From a virus, in IMG/VR virus record IMGVR_UViG_3300035659_000048, positions 1-40,493 of that record: a stretch of DNA of 40,493 nucleotides, one strand, 5' to 3'. Every line of letters starts with the position of its first letter. Within the stretch, counting starts at the first letter, position 1. The notes beneath the pieces are model-generated. The model was given only the letters and a program-made list of their open reading frames with translations. It was not told the origin of the DNA and searched no databases. The position numbers were made by a program, and so were the translations under genes. Shown one piece after another: positions 1 through 40,493 of the stretch.

Positions 1-83
1 CCGAGAGACTCCACAAGGACAACGAGACTATCCCATGCCTGAGACCGAGGATAATCTCCGTGGACAACAATGACATCATTCAT
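1..83 (-). CDS. Unknown protein, N-terminal fragment cut by the window edge
   Basis: An ATG at 83 opens a frame that runs off the left edge after 27 codons, starting MNDVIVVHGDY. A GGCGGC-like ribosome binding stretch lies about 5 bases upstream, and the frame continues the minus-strand early operon 62 bases after the previous stop. Too little is visible to assign a function. The hydrophobic beta-strand-like start (VIVVHG) would fit a small enzyme or nucleotide-binding fold, but this is only an impression. Confidence 0.45.
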   Translation of the reverse strand, partial: MNDVIVVHGDYPRSQAWDSLVVLVESL

Positions 84-145
84 TTGCGCCGCCTTTACAA
101 CATGGTTCCCGGCCTATTTCGCTCAACTACCTCAAAGACGCACTC

Positions 146-391
146 TCAAACCGTAGACGCTTTATGTTCGCGCACCATCTCATTGACTTTGCGCAACAAC
201 GACGATCGATCAACCTCAAGGTACATCACCTGCTGCTGCAATCGCTCCAACTCCCGCCGCGCCCACGATATCGCATCCGCCGCGCCGTGCTTCTTGCCTG
301 TATCGGATGTCAACTTGGCCGCGACGCCGAGCAGCCAGTGGACGTCTTCCAGGTACACGCGCGACGGGACGACTTTGCCTTCGCCCCTCAT
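146..391 (-). CDS. Unknown small helical protein (81 aa)
   Basis: The ORF starts in an ATGA overlap with the stop of the upstream 89-aa gene, so the two are probably translationally coupled. The product is charged and helical. Its C-terminal half (about residues 45-75, with RRELERLQQQ and heptad-spaced L/V) looks like a coiled coil, suggesting a dimer or a partner-binding role. No enzyme motif, membrane segment or zinc ligand set is present. It belongs to the early recombination unit that begins at the ATPase gene. Function unknown. Confidence 0.7.
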   Translation of the reverse strand: MRGEGKVVPSRVYLEDVHWLLGVAAKLTSDTGKKHGAADAISWARRELERLQQQVMYLEVDRSSLLRKVNEMVREHKASTV

Positions 392-657
392 TCCCGCACT
401 CGCATTTCCTCGATCTCGGCGGTGAGTTCTTTCGCCAGATCAGGAGCGCTCACTCGCAGGATGATTTCGCACCGACGCAACAGGCGCAGGGATATACCCA
501 AGATGGCGCACCCGCACGGCGCTTCGTCGTCCACGATGTCGCCGCAGTTGTCGCATTTGCTATGGCAGGGGCCGCCGTCGCTGTCAGACCACCGCGCACC
601 GCAAACGCAGGTATGCCATTCGCCGTTGAGGATGTAGTCGTCAGATGGGCCGGTCAT
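388..657 (-). CDS. Unknown small cysteine-rich, probably zinc-binding protein (89 aa)
   Basis: The gene starts in an ATGA overlap with the end of the PD-(D/E)XK nuclease gene. The N-terminal half carries cysteines arranged as C-V-C-G, then C-H-S-K-C-D-N-C-G and C-G-C (residues 17-50), a pattern expected for one or two zinc ribbons. The C-terminal third is a charged helix (about residues 57-89). Small zinc-ribbon proteins are common in phage early regions, where they may touch nucleic acid or host polymerase, but nothing here identifies a target. Function unknown. Confidence 0.72.
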   Translation of the reverse strand: MTGPSDDYILNGEWHTCVCGARWSDSDGGPCHSKCDNCGDIVDDEAPCGCAILGISLRLLRRCEIILRVSAPDLAKELTAEIEEMRVRE

Positions 658-953
658 GAATTTATAGCCTCTCTGATTTGCGTCATGTCAATCGACTGAG
701 GCGTATAGCAGAGCAACCGCCAGCCCATAGTCGCCATGGCGTTACGCTTTTCGTAATTGCGCATGAGGCCGGACCCGCGCGAGTGGCTGCCATTGCTCCA
801 GATTCCGCCGTCGATCTCAACGGCCAGTTTACGTGCGGGCCACGCATAATCAATGCGCCATTTTCGCGCGGGGTGAAATTTGTACTCGGCAGTCGGCGCG
901 GGAATCCCGAACGCCGCCCACACCGCCGCCGGGATGGTAGTTGCCTTGCTCAT
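654..953 (-). CDS. PD-(D/E)XK-type nuclease, DUF559/Vsr-like (99 aa)
   Basis: A short restriction-endonuclease-fold protein. The core motif is visible as D35 in WRIDYAW followed by E46-x-D48 in LAVEIDGG, then a charged helix with R/K and a final strand (GWRLLCYTP). This order fits DUF559/Vsr-like single-domain nucleases. Such phage proteins are thought to cut branched or mismatched DNA or to act as small endonucleases, and the substrate here is unknown. The last residue of the motif is D rather than the usual K, a tolerated variant in this group. The gene is coupled by ATGA overlaps to both neighbours. It sits downstream of an SMC/RecF-like ATPase, so a role in processing recombination or replication intermediates is a reasonable inference. 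Confidence 0.72.
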   Translation of the reverse strand: MSKATTIPAAVWAAFGIPAPTAEYKFHPARKWRIDYAWPARKLAVEIDGGIWSNGSHSRGSGLMRNYEKRNAMATMGWRLLCYTPQSIDMTQIREAINS

Positions 954-1066
954 TCGATTTCTGCTCTCGTTTGTAAATCCGACTCACTGATGATATCAGC
1001 GGTGGCGATGATCTGCCGAGACAGCCATTTCCAGTTGGCCGGATACTCTTTATAGTCAATTGGCAT
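950..1066 (-). CDS. Very short ORF (38 aa) resembling the N-terminus of phage HNH proteins
   Basis: The start is fixed by a TAATG overlap with the stop of the 119-aa gene, with GAGG just upstream. The end overlaps the nuclease gene as ATGA. The first 20 residues (MPIDYKEYPANWKWLSRQI) resemble the N-terminal helix of small phage HNH endonucleases, but no Cys or His zinc ligands follow and the ORF ends after 38 codons. It is either a short functional protein or the stump of an HNH gene whose catalytic part was lost. Tight coupling on both sides argues that it is still translated. Confidence 0.55.
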   Translation of the reverse strand: MPIDYKEYPANWKWLSRQIIATADIISESDLQTRAEIE

Positions 1067-1425
1067 TATCGCATCCTCACTGCGCCGCACTCGCTGCACA
1101 CCCACGAACCACAGCGGGTTTGTGTACTGAAGAAGATTGACACGCCGCAAACGCACGATCTCGGTTTGGGCTTCTCTTCCTTCCCGGCGATCCAGTGTTC
1201 CTTCAGCTTCCCGCCTTCCGGGAATGCGCTTTCGATCTTGTACGGTATCGTCCCGGCGTCGGCGTATTGCTCAATTGCGCTGAGCCACTTTTGCGCCGTG
1301 TTGACATTGAGGCAGCACCGACTCGACAGCATTACATTTGTCCACCGGCCCCCGGAAAGCACCGCGGCCAGCACCGCGCGCTCTCCGGGGTTGAGTTTCT
1401 CGATTGTCTTTGCGTCGTATCCCAT
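1066..1425 (-). CDS. Unknown protein with HTH-like N-terminus and C-terminal zinc ribbon (119 aa)
   Basis: The ATG at 1425 lies one base after the stop of the ATPase gene and is preferred over longer in-frame starts that would overlap that gene deeply. Residues 13-55 (ERAVLAAVLSGG through NTAQKWLSAIEQ) look like a winged or simple helix-turn-helix. The C-terminal 30 residues hold Cys 91, 93, 105, 110 and 113 in a zinc-ribbon arrangement (CVCG, CxxxxCSECG). A DNA-binding or DNA-repair accessory role beside the ATPase is plausible. It could also be an early transcription regulator. No family was recognised with confidence. Confidence 0.7.
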   Translation of the reverse strand: MGYDAKTIEKLNPGERAVLAAVLSGGRWTNVMLSSRCCLNVNTAQKWLSAIEQYADAGTIPYKIESAFPEGGKLKEHWIAGKEEKPKPRSCVCGVSIFFSTQTRCGSWVCSECGAVRMR

Positions 1426-1426
1426 A

Positions 1427-2692
1427 TCACACCGCTTGTAGTTCTGCGGGCGCGCTGACGACCGCGCCGTCCTCGATGATGAATCCGCTCGTGGGCGAGT
1501 CGTCAACCACTTCGATCCAAACCTGGAAATCGTTCTCCCGCGCGATCGCTTCGAGCGTCGCCATGGACTCGGTATCGAGCAGGCTTCCATCCGTCACGCG
1601 CAGGACCTTGATGTCGGGCTTCTCGCTCATGGCAATCGCGCTGCTGATCTTGATCTGGTCGGAACTTGACAACTGAGCGAAGGGAATCCCGCGAGACAAA
1701 ATCTCGGTGCCGGTGATCGAAAGGTCTTCGACGGGTAATTTGCACTCGTGGAGCGACGCATCGAGTTGGCCCTGCGTGCGCGTGATCTCCTCGGTTTTCG
1801 CGACGTACTCGGCTTCTGCCTTTTCGGCGGAGACGGCTGCCTTCGTGCGTTCCGTGTTGGCGCGCACCTTCTTGTTCTCGACCTCGACGTTGCCGAGCCG
1901 CGCGCGGATTGCGTCCGTTGACTGCGGGGCATTATCGGGCTTGTCGCACTCGGCCTTGGTCACTTCGTAGTCGGCGTTCACCGCTTCCAGGTGCGCCTGC
2001 ATCTGCTTTGCCTCATCGAGTAGGTCGTCGATTTTGCGGGCCACGCGGATCGCCTCGTCCTTGAGTTGCCCGAGTTGCCCGACGCGCGCCGCCGCAACTC
2101 GGTTGTGCTCCTGGATGCGGTTGTACTCCTCCATCAGGTCCGTCACCGACACCTCGGTGCCGGGGGCATCCGCATGTACCGGCAGCGACGCGGCGTAGCC
2201 GGCCAGTCTATCCCGCTCCCGGCCGATCTGTCGCCGCTCCTCGGTGAGCTGCGCGATATGGCTGAGATATGCGTCCACGTCCACCCCGACGACCCGGCAT
2301 AGGATTGCGCGCTGCTCGGCGGGTTTCAGGCGGGTGAACGCCATGGGGTCTATCGACACCGAACCCACGCGCTCCTCAAGGAACTTCTGGGGGCTCTTCT
2401 TCGCGAATCCCTCCTTGTTTTCTACCGTCAAGCGTGCACCAGACGCGGTGATCGAGCGCTTGATGACGAATTCGCCGCAGTCAACCGCGATGTGCGCCGC
2501 GTTCTCGCCGGATCGGATCGGAAGCTCGGGAAGTTCGCGCCCTGATAGCGCGGCGGCAATGGCATCCAGCACGCTGCTCTTTCCCTGCCCGTTGCGCCCC
2601 GTGATGGTCACGAGTGGGCTGTCGGGGTCGGGCGTGATCTCGATGGCCTTGAGCCGCTTAAAATTCTCGGCCGTGAGTCGTACTATTCTCAT
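1427..2692 (-). CDS. RecF/SMC-like ATPase of the AAA_23 type (421 aa)
   Basis: ABC-type DNA repair ATPase. Walker A is GRNGQGKSS at residues 32-40, right after the N-terminal strand and FKRL motif typical of RecF/RecN/SMC proteins. Residues about 145-310 form a charged coiled coil. The C-terminal half-site follows with a signature-like FAQLSSSDQIK at 338-348. The Walker B position reads IKVLRVTDGSLLD instead of the usual hydrophobic-DE, so the classic glutamate is not obvious. I recall this form from other phage ATPases next to recombination genes, so it may be a family trait rather than damage. The start ATG at 2692 has an AGGGGG ribosome site about 8 bases upstream. It heads the unit transcribed from the promoter at 3084-3056 and follows a long structured leader. 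Likely role: DNA end or fork processing with the YqaJ exonuclease and annealing protein. Confidence 0.85.
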   Translation of the reverse strand: MRIVRLTAENFKRLKAIEITPDPDSPLVTITGRNGQGKSSVLDAIAAALSGRELPELPIRSGENAAHIAVDCGEFVIKRSITASGARLTVENKEGFAKKSPQKFLEERVGSVSIDPMAFTRLKPAEQRAILCRVVGVDVDAYLSHIAQLTEERRQIGRERDRLAGYAASLPVHADAPGTEVSVTDLMEEYNRIQEHNRVAAARVGQLGQLKDEAIRVARKIDDLLDEAKQMQAHLEAVNADYEVTKAECDKPDNAPQSTDAIRARLGNVEVENKKVRANTERTKAAVSAEKAEAEYVAKTEEITRTQGQLDASLHECKLPVEDLSITGTEILSRGIPFAQLSSSDQIKISSAIAMSEKPDIKVLRVTDGSLLDTESMATLEAIARENDFQVWIEVVDDSPTSGFIIEDGAVVSAPAELQAV

Positions 2693-2730
2693 TGTGTGCC
2701 CCCTGTGGTTAAATGGATAAACGGTTACAT

Positions 2731-2930
2731 CTCGGCTAAAAGATCAGAAGACTGATCGCCGAGAAGTCATGGCGTAAACGGCTGACTCCCGGAGTGGGTG
2801 AGAGATCGAACTCCCCACACAAGCGGTATATCCCCCGCTTCCGATGGGCCATAGTGATCGCGTCCAGCGATGCCTGTTATTCAGCATCCCGCGTGTCGGC
2901 GCATGTCTCCGTGCCGTACTCTCACTATGG
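2731..2930 (-). ncRNA. Structured untranslated region upstream of the ATPase gene
   Basis: No convincing gene lies between 2693 and 3080; this part holds a string of inverted repeats. An outer helix pairs 2849-2857 (CCATAGTGA) with 2922-2930 (TCACTATGG) and encloses two hairpins: 2897-2902 with 2911-2916, and 2869-2873 with 2884-2888. Below it are AAGCGG/CCGCTT (2821-2826 with 2835-2840), GTGGG/CCCAC (2794-2798 with 2814-2818, with GAG/CTC inside), and a long hairpin CTCGGC..GATCAG-AAGA-CTGATC-GCCGAG (2731-2763). That last hairpin is flanked by two plus-strand direct repeats of the form ATGG..TAAACGG (2713-2724 and 2769-2781). No tRNA could be fitted. It may be the distal half of a cis-regulatory leader, a larger structured RNA, or an origin-like DNA element. 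Confidence 0.55.
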
Positions 2931-2941
2931 GCCAGGGCAAC

Positions 2942-3018
2942 AAAAAAAGCCTGGCTGCTTCTCGTCAATCTCCCCAGGCCGACACCAAGGGGAAACTGAC
3001 TTTCGCAGCCAGGCTTTT
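2942..3018 (-). terminator. Intrinsic terminator with a very long loop
   Basis: On the minus strand AAAAGCCTGGCTGC (3018-3005) pairs perfectly with GCAGCCAGGC plus following Ts (2958-2945), giving a 12-14 bp stem. A run of seven Ts (2948-2942) follows. The loop is 46 bases, unusually long for a simple terminator, and contains one strand of an alternative 10-bp pairing. The plus strand also has a TTTT run after the stem, so it may act in both directions. It lies between the promoter and the ATPase gene, so read-through or antitermination is needed to express that operon. Confidence 0.7.
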
Positions 3019-3050
3019 CCGATCCTCTGGTGTCGGCAGAGAAACTGACA
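2942..3050 (-). ncRNA. Predicted short structured leader RNA or sRNA ending in an intrinsic terminator
   Basis: Transcription from the promoter at 3084-3056 should start near 3049 and meet a strong terminator about 105 bases later. The RNA contains the segment GCCGACACCA (3037-3028). This can fold back on GGTGTC at its own 5' end (3053-3047) or pair perfectly over 10 bp with TGGTGTCGGC (2987-2978). The second partner lies inside the terminator loop, so the alternatives are competing or pseudoknotted. The motif GTCAGTTTC occurs twice. These features fit either a conditional attenuator controlling the ATPase operon or a free-standing small RNA. I recognise no known riboswitch class. Confidence 0.6.
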
Positions 3051-3055
3051 CCACT

Positions 3056-3084
3056 AATATAGCTTGATTCGGAGTGCATGTCAA
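3056..3084 (-). promoter_or_regulatory. Sigma70-type early promoter of the ATPase operon
   Basis: On the minus strand a perfect -35 TTGACA (3084-3079) is followed by exactly 17 bases and -10 TATATT (3061-3056, five of six consensus bases). The -35 overlaps the stop codon of the annealing-protein gene. The same hexamers with the same spacing occur at 5808-5780 and 8716-8688. The predicted start site is near 3049, at the head of the structured leader. Confidence 0.75.
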
Positions 3085-4199
3085 CCCCTATTTGCCGAGG
3101 CGTCTTTCTTGTCGATGAAATTGGAAACGCTTTTCATGAACCCAGCACCTGCCGCGACGATGGTCTTGAGGTTGTCTGGCGTCGCGTGCTGCCATGTCTG
3201 GCCGGCGGTAATCCACTTATGCGCAATGCCGTACTCGGTCACCATCGGACCGGACTCTCCGATGATCGCGGTGCACTGCGCGAGAAGTTCGGTCGGGGCT
3301 TCGGCCTTTTTCCCGATTGCCGCCTTGAGCCCGGCGGCGCCTTTGCCAATCGGTTCGGCGGATTTCTCCCCGTCCGCGTTTCGTCCGTCCATCACTTCGC
3401 GCCAGGTAGTTTCGCCGTCCTTGATTGCGGAGTAGAGTGCCCGCAGATCGGAAAGCTCTTTCGGGTCGAGAGTCCCGCAGTCGTGGCCCAGGTAGCGCTT
3501 GACCTCGTCCGCGGGCACTCCTACGGCGGAGAATGCGTCTAGCAGCTTCTTGCGCGCCGCGTCCGGGTCCACGGCGTCGCGCTTGCTTTGCGTGACGGCT
3601 ACGGCATCCATGGCCTCATCGATGATGTCGCCCGGCACCAGGCGCAATCCGAGCGTGCGGATTGCTTTCGAGATGAGCGCGTTCTGCTTGTTGAGAATGT
3701 CGTCGTCGGTGGCTCGCACGATGTAAACGATTTGGTTTTGTTTGTTCGTGCGCTGACTCACGACCTCGTATCCTGCCGGGTTCTTGCGTTCAACGGTCTT
3801 CTGGATCGTGACATCCTGCGAGTAGTCGTGATTGGATTCCAGGTCGGTGCAGCACACGCGCACGATGCGCTTCTCGGCATCGTCGTAGACCGTCATGCAC
3901 GAGATGTCGATGTTGCCGAGACACCGGATCGCGGCCTCGGCGAACCGAATGGACGGCCCGACGATGGATGATTCGCCCACCGGTTTGGAGTATTTCGCAG
4001 CCTCGGCAAATCCGGGGCGGGCGCACTCCTTGAGGATGCGCTGGCGGGCGAGGTCCATGTCGCGGGGTTGGTGTTTCGCCATCAGGTAGCGCGCCTCGAT
4101 GATTGCCCGTGCCTGCGCCGCCACCGCGGTCGATGCGGTCTCGTTTGTCTGGATTGCCTTGTTCTGGCCCTGTGCCTGTTCGATCATGGTTTCGTTCAT
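3081..4199 (-). CDS. Putative phage single-strand annealing or recombination protein (372 aa)
   Basis: I recall this as a phage early protein commonly found next to a YqaJ-type exonuclease. The conserved-looking block is residues 30-215: EARYLMAKHQPRDMDLARQ, then GPSIRFAEAAIRCLGNIDIS, a central strand-rich part, ending LGLRLVPGDIIDEAM. The pairing with an exonuclease suggests the Exo/SSAP arrangement seen with RecT or Redbeta, in which the exonuclease exposes single strands and this protein anneals them. Function is inferred mainly from context. The C-terminal third (about 235-372) is less conserved-looking and alanine-rich. The ATG at 4199 has AAGGAGTG upstream, and the gene starts 4 bases after the exonuclease stop. 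An alternative is a single-stranded DNA-binding replication accessory protein. Confidence 0.65.
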   Translation of the reverse strand: MNETMIEQAQGQNKAIQTNETASTAVAAQARAIIEARYLMAKHQPRDMDLARQRILKECARPGFAEAAKYSKPVGESSIVGPSIRFAEAAIRCLGNIDISCMTVYDDAEKRIVRVCCTDLESNHDYSQDVTIQKTVERKNPAGYEVVSQRTNKQNQIVYIVRATDDDILNKQNALISKAIRTLGLRLVPGDIIDEAMDAVAVTQSKRDAVDPDAARKKLLDAFSAVGVPADEVKRYLGHDCGTLDPKELSDLRALYSAIKDGETTWREVMDGRNADGEKSAEPIGKGAAGLKAAIGKKAEAPTELLAQCTAIIGESGPMVTEYGIAHKWITAGQTWQHATPDNLKTIVAAGAGFMKSVSNFIDKKDASANRG

Positions 4200-4203
4200 T
4201 GGA

Positions 4204-5145
4204 TCACTCCTTGTCCCAGGTTGGTTTGAGGTATGATGCGCGCTGCGACTTCGTGGTGTGCCGCATAATTAGCTCCTGCGACGCACCAGAGGCCTCAGAA
4301 ACCGCTTTCCAGTCGGTCTTGGTAGTTTCGGACCCCCGGACGACCGTGATGCGGCCTACGCCAGCTATCGCGGTCCGGTCGAACTCGCCCATGCCGGCCA
4401 GTATCCGGTTCTTGAGCGTTGCCTCCAGCTCCTCCAGCTCGTTCTTCTGGTGGTGGATGTCGCGCAGTGCCGCCACGTCATCGATCAGGGGGGCCGGGGG
4501 CGCGGCGAGGATGCCCTTCTTGCCCACATATTGCCGCGTGATCCAGTACCGGCACGACTCGCTGCCGTCGATCGGTGGCGGGGTCTTCGCCGTCACCAGC
4601 GCCCAGAACTCCCGCGCCCGGCTGACGAACTCGCCGAACAATTCCCGATCCATCGGCACGTTGTAGGTCCGCATGTCGGACCCACCGATCAGCACCGTGA
4701 CGTGCGCCATATTCCAACCGATAAGCCCCATGTACCACATCACCTGTGTGAGGTAGTACATCGGGATGTCGTCGGTGCCCTGGTCGCCCCATCCATGTGC
4801 GCCGCGCGCAGTTTTGATCTCCAGCACGATTTGCTCTTCGGGGCGCAGGTAGTCCGGCGTTCCGCCCGCCGGGAGTCCGTCGAAGTCGCGTGTTGTAAAC
4901 TCGCCCTTGACGAGGCTCTTTGCCCCACACTCCTGCATGTAGGCGTCGGCAATCGCGGGCTCCAGTCGTGTGCCCCAGCGCATCGCCTCGTTTGCCTGAT
5001 CGGGTAAATCCTGTGGATCGACTTTCGATTGCCAAACCTGAAATGGCGTCGTCCATGGAGAGATCCCGAGAATGCCCGCGATGTCTGTGCCTGTCACGCA
5101 GAGCATTCGTTTCTTCAGCCAGTCCGCGCGTTCGGTTGGTGTCAT
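4204..5145 (-). CDS. YqaJ-family (lambda Exo-like) recombination exonuclease (313 aa)
   Basis: A PD-(D/E)XK exonuclease expected to resect double-stranded DNA ends for annealing. The N-terminal VTGTDIAGILG (about residues 18-27), MRWGTRLEPAIADAY (55-69), the catalytic GTPDYL with D98 and VLEIKTA with E109 and K111, and YYLTQVMWYM with Q134 are in the usual YqaJ order. The C-terminal third is a predicted helical and coiled region (HHQKNELEELEATLKNR) followed by a lysine/tyrosine-rich tail, as in many phage homologues of 300-330 aa. The start has a perfect AAGGAGG 8 bases upstream. It is directly followed by the putative annealing protein gene, forming an end-resection and annealing pair for phage recombination. 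Confidence 0.88.
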   Translation of the reverse strand: MTPTERADWLKKRMLCVTGTDIAGILGISPWTTPFQVWQSKVDPQDLPDQANEAMRWGTRLEPAIADAYMQECGAKSLVKGEFTTRDFDGLPAGGTPDYLRPEEQIVLEIKTARGAHGWGDQGTDDIPMYYLTQVMWYMGLIGWNMAHVTVLIGGSDMRTYNVPMDRELFGEFVSRAREFWALVTAKTPPPIDGSESCRYWITRQYVGKKGILAAPPAPLIDDVAALRDIHHQKNELEELEATLKNRILAGMGEFDRTAIAGVGRITVVRGSETTKTDWKAVSEASGASQELIMRHTTKSQRASYLKPTWDKE

Positions 5146-5193
5146 GCCGCAGCCTCCTTCTTTGGGTTTCTGAGTGATTCTGGCAGCACCGAG

Positions 5194-5304
5194 TCAACTA
5201 CGATCATCGTAATCCACTACGGGCCGGAAAATCCCTGAGCTATCACGCATGTCAACTTGCTCGAAATCGTCAATGTCAATCAGTGTGCGTGTGCGATCAG
5301 CCAT
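5194..5304 (-). CDS. Very small acidic protein (36 aa)
   Basis: This ORF begins at an ATG preceded by GGAGGTG with 5-base spacing, a better start signal than many larger genes here. It overlaps the last 25 bases of the 44-aa membrane protein gene in another frame. The product is acidic (MADRTRTLIDIDDFEQVD.., ending VVDYDDRS) with no transmembrane segment. It lies 48 bases upstream of the exonuclease gene. Such small acidic proteins can mimic DNA or bind a host protein, but there is no direct evidence for this. Function unknown. Confidence 0.6.
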   Translation of the reverse strand: MADRTRTLIDIDDFEQVDMRDSSGIFRPVVDYDDRS

Positions 5305-5414
5305 TTTTGCACCTCCGGCCAAAGGGCGATAGCTGCGACGGCGGCACCGGCAAGTGAAAAAACCACCGTGATGATGAGCATGTCGAGGTCGTTCCAGCGC
5401 CAGTATTTGAGCAC
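5280..5414 (-). CDS. Small single-span membrane protein (44 aa)
   Basis: A GTG start at 5414 follows GAGGAGGG at good distance. The peptide has a basic, tryptophan-containing N-terminus (LKYWRWNDLDM), one clear transmembrane segment at about residues 12-32 (LIITVVFSLAGAAVAAIAL) and a short C-terminal tail. An overlapping ATG one frame away yields an unlikely serine- and cysteine-rich product and is rejected. Small phage membrane proteins of this kind are known in superinfection exclusion and lysis control. Its place in the early operon favours a host-takeover role, but this is inference. Confidence 0.62.
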   Translation of the reverse strand: MLKYWRWNDLDMLIITVVFSLAGAAVAAIALWPEVQKWLIAHAH

Positions 5415-5424
5415 ATTTCCCTCC

Positions 5425-5616
5425 TCAATTGGGAATTGGCCGCTTGACGATATGCGTACTGCCGTACTCGTCGTTGTACCACAGATGCATGTGCCCGAAA
5501 TCCTCAGTACAGCACCCCGGCCAATCCAAGCCATCGCAAGGACGGATCTCGCCGTGACGGTCGGCGGCCTCACGGATCATGTCGTGCATCACCATGTGTC
5601 TCTCGATTTCAGTCAC
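5425..5616 (-). CDS. Unknown small His/Cys-containing protein (63 aa)
   Basis: A GTG start at 5616 overlaps the stop of the ribbon-helix-helix gene by 8 bases (GTGACTGA), so translation is probably coupled. The product starts TEIERHMVMHDMIREAADRHG (a helix) and continues with CDGLDWPGCC and HMHLWYNDEYG. His and Cys are frequent enough for a metal site, but no known pattern is complete. It is small, soluble and early. Function unknown. Confidence 0.6.
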   Translation of the reverse strand: MTEIERHMVMHDMIREAADRHGEIRPCDGLDWPGCCTEDFGHMHLWYNDEYGSTHIVKRPIPN

Positions 5617-5758
5617 AGCGCTTCTCGCTTTCCATCGTCGCCAGTCCCGATAGGATCACTGTGCGCCACGTGGTATACCGCGCCAGACGCTTTTTGCGGG
5701 CGCGTTCGCGCTCGGTGAGCCGCAGGTTGAGGGTGAACGTCTTCTCTTTGGCTTTCAT
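5609..5758 (-). CDS. Small ribbon-helix-helix-like DNA-binding protein (49 aa)
   Basis: The ATG at 5758 has a near-perfect GGAGGTG 6 bases upstream and is the first gene after the promoter at 5808-5780. The sequence KTFTLNLRLTERERARKKRL followed by a second helix (about residues 31-43, TTWRTVILSGLATM) fits the strand-helix-helix plan of Arc/CopG-like regulators, with alternating residues in the first strand that would enter the DNA major groove. Two GTTAGTAT direct repeats overlap its own promoter, suggesting autoregulation. Length is typical for the fold (45-60 aa). The fold assignment is by pattern only. Confidence 0.62.
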   Translation of the reverse strand: MKAKEKTFTLNLRLTERERARKKRLARYTTWRTVILSGLATMESEKRCD

Positions 5759-5770
5759 ATTCGCACCTCC

Positions 5771-5790
5771 ATACTAACTAATATACTAAC
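5771..5790 (-). repeat. Direct repeat GTTAGTAT x2, possible operator
   Basis: On the minus strand GTTAGTAT occurs at 5790-5783 and again at 5778-5771, 12 bases apart. The repeats overlap the -10 box and the predicted start site of the promoter for the ribbon-helix-helix gene. Tandem short repeats at about one helical turn are the usual target form of ribbon-helix-helix repressors, so binding here by the product of the adjacent gene is a testable inference. Confidence 0.45.
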
Positions 5791-5808
5791 TCGCCGGGTT
5801 GTTGTCAA
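5780..5808 (-). promoter_or_regulatory. Sigma70-type early promoter of the recombination unit
   Basis: On the minus strand TTGACA (5808-5803), 17 bases, TATATT (5785-5780). The predicted start site is near 5773, a few bases before the GGAGGTG of the 49-aa gene, so this unit has almost no leader, unlike the other two early units. A second TTGACA lies 15 bases further upstream but has no matching -10. The promoter overlaps the last codons of the truncated helicase ORF. Confidence 0.75.
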
Positions 5809-6061
5809 GTATTATTTTGTCAATCGCTTCGTGCGCCCTATGCACCACACTCTTGCGCGCTATGTTTTCAGCCCACACTAACTGCTGCGGGGTCTTGCCG
5901 AGACCGCAATCCTCAAACAGTGCGCATCGGCCTTTTTGTAGCGACCATGTGACAAGAGATTTTTGAAAGTCGAAAAGAAAATCAGGAATCCACATCGGAT
6001 CAAATCTTGCGTCTGCTCCGCGCTGTAGTTTTGATTCAAGATAAGCCAGATATTCACTCAT
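5786..6061 (-). pseudogene. Truncated SNF2/DEAD-type phage helicase, N-terminal 90 residues only
   Basis: The ATG at 6061 has GAGG 7 bases upstream. Residues 1-70 match the start of phage SNF2-like helicases as I recall them: SEYLAYLESKL, then PDFLFDFQKSLVTWSLQKG (Q-motif-like) and LFEDCGLGKTPQQLVWAEN, where GLGKT is Walker A. Intact members are about 450 aa or more and continue with a DEAH box, a SAT-like motif and a second RecA domain, all missing here. After WAENIARK the frame runs into the promoter at 5808-5780 and stops. The C-terminal 20 residues therefore look like read-through of regulatory DNA after a deletion. It could still make a short ATP-binding peptide, but helicase activity is not expected. 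Confidence 0.7.
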
Positions 6062-6069
6062 TTTTTTCC

Positions 6070-6213
6070 TCACCATGTTACTACGCATGTGAGCAAACCA
6101 GCCGCAAGCCAGTATGCGACCTTGCGCCAATCTCCTGTAGGCACATAGCCTATTGCGGCGCACACGTCTATAATCATCAGCACAGTGGGTAATATTTTTT
6201 CTCGTGGTATCAT
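6070..6213 (-). CDS. Small two-span membrane protein (47 aa)
   Basis: The ATG at 6213 follows AGGAG at about 8 bases. The peptide has two hydrophobic stretches, about residues 8-25 (LPTVLMIIDVCAAIGYV) and 31-47 (KVAYWLAAGLLTCVVTW), joined by GDWRK. Short proteins with this exact plan (hydrophobic, a GDWR-type loop, WLAA, ending VTW) are common in phage early regions as I recall them, and they are uncharacterised. Likely inserted in the host inner membrane; roles such as exclusion or proton-leak control are only guesses. It ends 8 bases before the truncated helicase start. Confidence 0.66.
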   Translation of the reverse strand: MIPREKILPTVLMIIDVCAAIGYVPTGDWRKVAYWLAAGLLTCVVTW

Positions 6214-6272
6214 GTTTTAATTCTCCTCATAATTATCCCCACCACTCGCTGTCTTTATCCTCTTTGTATTTG

Positions 6273-6434
6273 TCAATGCGCTTGTGCGCGGCGGGATCGG
6301 GCCATCGCGCGCTGAGCGTCAAGCCATGCCTGCACCTGCTCCTCGTACTGCACCGGCGTCAGATTGTACCGGCGCAACTCCGCCTTCTTCGCCTCGTAGT
6401 CGCGCCAAAATTTTTTGTCATTGTGCTGACTCAT
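6273..6434 (-). CDS. Small basic helical protein (53 aa)
   Basis: The ATG at 6434 has GGGAAAGG about 10 bases upstream, and the ORF overlaps the end of the 88-aa gene by 17 bases. The product is strongly helical and charged (MSQHNDKKFWRDYEAKKAEL, then YNLTPVQYEEQVQAWLDAQ, and a basic tail RSRRAQAH). It might be a small DNA- or polymerase-associated factor. No motif was recognised. The 59 bases downstream before the next start hold only that gene's ribosome site. Confidence 0.6.
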   Translation of the reverse strand: MSQHNDKKFWRDYEAKKAELRRYNLTPVQYEEQVQAWLDAQRAMARSRRAQAH

Positions 6435-6684
6435 ATTTCTTTTGCCTTTCCCGGGCGATCTTCAGATCAGATAGCGTTTGTAAATCTTTCTCAATCAATA
6501 TAAGGTCGGCGGACATCTCTTTGCGCTCGTGGAGTAGTTCCGGGTTCTGAAAATCCATCAGTACCTTCTCCAGCGTTGTCCGCATCAGGGGTAAATCTAC
6601 AGGTTCTAAGATCGCCAAGTGCCTTAACAATTTTTCCCGATAGGCCGTATCGCTGTTCGATACGGAACATGATTGATTGGGCAT
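6418..6684 (-). CDS. Unknown helical protein overlapping the helicase gene (88 aa)
   Basis: The start ATG at 6684 carries a textbook AGGAGG with 8-base spacing although it lies 194 bases inside the 3' end of the DnaB-like helicase gene, in a different frame. The product has natural-looking composition: MPNQSCSVSNSDTAYREKLL, then LPLMRTTLEKVLMDFQNPEL and a long charged helix to the end (LILIEKDLQTLSDLKIARER). It resembles small phage proteins that assist replication, but no family was identified. The overlap means the last 65 residues of the helicase and the first 65 of this protein are encoded by the same DNA. Confidence 0.66.
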   Translation of the reverse strand: MPNQSCSVSNSDTAYREKLLRHLAILEPVDLPLMRTTLEKVLMDFQNPELLHERKEMSADLILIEKDLQTLSDLKIARERQKKYESAQ

Positions 6685-7837
6685 GGTACTCGCCTCCTGT
6701 AAACTCGGTTTTTTTTCGGTTTGGGTTGTGCATGGTGATGATGGTGTCGGCGTTCTCGGCGGCAGCCTGGCTTTCCTTGATGTACTGCATGTTGGGTATC
6801 TCGTCATCGTCTAATTTCTCAGCTTCTCCCGATAATTGACACAAGGCAATCACCCCCACCCTCATCTCCCGCGACAAGTCGGCCAAGTCCATTGAAACAT
6901 CTTCAACTTCGCGCACCCGATCACCGGCCTTTGCCCGAGTAGATCGCATGCGCTGGAGAAAATCAACGAAGACAAAATCGACAGAACCTTTCGATCTGGC
7001 TTGATGTATCCGCGCGCGCAGTTCGGGCACGGTGCGATCCCGGCAGATGTGCCAGTGCATGGCATCGAGCGGACCCATACCAATGGCCATCTTCGAGTAT
7101 TCCCGCTTCGGCATCGCTGTTGCCATGAGACTCGTGTTCAGATCCGCGCACCATCCGAGACCGCACGATAGCAACTGAATGCGGTTCATCTCCAGCGAGT
7201 CAATGAGTACGCCGTGATCCGCTTGGGATAGCATCGCCGCGCAGTGGATCATGAACCGGCTTTTCCCCGTCTTCTTGAGCGCCCCTAAGAGGTAGAATTT
7301 GTCTCGCTCGAAACCTCCCAATACCGAATCAAAATCGGGAAGTCCGATCCCGGTTCCAACGATTTCCCTCCCCGACAGTGACGCGGCCTCCAGAATTTGC
7401 AGGAGTCGTATTACCTCGCGGTGGTGGTCATATTCCTCGTCGATGCTGGCCCCCAGAATCACGTTCGCCATCTGGTCTTGAATCGTCCGTGCAATGATGA
7501 GAGGATCGACGCTCGTATTGGCATGCACCATCGCGTTACCAATGGCGCGGCGTGCGGAGTGTGCCCGCAGGTCGGCCAGCGCTATTTCCCCGCAGTCCGG
7601 GGACAACTGTAGGCAACCTATGAGTGTGTCGAGTAGTACACTCGGTATGGAGTCTGGGTTGATTTCGTGGTGCTCTGTCCACTGGACAACGAGCGCCTGC
7701 GCGAGGATTCGGTTATCTCCGACGCACATTTCCGGCACGAACCCGGCTGGGATGGAACGTTGCGCGAGGATCCCAGACAGTGCTCGTCTTTCGGCGGTTT
7801 CGTCGCGGCTGCTCGCGAGGTCCAAAAATCTCTGCAT
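6491..7837 (-). CDS. DnaB-like replicative helicase (448 aa)
   Basis: A RecA-fold hexameric helicase of the DnaB type. The N-terminal 100 residues match a DnaB N-domain plan (AERRALSGILAQ). Walker A is GALKKTGKS at residues 185-193, Walker B is in VDFVFVDFLQRM (286-297), the H4 glutamine is in VIALCQLSGEAE (329-340), and the end of the ATPase core is near QSIMFRIEQRYGLSGKIV. The C-terminal tail of about 50 residues is low-complexity and overlaps the 88-aa gene. It follows the DUF1376 gene by 3 bases. Together they form the usual phage pair of replication organiser or loader and helicase. It would unwind the phage replication fork in the cytoplasm. Confidence 0.87.
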   Translation of the reverse strand: MQRFLDLASSRDETAERRALSGILAQRSIPAGFVPEMCVGDNRILAQALVVQWTEHHEINPDSIPSVLLDTLIGCLQLSPDCGEIALADLRAHSARRAIGNAMVHANTSVDPLIIARTIQDQMANVILGASIDEEYDHHREVIRLLQILEAASLSGREIVGTGIGLPDFDSVLGGFERDKFYLLGALKKTGKSRFMIHCAAMLSQADHGVLIDSLEMNRIQLLSCGLGWCADLNTSLMATAMPKREYSKMAIGMGPLDAMHWHICRDRTVPELRARIHQARSKGSVDFVFVDFLQRMRSTRAKAGDRVREVEDVSMDLADLSREMRVGVIALCQLSGEAEKLDDDEIPNMQYIKESQAAAENADTIITMHNPNRKKTEFTGGEYHAQSIMFRIEQRYGLSGKIVKALGDLRTCRFTPDADNAGEGTDGFSEPGTTPRAQRDVRRPYID

Positions 7838-7840
7838 GAA

Positions 7841-8563
7841 TCACCATTCCTTGGGTATATTGAGTTGTTCTGGGGTTACTGATAAGGACGATGGTTTTGC
7901 AGGGGCTCGTGCGTATTCCCCGGCGTTGTGCTCCCAGGTTCGCACCGAGGCATGCCAAGATTTCATTTTGCTCTTACCAACCATCCATCCATTGGATTCG
8001 TAGTGGTCGAAGAACGCCTTGGCGCTCACCTTGGGGTGTCCCTGTCCGTACCGTTCAGCGCAGTATGCAGTCAAGTCTTCCATGGTCGGCGGTACTTGCT
8101 CTAGCTTACTCTTTCTTAATTGCTTTTCATTCAATTCAGATACAAGCAATTCAGAAGATACAATTGCATTTGCATTTGCTATGTCACGTGAACGTTTCGC
8201 GTTCGTATCGCGTTTATTTCGCGTTCGTCTCGCGTTTTTGTTGTTAGGACGTTGATTTTTCTCGAACTTACGAGACACCTCTAATTGCAGTTCGTTATAC
8301 AATCGCCCTAAATGCTCCTCACATTCACCTATTTTGAACGCACGAATGACACTGGTTTTTATGTTCATCCATTCCTCAATCGACAGACGAGCAATCGAAG
8401 CTAGTTCCGCGTCGTCATTGGGTAGTGTTGCCCGTGGCTCCTGAAGCCATGCCTCGCAAAGTAGATAGACGTATGCCTTCACCGCATCCCCACTCATTGA
8501 GAACACGGTTCTTGAGCAAAGCCAGTTACGGACGTACATCGGGAAGTATGGCGTTTTAGACAC
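7841..8563 (-). CDS. DUF1376/DnaD-like replication initiation protein (240 aa)
   Basis: Residues 1-60 (SKTPYFPMYVRNWLCS, AVKAYVYLLCEAWLQ, LPNDDAELASIARLSIEEW) match DUF1376-type winged-helix domains of phage replication proteins. A basic linker at about 105-140 (NNKNARRTRNKRDTN) is followed by a C-terminal block (MEDLTAYCAERYG.., DHYESNGWMVGKSKMKSW) typical of the helicase-loading end of these proteins. The frame is open up to 8716, but the extra 51 residues would lie across the -35 box, start site and terminator leader. The GTG at 8563, just before SKTPYFP, is therefore chosen. It probably binds the origin and recruits the DnaB-like helicase encoded directly downstream. Confidence 0.8.
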   Translation of the reverse strand: MSKTPYFPMYVRNWLCSRTVFSMSGDAVKAYVYLLCEAWLQEPRATLPNDDAELASIARLSIEEWMNIKTSVIRAFKIGECEEHLGRLYNELQLEVSRKFEKNQRPNNKNARRTRNKRDTNAKRSRDIANANAIVSSELLVSELNEKQLRKSKLEQVPPTMEDLTAYCAERYGQGHPKVSAKAFFDHYESNGWMVGKSKMKSWHASVRTWEHNAGEYARAPAKPSSLSVTPEQLNIPKEW

Positions 8564-8576
8564 GGTCCGCCAGTCA

Positions 8577-8628
8577 GAAAAAGCCCCTCGGATGCGCCAG
8601 CCCCGCAAAAGGAAAGCGCACCCCGAGG
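8577..8628 (-). terminator. Attenuator-type intrinsic terminator in the replication operon leader
   Basis: On the minus strand CCTCGGGGTGCGC (8628-8616) pairs with GCGCATCCGAGG (8597-8586), an 11-12 bp stem with one bulge, followed by GGCTTTTT (8585-8578). It lies between the promoter at 8716-8688 and the GTG start at 8563, so it must be bypassed to express the replication genes. Its 18-base loop contains TTGCGGGGC (8608-8600), fully complementary to GCCCCGCAA at the 5' end of the leader (8680-8672). Confidence 0.68.
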
Positions 8629-8680
8629 CGTTGATTCGCAGGGGCGTTAGATAGTCAAAATCGTGGAAACCTTGCGGGGC
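8600..8680 (-). ncRNA. Leader RNA with alternative pairings ahead of replication genes
   Basis: The predicted transcript from the promoter at 8716-8688 begins near 8681 with GCCCCGCAAGG. The first nine bases are perfectly complementary to a segment of the downstream terminator loop (8608-8600). Formation of this helix would compete with, or make a pseudoknot with, the terminator. The layout (strong promoter, about 80-base sensor region, terminator, start codon) is that of an attenuation or riboswitch-like leader. No known class was recognised and no leader peptide is evident. Confidence 0.5.
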
Positions 8681-8687
8681 ATGACTG

Positions 8688-8716
8688 AATATAATGCGTT
8701 TGCAGGCCCGTGTCAA
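8688..8716 (-). promoter_or_regulatory. Sigma70-type early promoter of the replication operon
   Basis: On the minus strand a perfect TTGACA (8716-8711), 17 bases, and TATATT (8693-8688). Identical hexamers and spacing are found ahead of the other two early units. The predicted start is near 8681. Its strength suggests immediate-early expression by the unmodified host polymerase. Confidence 0.78.
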
Positions 8717-9106
8717 GAGGAATTTTCTGCCGCGTCATGTCAGAAAGTGGCGTTTTCTGCGAAATTTCAATGTCAGGCAATTGACTGTCATCTGCCGGGC
8801 ACTTGCATGCATGTTTGTCTGAAGAGCTGACTTCCACCGCTTTTACATGACGGCGATGGAGTGGTCGGCGTTTCATTGGGTTCCGGGCTGGACCGAAGAG
8901 CGAGGCTGGGCGTACACGGGGCAGGGCATCTACATGGCGTTGATGTTCCTCGACACGCGGCCGGCGCGGCTCATGTCCGCGTGGTTGCAGGATGAGACGG
9001 AACGCCGGGGCGTGGAAGGCCACAAAGGATGTGATAGGGCGAGTGTTGCTCGCCCTTGTGCTGGTGTTGCTGCTGCCGTTTGTGATCTACCGCAAGCAGA
9101 CGGGGT
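8717..9106. other. 390-bp region without a confident gene, between late and early operons
   Basis: This is where the late operon ends and the early operon begins. It contains a perfect hairpin AGGGCGAG-TGTTG-CTCGCCCT (9036-9056), about 50 bases downstream of the last late gene. It may terminate or stabilise the late transcript, although no T-run follows. On the plus strand a 42-codon ORF (8992-9120) would encode a peptide with one strong transmembrane segment (VLLALVLVLLLPFVIY), but it has no good ribosome site and would be the only plus-strand gene. Nothing else was recognised. Confidence 0.4.
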
Positions 9107-9478
9107 CTACTGGTGCTTGATGATTTTTTGCAACACCACAAAAATCATCGGCTCATACCATATCTCCCGGCCCGCGGCGTCTTTCTCGGGCAGGGTAATC
9201 GGCTCAATCGGAATCTCGCATTCCAGCGCATCAAGTTCCTCGAACTCCTTGCGCAGGGGCTCCGGTAGGGAATCAATGGCCGTGCCGTCTTTGATTTTGT
9301 TTCGCTCGGCGATTTCTTTTTGGATCTTCGAATATTGCTTGCATCGCGCATTGACAAATTCGATCACATCCACGACAGTCCACGCGAGCTTGGGGGGCAA
9401 CGGCTTTCCCGACAGCATACCGAGTGCGCGTCCGAACGGCATCCCGACAAGCTCCGCATTCGTGAACTTCACTGACAT
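9107..9478 (-). CDS. Unknown protein at the end of the late operon (123 aa)
   Basis: The ATG at 9478 is chosen over an earlier in-frame ATG because it has GAGGAGGGG about 6 bases upstream. The product is a soluble, mainly helical protein (SVKFTNAELVGMPFGRALGM, then VVDVIEFVNARCKQYSKIQKEI and LEPLRK-like acidic segments) ending in a hydrophobic strand (MIFVVLQKIIKHQ). It looks like a small phage protein with a helical core. No catalytic motif or membrane segment is seen. It follows a glycosyltransferase gene by 24 bases and may be part of the late glycan/tail-fibre group by position only. Confidence 0.65.
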   Translation of the reverse strand: MSVKFTNAELVGMPFGRALGMLSGKPLPPKLAWTVVDVIEFVNARCKQYSKIQKEIAERNKIKDGTAIDSLPEPLRKEFEELDALECEIPIEPITLPEKDAAGREIWYEPMIFVVLQKIIKHQ

Positions 9479-9502
9479 ACATCCCCTCCTCATGGTTTTG
9501 GT

Positions 9503-10198
9503 TTATTGTCCGTGCCCTACCACATTATCGCAGTCACAGTACACCGGGATTCCTGCCCGTTGTGCCTGCAAGCAAAACCCGATATCCTCGCCAAGTTCAT
9601 CCGCCTCGTCGCCGTTGTCGATTACCCCGCGCCGAAACCACGGGTATTCAAGTCGGCCAAACACCGATGCTATCGCATACATGAATCCGCCGCCAGACCA
9701 GCCACATAGCTGCATCCCTCCGGCACTATTGTGTATCCTGGTGCAAAGCATACCGTTCATACGATCATCAAAATCCCCGGCCACATAGCAAGAAGCCAGC
9801 GGTTCGTCTGTCGTCCGATACGGATAAGCGGCGGATACAATCTCCTTGCCACATGACACCAGACGATCAATTTGCTCCGGCTCGAAACTGTGGTCATGAT
9901 CCATAAATACAATACCTTGACAATCGGCAATCTCCTGATGTTTCTTTTTGCTGCCGTTCCAGATATTCACTCCGTTGTTCCGCGCTGTCGAAACGAAGCA
10001 ATGCGACGAGGGATAAATCAGGTATCGATACTCACCGCGAAGTACTGTATATCCGCGATATTTCGTTTCTGTGCTCAGACTCAATTCGTCAATGATTTTA
10101 TCCGTCCCGGCAAAACGAATCAGAGACTGCCGCAGACCTTCGGTGATGCCCGTGGCAAACCCAGGATAGCACGTGACTATAATACGAATTGTTTTCAT
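9503..10198 (-). CDS. GT2-like glycosyltransferase (231 aa)
   Basis: A phage-type GT-A glycosyltransferase. The DxD-like metal/nucleotide-sugar motif is D100-H-D102 in GIVFMDHDHSF. The acceptor and catalytic side shows a GGGFMYAI strand, then the acidic DEADELGEDIGFCLQAQRAG, a typical ED-rich catalytic block, and a final GH. The N-terminus (KTIRIIVTCYPG) is a plain Rossmann-like strand with no signal or membrane segment, so it should act in the cytoplasm. The gene overlaps the tail fibre stop (ATGA), so it is co-translated with the fibre. That context suggests modification of a virion component or of a host surface glycan; the donor sugar cannot be told. Confidence 0.75.
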   Translation of the reverse strand: MKTIRIIVTCYPGFATGITEGLRQSLIRFAGTDKIIDELSLSTETKYRGYTVLRGEYRYLIYPSSHCFVSTARNNGVNIWNGSKKKHQEIADCQGIVFMDHDHSFEPEQIDRLVSCGKEIVSAAYPYRTTDEPLASCYVAGDFDDRMNGMLCTRIHNSAGGMQLCGWSGGGFMYAIASVFGRLEYPWFRRGVIDNGDEADELGEDIGFCLQAQRAGIPVYCDCDNVVGHGQ

Positions 10199-11724
10199 AT
10201 TGTCGTTACCGACGTATACGGCAAAGTATAGAGGCTATTATCGATTTGCAACGTCACGGTTCCAATCGGAGTAGTGTATGCACCTGATTGCCCACCGCCG
10301 CACGCGACACGCTTATTTGTCTCACAGTATAATCGATTGGAGAACTCAGCCCACGATCCACAGTCAAATTTTGCCTTCAATCCATCGGAATAAATTTTGA
10401 GGTCCGGCGATGCATAGGAATTTCCGAATCCGGCATACAGGGTATCTCCCATATATATTCCACCAGCATGGATACCAATCGTTTCAGCCGTACTCCCTAT
10501 GCACAGACTCAACACATCTGTGGAATGATCGTATCGTATAACCCCACGCTGGCTACTTGTCGGAGAACCGAAATAAATTCCTCCGGCATTTGCAGCAGGG
10601 GTAAGGATACTAATCCAAGCGTCACCATTTCTTTCGATTGACAATAATGTATTGGCCGCAGATGTCACCGTACCCGCGTTGCTTTCTGCGACGTGCAGCA
10701 GTGTGTCAATGTCCATGCCGAGTGCGCCAATGCCCACGAGGCCCGCTGCTGTAATAGTTTCCCGCACCACGTTGTTCGTGGCGAGGTAGAGAGGGGTATT
10801 GGAGTGGTTGTCGATGACAGCGCCGGTGATGTTCCTCAAATAAATAAGAGATTTCCCTGTAGAAGCAAGCCCACCGCAGTGATTGCTATATTCAGTGCAA
10901 AGCGTCGAATTGGCTACCAATGTTATCTGATTAATGCTATTGCTCAACGCAGTAATTGCACTATACGCGGAGACGTGGTTATTCACATTTGATATTGTTA
11001 AGGATGTGGCGTTGTCTTGATCTTTCGACGCATGCACGAAGTAAGACGGGGAAACGCCGAAGCCGATACCAGTGGCATTCTCTATAATCTGCGAATTGGC
11101 CCACGATGTCGAAGACGCAGCTTTGGGAATCGTGCCAACTGTTACACCGTGGGCTGCGGGGGCGTAATACGCCCCATGCTGCCCGTCGAGTTTGTCGGAG
11201 TCGGCAGCAGTGCCCCCAACGGCAAGCGCGCCCACATCCGAGTAGGTCAATCCGTGCGCCGCCCATGCCGGATGTGCTGGAGGTCCAACCAGTTTCAAAA
11301 ACATCCCGGAACTTTGAGGCATGAGCTTTTCCCAGAGACCGGACGAGTTACATGCGATCATGGCCCCTTGGATATTTACCGAGTCCAGTGGTTTCCAATC
11401 TGAATGCGAATCCAGCGCGTGAGCCCCGATTCCCCCCGATCCGATGACGTTGCCGCCCGTGAGGTTTCCGCTGGCGTCGTTGCACACGATTCCCGCGACA
11501 GTCATGCCCTTGGCGGTGATATTGTTGAAAACCTCATCGCAGTAGACAAACGCCGACCCGTTCCAATAGCGAGACATCGCCGTCCAGTAGCGATTCGCCC
11601 CGATGCGGTGGACATGCGCCTTCGTCTGGTCCGTCATCTGCGCGGATTGCCCGTCGTCAAGCCCCGCGAGGATGTTTGCCCAGGTGTCGTTGATCTGCGT
11701 AATATGGACATTCTGAGTTGCCAT
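10195..11724 (-). CDS. Tail fibre or host-range protein (509 aa)
   Basis: The start ATG at 11724 is set by AGGAGG 7 bases upstream; a longer in-frame start would overlap the upstream glycosyltransferase gene. The N-terminal third has the segment AADSDKLDGQHGAYYAPAAHG, the DKLDGxxxAYY motif found in many phage tail fibres. The central and C-terminal parts are glycine-, serine- and asparagine-rich with short strand repeats (GLVGIGALGMDIDTLLHVAES, GGIYFGSPTSSQRGVIRYD), like receptor-binding shafts that end with genome-browser-style sampling repeats. It probably forms trimers and contacts the host surface. It is embedded among sugar-transfer genes, so the fibre itself may be a modification target. 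Base composition is lower in GC than the neighbours, in line with frequent exchange of receptor-binding modules. Confidence 0.78.
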   Translation of the reverse strand: MATQNVHITQINDTWANILAGLDDGQSAQMTDQTKAHVHRIGANRYWTAMSRYWNGSAFVYCDEVFNNITAKGMTVAGIVCNDASGNLTGGNVIGSGGIGAHALDSHSDWKPLDSVNIQGAMIACNSSGLWEKLMPQSSGMFLKLVGPPAHPAWAAHGLTYSDVGALAVGGTAADSDKLDGQHGAYYAPAAHGVTVGTIPKAASSTSWANSQIIENATGIGFGVSPSYFVHASKDQDNATSLTISNVNNHVSAYSAITALSNSINQITLVANSTLCTEYSNHCGGLASTGKSLIYLRNITGAVIDNHSNTPLYLATNNVVRETITAAGLVGIGALGMDIDTLLHVAESNAGTVTSAANTLLSIERNGDAWISILTPAANAGGIYFGSPTSSQRGVIRYDHSTDVLSLCIGSTAETIGIHAGGIYMGDTLYAGFGNSYASPDLKIYSDGLKAKFDCGSWAEFSNRLYCETNKRVACGGGQSGAYTTPIGTVTLQIDNSLYTLPYTSVTTI

Positions 11725-11735
11725 GATGCATCCTC

Positions 11736-12701
11736 CTATTTCTTCTGTACCATTCCACCAATCGGGAAGGTCATGGATTCGAGTCTGTGCCATTCGTCAA
11801 CTATCGCTTCGAGTCCGCAACGCACTTTTCCTTCGAGTTTCGCGGTGAGTCCCGGTGCCGCATTATCGCCCATATCCCGGTAGTATCGCTCCATGTGTCC
11901 CTCCGCCCAACCGTCCTGAGCGACACGGCCATGGATCGAATACACGCGGTCCCCGGCGTTCGTGAACCAGTAATCGTTCTCGACGACCATGAAGGTCTGC
12001 GGCGCAAGATTCGTCTGATGGACCTGGGTCATTGCTTCCATGGGGAAGATGATCATATCGCAGGCGCGAGCGAGCTTCTGAACCGCGATATTCCAGCAGA
12101 AAATATCACCGATTCCCTTGACGTTACCCTCTTTGTCAACCTGCTTTCCGTTGAAGCAAATCCGGTTGTAGTATTCGAATACGTATTTCCAGGAAGGCAT
12201 ATCGAAGATGATCGGCACTGAGCAGTGCATATTGTAAAGCTTGGTTGGCTCAGTGAAAAGTGGCTCGCCGTTGGCTGTGAAGTTCGGGCCGATCTGCCAC
12301 TTGAAGCGCTCGTTGCACCCTACCATAAAGCGCTTACCGCGTACCAACTCAAAGAGATCGAAGAATTGCGGGGATACGATGAACATGTCGGCATCGAGCA
12401 GGCACACCGAATCGTACTTCATGGCGTACTCGATGATGTAGGAGAAGCGGGCGCGCTTGATAAACTCAATGCGTTTCGTCTCAATAGGACACTCGATACT
12501 CGATCTGTCAACGCTGATAGGGATAACGTTGAACGAGAAGAGATGAGTGAAGTCGAAATACTTCACCGGGAATTCGTGGTGCAGGATGTAGACATCCAAA
12601 TCCTTCGGATTCTCGCACCGCTTCTCGATGCTGTTCAGAAGAACGTGGAGATATGGCAAGTAATTGTCTGTAGACGCAATGAAAATGGCCTTAGTCCCCA
12701 T
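11736..12701 (-). CDS. GT8-like glycosyltransferase (321 aa)
   Basis: A GT-A fold enzyme that should transfer a sugar from a nucleotide donor. The N-terminus TKAIFIASTDNYLPYLHVLL is the usual first strand and helix. The DxD motif D103-A-D105 is in SVCLLDADMFI, followed by conserved FMVGCNERFKW and a later GDIFCWNIAVQKL block, as in GT8/DUF-type transferases. No membrane anchor is present. It is separated from the next glycosyltransferase gene by 3 bases and lies immediately upstream of the tail fibre. Family placement between GT8 and other DxD transferases is tentative, but glycosyltransferase activity is likely. Confidence 0.75.
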   Translation of the reverse strand: MGTKAIFIASTDNYLPYLHVLLNSIEKRCENPKDLDVYILHHEFPVKYFDFTHLFSFNVIPISVDRSSIECPIETKRIEFIKRARFSYIIEYAMKYDSVCLLDADMFIVSPQFFDLFELVRGKRFMVGCNERFKWQIGPNFTANGEPLFTEPTKLYNMHCSVPIIFDMPSWKYVFEYYNRICFNGKQVDKEGNVKGIGDIFCWNIAVQKLARACDMIIFPMEAMTQVHQTNLAPQTFMVVENDYWFTNAGDRVYSIHGRVAQDGWAEGHMERYYRDMGDNAAPGLTAKLEGKVRCGLEAIVDEWHRLESMTFPIGGMVQKK

Positions 12702-12704
12702 GGG

Positions 12705-13223
12705 TCACTTTCCTTTCCAAAGACGGTGATAGGCGTGATAGACGTAGAGATCCTGCATTACGTGGAGGGTGAAGCCCTTTTCGCGCAAGCGGTCCCCATA
12801 CCAATTGTCAAGACCGAGAAACTTCTCCGGGAACGGCCCGACGGCTTCCCAGCACCGGCGCCGGGTGAGAATGAAGAAACCGCTCATGTGCGGTTTGTGC
12901 GCGGTGATGTCCACGATAATACCATCGTTCTGCAGGGCGAGATCGCGGGCAACAATCATGTGGTCCGTGATGTCGTCGGAAACCTCGTGCGGGTATTTCT
13001 GATGCGGGCACCCGATTCGGTTCGTGAGGCAGGTGATCCAGCCGGCCGTATCGCCTACCTTCTCGATTGCCTTCAGACATCGGTCGTACCAATCGGGAAT
13101 TAGCGCCACAAAAACATCGGTATCAAGGATGAGCACCCAATCCTCGACGTTGCGCATGATCCGGTTGTACGCGGTCCCGAGCTTGAAGTCGGGCTCGTAT
13201 GGTATGCGGATGTCAATGTGCAC
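12705..13223 (-). CDS. Short GT2-like glycosyltransferase (172 aa)
   Basis: A compact GT-A enzyme that begins directly at the donor-binding region. N20 and R21 precede the DxD motif D34-T-D36 in WVLILDTDVFV. The acceptor half has HMSGFFILTRRRCWEAVGPF and LDNWYGDRLREKG, typical of GT2, ending with a conserved VYH. It is shorter than the usual 230-300 aa because the first Rossmann strands are missing; GAGGCG ahead of the ATG supports this start. The gene overlaps the deacetylase gene by 11 bases. Short GT2 proteins of this kind occur in phages and may be fully active, although loss of the first strands could make it dependent on a partner. Confidence 0.72.
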   Translation of the reverse strand: MHIDIRIPYEPDFKLGTAYNRIMRNVEDWVLILDTDVFVALIPDWYDRCLKAIEKVGDTAGWITCLTNRIGCPHQKYPHEVSDDITDHMIVARDLALQNDGIIVDITAHKPHMSGFFILTRRRCWEAVGPFPEKFLGLDNWYGDRLREKGFTLHVMQDLYVYHAYHRLWKGK

Positions 13224-13878
13224 GGTGCGCCTCGATCATGTCGTGGAAGGTGGTGATCCGCGTCTCCGCGCGCCCGGCCGCCGCGATCACCTGGTCAATC
13301 TGTTCGAGAGAAGTTGTGAGCCCGTTGACCTCGACCGGGTGCACCTTGTGGGAGTAGGACATCGTGAACTCATCGCCCTCCATGAGGTTGAACACTGTCT
13401 CAAGCTCCATGACATCGAACTCACTGTCGAAGTGGACCGCCGTCAGGTACTCGGGGCGATCCGGCGGGAAGTCCTCAAAAAGACGGTTTGCGTGCAGCCG
13501 GACCCCGCGCGCGTAGGAATGATAGTTGGGCATCGCCTCGCTGATCGCGTCGTTCGTGCGGCCCCATGGAAAGCAGAACAGGCGCGTTGCCGCGAGTCCA
13601 TGTTCCCACATCCATTCGAGATTGGCCGTGATATTCCCGATTGCCTCATCGATGTGCATCGCATCCATCTTTTGATGAACGTATCCGTGCGAGCATACAT
13701 CCCATCCGGCGTCCTGCAATTCCCGGAGCTGGTCCACCGTCATGTATCCCGGCGTGCCCACGAGTGATCCGCAGACGAAGGACACCGCCCGTATCCCACG
13801 CGCGCGCAGATGCGGGAAGGCATGATCGTACACCGAACTCAACCCATCGTCGAAAGTGAAAATGAAGGTTCCGCTCAT
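13213..13878 (-). CDS. Polysaccharide deacetylase, NodB/CE4 type (221 aa)
   Basis: A metal-dependent enzyme that removes acetyl groups from N-acetyl sugars. The NodB signature TFDDG (residues 8-12) supplies the catalytic and zinc aspartates, and SHGYVH supplies zinc ligands H64 and H68. The later ARG-like and C-terminal FH motifs are recognisable but weaker. No signal peptide is seen, so it is either cytoplasmic, acting on a precursor, or carried on the virion. Neighbours are a methyltransferase (ATGA overlap) and a glycosyltransferase. Possible substrates are a sugar made by this cluster or host capsule, peptidoglycan or LPS; as a virion enzyme it could help penetration. Confidence 0.82.
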   Translation of the reverse strand: MSGTFIFTFDDGLSSVYDHAFPHLRARGIRAVSFVCGSLVGTPGYMTVDQLRELQDAGWDVCSHGYVHQKMDAMHIDEAIGNITANLEWMWEHGLAATRLFCFPWGRTNDAISEAMPNYHSYARGVRLHANRLFEDFPPDRPEYLTAVHFDSEFDVMELETVFNLMEGDEFTMSYSHKVHPVEVNGLTTSLEQIDQVIAAAGRAETRITTFHDMIEAHRAH

Positions 13879-14456
13879 GATTTCCGCCCGTAAATCTCGA
13901 CGAGTTGCTCGTGAGAGATGAGGTTCAACATCGCGTCCTGATGCTCGATGTACTTTTCCCAGGTGTCAACCAGCACCGGGTAAACATCCTGCGCGCCCCG
14001 CTGAATGATGCCGAGGCCGCAGTCATCGTTTACGCAGTGCATGCGCAAGTCCGGGCGCGTATGCCGGTAGAACGCATAGGCGCGGTATGTGGTGCCATAC
14101 CATGGCTGTCCAGGTCTCTGTTCATCCCCGCAGGCGTCCTCCTTGTAGGGATGGCAGTCGTGCACGATTATCGTTCCGCCGTCGTTTAGGTTGGCGATGG
14201 AGTTGCCGATATCGCGGCGCACCTGCTCGTCCAAGTGCAGTCCGTCAATGAACATGATATCGAACGTCTTGACATTCTGCGCGAAGAACGCATCCGAGGT
14301 CATCCGAAACGTCGTCGCCTTGTGTGGATCGACGCCCGTCTTGTCCGTCAACGCGATGTGGTCAAAGCAGTTGCTCGGATTGTCAATTCCGATCTCCAGA
14401 TATGACTTGTATCCGTGCTCACCGATCAGCCAGTTGATGATTTCCCATCTGCGCAT
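13875..14456 (-). CDS. Class I SAM-dependent methyltransferase (193 aa)
   Basis: The chosen ATG at 14456 is one base beyond the previous stop; the longer frame upstream is out-of-frame coding of the neighbour. The Rossmann motif I is YKSYLEIGIDNPSN, motif II is GVDPHKA, and FDIMFIDGLHLDEQV plus GTIIVHDCHPY match the Methyltransf_24 type often found in glycan or cell-surface clusters. The acceptor is unknown; it may cap a sugar chain. It lies between a glycosyltransferase and a deacetylase with tight spacing, so it is probably part of the same modification pathway. Confidence 0.78.
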   Translation of the reverse strand: MRRWEIINWLIGEHGYKSYLEIGIDNPSNCFDHIALTDKTGVDPHKATTFRMTSDAFFAQNVKTFDIMFIDGLHLDEQVRRDIGNSIANLNDGGTIIVHDCHPYKEDACGDEQRPGQPWYGTTYRAYAFYRHTRPDLRMHCVNDDCGLGIIQRGAQDVYPVLVDTWEKYIEHQDAMLNLISHEQLVEIYGRKS

Positions 14457-14457
14457 A

Positions 14458-15141
14458 CTACCGTTTCCCCAGTTCTTGATAATGTGGCTTGTGGTTGCAC
14501 TTGGCGGTGTGGTCATTCCATCGCATGTCGCCCGGAAAAACGTCCGGCTTGAATCCGTGCTTCCAGAAAATGAACGGCTGCGCCACCTGGTCCTGCTGCC
14601 CCCATCGCAGGCACTCTTGGTGTATCTCCATGTCAATCGCGTCAAGTTCGGGCGAGCGGCGAAAGAGCTTGATCCCGGTGCACCAGAGTCCGTAATGGTC
14701 CGGGAATCCCTCGGCGCGGTACGTGCGGCATTGCCCTTCGAGATCGAGCATCTTGTATTTCGGAACGCCTGTAGAGAAAGCAGCCTCGGCCATGGCGCAA
14801 TCGCGCGAGGGGTGATCGAACATCACGATTCCATTCTTGCAGCGGGCAATCCAATCGCTGAGGAAATTGACATTCTTGATGTGGATCGAGGCGTCGATGT
14901 AGGCGATGTATTCATACCCCTGGAGTTCGGGGATCTGGCTGTATGCGTACTTGTAGTATTTCGCCCGGATGATGTTCGGTTGATCGCCCTTCTCAGGAAT
15001 CGGGACGATGCGGTAATGCTTGCTTCCGATCCTCTGATCCGTAAAGCAAAAGCCATGGTAGGGCAACGACTGATCGACCGGAGCGCGCAGTTCGTCGATG
15101 TCTCCGATGATGCATGTGACCAGTGCGATTATCGGTCTCAT
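14458..15141 (-). CDS. DUF616 (TOD1/MUCI70-like) glycosyltransferase (227 aa)
   Basis: The sequence has the landmarks of the DUF616 glycosyltransferase family: an N-terminal strand RPIIALVTCIIGDIDELR, NIIRAKYYKYAYSQIPELQ, the YIAYIDASIHI donor-site strand, FDHPSRDCAMAEA, and GLWCTGIKLFRRSPELD, ending with DVFPGDMRWNDHTAKC. Family members are soluble or Golgi-type transferases in eukaryotes and occur in bacterial surface-glycan clusters. The gene overlaps the FkbM gene by 4 bases (ATGA). Its presence in a phage late operon is unusual and fits a dedicated glycan synthesis set. The substrate cannot be inferred. Confidence 0.74.
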   Translation of the reverse strand: MRPIIALVTCIIGDIDELRAPVDQSLPYHGFCFTDQRIGSKHYRIVPIPEKGDQPNIIRAKYYKYAYSQIPELQGYEYIAYIDASIHIKNVNFLSDWIARCKNGIVMFDHPSRDCAMAEAAFSTGVPKYKMLDLEGQCRTYRAEGFPDHYGLWCTGIKLFRRSPELDAIDMEIHQECLRWGQQDQVAQPFIFWKHGFKPDVFPGDMRWNDHTAKCNHKPHYQELGKR

Positions 15142-15794
15142 CTGTTCCCCCTCGGGTGATATAGCGCGACAATGCGGTCACGCCAGTAGTGCTCCAGATC
15201 GTATCCGATTGACTGCATGTATGCATCGTATTGGTCGAAACTCTCAACTGCGATCTCGATGACGATCAATGGCCGATCCCGCTGCACCGTTTCGCGCGCG
15301 CCTTCGAGGACGTCGAGTTCGTTCCCCTCGGTATCGATCTTGATGAGGGTGACGTTGCTCAAGCCGAGCCCATCGACAGTCACGGCCGCCGCGTTGCACC
15401 GATCGGCCCCGGGCTCGATATGGCACATCCCCATGTTGTACTCGTCAGTAGCGATGCGAACCAGCCCCGGTTTCCCGGCCATGGCCACGTTAAGGGGGAT
15501 GCACCATGCGTCCCCGATGTTCGCCACAAGCAGCGCGTAATTTCTCGGGTGCGGCTCAACTGAGATGATGAATGAATGCCGCAGGAACGCAGAGAAATAG
15601 AGGGAGTGATTGCCCGCGTTCGCACCGATATCGATCACGACGCCGTGCTCGGGGTAATGATCGGCCACATAGTCGAGCATCTCATGCTCGAAGAAACCTC
15701 CCTCTTTCTGTTGGTGCACGGACATCTGCTCGTTGCCGGCGTGGAGTTCCATCGAGAAGGCGCGCCCTCGGTGCGTGAAATTGTAGGTGCTCAT
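15138..15794 (-). CDS. FkbM-family methyltransferase (218 aa)
   Basis: The start at 15794 is set by an ATGA overlap with the upstream GT9-like gene; a longer frame upstream would overlap that gene by over 200 bases. Motif I is VVIDIGANAGNHSLYFSAF, followed by IISVEPHPRNYALL, and the family hallmark IKIDTEGNELDVLEGA is intact, ending in PLIVIEIA. FkbM enzymes O-methylate sugars or other hydroxyls in surface glycans and natural products. In this cluster it may methylate a sugar laid down by the neighbouring transferases, a modification known to mask glycans. Confidence 0.82.
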   Translation of the reverse strand: MSTYNFTHRGRAFSMELHAGNEQMSVHQQKEGGFFEHEMLDYVADHYPEHGVVIDIGANAGNHSLYFSAFLRHSFIISVEPHPRNYALLVANIGDAWCIPLNVAMAGKPGLVRIATDEYNMGMCHIEPGADRCNAAAVTVDGLGLSNVTLIKIDTEGNELDVLEGARETVQRDRPLIVIEIAVESFDQYDAYMQSIGYDLEHYWRDRIVALYHPRGNR

Positions 15795-16720
15795 GCGACA
15801 CCGCCATCGAGATAGAGCGTCACCGCCCGCGCCGCGGTCTCCGGCGAGATCATCGCCATGCATCCCGCGGAGTTTCCACGCATGTTGCGACACCGCTTGT
15901 TTTCGGTGCGGACATGCTCTATATCGATCTCGACGTTGCCGCTCAGCCAGCACCCTCCGGGATCGCAGCACGGCAGCGCGCCGCATGTGTGGAGGTACTG
16001 ATGTTGAGGATACGCCTCCCACCGCCAGGGCTCTCTACCGCCCGCCAGGACCACGCATGGCTTGCGCCAGGCCCCCATGAGGTGCATGAGGAGGGACACG
16101 TGCCCTACGGCCCCCTGAGCGCGCGAGGATAGGACGATCAACTGCCGCAACGTGGTCCGCCCGCGGAGGTCCATGACCCCGGAGAGAAGCGGGTGGTGGT
16201 GGCCGGCTGATAACTCGCCGATCTGAACGAACTGCACGCGATCGCGCAGGAGATCCACGAAACGCTGCCACCGTTCGAACCCCCATTGTTTGAGCGGAAA
16301 ATCGTCTTTGTTGCCCGAGTTGATAAGCCAGAACGGGCCGTCATAGTTGAGGTCGGTCGAGACCTGGCACGGCGCCGCCTTCTCATCGGCCGAGAGATGG
16401 AGGTCCGGGAATATTTCCGTCTGGCGCAGGCGGATCCCGAGTAGGTCTTCGAGTTCCAGATGGTATGCCGCCGAGAAATGACGCCCCGAGTGGTTCGACT
16501 GATGGACGTCGCTGTATCCCACGTCGTGATACTCAACGCCGGGCGCGCTCTCCTCAAGAGGGGTGATGTGCGGATTGTTCGCGAAAACGTCCATGCAGCA
16601 CGACCGCACGTCTATCTCCCAATCGGGATACTGCCTCTTGAGGTCCCGCAGTGCGCCGGTGAATACCACGATATCGCCGGGCGCTTGCCCCTTGTCCAGA
16701 ATGATCTTGCGTGCTGCCAT
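15791..16720 (-). CDS. GT9-like (heptosyltransferase-type) glycosyltransferase (309 aa)
   Basis: A GT-B fold enzyme of the ADP-heptose/LPS heptosyltransferase type. The N-terminus KIILDKGQAPGDIVVFTGALR with an RQYPDWEIDV strand, the middle FWLINSGNKDDFPLKQWG and the C-terminal SSRAQGAVGHVSLLMHLMGA with KPCVVLAGGREPW are in the GT9 order. It ends with a cysteine-rich stretch (CGALPCCDPGGCW) often seen in bacterial GT9 proteins of unknown acceptor. AAGGGG precedes the ATG. It is the first gene of the glycan cluster, 12 bases after the tail tip gene, so it is co-transcribed with tail genes. Donor and acceptor are unknown. Confidence 0.77.
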   Translation of the reverse strand: MAARKIILDKGQAPGDIVVFTGALRDLKRQYPDWEIDVRSCCMDVFANNPHITPLEESAPGVEYHDVGYSDVHQSNHSGRHFSAAYHLELEDLLGIRLRQTEIFPDLHLSADEKAAPCQVSTDLNYDGPFWLINSGNKDDFPLKQWGFERWQRFVDLLRDRVQFVQIGELSAGHHHPLLSGVMDLRGRTTLRQLIVLSSRAQGAVGHVSLLMHLMGAWRKPCVVLAGGREPWRWEAYPQHQYLHTCGALPCCDPGGCWLSGNVEIDIEHVRTENKRCRNMRGNSAGCMAMISPETAARAVTLYLDGGVA

Positions 16721-16732
16721 GGTGTCCCCTTG

Positions 16733-19700
16733 CTACATGATACCTTGAACGTCCGCGTGCCCTTCTCCCCGCTCGGCTTCCGTCTGCATGTGGTCCTGCC
16801 AATCCTCCGAGACCGTGGCGTAGGTATCCTGAATGAAGAGCGCAATCTCGTCTGTGAGCCCATACGTCACGACCTGCACGGCAACCTCTTCTTCGCCTTG
16901 AGAAATTTTCGTTGACAAACGCTCAATTACGCATTCAGTAACCGAATTGTTGGTGTGAAACGGCAACTGGATGTTGATGTGCTTTGAGATGAACCAGTCC
17001 TTGCCGAGTTCCAGGGGCACCGAGAATAGCAGTCGCTGCTTCGGCTGGTAGATGACTGAAGCGGGCGTCCCGTCCACGTTCGTCGCGCCCATCCATGAGA
17101 GCCAGATGAGCATGAGCTTGACAGCTTCGTACTCGTCATAGATGAAATTGTTATCGGTGATGTCGCTCGGCGGGGGCACGACCTGATCCACGTTGAGGCG
17201 AAGAACGTGCGCCATGGTCCACAGTAATTCGGCGGTATCGGTGCCGGTCACGCCTGAGACGTAGGCGGGATCGTAGGTGGCCGCCGATGAGTTGGTGATC
17301 GCGAGCAAGCCCTCATACGCCCCGGACCCGCGATTCTTCTTGTAGCGGATCAGCGGTTCGCAGTAGATGTTCACCGCCGACGGCTCGGAGACGCGACCAA
17401 TGGGGCCGATGATATCGGCGAGAGTGATTGTCGTCGTGGGCGTGGTGTCCGCGCGCTTGGCGATGTTGCCGATGCGCTCTTTGCCGGTCACGGGATCTTG
17501 GTAAAATGTCAAGAAACATCGCGCGGCGATCTCGCGGAGTAGCACGTCAGTCCAGCAATTGCCGTAGTCCTCATTCTGGTAGGCTATCGGCATTGTCTGC
17601 CAATCCGTCAAGTCAATCGAATCGAAGCCGCCCTCGCCGTTCCCGGTTTCGATGAGCGGCGCGGTTGCGTATTCGTGGCCCCAATCTTTCACTTCACCCG
17701 TCTCGGACCAATCCTGCAAACGCGCCACCATCTCCGCCCAATCGGTGAGATAAAGAATGGGGTCGGCGGCGGTCTTGCGGGAGTTCCAGGTATCAAGAGT
17801 GGCGCCGCCGAAGTTGCGCCCGGAGAACTGCGCGTAGACAGCATCGGAAATCGATAGCGATTTTTGGAACATCACGGCGAGCTCATAAACATTCCAGACT
17901 GCTCTTGCTTGATAGGTCGTGTCATATTTATGATGTACGCATAAAAGAAAGCTCTGAATTGATTGATACGTTCTAATATCGGTAATTCCAGGAATTTGGA
18001 ATTTTCCTTTTCCGCAGATAAGATGAACCCCAGATGTTACCGGAACGTCAAGAAAAAAGTTTTTGTTATTCGTCGCGTCTCCCAAATAAGAATCGAGTTG
18101 ATCCTTGATCTCTCCTAATTCATCTGGAGGCAGCGCGTAGTTATTTCCTAGATCATAATACCAATCTCCGGTCGCTGTAGGCAAAATGGCATTTGCATTA
18201 CCTAAAAATCGAGTATAAACGATCCTTGCATTGCAGTGAAAATTTCCCGTTACTCCTGGTTGCGTCTGCGTGGTACTGTCACTTTTTATCATAAAGTAAA
18301 CATTATCAAACAACAGTTGGTTGCTTATCGTTGGAGGAATGGCATATAGGGCAAATGCATAATCGACGTGTTCTGATCCCAAGATCCATACGCTATTAGT
18401 GTTGACTTGACATTGCCACGCGGTAAGGCCGTTTTTATCTATAGTATATGGCAACGTCTCAGGATGCATGTAAGGTAGTACGTGCAAAAATCCGGCATAG
18501 TCAGAAAATCCTCTTTCACTAAAATAGCCAGGGATATTGAAAGGGATTTGCCGGTAATGGTTCCATTCAAAAATATCGTCGTCGGTTATGAATGGTGTCA
18601 TATCTTTATCGTTTGGTACATTTCCATCGCCAAATAAGCCGACATTTTTACATGGAATAATTATTACGCTCTCAACCTGATCTATCGACCCATTGAAATA
18701 CTTGAGATCAACGGTGAGCAAATTTCCCGCAAGGTTGGCCGCGAATGCCCATTCGGGAATCTTCCGAAAGTCCCAACTTTCAACCTGCACTGGCGTTTTC
18801 GTATTCGTCGCAGCCACCGTGACATTCTTATCATCGGAGTAGGCATAGATGGCGTTCTGCCCATTGACAACGGGGTTGCCAACATCGTCAAGAAATCCGA
18901 TGCACGGCCATTCATCGGCAAGATACTGACGAGAAATCTTGACGAAAGATACCCACGCCTGCCCGGTCGCCGTTGCCGTGGTATTCCCTTGCAGCGTTTT
19001 TGAAAAGTAATCGCTGACTGTTACAGTCAGAATCAATGTAGACCATGGCCGAACATAGGATGTAATCTTTCGATATTCCCCACTGCCGTCTCCCTCGACT
19101 ATATACATATAGTAATCTGTCCATTGAATAACATCGTCCTCGGTGTATGGATAAAGCAATGCTGTTCCGAGTTGAATCCCATACGTCAACGGTGCTCCAC
19201 CAGTTGCCATCACGACAAGAGGAAAAACATACTGGTCCTTCGGAGTGAACATACTTTGACCGTGATAAGTATATTCATTATTGCAAAATGTGGTTTGCTT
19301 GTTCGCCACCCGGATCAGCTTCGCGAAAGAGTTCCGGGTGAACAGCCCGTCGATTCCGATCGGCGACCACAGTTTCCCAACCGTGACAGGCGTCGATTTT
19401 CCGATGACGCTTCCTTCGGCATTGGGGTAGGTCGTCGTGCTGATGAGTGTTGACAGGTTGGCCCGACGCTTGATCCGCGCATCCTTCAGCGGTATGGCAT
19501 AATCGTATTCGTCCCATGATGGCGCATCCGCGATGCGGCGCCGGAAGACCGTACCATCGGGATCGACGAGCGCCCCGTTGACAATCTCGAACATCACGAT
19601 CTCCGTGACGAGTCCCACGAAGTTGATACCCGCCGCAGTGATGGTCTTGTCGAACTGCGCGCCGTTCGCAATATGCACCGTTGACCCGCCGATCTCCGGC

Positions 19701-19927
19701 ATGCACCCGCCGTCGTCCAGCGTCATGCTTTCCTCGAACGCATCGAACGGAGCATTCTCGCGGAGTAAACCTGACTTCCAAGCAACCGTCGGGGACAGCG
19801 CCGAGATGTCGTCCTCAATCAGTCGGATCTGGCTGTTGCTCCCGCCAACCGTGTAGATGCCCACGGACGTATCCTGCGCAACCGCAGAGCGCAGATAAAA
19901 GCGAATGCCGAAGACATACTGCGCCAT
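16733..19927 (-). CDS. Large tail tip or baseplate-hub protein (1064 aa)
   Basis: By position (downstream of tape measure and one small tail protein, upstream of fibre genes) and size it should form the tail tip or central hub that contacts the host. It begins QYVFGIRFYLRSAVAQDTSV and has many strand-rich stretches with aromatic residues. No lysozyme or protease motif is apparent. The middle third (about 17880-19280) is clearly richer in A/T than the flanks and asparagine- and tyrosine-rich, suggesting a replaced receptor-binding or carbohydrate-binding section. The ATG follows the previous stop directly (TAGATG). No database family was recognised. Confidence 0.68.
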   Translation of the reverse strand: MAQYVFGIRFYLRSAVAQDTSVGIYTVGGSNSQIRLIEDDISALSPTVAWKSGLLRENAPFDAFEESMTLDDGGCMPEIGGSTVHIANGAQFDKTITAAGINFVGLVTEIVMFEIVNGALVDPDGTVFRRRIADAPSWDEYDYAIPLKDARIKRRANLSTLISTTTYPNAEGSVIGKSTPVTVGKLWSPIGIDGLFTRNSFAKLIRVANKQTTFCNNEYTYHGQSMFTPKDQYVFPLVVMATGGAPLTYGIQLGTALLYPYTEDDVIQWTDYYMYIVEGDGSGEYRKITSYVRPWSTLILTVTVSDYFSKTLQGNTTATATGQAWVSFVKISRQYLADEWPCIGFLDDVGNPVVNGQNAIYAYSDDKNVTVAATNTKTPVQVESWDFRKIPEWAFAANLAGNLLTVDLKYFNGSIDQVESVIIIPCKNVGLFGDGNVPNDKDMTPFITDDDIFEWNHYRQIPFNIPGYFSERGFSDYAGFLHVLPYMHPETLPYTIDKNGLTAWQCQVNTNSVWILGSEHVDYAFALYAIPPTISNQLLFDNVYFMIKSDSTTQTQPGVTGNFHCNARIVYTRFLGNANAILPTATGDWYYDLGNNYALPPDELGEIKDQLDSYLGDATNNKNFFLDVPVTSGVHLICGKGKFQIPGITDIRTYQSIQSFLLCVHHKYDTTYQARAVWNVYELAVMFQKSLSISDAVYAQFSGRNFGGATLDTWNSRKTAADPILYLTDWAEMVARLQDWSETGEVKDWGHEYATAPLIETGNGEGGFDSIDLTDWQTMPIAYQNEDYGNCWTDVLLREIAARCFLTFYQDPVTGKERIGNIAKRADTTPTTTITLADIIGPIGRVSEPSAVNIYCEPLIRYKKNRGSGAYEGLLAITNSSAATYDPAYVSGVTGTDTAELLWTMAHVLRLNVDQVVPPPSDITDNNFIYDEYEAVKLMLIWLSWMGATNVDGTPASVIYQPKQRLLFSVPLELGKDWFISKHINIQLPFHTNNSVTECVIERLSTKISQGEEEVAVQVVTYGLTDEIALFIQDTYATVSEDWQDHMQTEAERGEGHADVQGIM

Positions 19928-20740
19928 CTATGCCGTCCTCAGAAATGTCAACTTGAAGGTGAAACTGTCGGGGCTGTCGTGCGTGACGGTGATTATCTCA
20001 TTCGTCATTTTGCAGTTGATCGATCCGGATCCCACTTTCGCGCCAAAGAGGTATGAATTCGCCGGGCAACCGAGAGCGACCGTTCCAGCGCGCACCTTAC
20101 CGATGAGATAGTCCAGAAGCTTCGCGGCGTTCGAGGTGTTGCATTCGAGCGTCAATGTGGTGAGTTGCGAGTCCGAGACCTTTGCGACCGAGTAGGGAAT
20201 CCCGGTGCGCGTCACTGCGCTGCCGACGCTGTAGATCAATTCCGTGCCCGGTTGCTCGTAGGGGAACTGTAATTGGGTGCATGTCCCGATCGAGAAGTCG
20301 CCCTCCGGGATCGCCGTCGGAAGCGCGTGCGTAGGAAACGAAATCCCCGCGAGACTGAGGTTGATGCGGAACCACTTGTACGGCTCACTGAGAACCGCCT
20401 CGGGCGTGAAGCCGATGATGTGCACCTTGAATTCCCCGCCGTCGCCCTTGTCCGGTCCGAACGGATAGAACCCGCTACGGGCCGGCAGAATGAGATATGA
20501 GTCCTTGGCGCGCGCGGTGGTGTCGTAGAACGTCTGAAGTGCGCTGGTCGTTGTGGCGTCACATAGAAACGAGAACGAAACGCTGCGCGCGGTGGTGGCG
20601 TCGTCGAAGGTCACGAGCCCGGCCGGGCGCACGCGCGTACTGTGCAGCCCCAGGGCGACGCTCACGGCGTATCCGGGCTCGGGAGTCCTGAGCGCCACGC
20701 GCGATCCGCCTGCGAGCTTGAGGTAGATCTGTGCGCTCAT
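19928..20740 (-). CDS. Minor tail protein, distal-tail-like by position (270 aa)
   Basis: The gene overlaps the tape measure stop as ATGA and ends just before the tail tip gene, the usual place for the distal tail protein of siphoviruses. It is strand-rich (SAQIYLKLAGGSRVALRTPE, FRINLSLAGISFPTH, and a C-terminal VTHDSPDSFTFKLTFLRTA) without enzyme motifs. Two halves show similar strand patterns ending in FSFLCDATTTSALQTFYD and LTLECNTSNAAKLLDYLIG, so an internal duplication is possible. It is probably structural. Confidence 0.65.
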   Translation of the reverse strand: MSAQIYLKLAGGSRVALRTPEPGYAVSVALGLHSTRVRPAGLVTFDDATTARSVSFSFLCDATTTSALQTFYDTTARAKDSYLILPARSGFYPFGPDKGDGGEFKVHIIGFTPEAVLSEPYKWFRINLSLAGISFPTHALPTAIPEGDFSIGTCTQLQFPYEQPGTELIYSVGSAVTRTGIPYSVAKVSDSQLTTLTLECNTSNAAKLLDYLIGKVRAGTVALGCPANSYLFGAKVGSGSINCKMTNEIITVTHDSPDSFTFKLTFLRTA

Positions 20741-22605
20741 GCGGGCATCGCTGAGAGACGGTTGAGGTTGATATATCCGCCGCGCACTGCATCAACGAAC
20801 GTATCTGAGAACTGGCGTATCGAGCCCATCAGTTGCCCGACGCTGTGCCGATCGACGGGACCGTTGATGGTGATGGGGAAGGAAATCGAGTTGTGCATGG
20901 TCTGCTTCGTCTGCATGGCAGTGAGCACGCGAGCACCTCTAGGGAGATCCACGAACTCCGGGCCTTCCTCTCCGAGTAGAGACCGACCACCGCGGGCGAA
21001 CCCGGTTCCGGTGGCGAAGGATGATTTCTTGATCGAGGCAATCTGTCCGGCGGTGGAGGCAATGATCTCACCGATGACGGCGGCGGAAAGAGCGATCTTG
21101 GTGTAAGTGTTGCCCGTGGATTTGTCGGACCACACCTGATAAACGCCACGAACCGCCGCGCCAGCCGCATCTGCCAGAGCCATGAAATAAAGCATGTTTC
21201 TGCGCTTGCGTTCGTCCTTGACAGATGCGTTGATGGCCATTTCCCCGAGAGCCATAATCGCGTGACCCATCGCATATGTTGCCTCAACCTCCATCTGTTT
21301 CAGACGAATGTTTTCTTCCATTCTCTTACGATCATCTTGGAGCGCCTTGTCCTTCGCGGCCTTTTCGCGATCGAGTCGGTCCTGGTCGGCCTGCGCCGCC
21401 GTTTCGAGTTTTGCAATATGGTCGTCAACGAGTTTCGCTTCCCGTAGCTTTCGATCTTCCTCAGCCTTGAGGAATGCGTCATTGCGTTTGACATGATCAT
21501 CGAAAGCTTTCTGCTCTGCCTTCGCGGCCTTGTCAGCATTTTCTTTTCTTCTCTCCGCATCTGCCGCAGCCCTCGCCGAATCGTCAGCCGCCTTATCGGG
21601 GACGATGCCCATCTTCACCTGGAGGTCGGAAATCTCTTTCTGGATGTGCGCCTTCTCGACAGTCTTCTCCCGAATCATCCTATCCGTTTCGTCAAGTTCA
21701 TCCTGTCGGTCTTTGAGTTCCGCCTTCGTGAGGTTCTTAAGTGTCGTGTTGAGATAATCGGTTCCGCGATCCTGTTGCAGTTGGTCAAGTTCGTCGTTGA
21801 CCTTCTGCGCATCGTCCATCAACTGGCCCATCATCGTCTCGTTGACGGACTTCTTGATATTCCTCTTGGAGATCACCCCGAACCATCCGGCAATTCCTTC
21901 CATTTCGCGCAGCGTTTCCAAAACCAACTTGTTCCACGCGATCTGAACCGGAATCACCTTCTCGCCGATCTCAACCTTAATCTCCTCCATCTGATTTTTC
22001 ATCTGGTCGAGTTGACCGAGAGGAGTATTCGCAAGGGCCTCGGCCTGTCCGCCAAAAGCCTTCGTCAGACCATCAACCATGGAGGTAAGCCGTTCGGTGC
22101 TCCCGGCCGCCCCGTGAAGACGGACGCCCATCTTTCCAAATTCTTCATTATTTTTTGTCAACGCAACGCCGACTTTTCCGGCAGCATCCGCGAGGCTGAT
22201 GTGCTTAGCAGTCGCCAGGTCGGCGATGACCGGCATGAGCCTTTTGATGGAAGATTCTTCTTTGACGTAGTTGGCGAGTTGGGCTTCGGCGGCAACGGTG
22301 TCGTCTCGGCTGAATCGCGTTACTTCTGCGATCGCCGCGGCTTCCTGTTCGAGGTAGGCGCTGTGGTGGCCGATGGCTGCGGATAGTTGCGCCTCGGCAT
22401 CGGCGGACTTCTCATATGCCTTGATGCTTTCGTCGGCGAACGCCTTCACGGCTTGCACGGAAAAGGCAATGCCCGCCCATTCGGCAAAGAGCTTGAGCGT
22501 TTCGTTTCCGCGAAAAAGCACGCGATCAAGGTTGCGGCCAAAGTTATTTATTTCCTTTGTCGCATTGTCAACTACCTTGAGTGCTACTTCGAGCGATGCG
22601 CTCAT
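20737..22605 (-). CDS. Tape measure protein (622 aa)
   Basis: Tail length determinant. Residues 1-60 begin with SASLEVALKVVDNATKEINN and a hydrophobic patch AEWAGIAFSVQAVKAFADES. The middle (about 290-450) is long coiled coil with charged repeats (DRMIREKTVEKAHIQKEISD, RRKENADKAAKAEQKAFDDH). The end has the GEEGPEFVDLPRGARVLTA signature found near the C-terminus of many tape measure proteins. It follows the tail chaperone gene with an ATGA overlap. At about 1.5 angstrom per residue a 622-aa tape measure predicts a tail of roughly 90 nm. A glycine- and alanine-rich hydrophobic section (AGAAVRGVYQVW..) could insert into the host membrane during DNA delivery. Confidence 0.85.
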   Translation of the reverse strand: MSASLEVALKVVDNATKEINNFGRNLDRVLFRGNETLKLFAEWAGIAFSVQAVKAFADESIKAYEKSADAEAQLSAAIGHHSAYLEQEAAAIAEVTRFSRDDTVAAEAQLANYVKEESSIKRLMPVIADLATAKHISLADAAGKVGVALTKNNEEFGKMGVRLHGAAGSTERLTSMVDGLTKAFGGQAEALANTPLGQLDQMKNQMEEIKVEIGEKVIPVQIAWNKLVLETLREMEGIAGWFGVISKRNIKKSVNETMMGQLMDDAQKVNDELDQLQQDRGTDYLNTTLKNLTKAELKDRQDELDETDRMIREKTVEKAHIQKEISDLQVKMGIVPDKAADDSARAAADAERRKENADKAAKAEQKAFDDHVKRNDAFLKAEEDRKLREAKLVDDHIAKLETAAQADQDRLDREKAAKDKALQDDRKRMEENIRLKQMEVEATYAMGHAIMALGEMAINASVKDERKRRNMLYFMALADAAGAAVRGVYQVWSDKSTGNTYTKIALSAAVIGEIIASTAGQIASIKKSSFATGTGFARGGRSLLGEEGPEFVDLPRGARVLTAMQTKQTMHNSISFPITINGPVDRHSVGQLMGSIRQFSDTFVDAVRGGYINLNRLSAMPA

Positions 22606-22979
22606 TCTGGTTTCGCCTCGTATTTGTTGAAGTAGAACATCAAAACATCAAACGCTTCGACCAATTTGACCGGCTGATAGTACCGCCCGCTCCCGTCCGG
22701 CCACGTCCCGAGATTCGCTCGGTACTCAAGGAAGTAGGGGAGCAAGGAAAAGTCCGCGATCGCGTGGGGACAACGCAGCACGCCTATTTTCCCGCTCCCC
22801 TTGCACTGAGTGCACCGTTTGTTCTTTCCTCCGCATTTCAGGCATTCATCGATTACCCAAACCGTTTTTCGCTTCTTCGGCTCTCTGCATCCCCTAATGG
22901 CCTTCTCGCGGCCCGTGCAATGACTGCACTTCATCACGAGTGCCAACGGGCGGCGATGATAGATCAGGGCCGCCGCCAC
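22602..22979 (-). CDS. Tail assembly chaperone frameshift extension (T-like, zinc-ribbon)
   Basis: This frame opens at GTG 22979 overlapping the stop of the upstream chaperone gene but has no ribosome site. It is most likely translated by a -1 frameshift at CCCAAAA (22988-22982), as for lambda G/GT. The extension carries cysteines in CSHC, C, CLKCGG, CTQC-KGSGKIG and CPH, a DnaJ-like zinc-ribbon arrangement (residues 18-72), unusual for a T-like domain. The rest is helical (LLPYFLEYRANLG, VKLVEAFDVLMFYF). It ends in an ATGA overlap with the tape measure gene, whose product it would load with tail tube subunits during assembly. Confidence 0.72.
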   Translation of the reverse strand: MAAALIYHRRPLALVMKCSHCTGREKAIRGCREPKKRKTVWVIDECLKCGGKNKRCTQCKGSGKIGVLRCPHAIADFSLLPYFLEYRANLGTWPDGSGRYYQPVKLVEAFDVLMFYFNKYEAKPE

Positions 22980-23440
22980 TATTTTGGGAGGTCGTCCCCC
23001 AGCCCGGTGAGTTCCGGCCCCAGCTTGGTGATGATCTCAGACAGTTCGATCACGGCGCCGTATTTGAGCATCGATGAAGCGGGCTGCCCATCCGGCAGTC
23101 CCGCGACTCCCTTGCCGGTCCACCCGACCACAAACAGGTCCACGATTTTACGAGCGTAGGCGAAATTGGCGGCTTCAGTGTCCGTCTTCATCGCCTCTTC
23201 CGTGGCGATCCTGCGGATCATCTCCTGGCGAGCGGTGCCGGGCTTGGGCTTGTCGCTCGGCTTCATGGCGTCAACCATGCGGGTGGCCGCGACGACCGCG
23301 TTACGGCCCCTGCTGCGCGCCTCTGAGAGGATCGCGTCGAACCGGTCCTGATAATCGCCCGTGATGTACCGCAGATGGTACACCGTACCCGAGACCGGAT
23401 CGGTATACGGGTAGGTGCTATCTCTCGTGATCGGAACCAT
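22979..23440 (-). CDS. Tail assembly chaperone (G-like, 153 aa)
   Basis: It lies between the tail tube and tape measure genes, where siphoviruses encode the two overlapping tail chaperones. The ATG at 23440 has AGGAGG upstream. The product starts VPITRDSTYPYTDPVSG, is helical in the middle (ARQEMIRRIATEEAMKTDTE) and ends LGDDLPK-stop. The last codons form the slippery heptamer C-CCA-AAA immediately before TAG. Frameshifting gives a 279-residue fusion with the downstream zinc-ribbon frame, while termination gives this short form. Both forms would bind the tape measure. Confidence 0.75.
   Translation of the reverse strand: MVPITRDSTYPYTDPVSGTVYHLRYITGDYQDRFDAILSEARSRGRNAVVAATRMVDAMKPSDKPKPGTARQEMIRRIATEEAMKTDTEAANFAYARKIVDLFVVGWTGKGVAGLPDGQPASSMLKYGAVIELSEIITKLGPELTGLGDDLPK
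22982..22988 (-). promoter_or_regulatory. Programmed -1 ribosomal frameshift site CCCAAAA
   Basis: On the minus strand the zero frame reads CTC CCA AAA TAG, so C-CCA-AAA is an in-frame X-XXY-YYZ heptamer directly before the stop. A -1 slip gives CCC AAA ATA GTG GCG, which is exactly the frame of the downstream 125-codon ORF. The downstream ORF lacks a ribosome site, and G-T frameshifting in this gene position is well established for long-tailed phages. Confidence 0.72.
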
Positions 23441-23473
23441 GGTGTCCCCTCCTGGTTTGCTGGTGATCCTCGA

Positions 23474-24466
23474 CTATGCCGACGTGCTGCTCGAACTGGA
23501 AGACGAACTGGACGAACTCGATGCGGCGCCGAGAACGCGCAGCACGACGTCATTGCGCACCGCGATGCCTTCGAGGTCCATCGTCTCCACGCCGTTCTCG
23601 TCGCTTGGTGTGGCTTTCGTGACCTGGCAATAGCCGAGGTCGATTTTGATCTGATTGCCGATCGAGTACCACAGCCGGATCGCGCCGAGCGTGCCGGCGA
23701 TGACCGCGGCTTCCGGGTCCACGGTCGCCGTGAGTTCGCGGTAGACCTTCGCGGACCATTTGATCTTGCGATCGGTAATGCGTGATCGGCCGACGTTCGA
23801 GGCAACTGTGGGCATGACCGTCGCTTCCACCTTTTGATTGCCGCTGATCTCCAGACTGATCGGGCGGTAGGCACTGCTGCCATTGATACTCACGGTTGCA
23901 GTGGTGAGCGGCGGGACCGCGTACCGGCTCTTATGGACGGTCGGCTGACTCTGCGTGGTCGGTGCTCCGCCATATTGCCCGGCGCCAGTGAGTTCGACCT
24001 TGCCCATGACCTCGCCCGAAAAGTCGAAATTGAGTTTCCAATCGAACTTGACGTTCCCGGCCTTCGCCAAAAGGCACTGCGACGAGTTGAGATCCCCGCC
24101 GTAACGCCAGACGGTCGCCGATGTCAAGACGGTATTCGACGGTCGAAGGATGTGATACCCATTGTTCCCCGAGCGCGCGAACCCGGCGGCCTGCATGCCC
24201 CTCACCCAATCCGGGACGACGAGCGAATCCTTCGCGCCATACGGGCGGATCGGCGCGGTCAATGTGACGGTCGCCAATTGCCGGCCAACGACTGAGGCGT
24301 CCTGGTCGAACCCGGCGCCGAGGAGATTGACCTCGGTGGTGCGGATGTCCGGTTCGAGCTTGCTGCTGGGATCCGCCTCGAAGAGATCGCCATTCGTGAG
24401 CGTGGTTTCCGGCGTGAGTTCGTCGGCCTGGAGGCGGAGAAGAAACAGGGCTTTTGCGTTGACCAT
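23474..24466 (-). CDS. Major tail tube protein with polyserine C-terminus (330 aa)
   Basis: It lies directly upstream of the tail chaperones and downstream of the tail-terminator-like gene, as expected for the major tail tube protein. It starts VNAKALFLLRLQADELTPE and is strand-rich (TVTLTAPIRPYGAKDSLVV, WKLNFDFSGEVMGKVELTG), in line with a tail-tube beta barrel. The last residues are 12 consecutive serines followed by TSA. The serine codons mix TCG, TCC, TCT, AGT and AGC. Their 5' part is nearly identical in DNA to the start of the polyserine of the first decoration gene (about 22 bases shared), suggesting copying of the module. AAAGGAG precedes the ATG. Confidence 0.8.
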   Translation of the reverse strand: MVNAKALFLLRLQADELTPETTLTNGDLFEADPSSKLEPDIRTTEVNLLGAGFDQDASVVGRQLATVTLTAPIRPYGAKDSLVVPDWVRGMQAAGFARSGNNGYHILRPSNTVLTSATVWRYGGDLNSSQCLLAKAGNVKFDWKLNFDFSGEVMGKVELTGAGQYGGAPTTQSQPTVHKSRYAVPPLTTATVSINGSSAYRPISLEISGNQKVEATVMPTVASNVGRSRITDRKIKWSAKVYRELTATVDPEAAVIAGTLGAIRLWYSIGNQIKIDLGYCQVTKATPSDENGVETMDLEGIAVRNDVVLRVLGAASSSSSSSSSSSSTSA

Positions 24467-24478
24467 AGCGGGACTCCT

Positions 24479-26725
24479 TTACCCAAGTGAATAGGGATTG
24501 TTGACATCGATACGTGTTCGGACCATGATGTTGACATAGACACAGAACTCGACGGCGCCGGATGCTTCATCGACGAGGAAGGCGTTGCCGAATTCTTCTT
24601 GCTCCGTCGAAAGAGCGATGTTACCGCGCGTCTGATCGACCATCAGGCACTTGACGATATCGGCAATGATGTTGCGCGCGAGGTAGGAGATCGCCGGGTT
24701 TGCATCGCCCTCGTCGTTGGCCTGCGTGTAATGCTTGATGGTGTAGCGGAGTTCAGTCATTGCGACTTTGGTGGTCTGAGGATTCGGAGAGCCGACCGGA
24801 CCGCACACCTCGACGTATGGGTATCGTCCGTTGGGCGCGTGGATGAGTTTTTCTTCCTCGACCTTGCCCGGGACGCCACCGTATGAGTCGAGCGTTTCGA
24901 GTGTCGCCACGATGTCGGCGGTGATGCGCGCGGTGATGCAGTCGTCCTCGACGTATTCGAAAGCGGCGTCAACCGTATCGGTTGTGGTGTCGTCCGCAGT
25001 GACCGTGATGTCACAGAGACCGAGTTCGGCGGACGCGGGGACAAGGAAAGAAATCAATTCGTTCTCCCAGCGGATCGGCGTGATCGCCTCGAAAGAATCA
25101 TCGGGCATCGTCAATACGATTGTCCCCGCGGTCGCCCCTGCATCGCGCGTCGTCATCTCGCACAGTGCTCCGCCCGACTTCGGGGCGTAGATCGGTTTGA
25201 TTGACGATATGCGTATCGGGGTCAGAAGCAAAAGAGTCCCGGTCTTCTGCGCCGACGGGTCGGCATATTTGTACCCGGATTGGACTTTCGATTCAAGCGC
25301 ATCCACCCGCCTCGGCGTGATGAGCGCGCCGGGGATGCCGTACTGTGCGCGACCGTCCCAGGTTTCACCGGCAGCGGGGAGCGTTACCGAGGATGCCGGG
25401 ATCGTCGCGCCGGTATATGTGACCCCCGCGACCTTGACCGTCTTAGTCAGCACGAGATCCGCGTTGCCGCCAGCGGGAGCGCTGTTGTTCGCCGCCTGCG
25501 CCGCAGCGATCAGCGCCGCCGTGTCGTGCGCACCGTTGTAGGTGGTATTGCGGGTTTTCGCCGAGTACCCGACTTCCATTCTCGACGTGTCAAGCGTGTC
25601 GTTCCGCGCCGCCTCGTCGAAGGTTCCCGCGATGAGCGAATCCGAGTACCCGATGGACGTCCCTACTAGAATGTTCGGCGCAGTTGTCAACGTGGGAATG
25701 TTGCGCTGGAGACCAGAATCGACGTACACCGAGTTGATTCCATCCCCAAGGGAAATTGCCTTCGCCATTAGTTCGGCGGTGGCTTTCGGCATGAAATTCA
25801 ACCCGACTCGATTCTGGTATGGATCGGCGGATAGGTCAATTGACCCCCCAAGTTGAACCAGAAGTCCACCTGCCGCAGTTACAAATTTTGTTCCATTCGA
25901 ACGATACCCATTGTTCCACTCAACGACTTGGCCGTTTGCGGATACATTGATCCCCACGGTGTTGTTGGTAAACATGCAGTTGAGCGCGTAGTTCCCGATG
26001 ATCGCCAATGCATTGAACCCGGTCCCATTGCCGTCAAAAACGCACTGATTGACAACGCAACCAGCGGTGATCATCTTTATTCCCGAATCGGTGTTGTTGA
26101 CAAACACGCATCCGACGTATGAGTTGTACGGATCTTGGGCGCCGATGACGCAGGATTTGAAGACGCAATCAACGTTCCGTGAGCTATATCCGATGCCATT
26201 CAACGCCATCGTGTTCGCGTTCTGGTAGGTGGTCCCGACAAAAAGGCACTGAACTCCAGCCGTATTGATGCAGTACGACAATTTTCCCGCCCCGGTAGTG
26301 GCGTCGATTAAACAGTTCTGTATGATGCACTGCGCACCAAGTTGATAAATGGCAATGCCATTTTGCGTGTCCACGAGTCCGTGAATGTAAAAATTCTTCA
26401 ACTGAATGTATGCCTTGCTCGCCATCGACAGGGAAACGCTGGTCCCTCCGGCGTTGTTGCTTCCCGTCAACTCGTACCGCGTTCCATCGTCTGCCCACGC
26501 AGCGTTGACTCCAATATATTTAATCAGTCCCGCCGCTGCGGTTCCTGCGACTGCGAGCAGGATGTAGTTGGTCAGCGTTTGGACGCCGCGGCAGTACACG
26601 GTATCACCGGCGGCGACGGGTGTGCCCGCAGCCATAGCGGACGCGAGAGACACCCACGCATCGGTTGTCGTCGTGCCGTTGTTCATGCCCGTCGCGCCGG
26701 GGTATACGTACCAAGTCGATGCCAT
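24479..26725 (-). CDS. Beta-helix protein fused to an Ig-like and a tail-terminator-like domain (748 aa)
   Basis: Residues 1-310 form a right-handed beta-helix: it opens ASTWYVYPGATGMNNGTTTT and then shows repeated short strands with N/C ladders (CIIQNCLIDATTG, CVFKSCVIGAQ, CVVNQCVFDGNGTG, CMFTNNTVGINVS). Residues about 505-593 (ISSIKPIYAPKSGGALCEMT to AAFEYVE) fit an IPT/TIG-type Ig-like domain. Residues about 594-748 fit a siphovirus tail-terminator or minor tail domain (ITADIVATLETLDSYGG, MTELRYTIKHYTQANDEG, IIADIVKCLMVDQTRGN, ending VRTRIDVNNPYSLG). The gene sits where the tail terminator is expected, just before the tail tube. The fusion would place a carbohydrate-binding or cleaving helix at the head-proximal end of the tail, like a collar fibre. 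GAGGAG precedes the start. Confidence 0.7.
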   Translation of the reverse strand: MASTWYVYPGATGMNNGTTTTDAWVSLASAMAAGTPVAAGDTVYCRGVQTLTNYILLAVAGTAAAGLIKYIGVNAAWADDGTRYELTGSNNAGGTSVSLSMASKAYIQLKNFYIHGLVDTQNGIAIYQLGAQCIIQNCLIDATTGAGKLSYCINTAGVQCLFVGTTYQNANTMALNGIGYSSRNVDCVFKSCVIGAQDPYNSYVGCVFVNNTDSGIKMITAGCVVNQCVFDGNGTGFNALAIIGNYALNCMFTNNTVGINVSANGQVVEWNNGYRSNGTKFVTAAGGLLVQLGGSIDLSADPYQNRVGLNFMPKATAELMAKAISLGDGINSVYVDSGLQRNIPTLTTAPNILVGTSIGYSDSLIAGTFDEAARNDTLDTSRMEVGYSAKTRNTTYNGAHDTAALIAAAQAANNSAPAGGNADLVLTKTVKVAGVTYTGATIPASSVTLPAAGETWDGRAQYGIPGALITPRRVDALESKVQSGYKYADPSAQKTGTLLLLTPIRISSIKPIYAPKSGGALCEMTTRDAGATAGTIVLTMPDDSFEAITPIRWENELISFLVPASAELGLCDITVTADDTTTDTVDAAFEYVEDDCITARITADIVATLETLDSYGGVPGKVEEEKLIHAPNGRYPYVEVCGPVGSPNPQTTKVAMTELRYTIKHYTQANDEGDANPAISYLARNIIADIVKCLMVDQTRGNIALSTEQEEFGNAFLVDEASGAVEFCVYVNIMVRTRIDVNNPYSLG

Positions 26726-26736
26726 CCGTCAACTCC

Positions 26737-27087
26737 TCACGCGATGCGGGTGAGCAACTGCGCAATCTGCGTTGGTGCGCCGGTTTCGAGGTACGTCTTG
26801 AATCCCTGAAGATTCGAGAGCAACACGGCCAGATCGGTGCTACTCAAATTGACATTCTTGATCGGATGCGAAGCGACAGGCGTACCGTCGTCGGTTCCCT
26901 GCGTACCGTCGGATTGTGCCGTGTACGTCGGGAGTGCCGCAAACGTGGTTGCATACGCCCGTTGATTGCTGTGCGCGATATACGCAGTTGCCGCGTTGTA
27001 AAGCTGGATGAGTTGCTGTGCATAACTCACCAACGTCGCCGCCGCCTGAAGCGCCTCGTCATTCCTCGTTCCCTGTGGTGCGCTCAT
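26737..27087 (-). CDS. Unknown protein between lysis and tail genes (116 aa)
   Basis: The start has GGGAGGAAAG immediately upstream. The product is alanine-, glutamine- and threonine-rich with an N-terminal helix (NDEALQAAATLVSYAQQLIQ) and a flexible centre (YTAQSDGTQGTDDGTPVAS), ending in a helix (DLAVLLSNLQGFKTYLETG). It ends 11 bases before the beta-helix gene, so it may be a virion subunit or chaperone for that fibre. No family recognised. Confidence 0.65.
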   Translation of the reverse strand: MSAPQGTRNDEALQAAATLVSYAQQLIQLYNAATAYIAHSNQRAYATTFAALPTYTAQSDGTQGTDDGTPVASHPIKNVNLSSTDLAVLLSNLQGFKTYLETGAPTQIAQLLTRIA

Positions 27088-27133
27088 TCTTTCCTCCCGT
27101 GTGTTTATGTGTGATCCTATTCGTCAACGAGTT

Positions 27134-27313
27134 TTATTTCCACATCTTGTCAGCAAAAAAGAAGATCGTCTGCAAAGCAACCGCCCCCATGGTCCCGATG
27201 AACATGAGACGCAATCCATCGAGGTTCTTCCAAAGATCCTGGATGTCTTTCTCGGCGCGTGTCATGCGTGAGCAGTGCTCTTTGTGGTCGTTGCAGTATT
27301 CGTCCTGAGTCAT
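27134..27313 (-). CDS. Small membrane protein of the lysis region, XhlA-like plan (59 aa)
   Basis: The ATG overlaps the stop of the peptidase gene as ATGA. The peptide has an N-terminal C/H segment (EYCNDHKEHC), a charged helix (RAEKDIQDLWKNLDGLR), one transmembrane segment (about residues 36-53, LMFIGTMGAVALQTIFFF) and a short DKMWK tail. A soluble coiled helix followed by one TM and a basic end is the plan of XhlA-type holin partners. It sits with the two-TM holin candidate and the M15 peptidase, so a lysis-accessory or pinholin role is likely; family identity is not certain. Confidence 0.65.
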   Translation of the reverse strand: MTQDEYCNDHKEHCSRMTRAEKDIQDLWKNLDGLRLMFIGTMGAVALQTIFFFADKMWK

Positions 27314-27600
27314 TTTGGATCGTACTCCAGATGCACATGATCGTCTTCGTCAATCACCTGTATCCCTGGACACTTCATGCCGATTGCCGTGCCGATATCG
27401 TGCGCCGTCATTCGTTTCATTGGCAGGATGTCCGCCGCATCCCCCTGATAGTGCAGCGTCCCGCATCCATGCCGGCCATCGCGCCCGTGGGTGACGTACA
27501 AATCCTCGTTCTGTTTCGCCGCGATCCGTTCCAGTATCCGGAGAACGTTCTCTACCTCGCGACTCAGTGGACCCATGAACCCAGGAGCGTTCCAACGCAT
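27310..27600 (-). CDS. M15-type zinc peptidase, probable endolysin (96 aa)
   Basis: The zinc site pattern H50-xx-G-x-A-x-D57 in CGTLHYQGDAADILP and the second site H88-x-H90 in DDHVHLEY match the M15_3/VanY-like peptidases used by phages as cell-wall-cleaving endolysins (L-Ala-D-Glu or D-Ala-D-Ala type). At 96 aa it is shorter than the usual 120-150, lacking the N-terminal helices, but the metal ligands are complete. AGAGGG lies ahead of the ATG. The gene is flanked by a two-TM holin candidate upstream and an XhlA-like gene downstream (ATGA), together forming a lysis cassette placed inside the structural operon. Confidence 0.75.
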   Translation of the reverse strand: MRWNAPGFMGPLSREVENVLRILERIAAKQNEDLYVTHGRDGRHGCGTLHYQGDAADILPMKRMTAHDIGTAIGMKCPGIQVIDEDDHVHLEYDPK

Positions 27601-27603
27601 GTG

Positions 27604-27798
27604 TCACCCTCTTGAGTGCTTCACAAAATCCACGCCTGCATAGAGTGCACCCGACAACGCAGCAACGGCGGCAACGCGAACTTCGGCGGGCATCGGCAAC
27701 CAACAGTGGTCAACGAGAATAACCACAAACCCCACCGCCGCCACTGCCAACATCACCGAAATCCCCTTCGACGCATTACGCCTAACATTATTAGCCAT
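27604..27798 (-). CDS. Two-span membrane protein, holin candidate (64 aa)
   Basis: The start at 27798 (MANNVRRNAS) has GGAGG with 5-base spacing and is preferred to an ATG four codons upstream. Two transmembrane segments are clear, about residues 13-30 (ISVMLAVAAVGFVVILVD) and 41-57 (EVRVAAVAALSGALYAG), with a basic N-terminus (NNVRRNASKG) and a basic C-terminus (DFVKHSRG), the usual plan of small class II holins. It overlaps the upstream gene by 8 bases and ends 3 bases before the M15 peptidase. Expected role: timing and pore formation for release of the peptidase. Confidence 0.68.
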   Translation of the reverse strand: MANNVRRNASKGISVMLAVAAVGFVVILVDHCWLPMPAEVRVAAVAALSGALYAGVDFVKHSRG

Positions 27799-28429
27799 TG
27801 GTTCCTCCAAACAGTTTTTGTGGATCGTATCCGCAACGCCATTTCACCCACCCTGCGGCTTCGGCGTGCGCCTGAGTCTCAAGCGGCGTGACGCCATACC
27901 TCAACCATTCCAGCGGAGCGCCTGCACCCTCTATCGCGAGCATGTGCGCCGTGACCTCAGAACAGTATTCCGCCTTATCGTCACGGTCCTGATTCGGTGC
28001 GCCGAACATCTGGAGAAAAACCCGCCATTGATACGGCTTGCCGACGAAGCCCCATAGCAATTCGCTGATCTTCTCCTCGTCTTCGACCCGAAGCGATTGC
28101 GGTTGACAGACGCATACAACGTGACGCCCGGCGCGGCATTCCTGCGGATAGTATTCGATCTTCCGCCATGTGCAGCGCGGCCACGTCGCTTCGATGAAAC
28201 AGAGATCGCCATCGTGCAGGTCCGGGGCGTTGTTGCAGATGTCGTATCTCAAGTCGTTGTTGTCGAGGATGTCCAGATATTCGTTCCTCCACCGCGCTAC
28301 GTTCGCGCAATGGGACGCGATGTAGGGACTGAAGACATGAGCGAGTTGGTTCTCACCCAGCTTGATGATGCGGCCCAGCGGCGTGAGGGAGTCCGTGGTG
28401 CAGACGAATTGACCGACGCGATAGTCCAT
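27791..28429 (-). CDS. Permuted papain-like (YiiX/NlpC-P60-type) hydrolase (212 aa)
   Basis: The start MDYRVGQFVC at 28429 overlaps the upstream stop (TGATG); the longer frame upstream lacks support. The fold is suggested by a His early (H31 in ENQLAHVFSPYIASHC), a GDLCFIEATW strand, and Cys156 in AEYCSEVTAHML, the YCSE-type nucleophile of YiiX-like permuted NlpC/P60 proteins. These enzymes hydrolyse amide bonds in peptidoglycan or lipid-linked substrates. It lies next to the lysis genes and head completion genes, so it may be a virion-associated wall hydrolase or part of lysis. No signal peptide is present. Confidence 0.66.
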   Translation of the reverse strand: MDYRVGQFVCTTDSLTPLGRIIKLGENQLAHVFSPYIASHCANVARWRNEYLDILDNNDLRYDICNNAPDLHDGDLCFIEATWPRCTWRKIEYYPQECRAGRHVVCVCQPQSLRVEDEEKISELLWGFVGKPYQWRVFLQMFGAPNQDRDDKAEYCSEVTAHMLAIEGAGAPLEWLRYGVTPLETQAHAEAAGWVKWRCGYDPQKLFGGTNG

Positions 28430-29166
28430 CAGTCGAGATTTCCTTTCTCGAATACGGATGCGCTTGCGCGATTGACGACTGCGCGCCCCCGATTGATGAT
28501 CGCCGGCGTTTGCTTCTGCCACCGAGAGTAGAAATCAAGATTCCCCTTGAGCACCTTGGGGATCGTGACCGAACTGACGCCGATCATGAGCAATGCATCG
28601 CGAGGGAATTTCCCGTTTGGCAGTCGCTGTGTCTTGTCGAAATAGTAGAGCTTTCCGTTCTTCTCTATGACTTCCAGGCGCTTCTGAGTTCTGCCGAAAT
28701 GCGAATAGACAGTTGACCGCATTCCAGAATACAGGCTACCCTGTTGCCAGGGACCATTGAAACCGATGCGCTTCAGATTCTCATAGATAGGCACGGGCAT
28801 GAAGCTGTTTGTGGTTGTGCGCCCGCCCGTGTGCATGAGCTTCATGCCTTCGGTCAAGCGGTTCGGATGATTGAGCCCGGCGCCCGCGCGCATCGTCAGC
28901 GTGGCGATCGTCTCGCCATCCACGTAGCCTTTGAACAGATGAGTAATGCGCGTGCTCCAGGTGCCCTCTCGGCCGGACAGCTTCTTGTGCGCCAACGCCG
29001 ACCGATACCCGGCGAAGATCTTTCCGCGCGATCCCTTGCCACCGATGAAGCGCGCCTTCTCATCTATCAACCATGCCTTGAGGAAGCGAGTATAGAGCGA
29101 GGGGGCGAGATGGATGCCCCTGTCGATATTGTCCTTGCCGTAGATGCATGCCTGAAATCGCGCCAT
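28429..29166 (-). CDS. Head-tail region structural protein, function unassigned (245 aa)
   Basis: The ATG overlaps the stop of the FII-like gene (TAATG). In lambda-like order the next gene would be gpZ-like tail completion. The product is basic (ARFQACIYGKDNIDRGIHLA, LKAWLIDEKARFIGGKGSRG, RTQKRLEVIEKNGKLYYFDK, ending INRGRAVVNRASASVFEKGN). The middle is rich in R, K, G and aromatic residues. No catalytic motif was recognised. Tail completion or head-tail joining is inferred from position only. Confidence 0.62.
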   Translation of the reverse strand: MARFQACIYGKDNIDRGIHLAPSLYTRFLKAWLIDEKARFIGGKGSRGKIFAGYRSALAHKKLSGREGTWSTRITHLFKGYVDGETIATLTMRAGAGLNHPNRLTEGMKLMHTGGRTTTNSFMPVPIYENLKRIGFNGPWQQGSLYSGMRSTVYSHFGRTQKRLEVIEKNGKLYYFDKTQRLPNGKFPRDALLMIGVSSVTIPKVLKGNLDFYSRWQKQTPAIINRGRAVVNRASASVFEKGNLD

Positions 29167-29492
29167 TACGCAAGTCCCACTCTATGCGCGCCCTGGTCAG
29201 AGTAGATCAGTCCGGCGGCGAGGTAGGTGGTTTCGGCCACATCATCGGTGCGCTTCTTGACTGCGAACCGATCAGCATTGACGAGGACGGTGGGGACATC
29301 TGCGGTGGAGACTATCACGTCGATTGCGAACTTGCGGTCTTTCTCGGTCTTCCCGGACGGCGATGAGATCCCGCCGCGGTTGACAATGGCTGAGATTCGG
29401 ACAGCGGAACCGCCGCTCGGGGTATAGGTTATCGTTTCCTCAAACCCAACCCCGAGGGAGATTTCCGCCAATCTGTCGAAATCTATCCCCAT
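29166..29492 (-). CDS. FII-like head-tail attachment protein (108 aa)
   Basis: A small strand-rich protein: GIDFDRLAEISLGVGFEETI, then VRISAIVNRGGISSPSGKTE, a strand FAIDVIVSTADVPTVLVNAD and a C-terminal VAETTYLAAGLIYSD. The size, the order of strands and the position after the decoration genes match lambda FII-like proteins that sit between the portal ring and the tail. The ATG at 29492 has an AGGGG-like site upstream. It is coupled to the next gene by TAATG. Confidence 0.7.
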   Translation of the reverse strand: MGIDFDRLAEISLGVGFEETITYTPSGGSAVRISAIVNRGGISSPSGKTEKDRKFAIDVIVSTADVPTVLVNADRFAVKKRTDDVAETTYLAAGLIYSDQGAHRVGLA

Positions 29493-29504
29493 TGTCCATC
29501 GCCC

Positions 29505-30053
29505 CTATCCTTGGCCCGCGGAAGAACTCGAAGACGAGGAACTGGACGAGCTGCTGCTCGAAGACGAACTGCTGCTCGAGCTGCTGCTCGAACTCGATGA
29601 ACTTGACGATGAAGATGACGAGGACGATGAGGATGAAGATGAGGACGAGGACGACGAAGATGATGGAAGACTTTTCATCGTGCCCTGATTCAAATCGACC
29701 TCAACAAACCCGTCGGCAGCAACGGCCGGCTTCGAGCACATACCGACGCAGAAGTCCAAATGCGTCCCTGCCGTCGCGCTGGTATCCGCCTGATTGAGAC
29801 TCGCGTCCCAATAGACATCCGCACCGAGTGCAAATGCGACCGCCGCTTTCTTCACGTTCACACGGCCGTAGATGAGAACCGGCTTCGTTTCCCCGGAAGC
29901 ATTGGCAGCGAGAGACATCGCGGCGATGCGCTTTCCGCTGGTCATCGGAATGGCGATCATCTCTCCGACGGCGATGGTTGCCCCGGTGATGTTCGTGTAA
30001 TTGATCTGCGTTGCCGCATCGACAACTTGGATCTCGATTCCTTCGCGCGCCAT
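29505..30053 (-). CDS. DUF2190 capsid decoration (cement) protein 2 with 48-residue polyserine tail
   Basis: A DUF2190-type capsid cement protein: AREGIEIQVVDAATQINYTN, GATIAVGEMIAIPMTSGKR, VLIYGRVNVKKAA, GADVYWDASLNQAD and DGFVEVDLNQG. It is a clear paralogue of the adjacent 156-aa gene, with the same block order. Residues 131-178 are 48 consecutive serines, followed by AGQG. All six serine codons are used in mixed order (TCA, TCT, TCG, TCC, AGC, AGT), so the run is not a simple DNA repeat. The tail would project from the capsid surface. An intrinsic terminator separates it from the first copy and may lower its expression. AGGAG lies ahead of the start. Confidence 0.82.
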   Translation of the reverse strand: MAREGIEIQVVDAATQINYTNITGATIAVGEMIAIPMTSGKRIAAMSLAANASGETKPVLIYGRVNVKKAAVAFALGADVYWDASLNQADTSATAGTHLDFCVGMCSKPAVAADGFVEVDLNQGTMKSLPSSSSSSSSSSSSSSSSSSSSSSSSSSSSSSSSSSSSSSSSSSSSSSSSAGQG

Positions 30054-30076
30054 GGGGCATCTCCTACGTCAATGTG

Positions 30077-30104
30077 AAAGAAAAGGGCGCGTCCCCTCGC
30101 GCCC
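30077..30104 (-). terminator. Intrinsic terminator between the two decoration genes
   Basis: On the minus strand GGGCGCG-AGGGGA-CGCGCCC (30104-30085), a perfect 7-bp GC stem with a 6-base loop, is followed by TTTTCTTT (30084-30077). It lies 19 bases after the stop of the first decoration gene and 24 bases before the start of the second. It should reduce transcription of everything downstream of the capsid and first cement genes, matching the high demand for those two proteins. Confidence 0.75.
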
Positions 30105-30122
30105 GTCAGTGATCGCTTACGT

Positions 30123-30593
30123 TCAGCTCGACGAACTGGAACTGCTGGACGAGCTGCTGCTCGACGAACTGCTTGAGCTGCTGCTCGAACTGGAAGACGA
30201 CGGCATGGAGGTCGTGGTGCCCTTGTTGAGATCCACCTCGACGAAGCCATCGGCCGCAGCGGCGGCCTTGGTGCACATACCGACGCAGAAGTCGCCATGC
30301 TGCGAAGCAATCGCCTTTGTGTCGGCCTGGTTCGCGCTGGCGTCCCAATAGACATCCGCGCCCTGCGCGAACGCGCGCGAGGTCGTCTTCTTGACGCTTA
30401 CGCGCCCGTAGATGAGCACCGCGCCGGTTGCCGCACCGGCGATGGTTGCGAGCACCATGCCCGCGATACGCTTGCCGGTGGTCGTGGCAATGCCGATGAT
30501 CTCGCCGACGGCCATAGCCGCGGCCGTGTTATTCGTGTAGTTGACCTGGACCGCTTCCTCAAGAACCTGAATTTCGATTCCTTCCCGAGCCAT
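30123..30593 (-). CDS. DUF2190 capsid decoration (cement) protein 1 with 25-residue polyserine tail
   Basis: The ATG at 30593 (AREGIEIQVLEEAVQVNYTN) has AGAGG 6 bases upstream; the longer frame upstream lies in a hairpin region. DUF2190 blocks are present: AMAVGEIIGIATTTGKR, VLIYGRVSVKKT, GADVYWDASANQAD, GDFCVGMCTK and DGFVEVDLNKG. Members of this family bind the outside of phage capsids as cement. Residues 132-156 are 25 serines up to the stop, encoded by a mixture of TCG, TCT, TCC, TCA, AGT and AGC. It directly follows the capsid gene. Older database names such as RecA/RadA recombinase for this family are misleading. Confidence 0.84.
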   Translation of the reverse strand: MAREGIEIQVLEEAVQVNYTNNTAAAMAVGEIIGIATTTGKRIAGMVLATIAGAATGAVLIYGRVSVKKTTSRAFAQGADVYWDASANQADTKAIASQHGDFCVGMCTKAAAAADGFVEVDLNKGTTTSMPSSSSSSSSSSSSSSSSSSSSSSSSS

Positions 30594-30647
30594 AATAGCC
30601 TCTCTTTCGGTTGTCGTGGTGAGAATGAGCGTGACAAGCATCGAAAT

Positions 30648-30675
30648 GCGGGGCGCGATATTCCACGCGCCCCGC
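30648..30675 (-). other. Perfect GC hairpin after the capsid gene
   Basis: GCGGGGCGCG-TGGAATAT-CGCGCCCCGC on the minus strand: a perfect 10-bp stem and 8-base loop, 15 bases after the capsid stop codon. No T-run follows (ATTTCGATGC), so it is more likely an mRNA-stabilising or partial-termination element than a full terminator. It is one of two hairpins framing the first decoration gene. Confidence 0.6.
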
Positions 30676-30690
30676 GCGTTCTCCAGGCGC

Positions 30691-32931
30691 TTATGCTCCC
30701 TGGTTGACGAACAGACCCCGGAAGTCCTCCGCTGCGAAAACGAAGTCATGCCGGACATACCACTTCATGCCATCCGCCTCGCCGATCTCCGAAGGCGCGG
30801 ACGCCGTGTAAGGCGCGCTCGCTCCGTTGAGGGTATAGAGGGTGATGGTCCCGAGCTGCACGGGATCGGCCGCCAGCCACCACGGCGCGGTCTTCGCCGC
30901 GCTGAGGTTGTCGATCTCCGCATCCACGATGATGTCCAGATTCCGCGGGCGGCCCGGCCCGTAGATGTTGACGAGATCGGTGCCCGCGGTGACGGCGTCG
31001 GCGGTGATCGCCAGAAGCGCCGAGGAGAACGTCTGCGCGGCGAGCATCTCGTTGCGGTTGCCACATAGCATGTACCGGGGCCGGATGTTCGTTCGGATCG
31101 CAGCGGACCGGCCGCCATCGGGCGACGGGAGCGTCTGATTGGCAAACGCGACGAACGCCTCGTCCAGAGTGGTCTTGCTGATCGCGCCGGCGGTTCCCAC
31201 GTTCGCGTGGGACGCCAGATTGAACAGCACCACCGAATCTTCCAGCATCGTGGGTCCGGCAAAATTCGCATTGACTCCATTGCCGTTGAACAGCATGCCG
31301 TAGGCGAGCTTGTTCATCTTGCGGCGGAGGCTGCCGGTCATGCTGGCCGGGATGCGCGTGAACGCATTCAGGTCGTCGTTGATGAGCGCCTGCCGAGTGA
31401 GGGTGAAGAACTTTCCCCACGTCGAGAGCTTTGCCGTTTCCTTCGTATCGCTGAAGGTGCCTTCCTTCGGGGACTGCCCCTCGGGAATCTCCTCGACATC
31501 GGAGAAGTCCGACAGCTTGGCGAGGTCGGCCGTCTTGAAATCGGACAGCGAACCCTGCGCGCACCATCTCGGGTACGTCACCGGCGCCGCATCCCATCCG
31601 CGCACGAGCGACTTGTTGAGCGTCGCGCCGAGGATGTTGGTGAAATCGTCGGTTTGCTGCGACATGCCGCCGCCGAACCGGGTCTGGCGAATGATCGCCG
31701 CATACACATCCTCGGCGGGCATGCGGACGATACCCTGAAGACCGGCGCGGGACAGGCACTCACGCGCGAGCGAGAGAAGTGTCGCGCCACGGAATTCACT
31801 CCTGCGGTTCGCGTCGAGCGCCGCGGGCGTCGAGTCCATCCCGGTGCGCACGGCGAAGGCGTTGACGTGGCCGGCGCGAAACTTGTCCGTCTCGTCCTTC
31901 GCAACCTGCACCGTGGGATGCTCGGCGCCGGGGGCGACCGGAGTCAACGATGAAGTCTCGATCCGGGAGAACTTGCTGGCGACTTCCTCGATGCTGAGAT
32001 CTCCGTCAACCGCGTCCTCGATGACTTTTCCCTCGATGCCCATGCGGGCGCCGAGCTTGCGGATCGTGTCGATGCGGGCGCGTTCGGCCTTGCGCAACGC
32101 GCTCTTGTCAATCTGTTCCGTCGCGGGGGTCTGGGTTGCCACAGCGGCGACTTCCGGTTTCTCTGCGGGCATGGCGGTTTCCTCCTGCTTGAATTGTGAT
32201 CGAAATGCGTCCATGATGGCGCATAACTTCCCCATGCGCGGATCATCTACGGACAGTTCGCGGTTTCCTGCAAAGCGTTTCAGATAGGCAACTCCATGCT
32301 CAACCGATTCCTCATCGTCAAGAAACCTGTCAAGCTGTGAACTTACGGAGGCCGAGAGCCCGACGGACTGCGAGAACATTCCGTCCCCGGTAGCCGGGTC
32401 GTCAACGGCGTCCACAGCGTACAGATATTCGACGCGAGCAAGCGGGAGAAGCGCGTTGCCTGCCTCGTCGCGTTGCCTGGTTCCATCTTCATTGAGTCGT
32501 TGCTCGGTCTTGCCCTTGAACACTATCGATACTCCGAAAGCATCAGGGTCGCTTTCGGCCAGTTGGCTTACGTATCCGCCGAGGTCTCCGTTCGGAGTAT
32601 CGAATGAGCTTTCGTCAAGATGAAGATCGGCACGAACGCGATCGCCGTCTTTACGAAAGTTCTTTGCCCGACCGAGGTATGTCCCGAGCGCGTCGCTTGA
32701 CATATCGGGATGACCAAAGCGGCTTTTCACGCCGTTCTTGGATTTGTTCCCATGCTCCACAACTTGGTTGAGCGTGGTATCGTCAATCTCCATGTCATGG
32801 CCTATGGCTTCGCCGATAGAGATCACTGAGAACCCCGCGAGGATATGTGCGGCCTTGTTCTCCGCGGTCAAAGACGCTTTGTCAATTCCCCTTGCGACGG
32901 AGGCTCTGAACTTTGTCTTTGATACCGGCAT
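30691..32931 (-). CDS. Fused prohead protease, scaffold and major capsid protein (746 aa)
   Basis: The ATG at 32931 is chosen because AGGAGG lies 6 bases before it; an in-frame ATG two codons upstream abuts the SD. Residues 1-200 are a U37/HK97-type prohead protease (GIDKASLTAENKAAHILAGF, KSRFGHPDMSSDALG with a His, YVSQLAESDPDAFGVSIVFKG with a Ser in the usual order). Residues about 200-370 are charged and scaffold-like. Residues about 370-746 form an HK97-fold capsid protein (RWCAQGSLSDFKTADLAKLS, MNKLAYGMLFNGNGVNANFA, RPRYMLCGNRNEMLAAQTFS, ending VFAAEDFRGLFVNQGA). An internal in-frame ATG at 32172 with its own perfect AGGAGG would make a 493-residue scaffold-capsid form without protease. 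Expected role: assembly and maturation of the head. Confidence 0.86.
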   Translation of the reverse strand: MPVSKTKFRASVARGIDKASLTAENKAAHILAGFSVISIGEAIGHDMEIDDTTLNQVVEHGNKSKNGVKSRFGHPDMSSDALGTYLGRAKNFRKDGDRVRADLHLDESSFDTPNGDLGGYVSQLAESDPDAFGVSIVFKGKTEQRLNEDGTRQRDEAGNALLPLARVEYLYAVDAVDDPATGDGMFSQSVGLSASVSSQLDRFLDDEESVEHGVAYLKRFAGNRELSVDDPRMGKLCAIMDAFRSQFKQEETAMPAEKPEVAAVATQTPATEQIDKSALRKAERARIDTIRKLGARMGIEGKVIEDAVDGDLSIEEVASKFSRIETSSLTPVAPGAEHPTVQVAKDETDKFRAGHVNAFAVRTGMDSTPAALDANRRSEFRGATLLSLARECLSRAGLQGIVRMPAEDVYAAIIRQTRFGGGMSQQTDDFTNILGATLNKSLVRGWDAAPVTYPRWCAQGSLSDFKTADLAKLSDFSDVEEIPEGQSPKEGTFSDTKETAKLSTWGKFFTLTRQALINDDLNAFTRIPASMTGSLRRKMNKLAYGMLFNGNGVNANFAGPTMLEDSVVLFNLASHANVGTAGAISKTTLDEAFVAFANQTLPSPDGGRSAAIRTNIRPRYMLCGNRNEMLAAQTFSSALLAITADAVTAGTDLVNIYGPGRPRNLDIIVDAEIDNLSAAKTAPWWLAADPVQLGTITLYTLNGASAPYTASAPSEIGEADGMKWYVRHDFVFAAEDFRGLFVNQGA
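32170..32186 (-). promoter_or_regulatory. Internal ribosome binding site and in-frame start in the capsid gene
   Basis: On the minus strand AGGAGG (32186-32181), 8 bases, then ATG (32172-32170) in the same frame as the long protein (255 codons after the ATG at 32937), giving a product that begins PAEKPEVAAVATQTP. This is a stronger start signal than many true genes here. It implies two products, a minor protease-bearing form and an abundant scaffold-capsid form, analogous to lambda C and Nu3. Confidence 0.72.
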
Positions 32932-32987
32932 CTTCATCCTCCTCTGATTCGATGCTCAACCGAATCGTTTTCGGTCGGGCGAGGTTG

Positions 32988-34601
32988 TTACTCGACAGAA
33001 CCGTCACCGCTACCGTCACTATTTCCCGAATTGTTTCCGCTTGGCTGCGGTTGATCTCCGGCTGTCGGTTTCGGTCCTGGAACTTGTCCGTTCGCATTTG
33101 TAGTAAGTCCCCTTTGCTGCATCTCGATGATATTCTTCTTTGACAAGATGTAGCCGGCTTCGTCCTCCAATTGGTCGATCTGGTCTTTCCAGTTCTGGCC
33201 CTGCTCGGAATAGAACTCATGCAGCGTCATCATCTTGTTGCCGTAGAGTTGGGAGATCGCCTGCACTTCGCGCGCGGGGTCGATGAAGTCGAAACCGGGA
33301 GAGGACCATTGTACACGGTCGTAGTATCGAGGGTCGGCGAGATAGTCGGTGAGCGAATATCCCGGTATGAGATTCGCCGCGAAGCATCTGTAAACGAACT
33401 CATGCCACTCGGTATCGCACACCTCCCGCGCGAACCATCCTTGCATCCCGCGAAACGCCTTCTGGTCCTCGTTCTTGTTGATCTTTCCCGATGCGAAAGA
33501 TATGGCGTCAACGTCGCGGGTGAACGTCATATACGACACGCCGAACGTCATTCCGATTGTGTGAAGTATGAGCTTCTGTAGAGGTTGGAGAACGGCCTGG
33601 ATCGAGTCGTCCGCCTGCACGATCTCGGGCTTGTCGCCCTTGTCGCCATAGTAGATCTTGCCGGGTTCCATCGTAATCTGGCTATTTGAATTGAGTTGCT
33701 TCTTGATAAGTCCCGCGGCGATGCTGTTCGGAACAAAAAGCCCGATCATTGCCTGCAATCTGCTGGAAATCAGTTTATCCTCGATGAGATGCTGAATCGC
33801 CCAGAGATACCGAAGCGCACTTGTAAACCACGGAAGACCGAGGTACTCCTCGGCCTGGTCGCTTTGGTAGTGGTGTTTCATGTACCGCCAGCTTATCGCC
33901 CTATCAACGCCCTTGATGCGGTACTCTACGGGGCGGCCGTTCTCGTCAAAGGAAATGCCGAAAAGTGTTTGCTTCACCGCGGGATTCGACCAGACTGTCG
34001 GCGCGCCAATGTCGTATCCGTCATCGAGGCGCAAGCAATTGATTACCTGCGTGGTCACCGGAAGAAGATGGCCGGCGGGCGCCGCCACCTTGTTCGTCAG
34101 GACGGTTCCACTCTTGACAATCTCGGCGAAGATCATCCGCTGGGCTTCGGAGAACGAGCGCTTCCCCGTGGCGTCCCATTCGTCGTGATATCGTTCCCAT
34201 AGCCGGGATAGGAGCGTATTGAGTCCCGTGACCGGCTGGCCGTTGTACATCTTGACGCGCGGCATTGGCTTCATCCCGCCGCGGATCACGTTGTTGAGCA
34301 GCGTATTCATGATCCCTTTGGCGTGGGGATCGTTATCGACCTGGGAGATGCTGCGAGCGACGATCGTGCGCCAGTTCGCGCGGACGTTCCAATATGGCGT
34401 ATCGTAGTGCGTGGACCAATCGGCGGAGATCCGGCTCGTATCTGCGGCCTCATGGTGGGCGAACTTGTAGAGTTCTCGGAGATCCCCGAGGAAAGACTCG
34501 ATGTTCTCGACCTGGTATTGATGCGCGGGCAATCCCCGGTGCATCGCCCGAATATCGGACATCAGAAACTTGACCTGTTGAAAGAAGGTAGGTCGGCTCA
34601 T
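32988..34601 (-). CDS. Portal protein, lambda gpB-like (537 aa)
   Basis: The start MSRPTFFQQVKF at 34601 follows AGGGA and begins 4 bases after the gpW-like stop. The typical lambda-family portal blocks are present: WNVRANWRTIVARSISQVDN, KGIMNTLLNNVIRGGMKPMP, RLWERYHDEWDATGKRSFSE, FAEIVKSGTVLTNKVAAPAG, and a C-terminal coiled and flexible tail (QLEDEAGYILSKKNI to NSDGSGDGSVE). It forms the dodecameric ring at the DNA vertex and is the docking site for the terminase and head-tail proteins. The low-complexity C-terminal tail is longer than average. Confidence 0.84.
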   Translation of the reverse strand: MSRPTFFQQVKFLMSDIRAMHRGLPAHQYQVENIESFLGDLRELYKFAHHEAADTSRISADWSTHYDTPYWNVRANWRTIVARSISQVDNDPHAKGIMNTLLNNVIRGGMKPMPRVKMYNGQPVTGLNTLLSRLWERYHDEWDATGKRSFSEAQRMIFAEIVKSGTVLTNKVAAPAGHLLPVTTQVINCLRLDDGYDIGAPTVWSNPAVKQTLFGISFDENGRPVEYRIKGVDRAISWRYMKHHYQSDQAEEYLGLPWFTSALRYLWAIQHLIEDKLISSRLQAMIGLFVPNSIAAGLIKKQLNSNSQITMEPGKIYYGDKGDKPEIVQADDSIQAVLQPLQKLILHTIGMTFGVSYMTFTRDVDAISFASGKINKNEDQKAFRGMQGWFAREVCDTEWHEFVYRCFAANLIPGYSLTDYLADPRYYDRVQWSSPGFDFIDPAREVQAISQLYGNKMMTLHEFYSEQGQNWKDQIDQLEDEAGYILSKKNIIEMQQRGLTTNANGQVPGPKPTAGDQPQPSGNNSGNSDGSGDGSVE

Positions 34602-34605
34602 TTCC

Positions 34606-34818
34606 CTATGTCGCCTCGCTGAAGGCAATAGGGATTGAGCCGCCGTACTCGGTGGAGTTCGCCTGCCCCTGCGCCCAATCGTAATGTTTCTGGAGAGATT
34701 CGAGCGAGGCGAACTGGATTGTCCGCCCGTTGATGCTCACGGAGATGGCGCCGTCTCGCCCTATATTAGCAACGAGAGCGGACTCAACTGCGGCAAGATA
34801 CGCGGAGTCGATTGCCAA
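34606..34818 (-). CDS. gpW-like head-tail joining protein (70 aa)
   Basis: The first codon is TTG (34818), with GAAAGGG about 7 bases upstream; no ATG is available at this position. The pattern of a basic strand VSINGRTIQFASLESLQKHY followed by a helix is like lambda gpW, which plugs the portal channel and joins head and tail. It is 70 aa (lambda gpW 68). It lies between the large terminase region and the portal gene, the same order as in lambda (A-W-B). A sigma70-like promoter lies just upstream. Confidence 0.7.
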   Translation of the reverse strand: MAIDSAYLAAVESALVANIGRDGAISVSINGRTIQFASLESLQKHYDWAQGQANSTEYGGSIPIAFSEAT

Positions 34819-34856
34819 TGCAAAGCCCTTTCGGGTAATCTGCGATTAGCACAAAG

Positions 34857-34885
34857 ATAATACGGCTGGAGCGAAAACGAAACAA
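34857..34885 (-). promoter_or_regulatory. Predicted sigma70 promoter ahead of the head genes
   Basis: On the minus strand TTGTTT (34885-34880), 17 bases, TATTAT (34862-34857). The region between the 102-aa gene and the gpW-like gene (34819-34919) is A/T-rich and has no gene, as expected for a promoter. It may supplement late transcription of the portal and capsid genes. Confidence 0.5.
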
Positions 34886-34919
34886 TCGCCGAATTAATTG
34901 GCAAATAAATTCGACTATG

Positions 34920-35228
34920 TCATATTGACATTATAGGATCGTCGTCACTCTTTTTCACTTTCTCGAACAGCACCATAACCCCTTCGATGGGTCCGAGATT
35001 GAACACCGCCCGGTATGCCCAGCCCTCGCGCCGCATATCGTTCAGTTGCTTGATGAAGGTGCGGTGCCAAGCGCCTTCCATGCGCAGGTCACGGTAATAT
35101 TCGACCGAGCCCGCGGGCCGGCCGCGCTTCGGCTTCGACGTGAGATCGATGAAAGCCTGTTTCGCCGCCTCTCGATCTCCAGGCGGAAGCATTCCGGTAG
35201 TTGGCCCAAGCGTCTTCTCGTTTTCCAT
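34920..35228 (-). CDS. Unknown protein after the large terminase (102 aa)
   Basis: The ATG at 35228 overlaps the terminase stop (TGATG) with GGAGG 6 bases before; an ATG two codons upstream lies on the SD. The product has a helix-rich N-terminus (ENEKTLGPTTGMLPPGDREA), a basic middle (KPKRGRPAGSVEYYRDLR) and a C-terminal strand pattern (AYRAVFNLGPIEGVMVLFEK). It could be a small head assembly or packaging helper. No family recognised. Confidence 0.65.
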   Translation of the reverse strand: MENEKTLGPTTGMLPPGDREAAKQAFIDLTSKPKRGRPAGSVEYYRDLRMEGAWHRTFIKQLNDMRREGWAYRAVFNLGPIEGVMVLFEKVKKSDDDPIMSI

Positions 35229-37195
35229 CACCATCCTCCTTGTTTGAGAAAGTCTCTCACGGTTCCGCCCATGTAGTTGCTCTGTATTTCCGGGGCTCCG
35301 CGCCCATGGTTTGCGTCCGCTGAATTCTCAACCGCCGGTTTCTGTTCCTGCGCATGATCGTATGCCGCGACAACCGTCTCGTCGAAAAGCTGCTCCTGAA
35401 GATTCAGAATCAGCGATGCCCCGACAATGTAATTCTCGCAGTCTCGGAAATGGTCCGGCTGCCCGGAGGTATCCCCACTGATCCAGCGCTTCCGCTTGTT
35501 CCCGCGGGGGTCCGTGTATTCCTCATCGTACTGGTTGAGCACCTGTTCGAGGTACGCCGGTTGAATGTCCTCCGGCAGATGCCAGAGGCTCGTCTCCATC
35601 TGCTTCTTGACGATGCGCGAAAGCTGTTCCGTGTTGCCGAAAAAGATCCCTGATTCTTTTCGATCGATGAGTTGGCCTTTGCTGGCGCTGCCGATGTATG
35701 CGCCGAAAAACCCGCTATGGGATACGATGTAATCAACGTCTTTCGAGCGATGTCCTCCGCGGTCGATGAGCCCGAAAAGCATCTGGACTTTGCGCCCAGA
35801 TTTCTTCTGGTAGGGCCAGCGATGGATTTCCTTGTTAAGCGTTGCCCATACCTCGGCCGGGTTTGCGTTCATGTCGATGTTCATGTCACACGCGACGAAC
35901 TCGCACCGGACAAGCCATGATTCCATTCCCTTGCCAAAGCCGCGGACGATGAAATAAAAACCGTCGTCTTGGGTGTCAACCCCGCAGAGAAGAAGCGTCA
36001 CCGCATCGGGCACATAGGCGTCGGGACCGTATTGCAGGTATTTCTGCGTCTTGCTCTTGAGCCACGATTCCTGCCCGCGCTGCGAGAAGACGCGGATCCA
36101 CCGCGCCATGTCCTCATTTTGGTAGGTCGCCAGGGCGTTCGGGTCCGGGGAATGCAGCGCCTCGAAGTATCGGGCCAGGCATTCGGCGGATGAGTATGAT
36201 GTGTCAACGAGGCGGTTCCAGTTGTAGACAACGCGGGTGGCGCGCGTCCGACCCCGGATGATTCCCTCGGAGTAGGATTCGCCTTTTGCCAACCAGGTAA
36301 CGCGATCGTTGATCGCCAGCCGTTCGGTCTCCGTGATGGTCGCTTTACATTTCGGACACTCAAAGCGCGCGGCCTTGTCCAAGCGAATCCGGTTTGCGTC
36401 GTGATCGTACTTTCCTTCCGCGTTCGGGAGTTCCTTGATTTGCGCGTCGGAATATTCGATCCATTCCAAGCAGTGTGGACATGGGTAATGCGGGGTGAGA
36501 AACAGGACCCCCGATCGGTGCGTCTCGGTGAATGATTTATCACCCTCCTCGATAGGACTTGTCTCGAAGACAGCCTTGACCTTGCGCCCGAGCATCCGGG
36601 ATGCCTGCTGCCGTCCGAAAAGCATCTTCACCGGATCAAAATTCTTGTTCTGCCATTTCGCCAATTCTGATCCGTAAATGAACCCGGCGTTGTAGGATGC
36701 CAGGTCGCTGCGCACGTTGGCGCTTGCGATACGGATGGTGATATGGGAGAGCTTCAGGCGACGCTTTGTGAGTTTTGAATCGTCGCCGTCCCAGAACTTC
36801 CGGATGCACGGAATGCCTTTGATAAGTGGCTTGATGCGTTCGTCGAACACATCGGCGATGGTCTCCTTCTTGGCATAGCAGAACATCATGTTGAGCGTCT
36901 CGAACGCCATGAACCACGCGGCTATCACCTCGGCAAGAAGGGATTTCCCGGTCTGGACGGGGCCGACGAGAAATACCTCGTCGTAGATGGCGATCGCGTC
37001 GAGCGGTTCCCGTTGCCAGGGGAACAACTTGAGGCGGCCCTGCACCGCATAGGCGCTTGACATCCGAAAGTCACGCTCCGCCCATTCGGATATCCGCGGG
37101 CGATCGGGAACCCTGAACGATTCCGAATGGTCCTTCGAGTAGACCGGGAATCCGGATTTCTCGAATTTCCAGCTACTCGGTTTTGATTGGCTCAC
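35228..37195 (-). CDS. Terminase large subunit, GpA family (655 aa)
   Basis: The DNA-packaging motor and cos nuclease. The start is GTG at 37195 with GGGAG upstream, overlapping the small terminase by 23 bases. Walker A is GPVQTGKS at residues 78-85, in the GpA-type arrangement PWQREPLDAI..VFLVGPVQTGKS. The Walker B area reads GFIYGSELAKW, with Ser where Asp is usual, but the following Glu is present. The nuclease domain (from about residue 398) has LLCGVDTQDDGFYF and GLIDRGGHRSKDVDYIV acidic residues. A zinc-like CPHCLEW..CPKCKAT pair is at about 235-290, common in this family. It ends with a basic, proline-rich tail that should bind the portal. Confidence 0.85.
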   Translation of the reverse strand: MSQSKPSSWKFEKSGFPVYSKDHSESFRVPDRPRISEWAERDFRMSSAYAVQGRLKLFPWQREPLDAIAIYDEVFLVGPVQTGKSLLAEVIAAWFMAFETLNMMFCYAKKETIADVFDERIKPLIKGIPCIRKFWDGDDSKLTKRRLKLSHITIRIASANVRSDLASYNAGFIYGSELAKWQNKNFDPVKMLFGRQQASRMLGRKVKAVFETSPIEEGDKSFTETHRSGVLFLTPHYPCPHCLEWIEYSDAQIKELPNAEGKYDHDANRIRLDKAARFECPKCKATITETERLAINDRVTWLAKGESYSEGIIRGRTRATRVVYNWNRLVDTSYSSAECLARYFEALHSPDPNALATYQNEDMARWIRVFSQRGQESWLKSKTQKYLQYGPDAYVPDAVTLLLCGVDTQDDGFYFIVRGFGKGMESWLVRCEFVACDMNIDMNANPAEVWATLNKEIHRWPYQKKSGRKVQMLFGLIDRGGHRSKDVDYIVSHSGFFGAYIGSASKGQLIDRKESGIFFGNTEQLSRIVKKQMETSLWHLPEDIQPAYLEQVLNQYDEEYTDPRGNKRKRWISGDTSGQPDHFRDCENYIVGASLILNLQEQLFDETVVAAYDHAQEQKPAVENSADANHGRGAPEIQSNYMGGTVRDFLKQGGW

Positions 37196-37751
37196 CTGTC
37201 TCTCCCGCGTCCAGTTCTGTGTGCGGCGTTATCGGGCGTGATCCTTCAACAAACGCTTCGAGCGCTTCCTTGACGAATCCGTCAACCACGTCCAAGACTC
37301 TGCCGGCGTTCTCCGGCGCCGAGCCCATGGCCGTCAGAAGCGCGTTGATGTTTCGCTTCCATGCGTCAGTCCAGAACGTGCGCAGCGCGATCGCCTGTTC
37401 TTTGGCAACCTGTTCCACGGTGTGCCGGTCGATCGTCTCGTCGCGCGCCTTCTGGATCCGCACTTCGAGCAGTGAATTCTGGTTCTTAAGTCGTTGCGTC
37501 TCCTCCGCATGTTTGGCGTCGGCCGCCTGGTCCTGATACAAGTCCTTGAGCCGGGCCCGGTGCCATGACCAGACCCCAGGGACCGAAAAATGAAACTGCC
37601 GTCGCCGTCCGCGGGGCGCCTGGTGTGGGCAACCCTCCTCCCGCCACTTGTCGATCGCCTGAGTAGTCACCCCGAGCAGCATTGAGAGCGATTTCGTCGG
37701 GCATGACTCCGGGTCGATCTTCTCGAGAATGGTTGCGTTTTTGCTACTCAT
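37173..37751 (-). CDS. Terminase small subunit, Nu1-like (192 aa)
   Basis: The DNA-recognition subunit of the packaging terminase. Residues 15-60 (CPTKSLSMLLGVTTQAIDKW, REEGCPHQAPRGRRRQFHFS) are a winged-helix DNA-binding domain like lambda Nu1. The next part is a coiled coil (about 75-125, AEETQRLKNQNSLLEVRIQK), and the C-terminus (FVKEALEAFVEGSRPITPH) would contact the large subunit. It overlaps the large-subunit gene by 23 bases. Repeated GGTAG pentamers lie just upstream, where Nu1-type proteins bind at cos. Confidence 0.82.
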   Translation of the reverse strand: MSSKNATILEKIDPESCPTKSLSMLLGVTTQAIDKWREEGCPHQAPRGRRRQFHFSVPGVWSWHRARLKDLYQDQAADAKHAEETQRLKNQNSLLEVRIQKARDETIDRHTVEQVAKEQAIALRTFWTDAWKRNINALLTAMGSAPENAGRVLDVVDGFVKEALEAFVEGSRPITPHTELDAGETGEPIKTE

Positions 37752-37764
37752 GGGTGCGTTATCG

Positions 37765-37856
37765 CTACCTTTTTCCTACCTGGTTCGTAATTTCTCATTT
37801 TTGCGAAAATCTACCGAGCTTCGGCTACCTCTTTACATTCCTGCCCCGGTAGTACC
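37765..37856 (-). repeat. Clustered GGTAG repeats, candidate terminase binding (cos/R-site) region
   Basis: Minus-strand GGTAG occurs at 37769-37765, 37780-37776, 37815-37811 and 37829-37825, and a GGTACTACC palindrome lies at 37856-37848. All are within 92 bases ahead of the small terminase gene. They are separated by A/T-rich stretches such as 37789-37812. In lambda, the Nu1 R sites and IHF site at cosB have the same place and layout. The repeats may therefore be small terminase binding sites; no cohesive-end nick site could be read. Confidence 0.45.
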
Positions 37857-37993
37857 TTGCTAGACCTCACCAGATGCCCCAGGATCAATGATTTACGACC
37901 GAACCTGCCCATGGTCAAAAGGCTCAAAATCGGTTCACGGGCCTCCTGTGATGTCATATTAACTTAAATCTTAAGTAGCGTTTATGAAATCAG

Positions 37994-38029
37994 TGTATCA
38001 TTCGTGATACAACCCGGCAAGTATTGCCG
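37994..38029. promoter_or_regulatory. Two adjacent palindromes upstream of the terminase genes
   Basis: TGTATCA-TTCG-TGATACA (37994-38011) is a perfect 18-bp palindrome and CGGCAA-GTA-TTGCCG (38015-38029) follows 3 bases later. They lie between the 147-aa gene and the terminase operon, where a late operator or terminator would be expected. No T-run supports a terminator. The 18-bp palindrome has the form of a dimeric repressor site. The rest of 37752-38035 holds the GGTAG repeats and a 33-codon ORF (37912-37811) without a ribosome site; I see no gene there. Confidence 0.45.
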
Positions 38030-38035
38030 ACTTGT

Positions 38036-38479
38036 TCAAACGCCAAGGGATCGCGCTATCTTTTGCACCATGCACTCGTACTCATCGGGTGATATGGACA
38101 GCCTGCGCAGGCGCTGCTTCTCGACCTCGTATGAGCGCCATACGTCGTGATCGACCCGGGTGTGCGTCCGTGCATGCCTTATGCCCTGCCTGCTTTTCTT
38201 GCCCGTCCCGTTGAGTGCGCCCAGATACATGATCGCCCCTTTTGAGTCCTTGACATTTGTAATGTGTTGCACGGCCCGCTTCGGGCGAACTGTAGGCCGC
38301 GACTCCGCACGTTTGGAGGCGGACCGTACCTGTAACTCACACATATACCAATGGTATTGCGATTGTTCGCTTGACAATGCATCTTTACGGGTGATAGCCG
38401 CGCGCTTATCGTCCCAAAGTTCGTGGAGAATACCGTCGTCCTTTGCGAACAATCGCCTATAAATTCCAAACACGTTCAT
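38036..38479 (-). CDS. Unknown basic protein next to the cassette array (147 aa)
   Basis: The ATG at 38479 has a perfect AAGGAGG upstream. It lies directly after an attC site, so it may be the last cassette gene, but no attC can be found downstream of it. The product is basic and helical, with a central segment QHITNVKDSKGAIMYLGAL, a K/R-rich part (NGTGKKSRQGIRHARTHTRV) and a C-terminal helix (YEVEKQRLRRLSISPDEYEC). It might bind nucleic acid. No family recognised. GC content is lower than in the head genes. Confidence 0.62.
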   Translation of the reverse strand: MNVFGIYRRLFAKDDGILHELWDDKRAAITRKDALSSEQSQYHWYMCELQVRSASKRAESRPTVRPKRAVQHITNVKDSKGAIMYLGALNGTGKKSRQGIRHARTHTRVDHDVWRSYEVEKQRLRRLSISPDEYECMVQKIARSLGV

Positions 38480-38517
38480 TGTCCGCCTCCTTTACAATCG
38501 CGCTCTCGCGGCCTATT

Positions 38518-38605
38518 GCGTGCAACGTTCTGGCCAACGCACGAAGCGCGGCCTACAAACCCTTACCCCTTGTCAGCCGAGTTTTGTGCTTGGCCTGTTA
38601 TACGC
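38518..38605 (-). repeat. attC-type recombination site 1 (88 bp)
   Basis: The minus strand has R'' GCGTATAAC (38605-38597) and R' GTTGCACGC (38526-38518). Inside are matched arms GGCCAA/TTGGCC (38532-38537 with 38590-38595) and GCAC/GTGC (38539-38542 with 38586-38589), with one unpaired base (38538), the usual extrahelical-base form of attC hairpins. The conserved AAC and GTT triplets are in place. It overlaps the 3' end of the 85-aa gene. R'' is an exact 9-of-9 complement of the sequence that begins that cassette at its other end. Confidence 0.82.
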
Positions 38606-38820
38606 TGTTCGTCAACCGCTCCATGATTTTCAGCGGCGCGGCCCCGAAGTGCGTTGACAAGAAAATCTGCCAATTCAAACTGCTCGAATATTTCATCACG
38701 ATACCGGCGTTCTTGGCCGGGATACTTCGTAACTTGTGGAAAGAAAAATAGAAATCCGGTTGAATCACGGACGCCATGTGGTTTGTAATGCTGGTGGATA
38801 ACCTCTAATCTCTCGTGCAT
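38563..38820 (-). CDS. Unknown cassette-encoded protein (85 aa)
   Basis: The ATG at 38820 has AGGAGG 9 bases upstream. The gene lies between two attC sites, so it is a complete cassette gene (cassette 38863-38526, 338 bp). The product is small, with a helix MHERLEVIHQHYKPHGVRD, a hydrophobic and aromatic stretch FLFFFPQVTKYPGQERRYRD and a helix FEQFELADFLVNALRG. The last 14 residues are encoded inside attC1. Many integron cassette genes are small and uncharacterised, and a toxin, antitoxin or defence role is possible, but nothing here shows it. Confidence 0.62.
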   Translation of the reverse strand: MHERLEVIHQHYKPHGVRDSTGFLFFFPQVTKYPGQERRYRDEIFEQFELADFLVNALRGRAAENHGAVDEQRITGQAQNSADKG

Positions 38821-38855
38821 TAGCGCCGCCTCCTAATATGGTCGGTTGACGAATT

Positions 38856-38947
38856 GCGTATAACGTTTGCGGTACTGTTTGCTGTAACCGCCTATGAGAT
38901 TTTTACTACGTGTCAAGCGGTTATTGCAAACTACCGCTGTTGCATGC
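38856..38947 (-). repeat. attC-type recombination site 2 (92 bp)
   Basis: Minus strand R'' GCATGCAAC (38947-38939) and R' GTTATACGC (38864-38856). The arms are GCGGTA/TACCGC (38869-38874 with 38932-38937), GTTTGC/GCAAAC (38877-38882 with 38926-38931) and TAACCGC/GCGGTTA (38885-38891 with 38917-38923), all perfect, separated by short unpaired bases as in folded attC sites. A central loop of 25 bases remains. It overlaps the last 17 bases of the methyltransferase gene. Confidence 0.84.
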
Positions 38948-40295
38948 TGTGCTGGCCTGTTCCGCTTTCTCCTGCGGCGGCTCTTCCGGCACCGAGTGTG
39001 CCGGTTGCCTGGATTCTTTCGCCTATCCACCGGACAACGGGAACAGCCATCGAATTACCCAGCGCTTTGTATCGTGGCCCATCTGCTGCCGGTTTGCCGC
39101 GATGATTTACCAGCGTATAATCATCGGGGAACCCCTGCAACCGTTCGCATTCTCTCGGCGTGAGTCGGCGAACTTGCATTCCGCTCTGAATGCTGTGTAA
39201 ATCCCTGGACGTGCACGAGTACATTACATCACTTTCTGAAATGCCGATTCCGTTTTGCTTCCTCTGCCTTGGACAATTGACCGACTGCAAAGAAACCACC
39301 GGAGCCCGATTGCTTCCAGAATCAGAACTCGGCAAGGTGGGCGCTATTTCAATTCCGATACCAAGCCCTCTTGATTTTGCGCCTTGACCGCCCTTGAAAC
39401 AGATTGCTGGATATCCGCTTCCCGGCTTGCCACCACCAGATGATAACGCGGGGCTTTCGAGCATTTCCCGTATTTCCCCGCGCTGATTCTCTGCAAACGC
39501 AATAGGTGCCTCATGGTTGCATGTCAGGGACGGCGAGCCGTCCCTGACTATCTCAGCGTTGCCTTGGCCGTGCGCCATGACAAGCGGAGTACCACGCCCG
39601 GTGCCGTCTTCCGATGCGTCGAACCCTTCGGCGCGTAATGAGTGGGCAATCAAGCCGCCATCTAAATCGAAGTCGGTTCCGAGTCCACCACCGCCCTTAG
39701 TGCGCGCGCTAATTGTTCCGGCAGGCTTTTGCCCCTTTTTTCTGCTCGGCGGAGTATGCCCTTGCAAGCTGTGGCGCTCAAAAAGTACCGCTGCGGCACT
39801 TTGCCAACTTCCAAAACATCCGACAACGAAGACGCGACGGCGGCGCTGGGGAACTCCAAAGTATTGAGCGTCCAAAATTCTGTAAGCGAACCCATACCCG
39901 AGTTGCCCCAGCCCTCCAAGGAAGGCTCCAAACGCTCCGGTTTTATCCGACAGGACTCCGGGCACGTTCTCCCATACCACCCACTTGGGGCTATAGCGCC
40001 GAACGATGCCAAGGAAAACGAGGGTAAGGTTGCCACGAGGGTCATCCAATCCCTTTCGCAATCCGGCGACACTGAAAGCCTGGCAAGGTGTTCCTGCGCA
40101 AATAAGTTCAACTGTTGCATCGGGCCACTCCTTAAACTTTTTCATGTCGCCGTAATTTGGAACCTCTGGGCGATGAACATTCAGAACGGCGCACGGAAAA
40201 GGTTCTATCTCGGAACAAAAAACAGGAGTCCAGTACATTGGCGCCCATGCCACCTCTGGTGCTCCGATTCCGCTGCATACTGTTGCAAATCTCAT
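38931..40295 (-). CDS. C5-cytosine DNA methyltransferase (454 aa)
   Basis: All key motifs of 5-methylcytosine DNA methyltransferases are present: motif I FATVCSGIGAPEVAW (3-17), motif IV with catalytic Cys71 in AGTPCQAFSVAG, motif VI ENV (109-111), motif VIII PQRRRR (149-154), a target-recognition region (about 155-385) with glycine-rich segments, and motifs IX and X (RRLTPRECERLQGFPD, RYKALGNSMAVPV). No restriction partner is adjacent, so it is likely a solitary enzyme that protects phage DNA. The sequence is of phage type (AHGQGNAEIVRDGSPSLTCN as I recall it), yet its 3' end lies in attC2, so it sits inside a cassette. Upstream of the ATG is a CATGCC-TACT-GGCATG hairpin (40307-40322). Confidence 0.9.
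   Translation of the reverse strand: MRFATVCSGIGAPEVAWAPMYWTPVFCSEIEPFPCAVLNVHRPEVPNYGDMKKFKEWPDATVELICAGTPCQAFSVAGLRKGLDDPRGNLTLVFLGIVRRYSPKWVVWENVPGVLSDKTGAFGAFLGGLGQLGYGFAYRILDAQYFGVPQRRRRVFVVGCFGSWQSAAAVLFERHSLQGHTPPSRKKGQKPAGTISARTKGGGGLGTDFDLDGGLIAHSLRAEGFDASEDGTGRGTPLVMAHGQGNAEIVRDGSPSLTCNHEAPIAFAENQRGEIREMLESPALSSGGGKPGSGYPAICFKGGQGAKSRGLGIGIEIAPTLPSSDSGSNRAPVVSLQSVNCPRQRKQNGIGISESDVMYSCTSRDLHSIQSGMQVRRLTPRECERLQGFPDDYTLVNHRGKPAADGPRYKALGNSMAVPVVRWIGERIQATGTLGAGRAAAGESGTGQHSMQQR
39662..40120 (-). CDS. Overprinted ORF nested in the methyltransferase gene (152 aa)
   Basis: The same strand carries a second frame of 152 codons wholly inside the methyltransferase gene. Its ATG has AAGGAG at 8 bases, better than the methyltransferase start. 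The product (MQQLNLFAQEHLARLSVSPD, GWYGRTCPESC, MGSLTEFWTLNTLEFPS, VASSLSDVLEVGKVPQRYFL, CKGILRRAEKRGKSLP) resembles hypothetical phage proteins I recall as separate entries. If those come from the same overlapping arrangement, both frames are conserved. The function is unknown; an anti-restriction or methylation-related role is a guess from position. It could also be a by-product of conserved methyltransferase motifs. Confidence 0.5.
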   Translation of the reverse strand: MQQLNLFAQEHLARLSVSPDCERDWMTLVATLPSFSLASFGAIAPSGWYGRTCPESCRIKPERLEPSLEGWGNSGMGSLTEFWTLNTLEFPSAAVASSLSDVLEVGKVPQRYFLSATACKGILRRAEKRGKSLPEQLARALRAVVDSEPTSI

Positions 40296-40363
40296 TTTTG
40301 TCTTCCCATGCCTACTGGCATGAATCTTAGCCGCCGCCTCAGTATTTCAAGCAGGCCAGCATT

Positions 40364-40493
40364 GCATACAACGTTCACCGCACGCCCGATAGTTTGCCCC
40401 GTTCGAGCACGCACGGCTTACCGTAGCACAACATGGTTGTTTCTTGGATAACACACCCCGCACCATCGATAAAGCAGGGGCAAATTTTGGGCT
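40364..40493 (-). repeat. attC-type site 3, cut by the window edge
   Basis: The R' end GTTGTATGC (40372-40364) is followed outward by GAACGGGGCAAA-type arms: TTTGCCCC (40393-40400) pairs with GGGGCAAA (40477-40484), and GCCC (40384-40387) with GGGC (40489-40492). The pairing continues to the last base of the window, so R'' lies beyond it. This implies another cassette upstream. Between the arms are about 75 bases without a recognised gene. Confidence 0.7.

Follow-up and report, generated by a model that had tools for sequence, protein, structure and literature searches.

The leader of a phage ATPase operon, encoded in a 388-nt intergenic gap, contains a structured RNA with near certainty. This is a real, unnamed structured phage RNA that is confined, as known, to one phage lineage. 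With moderate confidence the leader is read as a cis-acting attenuator and structured 5' UTR of the operon, in which a pairing between two loops would set termination against readthrough. The loop-pairing leader has counterparts in unrelated phages, and it looks like a built-in on/off switch.

Architecture of the leader RNA

The window, meaning the whole stretch of DNA analysed, is a 40,493-base linear IMG/VR record representing the genome of a tailed phage, and almost all of its genes lie on the minus strand. On that strand, the gap is flanked by the gene of a RecF/SbcC-like ATPase on one side and by a phrog_3657 gene on the other (Table 1), the latter placed, beside an exonuclease gene, where a single-strand annealing or recombination protein would be encoded. 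The promoter claimed for this region by an earlier sequence-only reading is present in the sequence and scores 11/12. Two further promoters of the same form occur on the same strand (8716-8688 and 5808-5780), the one at 5808-5780 leading into a start codon with an ordinary ribosome-binding site. On the plus strand opposite the leader, a search for an antisense promoter gave a best match of 8/12 and none above.

The same reading had described a terminator of 12-14 bp with a 46-base loop. A stem of 14 bp (AAAAGCCTGGCTGC/GCAGCCAGGCTTTT) was found, enclosing a loop of 46 nt (3004-2959) and followed by a U7 tail; the loop is not open, since it holds a 12-bp hairpin. This is by far the strongest combination of hairpin and U-tract on the minus strand (-61, with -40.5 for the runner-up), and the fold of the terminator part has a z of -6.7 relative to shuffles. 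A hairpin at the 5' end presents GCCGACACCA (3037-3028) in its loop, and this segment is complementary over 10 bp to TGGTGTCGGC (2987-2978) in the apical loop of the terminator. Such a loop-loop pairing is a pseudoknot and is invisible to any nested fold.

Downstream of the terminator, a multibranched domain closed by CCATAGTGA/TCACTATGG (2930-2922/2857-2849) leads into another four hairpins before the ATPase start, so the chain of helices noted earlier is present. The minus-strand fold of the gap reached a z of -6.3, with 0/100 shuffles as good (plus strand, z -5.4), and in a 200-nt scan across the whole window the top two of 403 segments fell within the gap. The motif CCGUUUA lies unpaired at 2781-2775 and 2724-2718; these are its sole two occurrences in the window, both on the minus strand, and they are invariant in both known alleles. 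At 2794-2840, a hairpin with a GG-containing loop adjoins one whose invariant UUCGA loop is closed by G-C, an arrangement similar to the D-loop/T-loop elbow of a tRNA. No tRNA or tmRNA was detected in the region with ARAGORN.

Table 1. Features of the ATPase leader, its flanking genes and the second leader in the window
Feature	Position	Strand	Details
RecF/SbcC-like ATPase gene	1427..2692	minus	phrog_1499, AAA_23; downstream of leader
Most conserved 3' part	2713..2790	minus	hairpins AGUCA/UGACU and UCUCGGC[GAUCAG..CUGAUC]GCCGAGA; two unpaired CCGUUUA
Hairpin GUGGG-GAG-UUCGAU-CUC-UCA-CCCAC	2794..2818	minus	UUCGA loop invariant; compensatory pairs G-C to U-A, U-A to C-G
Hairpin AAGCGG/CCGCUU	2821..2840	minus	loop GGGAUAUA; one compensatory pair, A-U to G-C
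Multibranched domain	2849..2930	minus	closing helix CCAUAGUGA/UCACUAUGG; covariation, no broken pair
Terminator	2942..3018	minus	outer stem AAAAGCCUGGCUGC/GCAGCCAGGCUUUU; inner hairpin 3000-2989/2975-2964; U7 2948-2942
Terminator apical-loop segment UGGUGUCGGC	2978..2987	minus	complements 5' hairpin loop; kissing or pseudoknot pairing
5' hairpin UUCUCU-GCCGACACC-AGAGGA	3023..3043	minus	loop presents GCCGACACCA
Promoter TTGACA-17-TATATT	3084-3056	minus	sigma-70-type, 11/12
phrog_3657 gene	3081..4199	minus	upstream of leader; adjoins YqaJ/RecE-like exonuclease gene
Second leader, same architecture	8578..8716	minus	promoter 8716-8688; before DnaD-like gene

Covariation between the two alleles

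Only two alleles of the leader are known, the second being carried by contig IMGVR_UViG_3300031999_000047 (L003). This contig is ~99-100% identical to the window over the preceding genes, about 76-80% identical over the leader and of uneven identity within the ATPase gene, a pattern resembling the exchange of a divergent allele. The -10 element of its promoter is the same as that of the window, whereas the -35 element is weaker (TTGTGC), giving 8/12. A perfect inverted repeat, GGTTGT-GCGAATG-ACAACC (~4602-4620, plus strand of L003), extends across this weak -35 region and is absent from the window allele; it is a possible operator. Between two otherwise near-identical phage contigs, L022 (6001-8100) and L023, a mosaic of 73-100% identity is centred on the leader RNA and ATPase gene, and reflects recombination with a divergent relative.

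Covariation of the helices had been named beforehand as the test capable of refuting a structured RNA, and the helices do covary between the two alleles, the loop-loop pairing included. Over the whole leader, 12 of 105 pairs have changed on both sides and seven on one side, and none is broken. The downstream part (223 columns) contributes eight doubly changed pairs and no broken ones, compared with a mean of 1.8 and a maximum of 6 in a null of 300 trials, in which an equal number of substitutions was placed randomly and the sequences refolded and optimised. In the terminator part, four pairs have changed on both sides and five on one side, again with none broken; the count of double changes by itself is within the reach of the null, while the consensus energy is beyond it. 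Several of the terminator changes are compensatory or involve G-U, and the outer stem of L003 contains one A-C mismatch, located outside the consensus pairs.

The individual elements follow the same pattern. One pair in the stem of the 5' hairpin covaries (U-A to C-G), and the closing helix of the multibranched domain has changed from A-U to G-C and from A-U to C-G, with further exchanges in its inner arms (C-G to U-A and G-C to A-U). Within 2713-2790 the alleles differ at three positions only, two of which form one compensatory pair, and the final ~80 nt before the ATPase gene are nearly unchanged. The helix between the 5' loop and the terminator loop, of 10 bp in the window, is retained at 8 bp in L003 and includes two fully compensated pairs. 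Its energy within each allele is -18.8 and -14.5 kcal/mol, a strength equalled by 0/2000 and 1/2000 shuffles, whereas pairing between the alleles is poor (about -6.5). The sequence-only reading had also proposed that GCCGACACCA pairs with the extreme 5' end of the RNA; this alternative exists in the window and is absent from L003, so that a mutual exclusion involving the 5' end is not conserved. A third GCCGACAC copy in the window (2900-2893) likewise has no counterpart in L003. Across the whole transcript the sense (minus) strand scored better than the antisense strand, with lower energy and three times as many G-U cells, and the RNA sense favoured by the fold is that of the promoter, the U-tract and both genes.

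The suggestion of a new structured RNA family held in that the leader gave no Rfam match at the gathering cut-off, with weak matches far below it, and was narrowed in scope to one phage lineage. No DNA relatives of note were found among named phages and plasmids. A pattern search of viral and genome contigs returned only the two known alleles, as did a covariance model (R1) applied to about 120 loci together with 16 genomes or records. Candidate alleles at L049 (a 17-mer matching by chance within a portal gene) and at L050-L056 (chance matches) were rejected. Because L024 and L045, which carry close phrog_3657 relatives, have no gap before the ATPase gene, the leader RNA looks like a lineage-specific insertion.

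Leaders of similar layout in the window and in other phages

The second leader in the window (Table 1) carries GCCCCGCAAGG near its 5' end (8680-8670), CCUUUUGCGGGGC in the terminator apical loop (8612-8600) and a U5 tail. The 5' segment and the apical loop are complementary over 11 bp (P about 0.002-0.008), and the overall fold is unexceptional (z -1.2). Its sequence is the same in a related contig and for this reason gives no test of covariation. An 11-codon open frame (MPRKVSTILTI) ends just ahead of the terminator.

An unbiased screen covered 97 long-loop terminators from 827 kb of fetched phage DNA; the two alleles of the ATPase leader and a set of A+T-rich phages came out best. A group of 34 loci (25 distinct leaders aligned) from Bacteroidetes-type phages, termed group B, was collected among L075-L125 (L112:1534-1640, L120:1541-1646, L107:157-263 and 31 others). 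Each comprises a Bacteroidetes-type promoter, a segment of 8-10 nt where the RNA probably begins, and a stem that stops immediately ahead of a DnaD-like gene's start codon; this distance is partly set by construction because the collection required the start motif of that gene. The 5' segment is complementary to the stem loop in every member, yet its sequences are entirely different (GCGUACCCU, GCUCGUUCG, GACUAUCCG, GCUACUCAG and others). When the segment/loop helix was counted as a pseudoknot, it was 99.5% paired and 7/9 pairs were doubly changed; for the whole structure, both the percentage paired and the covariation score beat all 500 shuffles and every slid version. In some group B leaders the U-tract is weak or improper, and the stem is nonetheless conserved. 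The group B leader had no match in Rfam, and a conserved leader peptide was rejected, as the reading frame is not kept from member to member and in two of them it ends after four codons.

A small further group (L113:790-925, L116, L122, L123, L130:1505-1640 and L131) has a strong terminator before a DnaD-like gene. By eye and in the screen, two leader segments of these loci each find a pairing partner in the terminator loop, such as UUAGACC with GGUCUAA and CCGAGAA with UUCUCGG. Both groups share layout, not sequence, with the ATPase leader and are analogues rather than members. Like the ATPase leader, group B combines a promoter, a 5' segment and a terminator-like stem whose loop pairs with that segment, placed before a replication gene; unlike it, the group B leaders are short (about 100 nt), A+T-rich, unrelated in sequence and devoid of a large 3' domain. 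It is a speculative and quite unlikely proposal that all these belong to a widespread class of phage leaders that arose several times, in which a fast-changing pair of 5' segment and early-terminator loop, held in a conserved frame before replication and recombination genes, would act as a self/non-self tag for superinfection immunity or copy control.

Proposed attenuation, alternative readings and known systems

Transcription attenuation has been described in general terms (PMC7430163), and its layout is found at the locus, where promoter, intrinsic terminator and operon follow one another in that order. Transcription would start at about 3049, and the nascent RNA would reach the strong intrinsic terminator, if this works as predicted, after about 108 nt. 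Complementarity and covariation show that the 5' hairpin loop pairs with the terminator apical loop. This pairing can form ahead of the synthesis of the terminator's 3' arm and so probably determines whether the outer stem closes in time. Loop pairing and outer stem would then compete during transcription and set the ratio of short RNA to readthrough, the outcomes being either a terminated RNA of ~110 nt or readthrough into the ~220-nt structured 5' UTR and the ATPase gene. The loop pairing could favour or hinder termination, the sequence alone being compatible with either, and it may coexist with the terminator stem as a pseudoknot. The 3' part, with its two unpaired motifs just before the start codon, is probably a site for a regulator, most simply a phage protein. 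Among the functions that the sequence-only reading had offered, a conditional attenuator fits best and is favoured by the analogous leaders, with the switching step itself a prediction. The same layout occurs independently at 8716 and in the 34 Bacteroidetes-type loci, right before a replication gene. Against attenuation, the conserved 220-nt 3' domain exceeds what an attenuator needs, the -35 element of L003 is weak and there are just two alleles.

The main rival is a role in trans, because divergence in group B is faster in the paired segment than in its frame and, here, faster in the leader than in the preceding gene. The promoter-terminator unit would make an sRNA of ~110 nt that pairs, through its 5' loop or its terminator loop, with the corresponding leader of another copy; the result would be feedback or specificity in superinfection, comparable to antisense control in plasmids or to RNA immunity of the P4/P1-c4 type in phages, and the downstream fold would be separate. 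The spacing from the promoter to the strong U7 terminator suits an sRNA and fits this reading, as do alleles that self-pair but cross-pair poorly, a leader that diverges beside a gene of ~100% identity, and the many sequences taken by the group B segment inside a nearly fixed frame. However, both partners lie on one molecule, which should give pairing in cis the advantage; no antisense promoter scores above 8/12, the third GCCGACAC copy is unmatched in L003, and the covariation by itself also fits an ordinary helix, since compensatory helix drift would look alike. A trans role is considered unlikely. It is also doubtful that the terminator only ends the exonuclease/recombination operon, with the remainder a 5' UTR acting on ATPase translation or mRNA stability and the loop pairing just stabilising the RNA. 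A strong terminator does stand behind phrog_3657, the most conserved part adjoins the ATPase start and some group B leaders lack a proper U-tract though the stem is conserved; yet the 11/12 promoter precedes the terminator rather than following it, and the loop pairing has been kept despite changed sequence.

Very improbable is a processive antitermination element, put-like or EAR-like, in which the 220-nt domain would act on RNA polymerase. The domain is a structured RNA early in a phage operon, and put RNAs, too, are structured and lie close to early promoters as leaders (PMC9378689), but it sits after the first terminator rather than before it, far exceeds a two-hairpin put RNA in size, and has no further strong terminator downstream of it in the operon. 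A small protein gene is contradicted by the substitutions. The 111-aa frame (2744-3079, minus) is open in both alleles with the same stop, but the substitutions are spread 10/12/11 over the codon positions, and this even spread argues for selection on RNA, not protein; three single-base indels, the lack of a ribosome-binding site and the lack of a family match also count against it.

Among known systems, the put RNA of phage HK022 comprises about 70 nt folded into two stem-loops, and its target is the beta' zinc-binding domain (PMC9378689). The ATPase leader shares with it a structured RNA near an early phage promoter; at about 350 nt, and beginning with a terminator, it does not fit the description of a put element. 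In the RNA immunity of phages P4 (CI) and P1 (c4), self-complementary leader segments and premature termination occur together with diverging specificity. All three traits recur here, termination by prediction, whereas the leader has no C4-type match in Rfam and the window no recognised lysogeny gene. A P4-like immunity RNA with three mutually complementary segments was rejected, the third segment being present in the window only and not conserved.

The leader adds a covariation-supported, unnamed RNA to those of phages, together with a recurrent, testable design in which a 5' segment is paired to a terminator loop before phage replication genes. Sequence-based annotation and Rfam miss this design because the pair is a pseudoknot and changes quickly in sequence. 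If the leader does switch termination, phage replication would be timed at a control point made of RNA alone. The rep leaders of pIP501/Inc18 and pT181 combine a promoter, a terminator and, upstream, a segment able to pair with part of the terminator region, before replication functions. They differ from the phage leader in that the plasmid segment pairs with an arm of the terminator stem and the phage segment with the loop, in unrelated sequence, and in the antisense promoter, for which the best match here is 8/12. Alike in both are the promoter, the terminator and the pairing upstream segment, placed ahead of DNA-replication functions.

Follow-up and report, generated by a model that had tools for sequence, protein, structure and literature searches.

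Does a virus whose genome holds integron-type gene cassettes beside its packaging genes carry and exchange these cassettes as a phage, or does a prophage end lie next to a chromosomal cassette array? The question is raised by the window, the whole stretch of DNA analysed here, which makes up an entire IMG/VR virus record (40,493 bases) with no contig beyond its ends. A first-pass annotation, made from the sequence alone, had recognised three attC sites at its right end.

The genes of the window lie mainly on the minus strand. Genes for the terminase small subunit (TerS, 37173–37751, minus strand; phrog_57, 6.3e-11), the terminase large subunit of the GpA type (TerL, 35228–37195, minus strand; PF20454/PF05876), a portal protein and a capsid protease are clear, and a DnaB helicase, a RecE/YqaJ exonuclease and an SbcC-like protein represent the opposite side of the phage map. 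Three contigs of different haplotypes (L003, L004 and L005) have as their first base exactly window position 37828, just upstream of TerS; this common start looks like a virion DNA end (cos), a possible inference. Two stretches of the head decoration gene region (29542–30053 and 30145–30593) are about 72% alike and form a tandem gene duplication, and a glycosyltransferase family 8 gene lies outside the array at 11736–12701.

attC Sites of the Window

No Rfam family reaches the gathering threshold in the window; thus, a covariance model (R2) was built from attC-like sites of other viral contigs, with the window lineage left out. An earlier model (R1) had no loop and, since long loops were penalised, did not find the window sites; R2, built on the R1 matches in other phages, found them. 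A stem score used alone separated attC sites poorly from shuffled sequences; thus, reliance is placed on the covariance model and on the comparison of junctions. R2 is a narrow model that misses the attCs of the phages TJE1 and P12002L and of a Vibrio phage integron. Some of its training rows were chosen with the leader motif described below.

In an unfiltered search of the 40.5 kb window, the two best R2 matches are 38519–38604 (minus strand; 45.5 bits, E 2.1e-11), the attC of a cassette with an 85-aa ORF, and 38857–38946 (minus strand; 29.9 bits, E 8.2e-7), the attC of a C5-cytosine methyltransferase cassette; the next match has an E of 0.045. Folded as DNA on the plus strand, which is the attC bottom strand, the two sites reach z = -3.5 and -3.9, respectively, against dinucleotide shuffles. 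At the third site (about 40370–40493, minus strand), the contig breaks off inside the attC of a 346-bp cassette that contains a 99-aa ORF, and only the 3' part of this attC is left. R2 gives this fragment only E = 1; the complete 143-nt attC is present in the related contigs L006 and L007 (E 2.9e-11 in L007), where the complete cassette matches the fragment at 100% identity over 124–125 bp. Thus, the first-pass sites at 38518–38605 and 38856–38947 withstand the check with our own covariance model, whereas the third exceeds 88–92 bp when complete and is truncated in the window.

The attC layout R''(..AAC)–L''–variable loop–L'–R'(GTT..), in which the arms pair imperfectly, is met by the R2 matches and by covariation. 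In the R2 alignment, 10/10 pairs of the L helix are changed on both sides, and 70% of the cells are paired compared to 28–37% when the partner is slid by 1–3 bases. R2 finds 22 sites in L006 and L007, all within the array, and the other matches in these contigs are weak (E 0.09–0.61) and confined to the backbone; strong matches in the window lineage all fall on array positions. R2 has no match in the 604 kb that surround 79 homologous C5 methyltransferases in other phages, or beside terminase relatives at 44–53% identity, most of which have little array-side sequence. On this sequence evidence, the attC sites of the window are real.

Cassettes and Their Products

The cassettes of the window are a 338-bp unit (38526–38863, minus strand) with the 85-aa ORF (38563–38820), a 1508-bp unit (38864–40371, minus strand) and, at the opposite end of the record, the 5' part of the first cassette of the array (1–126, minus strand), which consists of R' GTTGAGCG, a leader and an ORF start at 83 and is cut by the contig end. 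The 1508-bp cassette carries a C5-cytosine DNA methyltransferase gene of 454 aa (38931–40295, minus strand; PF00145, 3.5e-51; phrog_116, 6.7e-83), which bears out the early assignment of a phage-type methyltransferase to one cassette; L006 and L007 have the same 1508-bp cassette, where it follows different neighbours. Within this gene, 39523–39548 is a near-perfect 26-bp inverted repeat.

Across the lineage, the cassette products include C5, N6_N4 (two), MT-A70 and Dam methyltransferases and small proteins without a family. Catalytic motifs are recognised by direct reading, with PCQ and ENV in the C5 enzyme and DPPY, DPPW and NPPF in the other methyltransferases. N6_N4 or C5 methyltransferase cassettes are also carried by other array phages (G009, G011 and G016). 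Two methyltransferase cassettes of L006 (244–1035 and 4984–5868) share their first ~46 bases, the 3' coding end and the attC start around different gene bodies, as if genes had been swapped within a cassette frame.

The internal logic of the cassettes extends beyond the window. Among 17 unique cassettes of the L006 and L007 arrays, 66/85 outer positions are Watson-Crick pairs when the R' that opens a cassette is set against the R'' of that cassette's own attC. By contrast, the adjacent arms of a site pair at 38/85, which is the level of shuffles (37.9 +/- 4.2), and none of 20,000 shuffles reaches 66. The complementarity within cassettes and the poor match of adjacent arms, first read from the window, are thus confirmed as a general rule: the R' opening each cassette pairs with its own R'', and the rest of the attC closes the cassette. 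Such pairing results from excision and re-insertion at G|TT.

Location of the Array in the Phage Genome

The contig L007 (IMGVR 3300031707_000086) is near-identical to the window and joins its left end to its right end. In this single contig, an SbcC-like gene and an 81-aa gene are followed by eight cassettes, a 147-aa ORF, TerS and TerL. The first 127 bases of the window are the other end of the same array, with the 81-aa gene, a GTAG|TTG junction and the start of the first cassette; this end escaped the first-pass annotation. In L006, the array is found at both contig ends. Phage genes flank the array on both sides in the window, L006 and L007, and no host chromosomal genes adjoin it in these three records.

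The two borders are constant. The 81-aa phage gene (146–391, minus strand) is the conserved left flank at the 5' side of the array, and it has the same position in L006, L007 and G016 (locus L046). On the other side, a terminal R' GTTGCACGC, a cassette-type leader and the 147-aa ORF (38036–38525, minus strand) are common to the window, L006 and L007; no attC stands behind this unit, which, by comparison of the three sequences, is the fixed right border of the array. Since L007 crosses the array and the window holds its other end, the array lies within the phage map and not at a prophage boundary. Its locus is fixed, with the 81-aa phage gene on one side and the terminase genes on the other.

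Probable Entry Junction

The boundary between the left flank and the first cassette (127–156, minus strand) has the form CTACRGTTTGA-N15-GTAG|TTG, with the same length and motif in the window and L007, in L006 and in G016. The last is a different phage, with a TerL only 40% identical to that of the window. The cassette behind GTAG|TTG is a different one in all four phages of these two phage groups, and the pattern is the same even though the reading frame of the left-flank gene passes differently through the junction. The junction looks like an attI, an inference that rests on only three distinct sequences and is functionally untested.

The left-flank gene of G016 (L046, 5517–5753) has about 81–84% protein identity to that of the window (146–391), in contrast to the 40% of TerL, which suggests that the array locus moved as a module. 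A search for further relatives of this gene returned already known contigs only.

Turnover between Near-Identical Phages

The first-pass annotation had proposed a look for related contigs with a different cassette number, and both L006 and L007 are of this kind. The backbones of the window and L007 are 99.7–99.9% identical over about 29.8 kb. Between the 99-aa and C5 methyltransferase cassettes, L007 carries another five, and the first cassettes of the two phages differ. The L006 backbone is 96.7–99% identical to that of the window over most of the aligned length and lower beside the array; L006 has four extra cassettes at the attC of the 85-aa cassette (38519–38604), two different ones before the C5 methyltransferase cassette and a changed order of two shared cassettes. 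The three records differ by whole cassettes, never halves, and switch between cassettes exactly at G|TT, with left sides that share ACG or less. False assembly joins would need far longer shared sequence. Thus, the proposal that phages carry and exchange integron-type cassettes is supported by the L007 contig and by content that differs exactly at G|TT.

Near-identical phages appear to gain, lose and reorder cassettes by site-specific recombination at G|TT, a conclusion from comparative evidence only, as no recombination was observed directly. Two differences are not explained by a simple exchange at G|TT. The attC of the 85-aa cassette has AGAAC in the window and L007 versus ATTCC in L006 just left of G|TT. 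In addition, the same cassette starts with GTTGCAATTTG in L006 (1035) and with GTTGGTTGCAATTTG in L007 (L017 14536, same contig) and L046 (5206), a difference of 4 nt (GGTT) in R', exactly at the recombination site.

Distribution in Other Phages and in Bacterial Genomes

Many cassettes have a TTATAG-like leader box about 28 nt after R'. A leader pattern of CGTTGYRCGMAAT followed by TTATAGG is matched by 14 viral stretches, and the sequences upstream look like attCs by eye. A TTATA/TTGTA box is present 18–34 nt behind GTT at 39/66 junctions versus 6.3% of control CGTTR sites; the former figure is somewhat inflated by the R2 training rows picked with the motif, among which the window lineage is not included. 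With R2, 61 matches at E 0.5 or better, clustered in each record, are detected in twelve further records, and five more in L022. About eleven other viral contigs have arrays of the same attC type, often with the shared leader.

The array adjoins TerL also in G015 and in G016/G017, the latter two being the same phage over 5 kb. A cassette of L006 and L007 recurs in G016 at 93–95% identity, and pieces of attC or leader recur across other phages. The 213-kb virus record G006 (L073 3800–12800; L074 3200–4000) has about 30 attC sites in two clusters, and most of its tested cassette products are without a family.

A slightly stricter leader pattern searched in 84,980 genomes gave seven matches. Six of these, in Prevotella/Prevotellaceae, Burkholderiales and Lachnospiraceae, are without an attC and were set aside; the convincing one is in an Ignavibacteriae MAG (G019; L061 1–200, L116, L117), with one chromosomal cassette that has a phage-type leader and attC, and with integron-integrase-like ORFs. 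The lineage of this MAG is a possible donor or host. In its class, 61 genomes had no more R2 sites, and 197 had one further leader-pattern match. The genome searches with the leader and R2 found no host of the window lineage. Because R2 fails on the published phage clusters and on the Vibrio phage integron alike, its silence in genomes is no proof that bacteria lack related sites.

Recombinase Source and Alternative Explanations

The integron integrase sought after the first-pass annotation was not found in the lineage records searched: neither PF00589 nor TIGR02249 (tyrosine recombinase and integron integrase) is detected in the six records comprising the window and L003–L007. This search does not cover the middle of the window array, which is not in the record; the array of L007 is complete and holds none. 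No tyrosine recombinase exceeds the cut-off in twelve other array records, and no serine recombinase (PF00239) is found in seven records. G018 has clear tyrosine recombinase matches, and no array was found there. The window meets the criterion of a CALIN (at least two attCs close together without intI), its two complete attCs being about 250 nt apart; by R2, L007 has 8 attCs and L006 has 13 or more, with no TIGR02249. The intI of a complete integron is not found in the window or L003–L007.

Taken together, the window is best read, at a probability of roughly 0.8, as a tailed phage with an integron-type cassette array that lacks its own integrase, occupies a fixed locus, turns over at G|TT and uses an integrase supplied in trans. 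The attC structure, the R'/R'' logic, the position inside the phage, the turnover with exact junctions and the sharing of cassettes with other phages are the observed parts of this reading. Cassettes would be gained, lost and reordered through site-specific recombination at G|TT, with new ones probably entering at the attI-like junction beside the 81-aa gene. The integrase is inferred to come from the host, or from another element in the cell, and to act in trans on single-stranded phage DNA. A host integron is the likeliest source, by analogy to the action of IntI1 on attCs of virulent phages (PMC9892861), though no integrase or host is identified. The array may serve as an exchangeable accessory region, in which methyltransferases would shield phage DNA from restriction systems that differ among hosts, and a promoter inferred in the leader of many cassettes would make a common upstream promoter unneeded.

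A more speculative reading, considered unlikely at present, is that of a viral integron: phages would own a cassette pool that has an attC class and a leader to itself, unrelated phages would exchange these cassettes at a phage attI dedicated to them, and an unrecognised recombinase of phages or co-resident elements would move them.

Less probable again is an integron-derived array whose cassettes now move by phage homologous recombination (YqaJ/RecE-type exonuclease) or by gene conversion through the repeated attC and leader homology. The phage does encode a YqaJ/RecE-like exonuclease, two methyltransferase cassettes of L006 do enclose different gene bodies between common 5' leaders and 3' ends, and several phages have attC segments in common, a pattern expected of homologous exchange. 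Such recombination does not account for switches that break exactly at G|TT and whose left sides share about ACG at most, for differences among the window, L006 and L007 that consist only of whole cassettes, or for the pairing of R' with its own R'', which is the signature of excision and integration.

A phage-encoded recombinase beyond PF00589 and PF00239, as part of an integron-like system of the phages' own, is doubtful to a somewhat greater degree. It would fit the absence of tyrosine recombinases from the lineage and, above the cut-off, from the 12 further array records, the leader in 14 viral stretches versus a single convincing match in 84,980 genomes, and the many phage genes without a family match. 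By contrast, the attC structure, the cut at G|TT and the cassette logic are those of IntI, and IntI1 acts on phage attCs (PMC9892861). A gene shared by every array phage was neither sought nor found.

The prophage end beside a chromosomal array, which the first-pass annotation left as its alternative, and likewise a chimeric assembly, can be rejected with little reserve: the window does end inside an attC, as often happens in fragmented assemblies, but L007 spans the array from end to end and has phage genes on either side of it, the left end of the window has the same array behind a phage gene, the junctions share about 5 nt, which is too short for false contig joins, and all three agreeing records would have to be chimeric alike. 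Terminators or other intergenic phage hairpins that resemble attCs by chance do sit between genes and fold well, yet this reading is contradicted by the R'/R'' rule, the covariation, the exact cassette switches and the restriction of strong matches to arrays, and retains almost no credit.

Comparison with Known Systems

The array in the phage, with its integrase inferred in trans, shares with class 1 and chromosomal integrons the attC architecture, the exchange at G|TT, the single orientation of cassettes, the R'/R'' logic and the fixed entry side. Integrons have intI and attI; by contrast, the phage array is without intI, its entry is only attI-like, and many of its cassettes share the TTATAG-like leader box. 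A cassette array is also present on the record of Vibrio anguillarum phages (MK672802); unlike that of the window, it is a captured segment of the host's chromosomal integron that includes intI and adjoining host genes, and R2 has no match there. The cassette methyltransferases are of the same phage-type families as orphan anti-restriction methyltransferases of phages, which, in 79 other viral loci, have no attC of the window class.

The closest relatives are the integrase-free attC clusters (CALINs) of the virulent phages TJE1, P12002L, PH101 and MW202573 (Qi et al. 2023, PMC9892861), some of which carry DNA methyltransferase cassettes; of six phage attCs tested in E. coli, IntI1 recombined five with attI1. 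Phage cassette clusters with methyltransferases are thus already known in kind from this source. R2 has no match on TJE1, P12002L or MW202573. The published clusters are described there from single genomes, and the accessible text reports no within-lineage turnover, conserved entry junction, cassette sharing between phages, arrays of >20 sites or conserved leader. The literature searched, in which subscription papers and preprints are incompletely covered, likewise gives no account of near-identical phages that differ by cassette turnover, of a conserved entry junction, of phages with cassettes in common or of arrays this long. Without being proof of absence elsewhere, this leaves within-lineage turnover, the fixed junction at the entry side and the sharing of cassettes between phages as the new elements. 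In this lineage, cassette gain, loss and reordering are natural, and the closest members differ by <0.3% in the backbone. Phages appear to use the integron mechanism for fast gene swapping, apparently of anti-restriction genes, and the origin of the integrase, a possible transport of cassettes between bacteria by phages and the possible existence of a virus-specific cassette pool are now testable.
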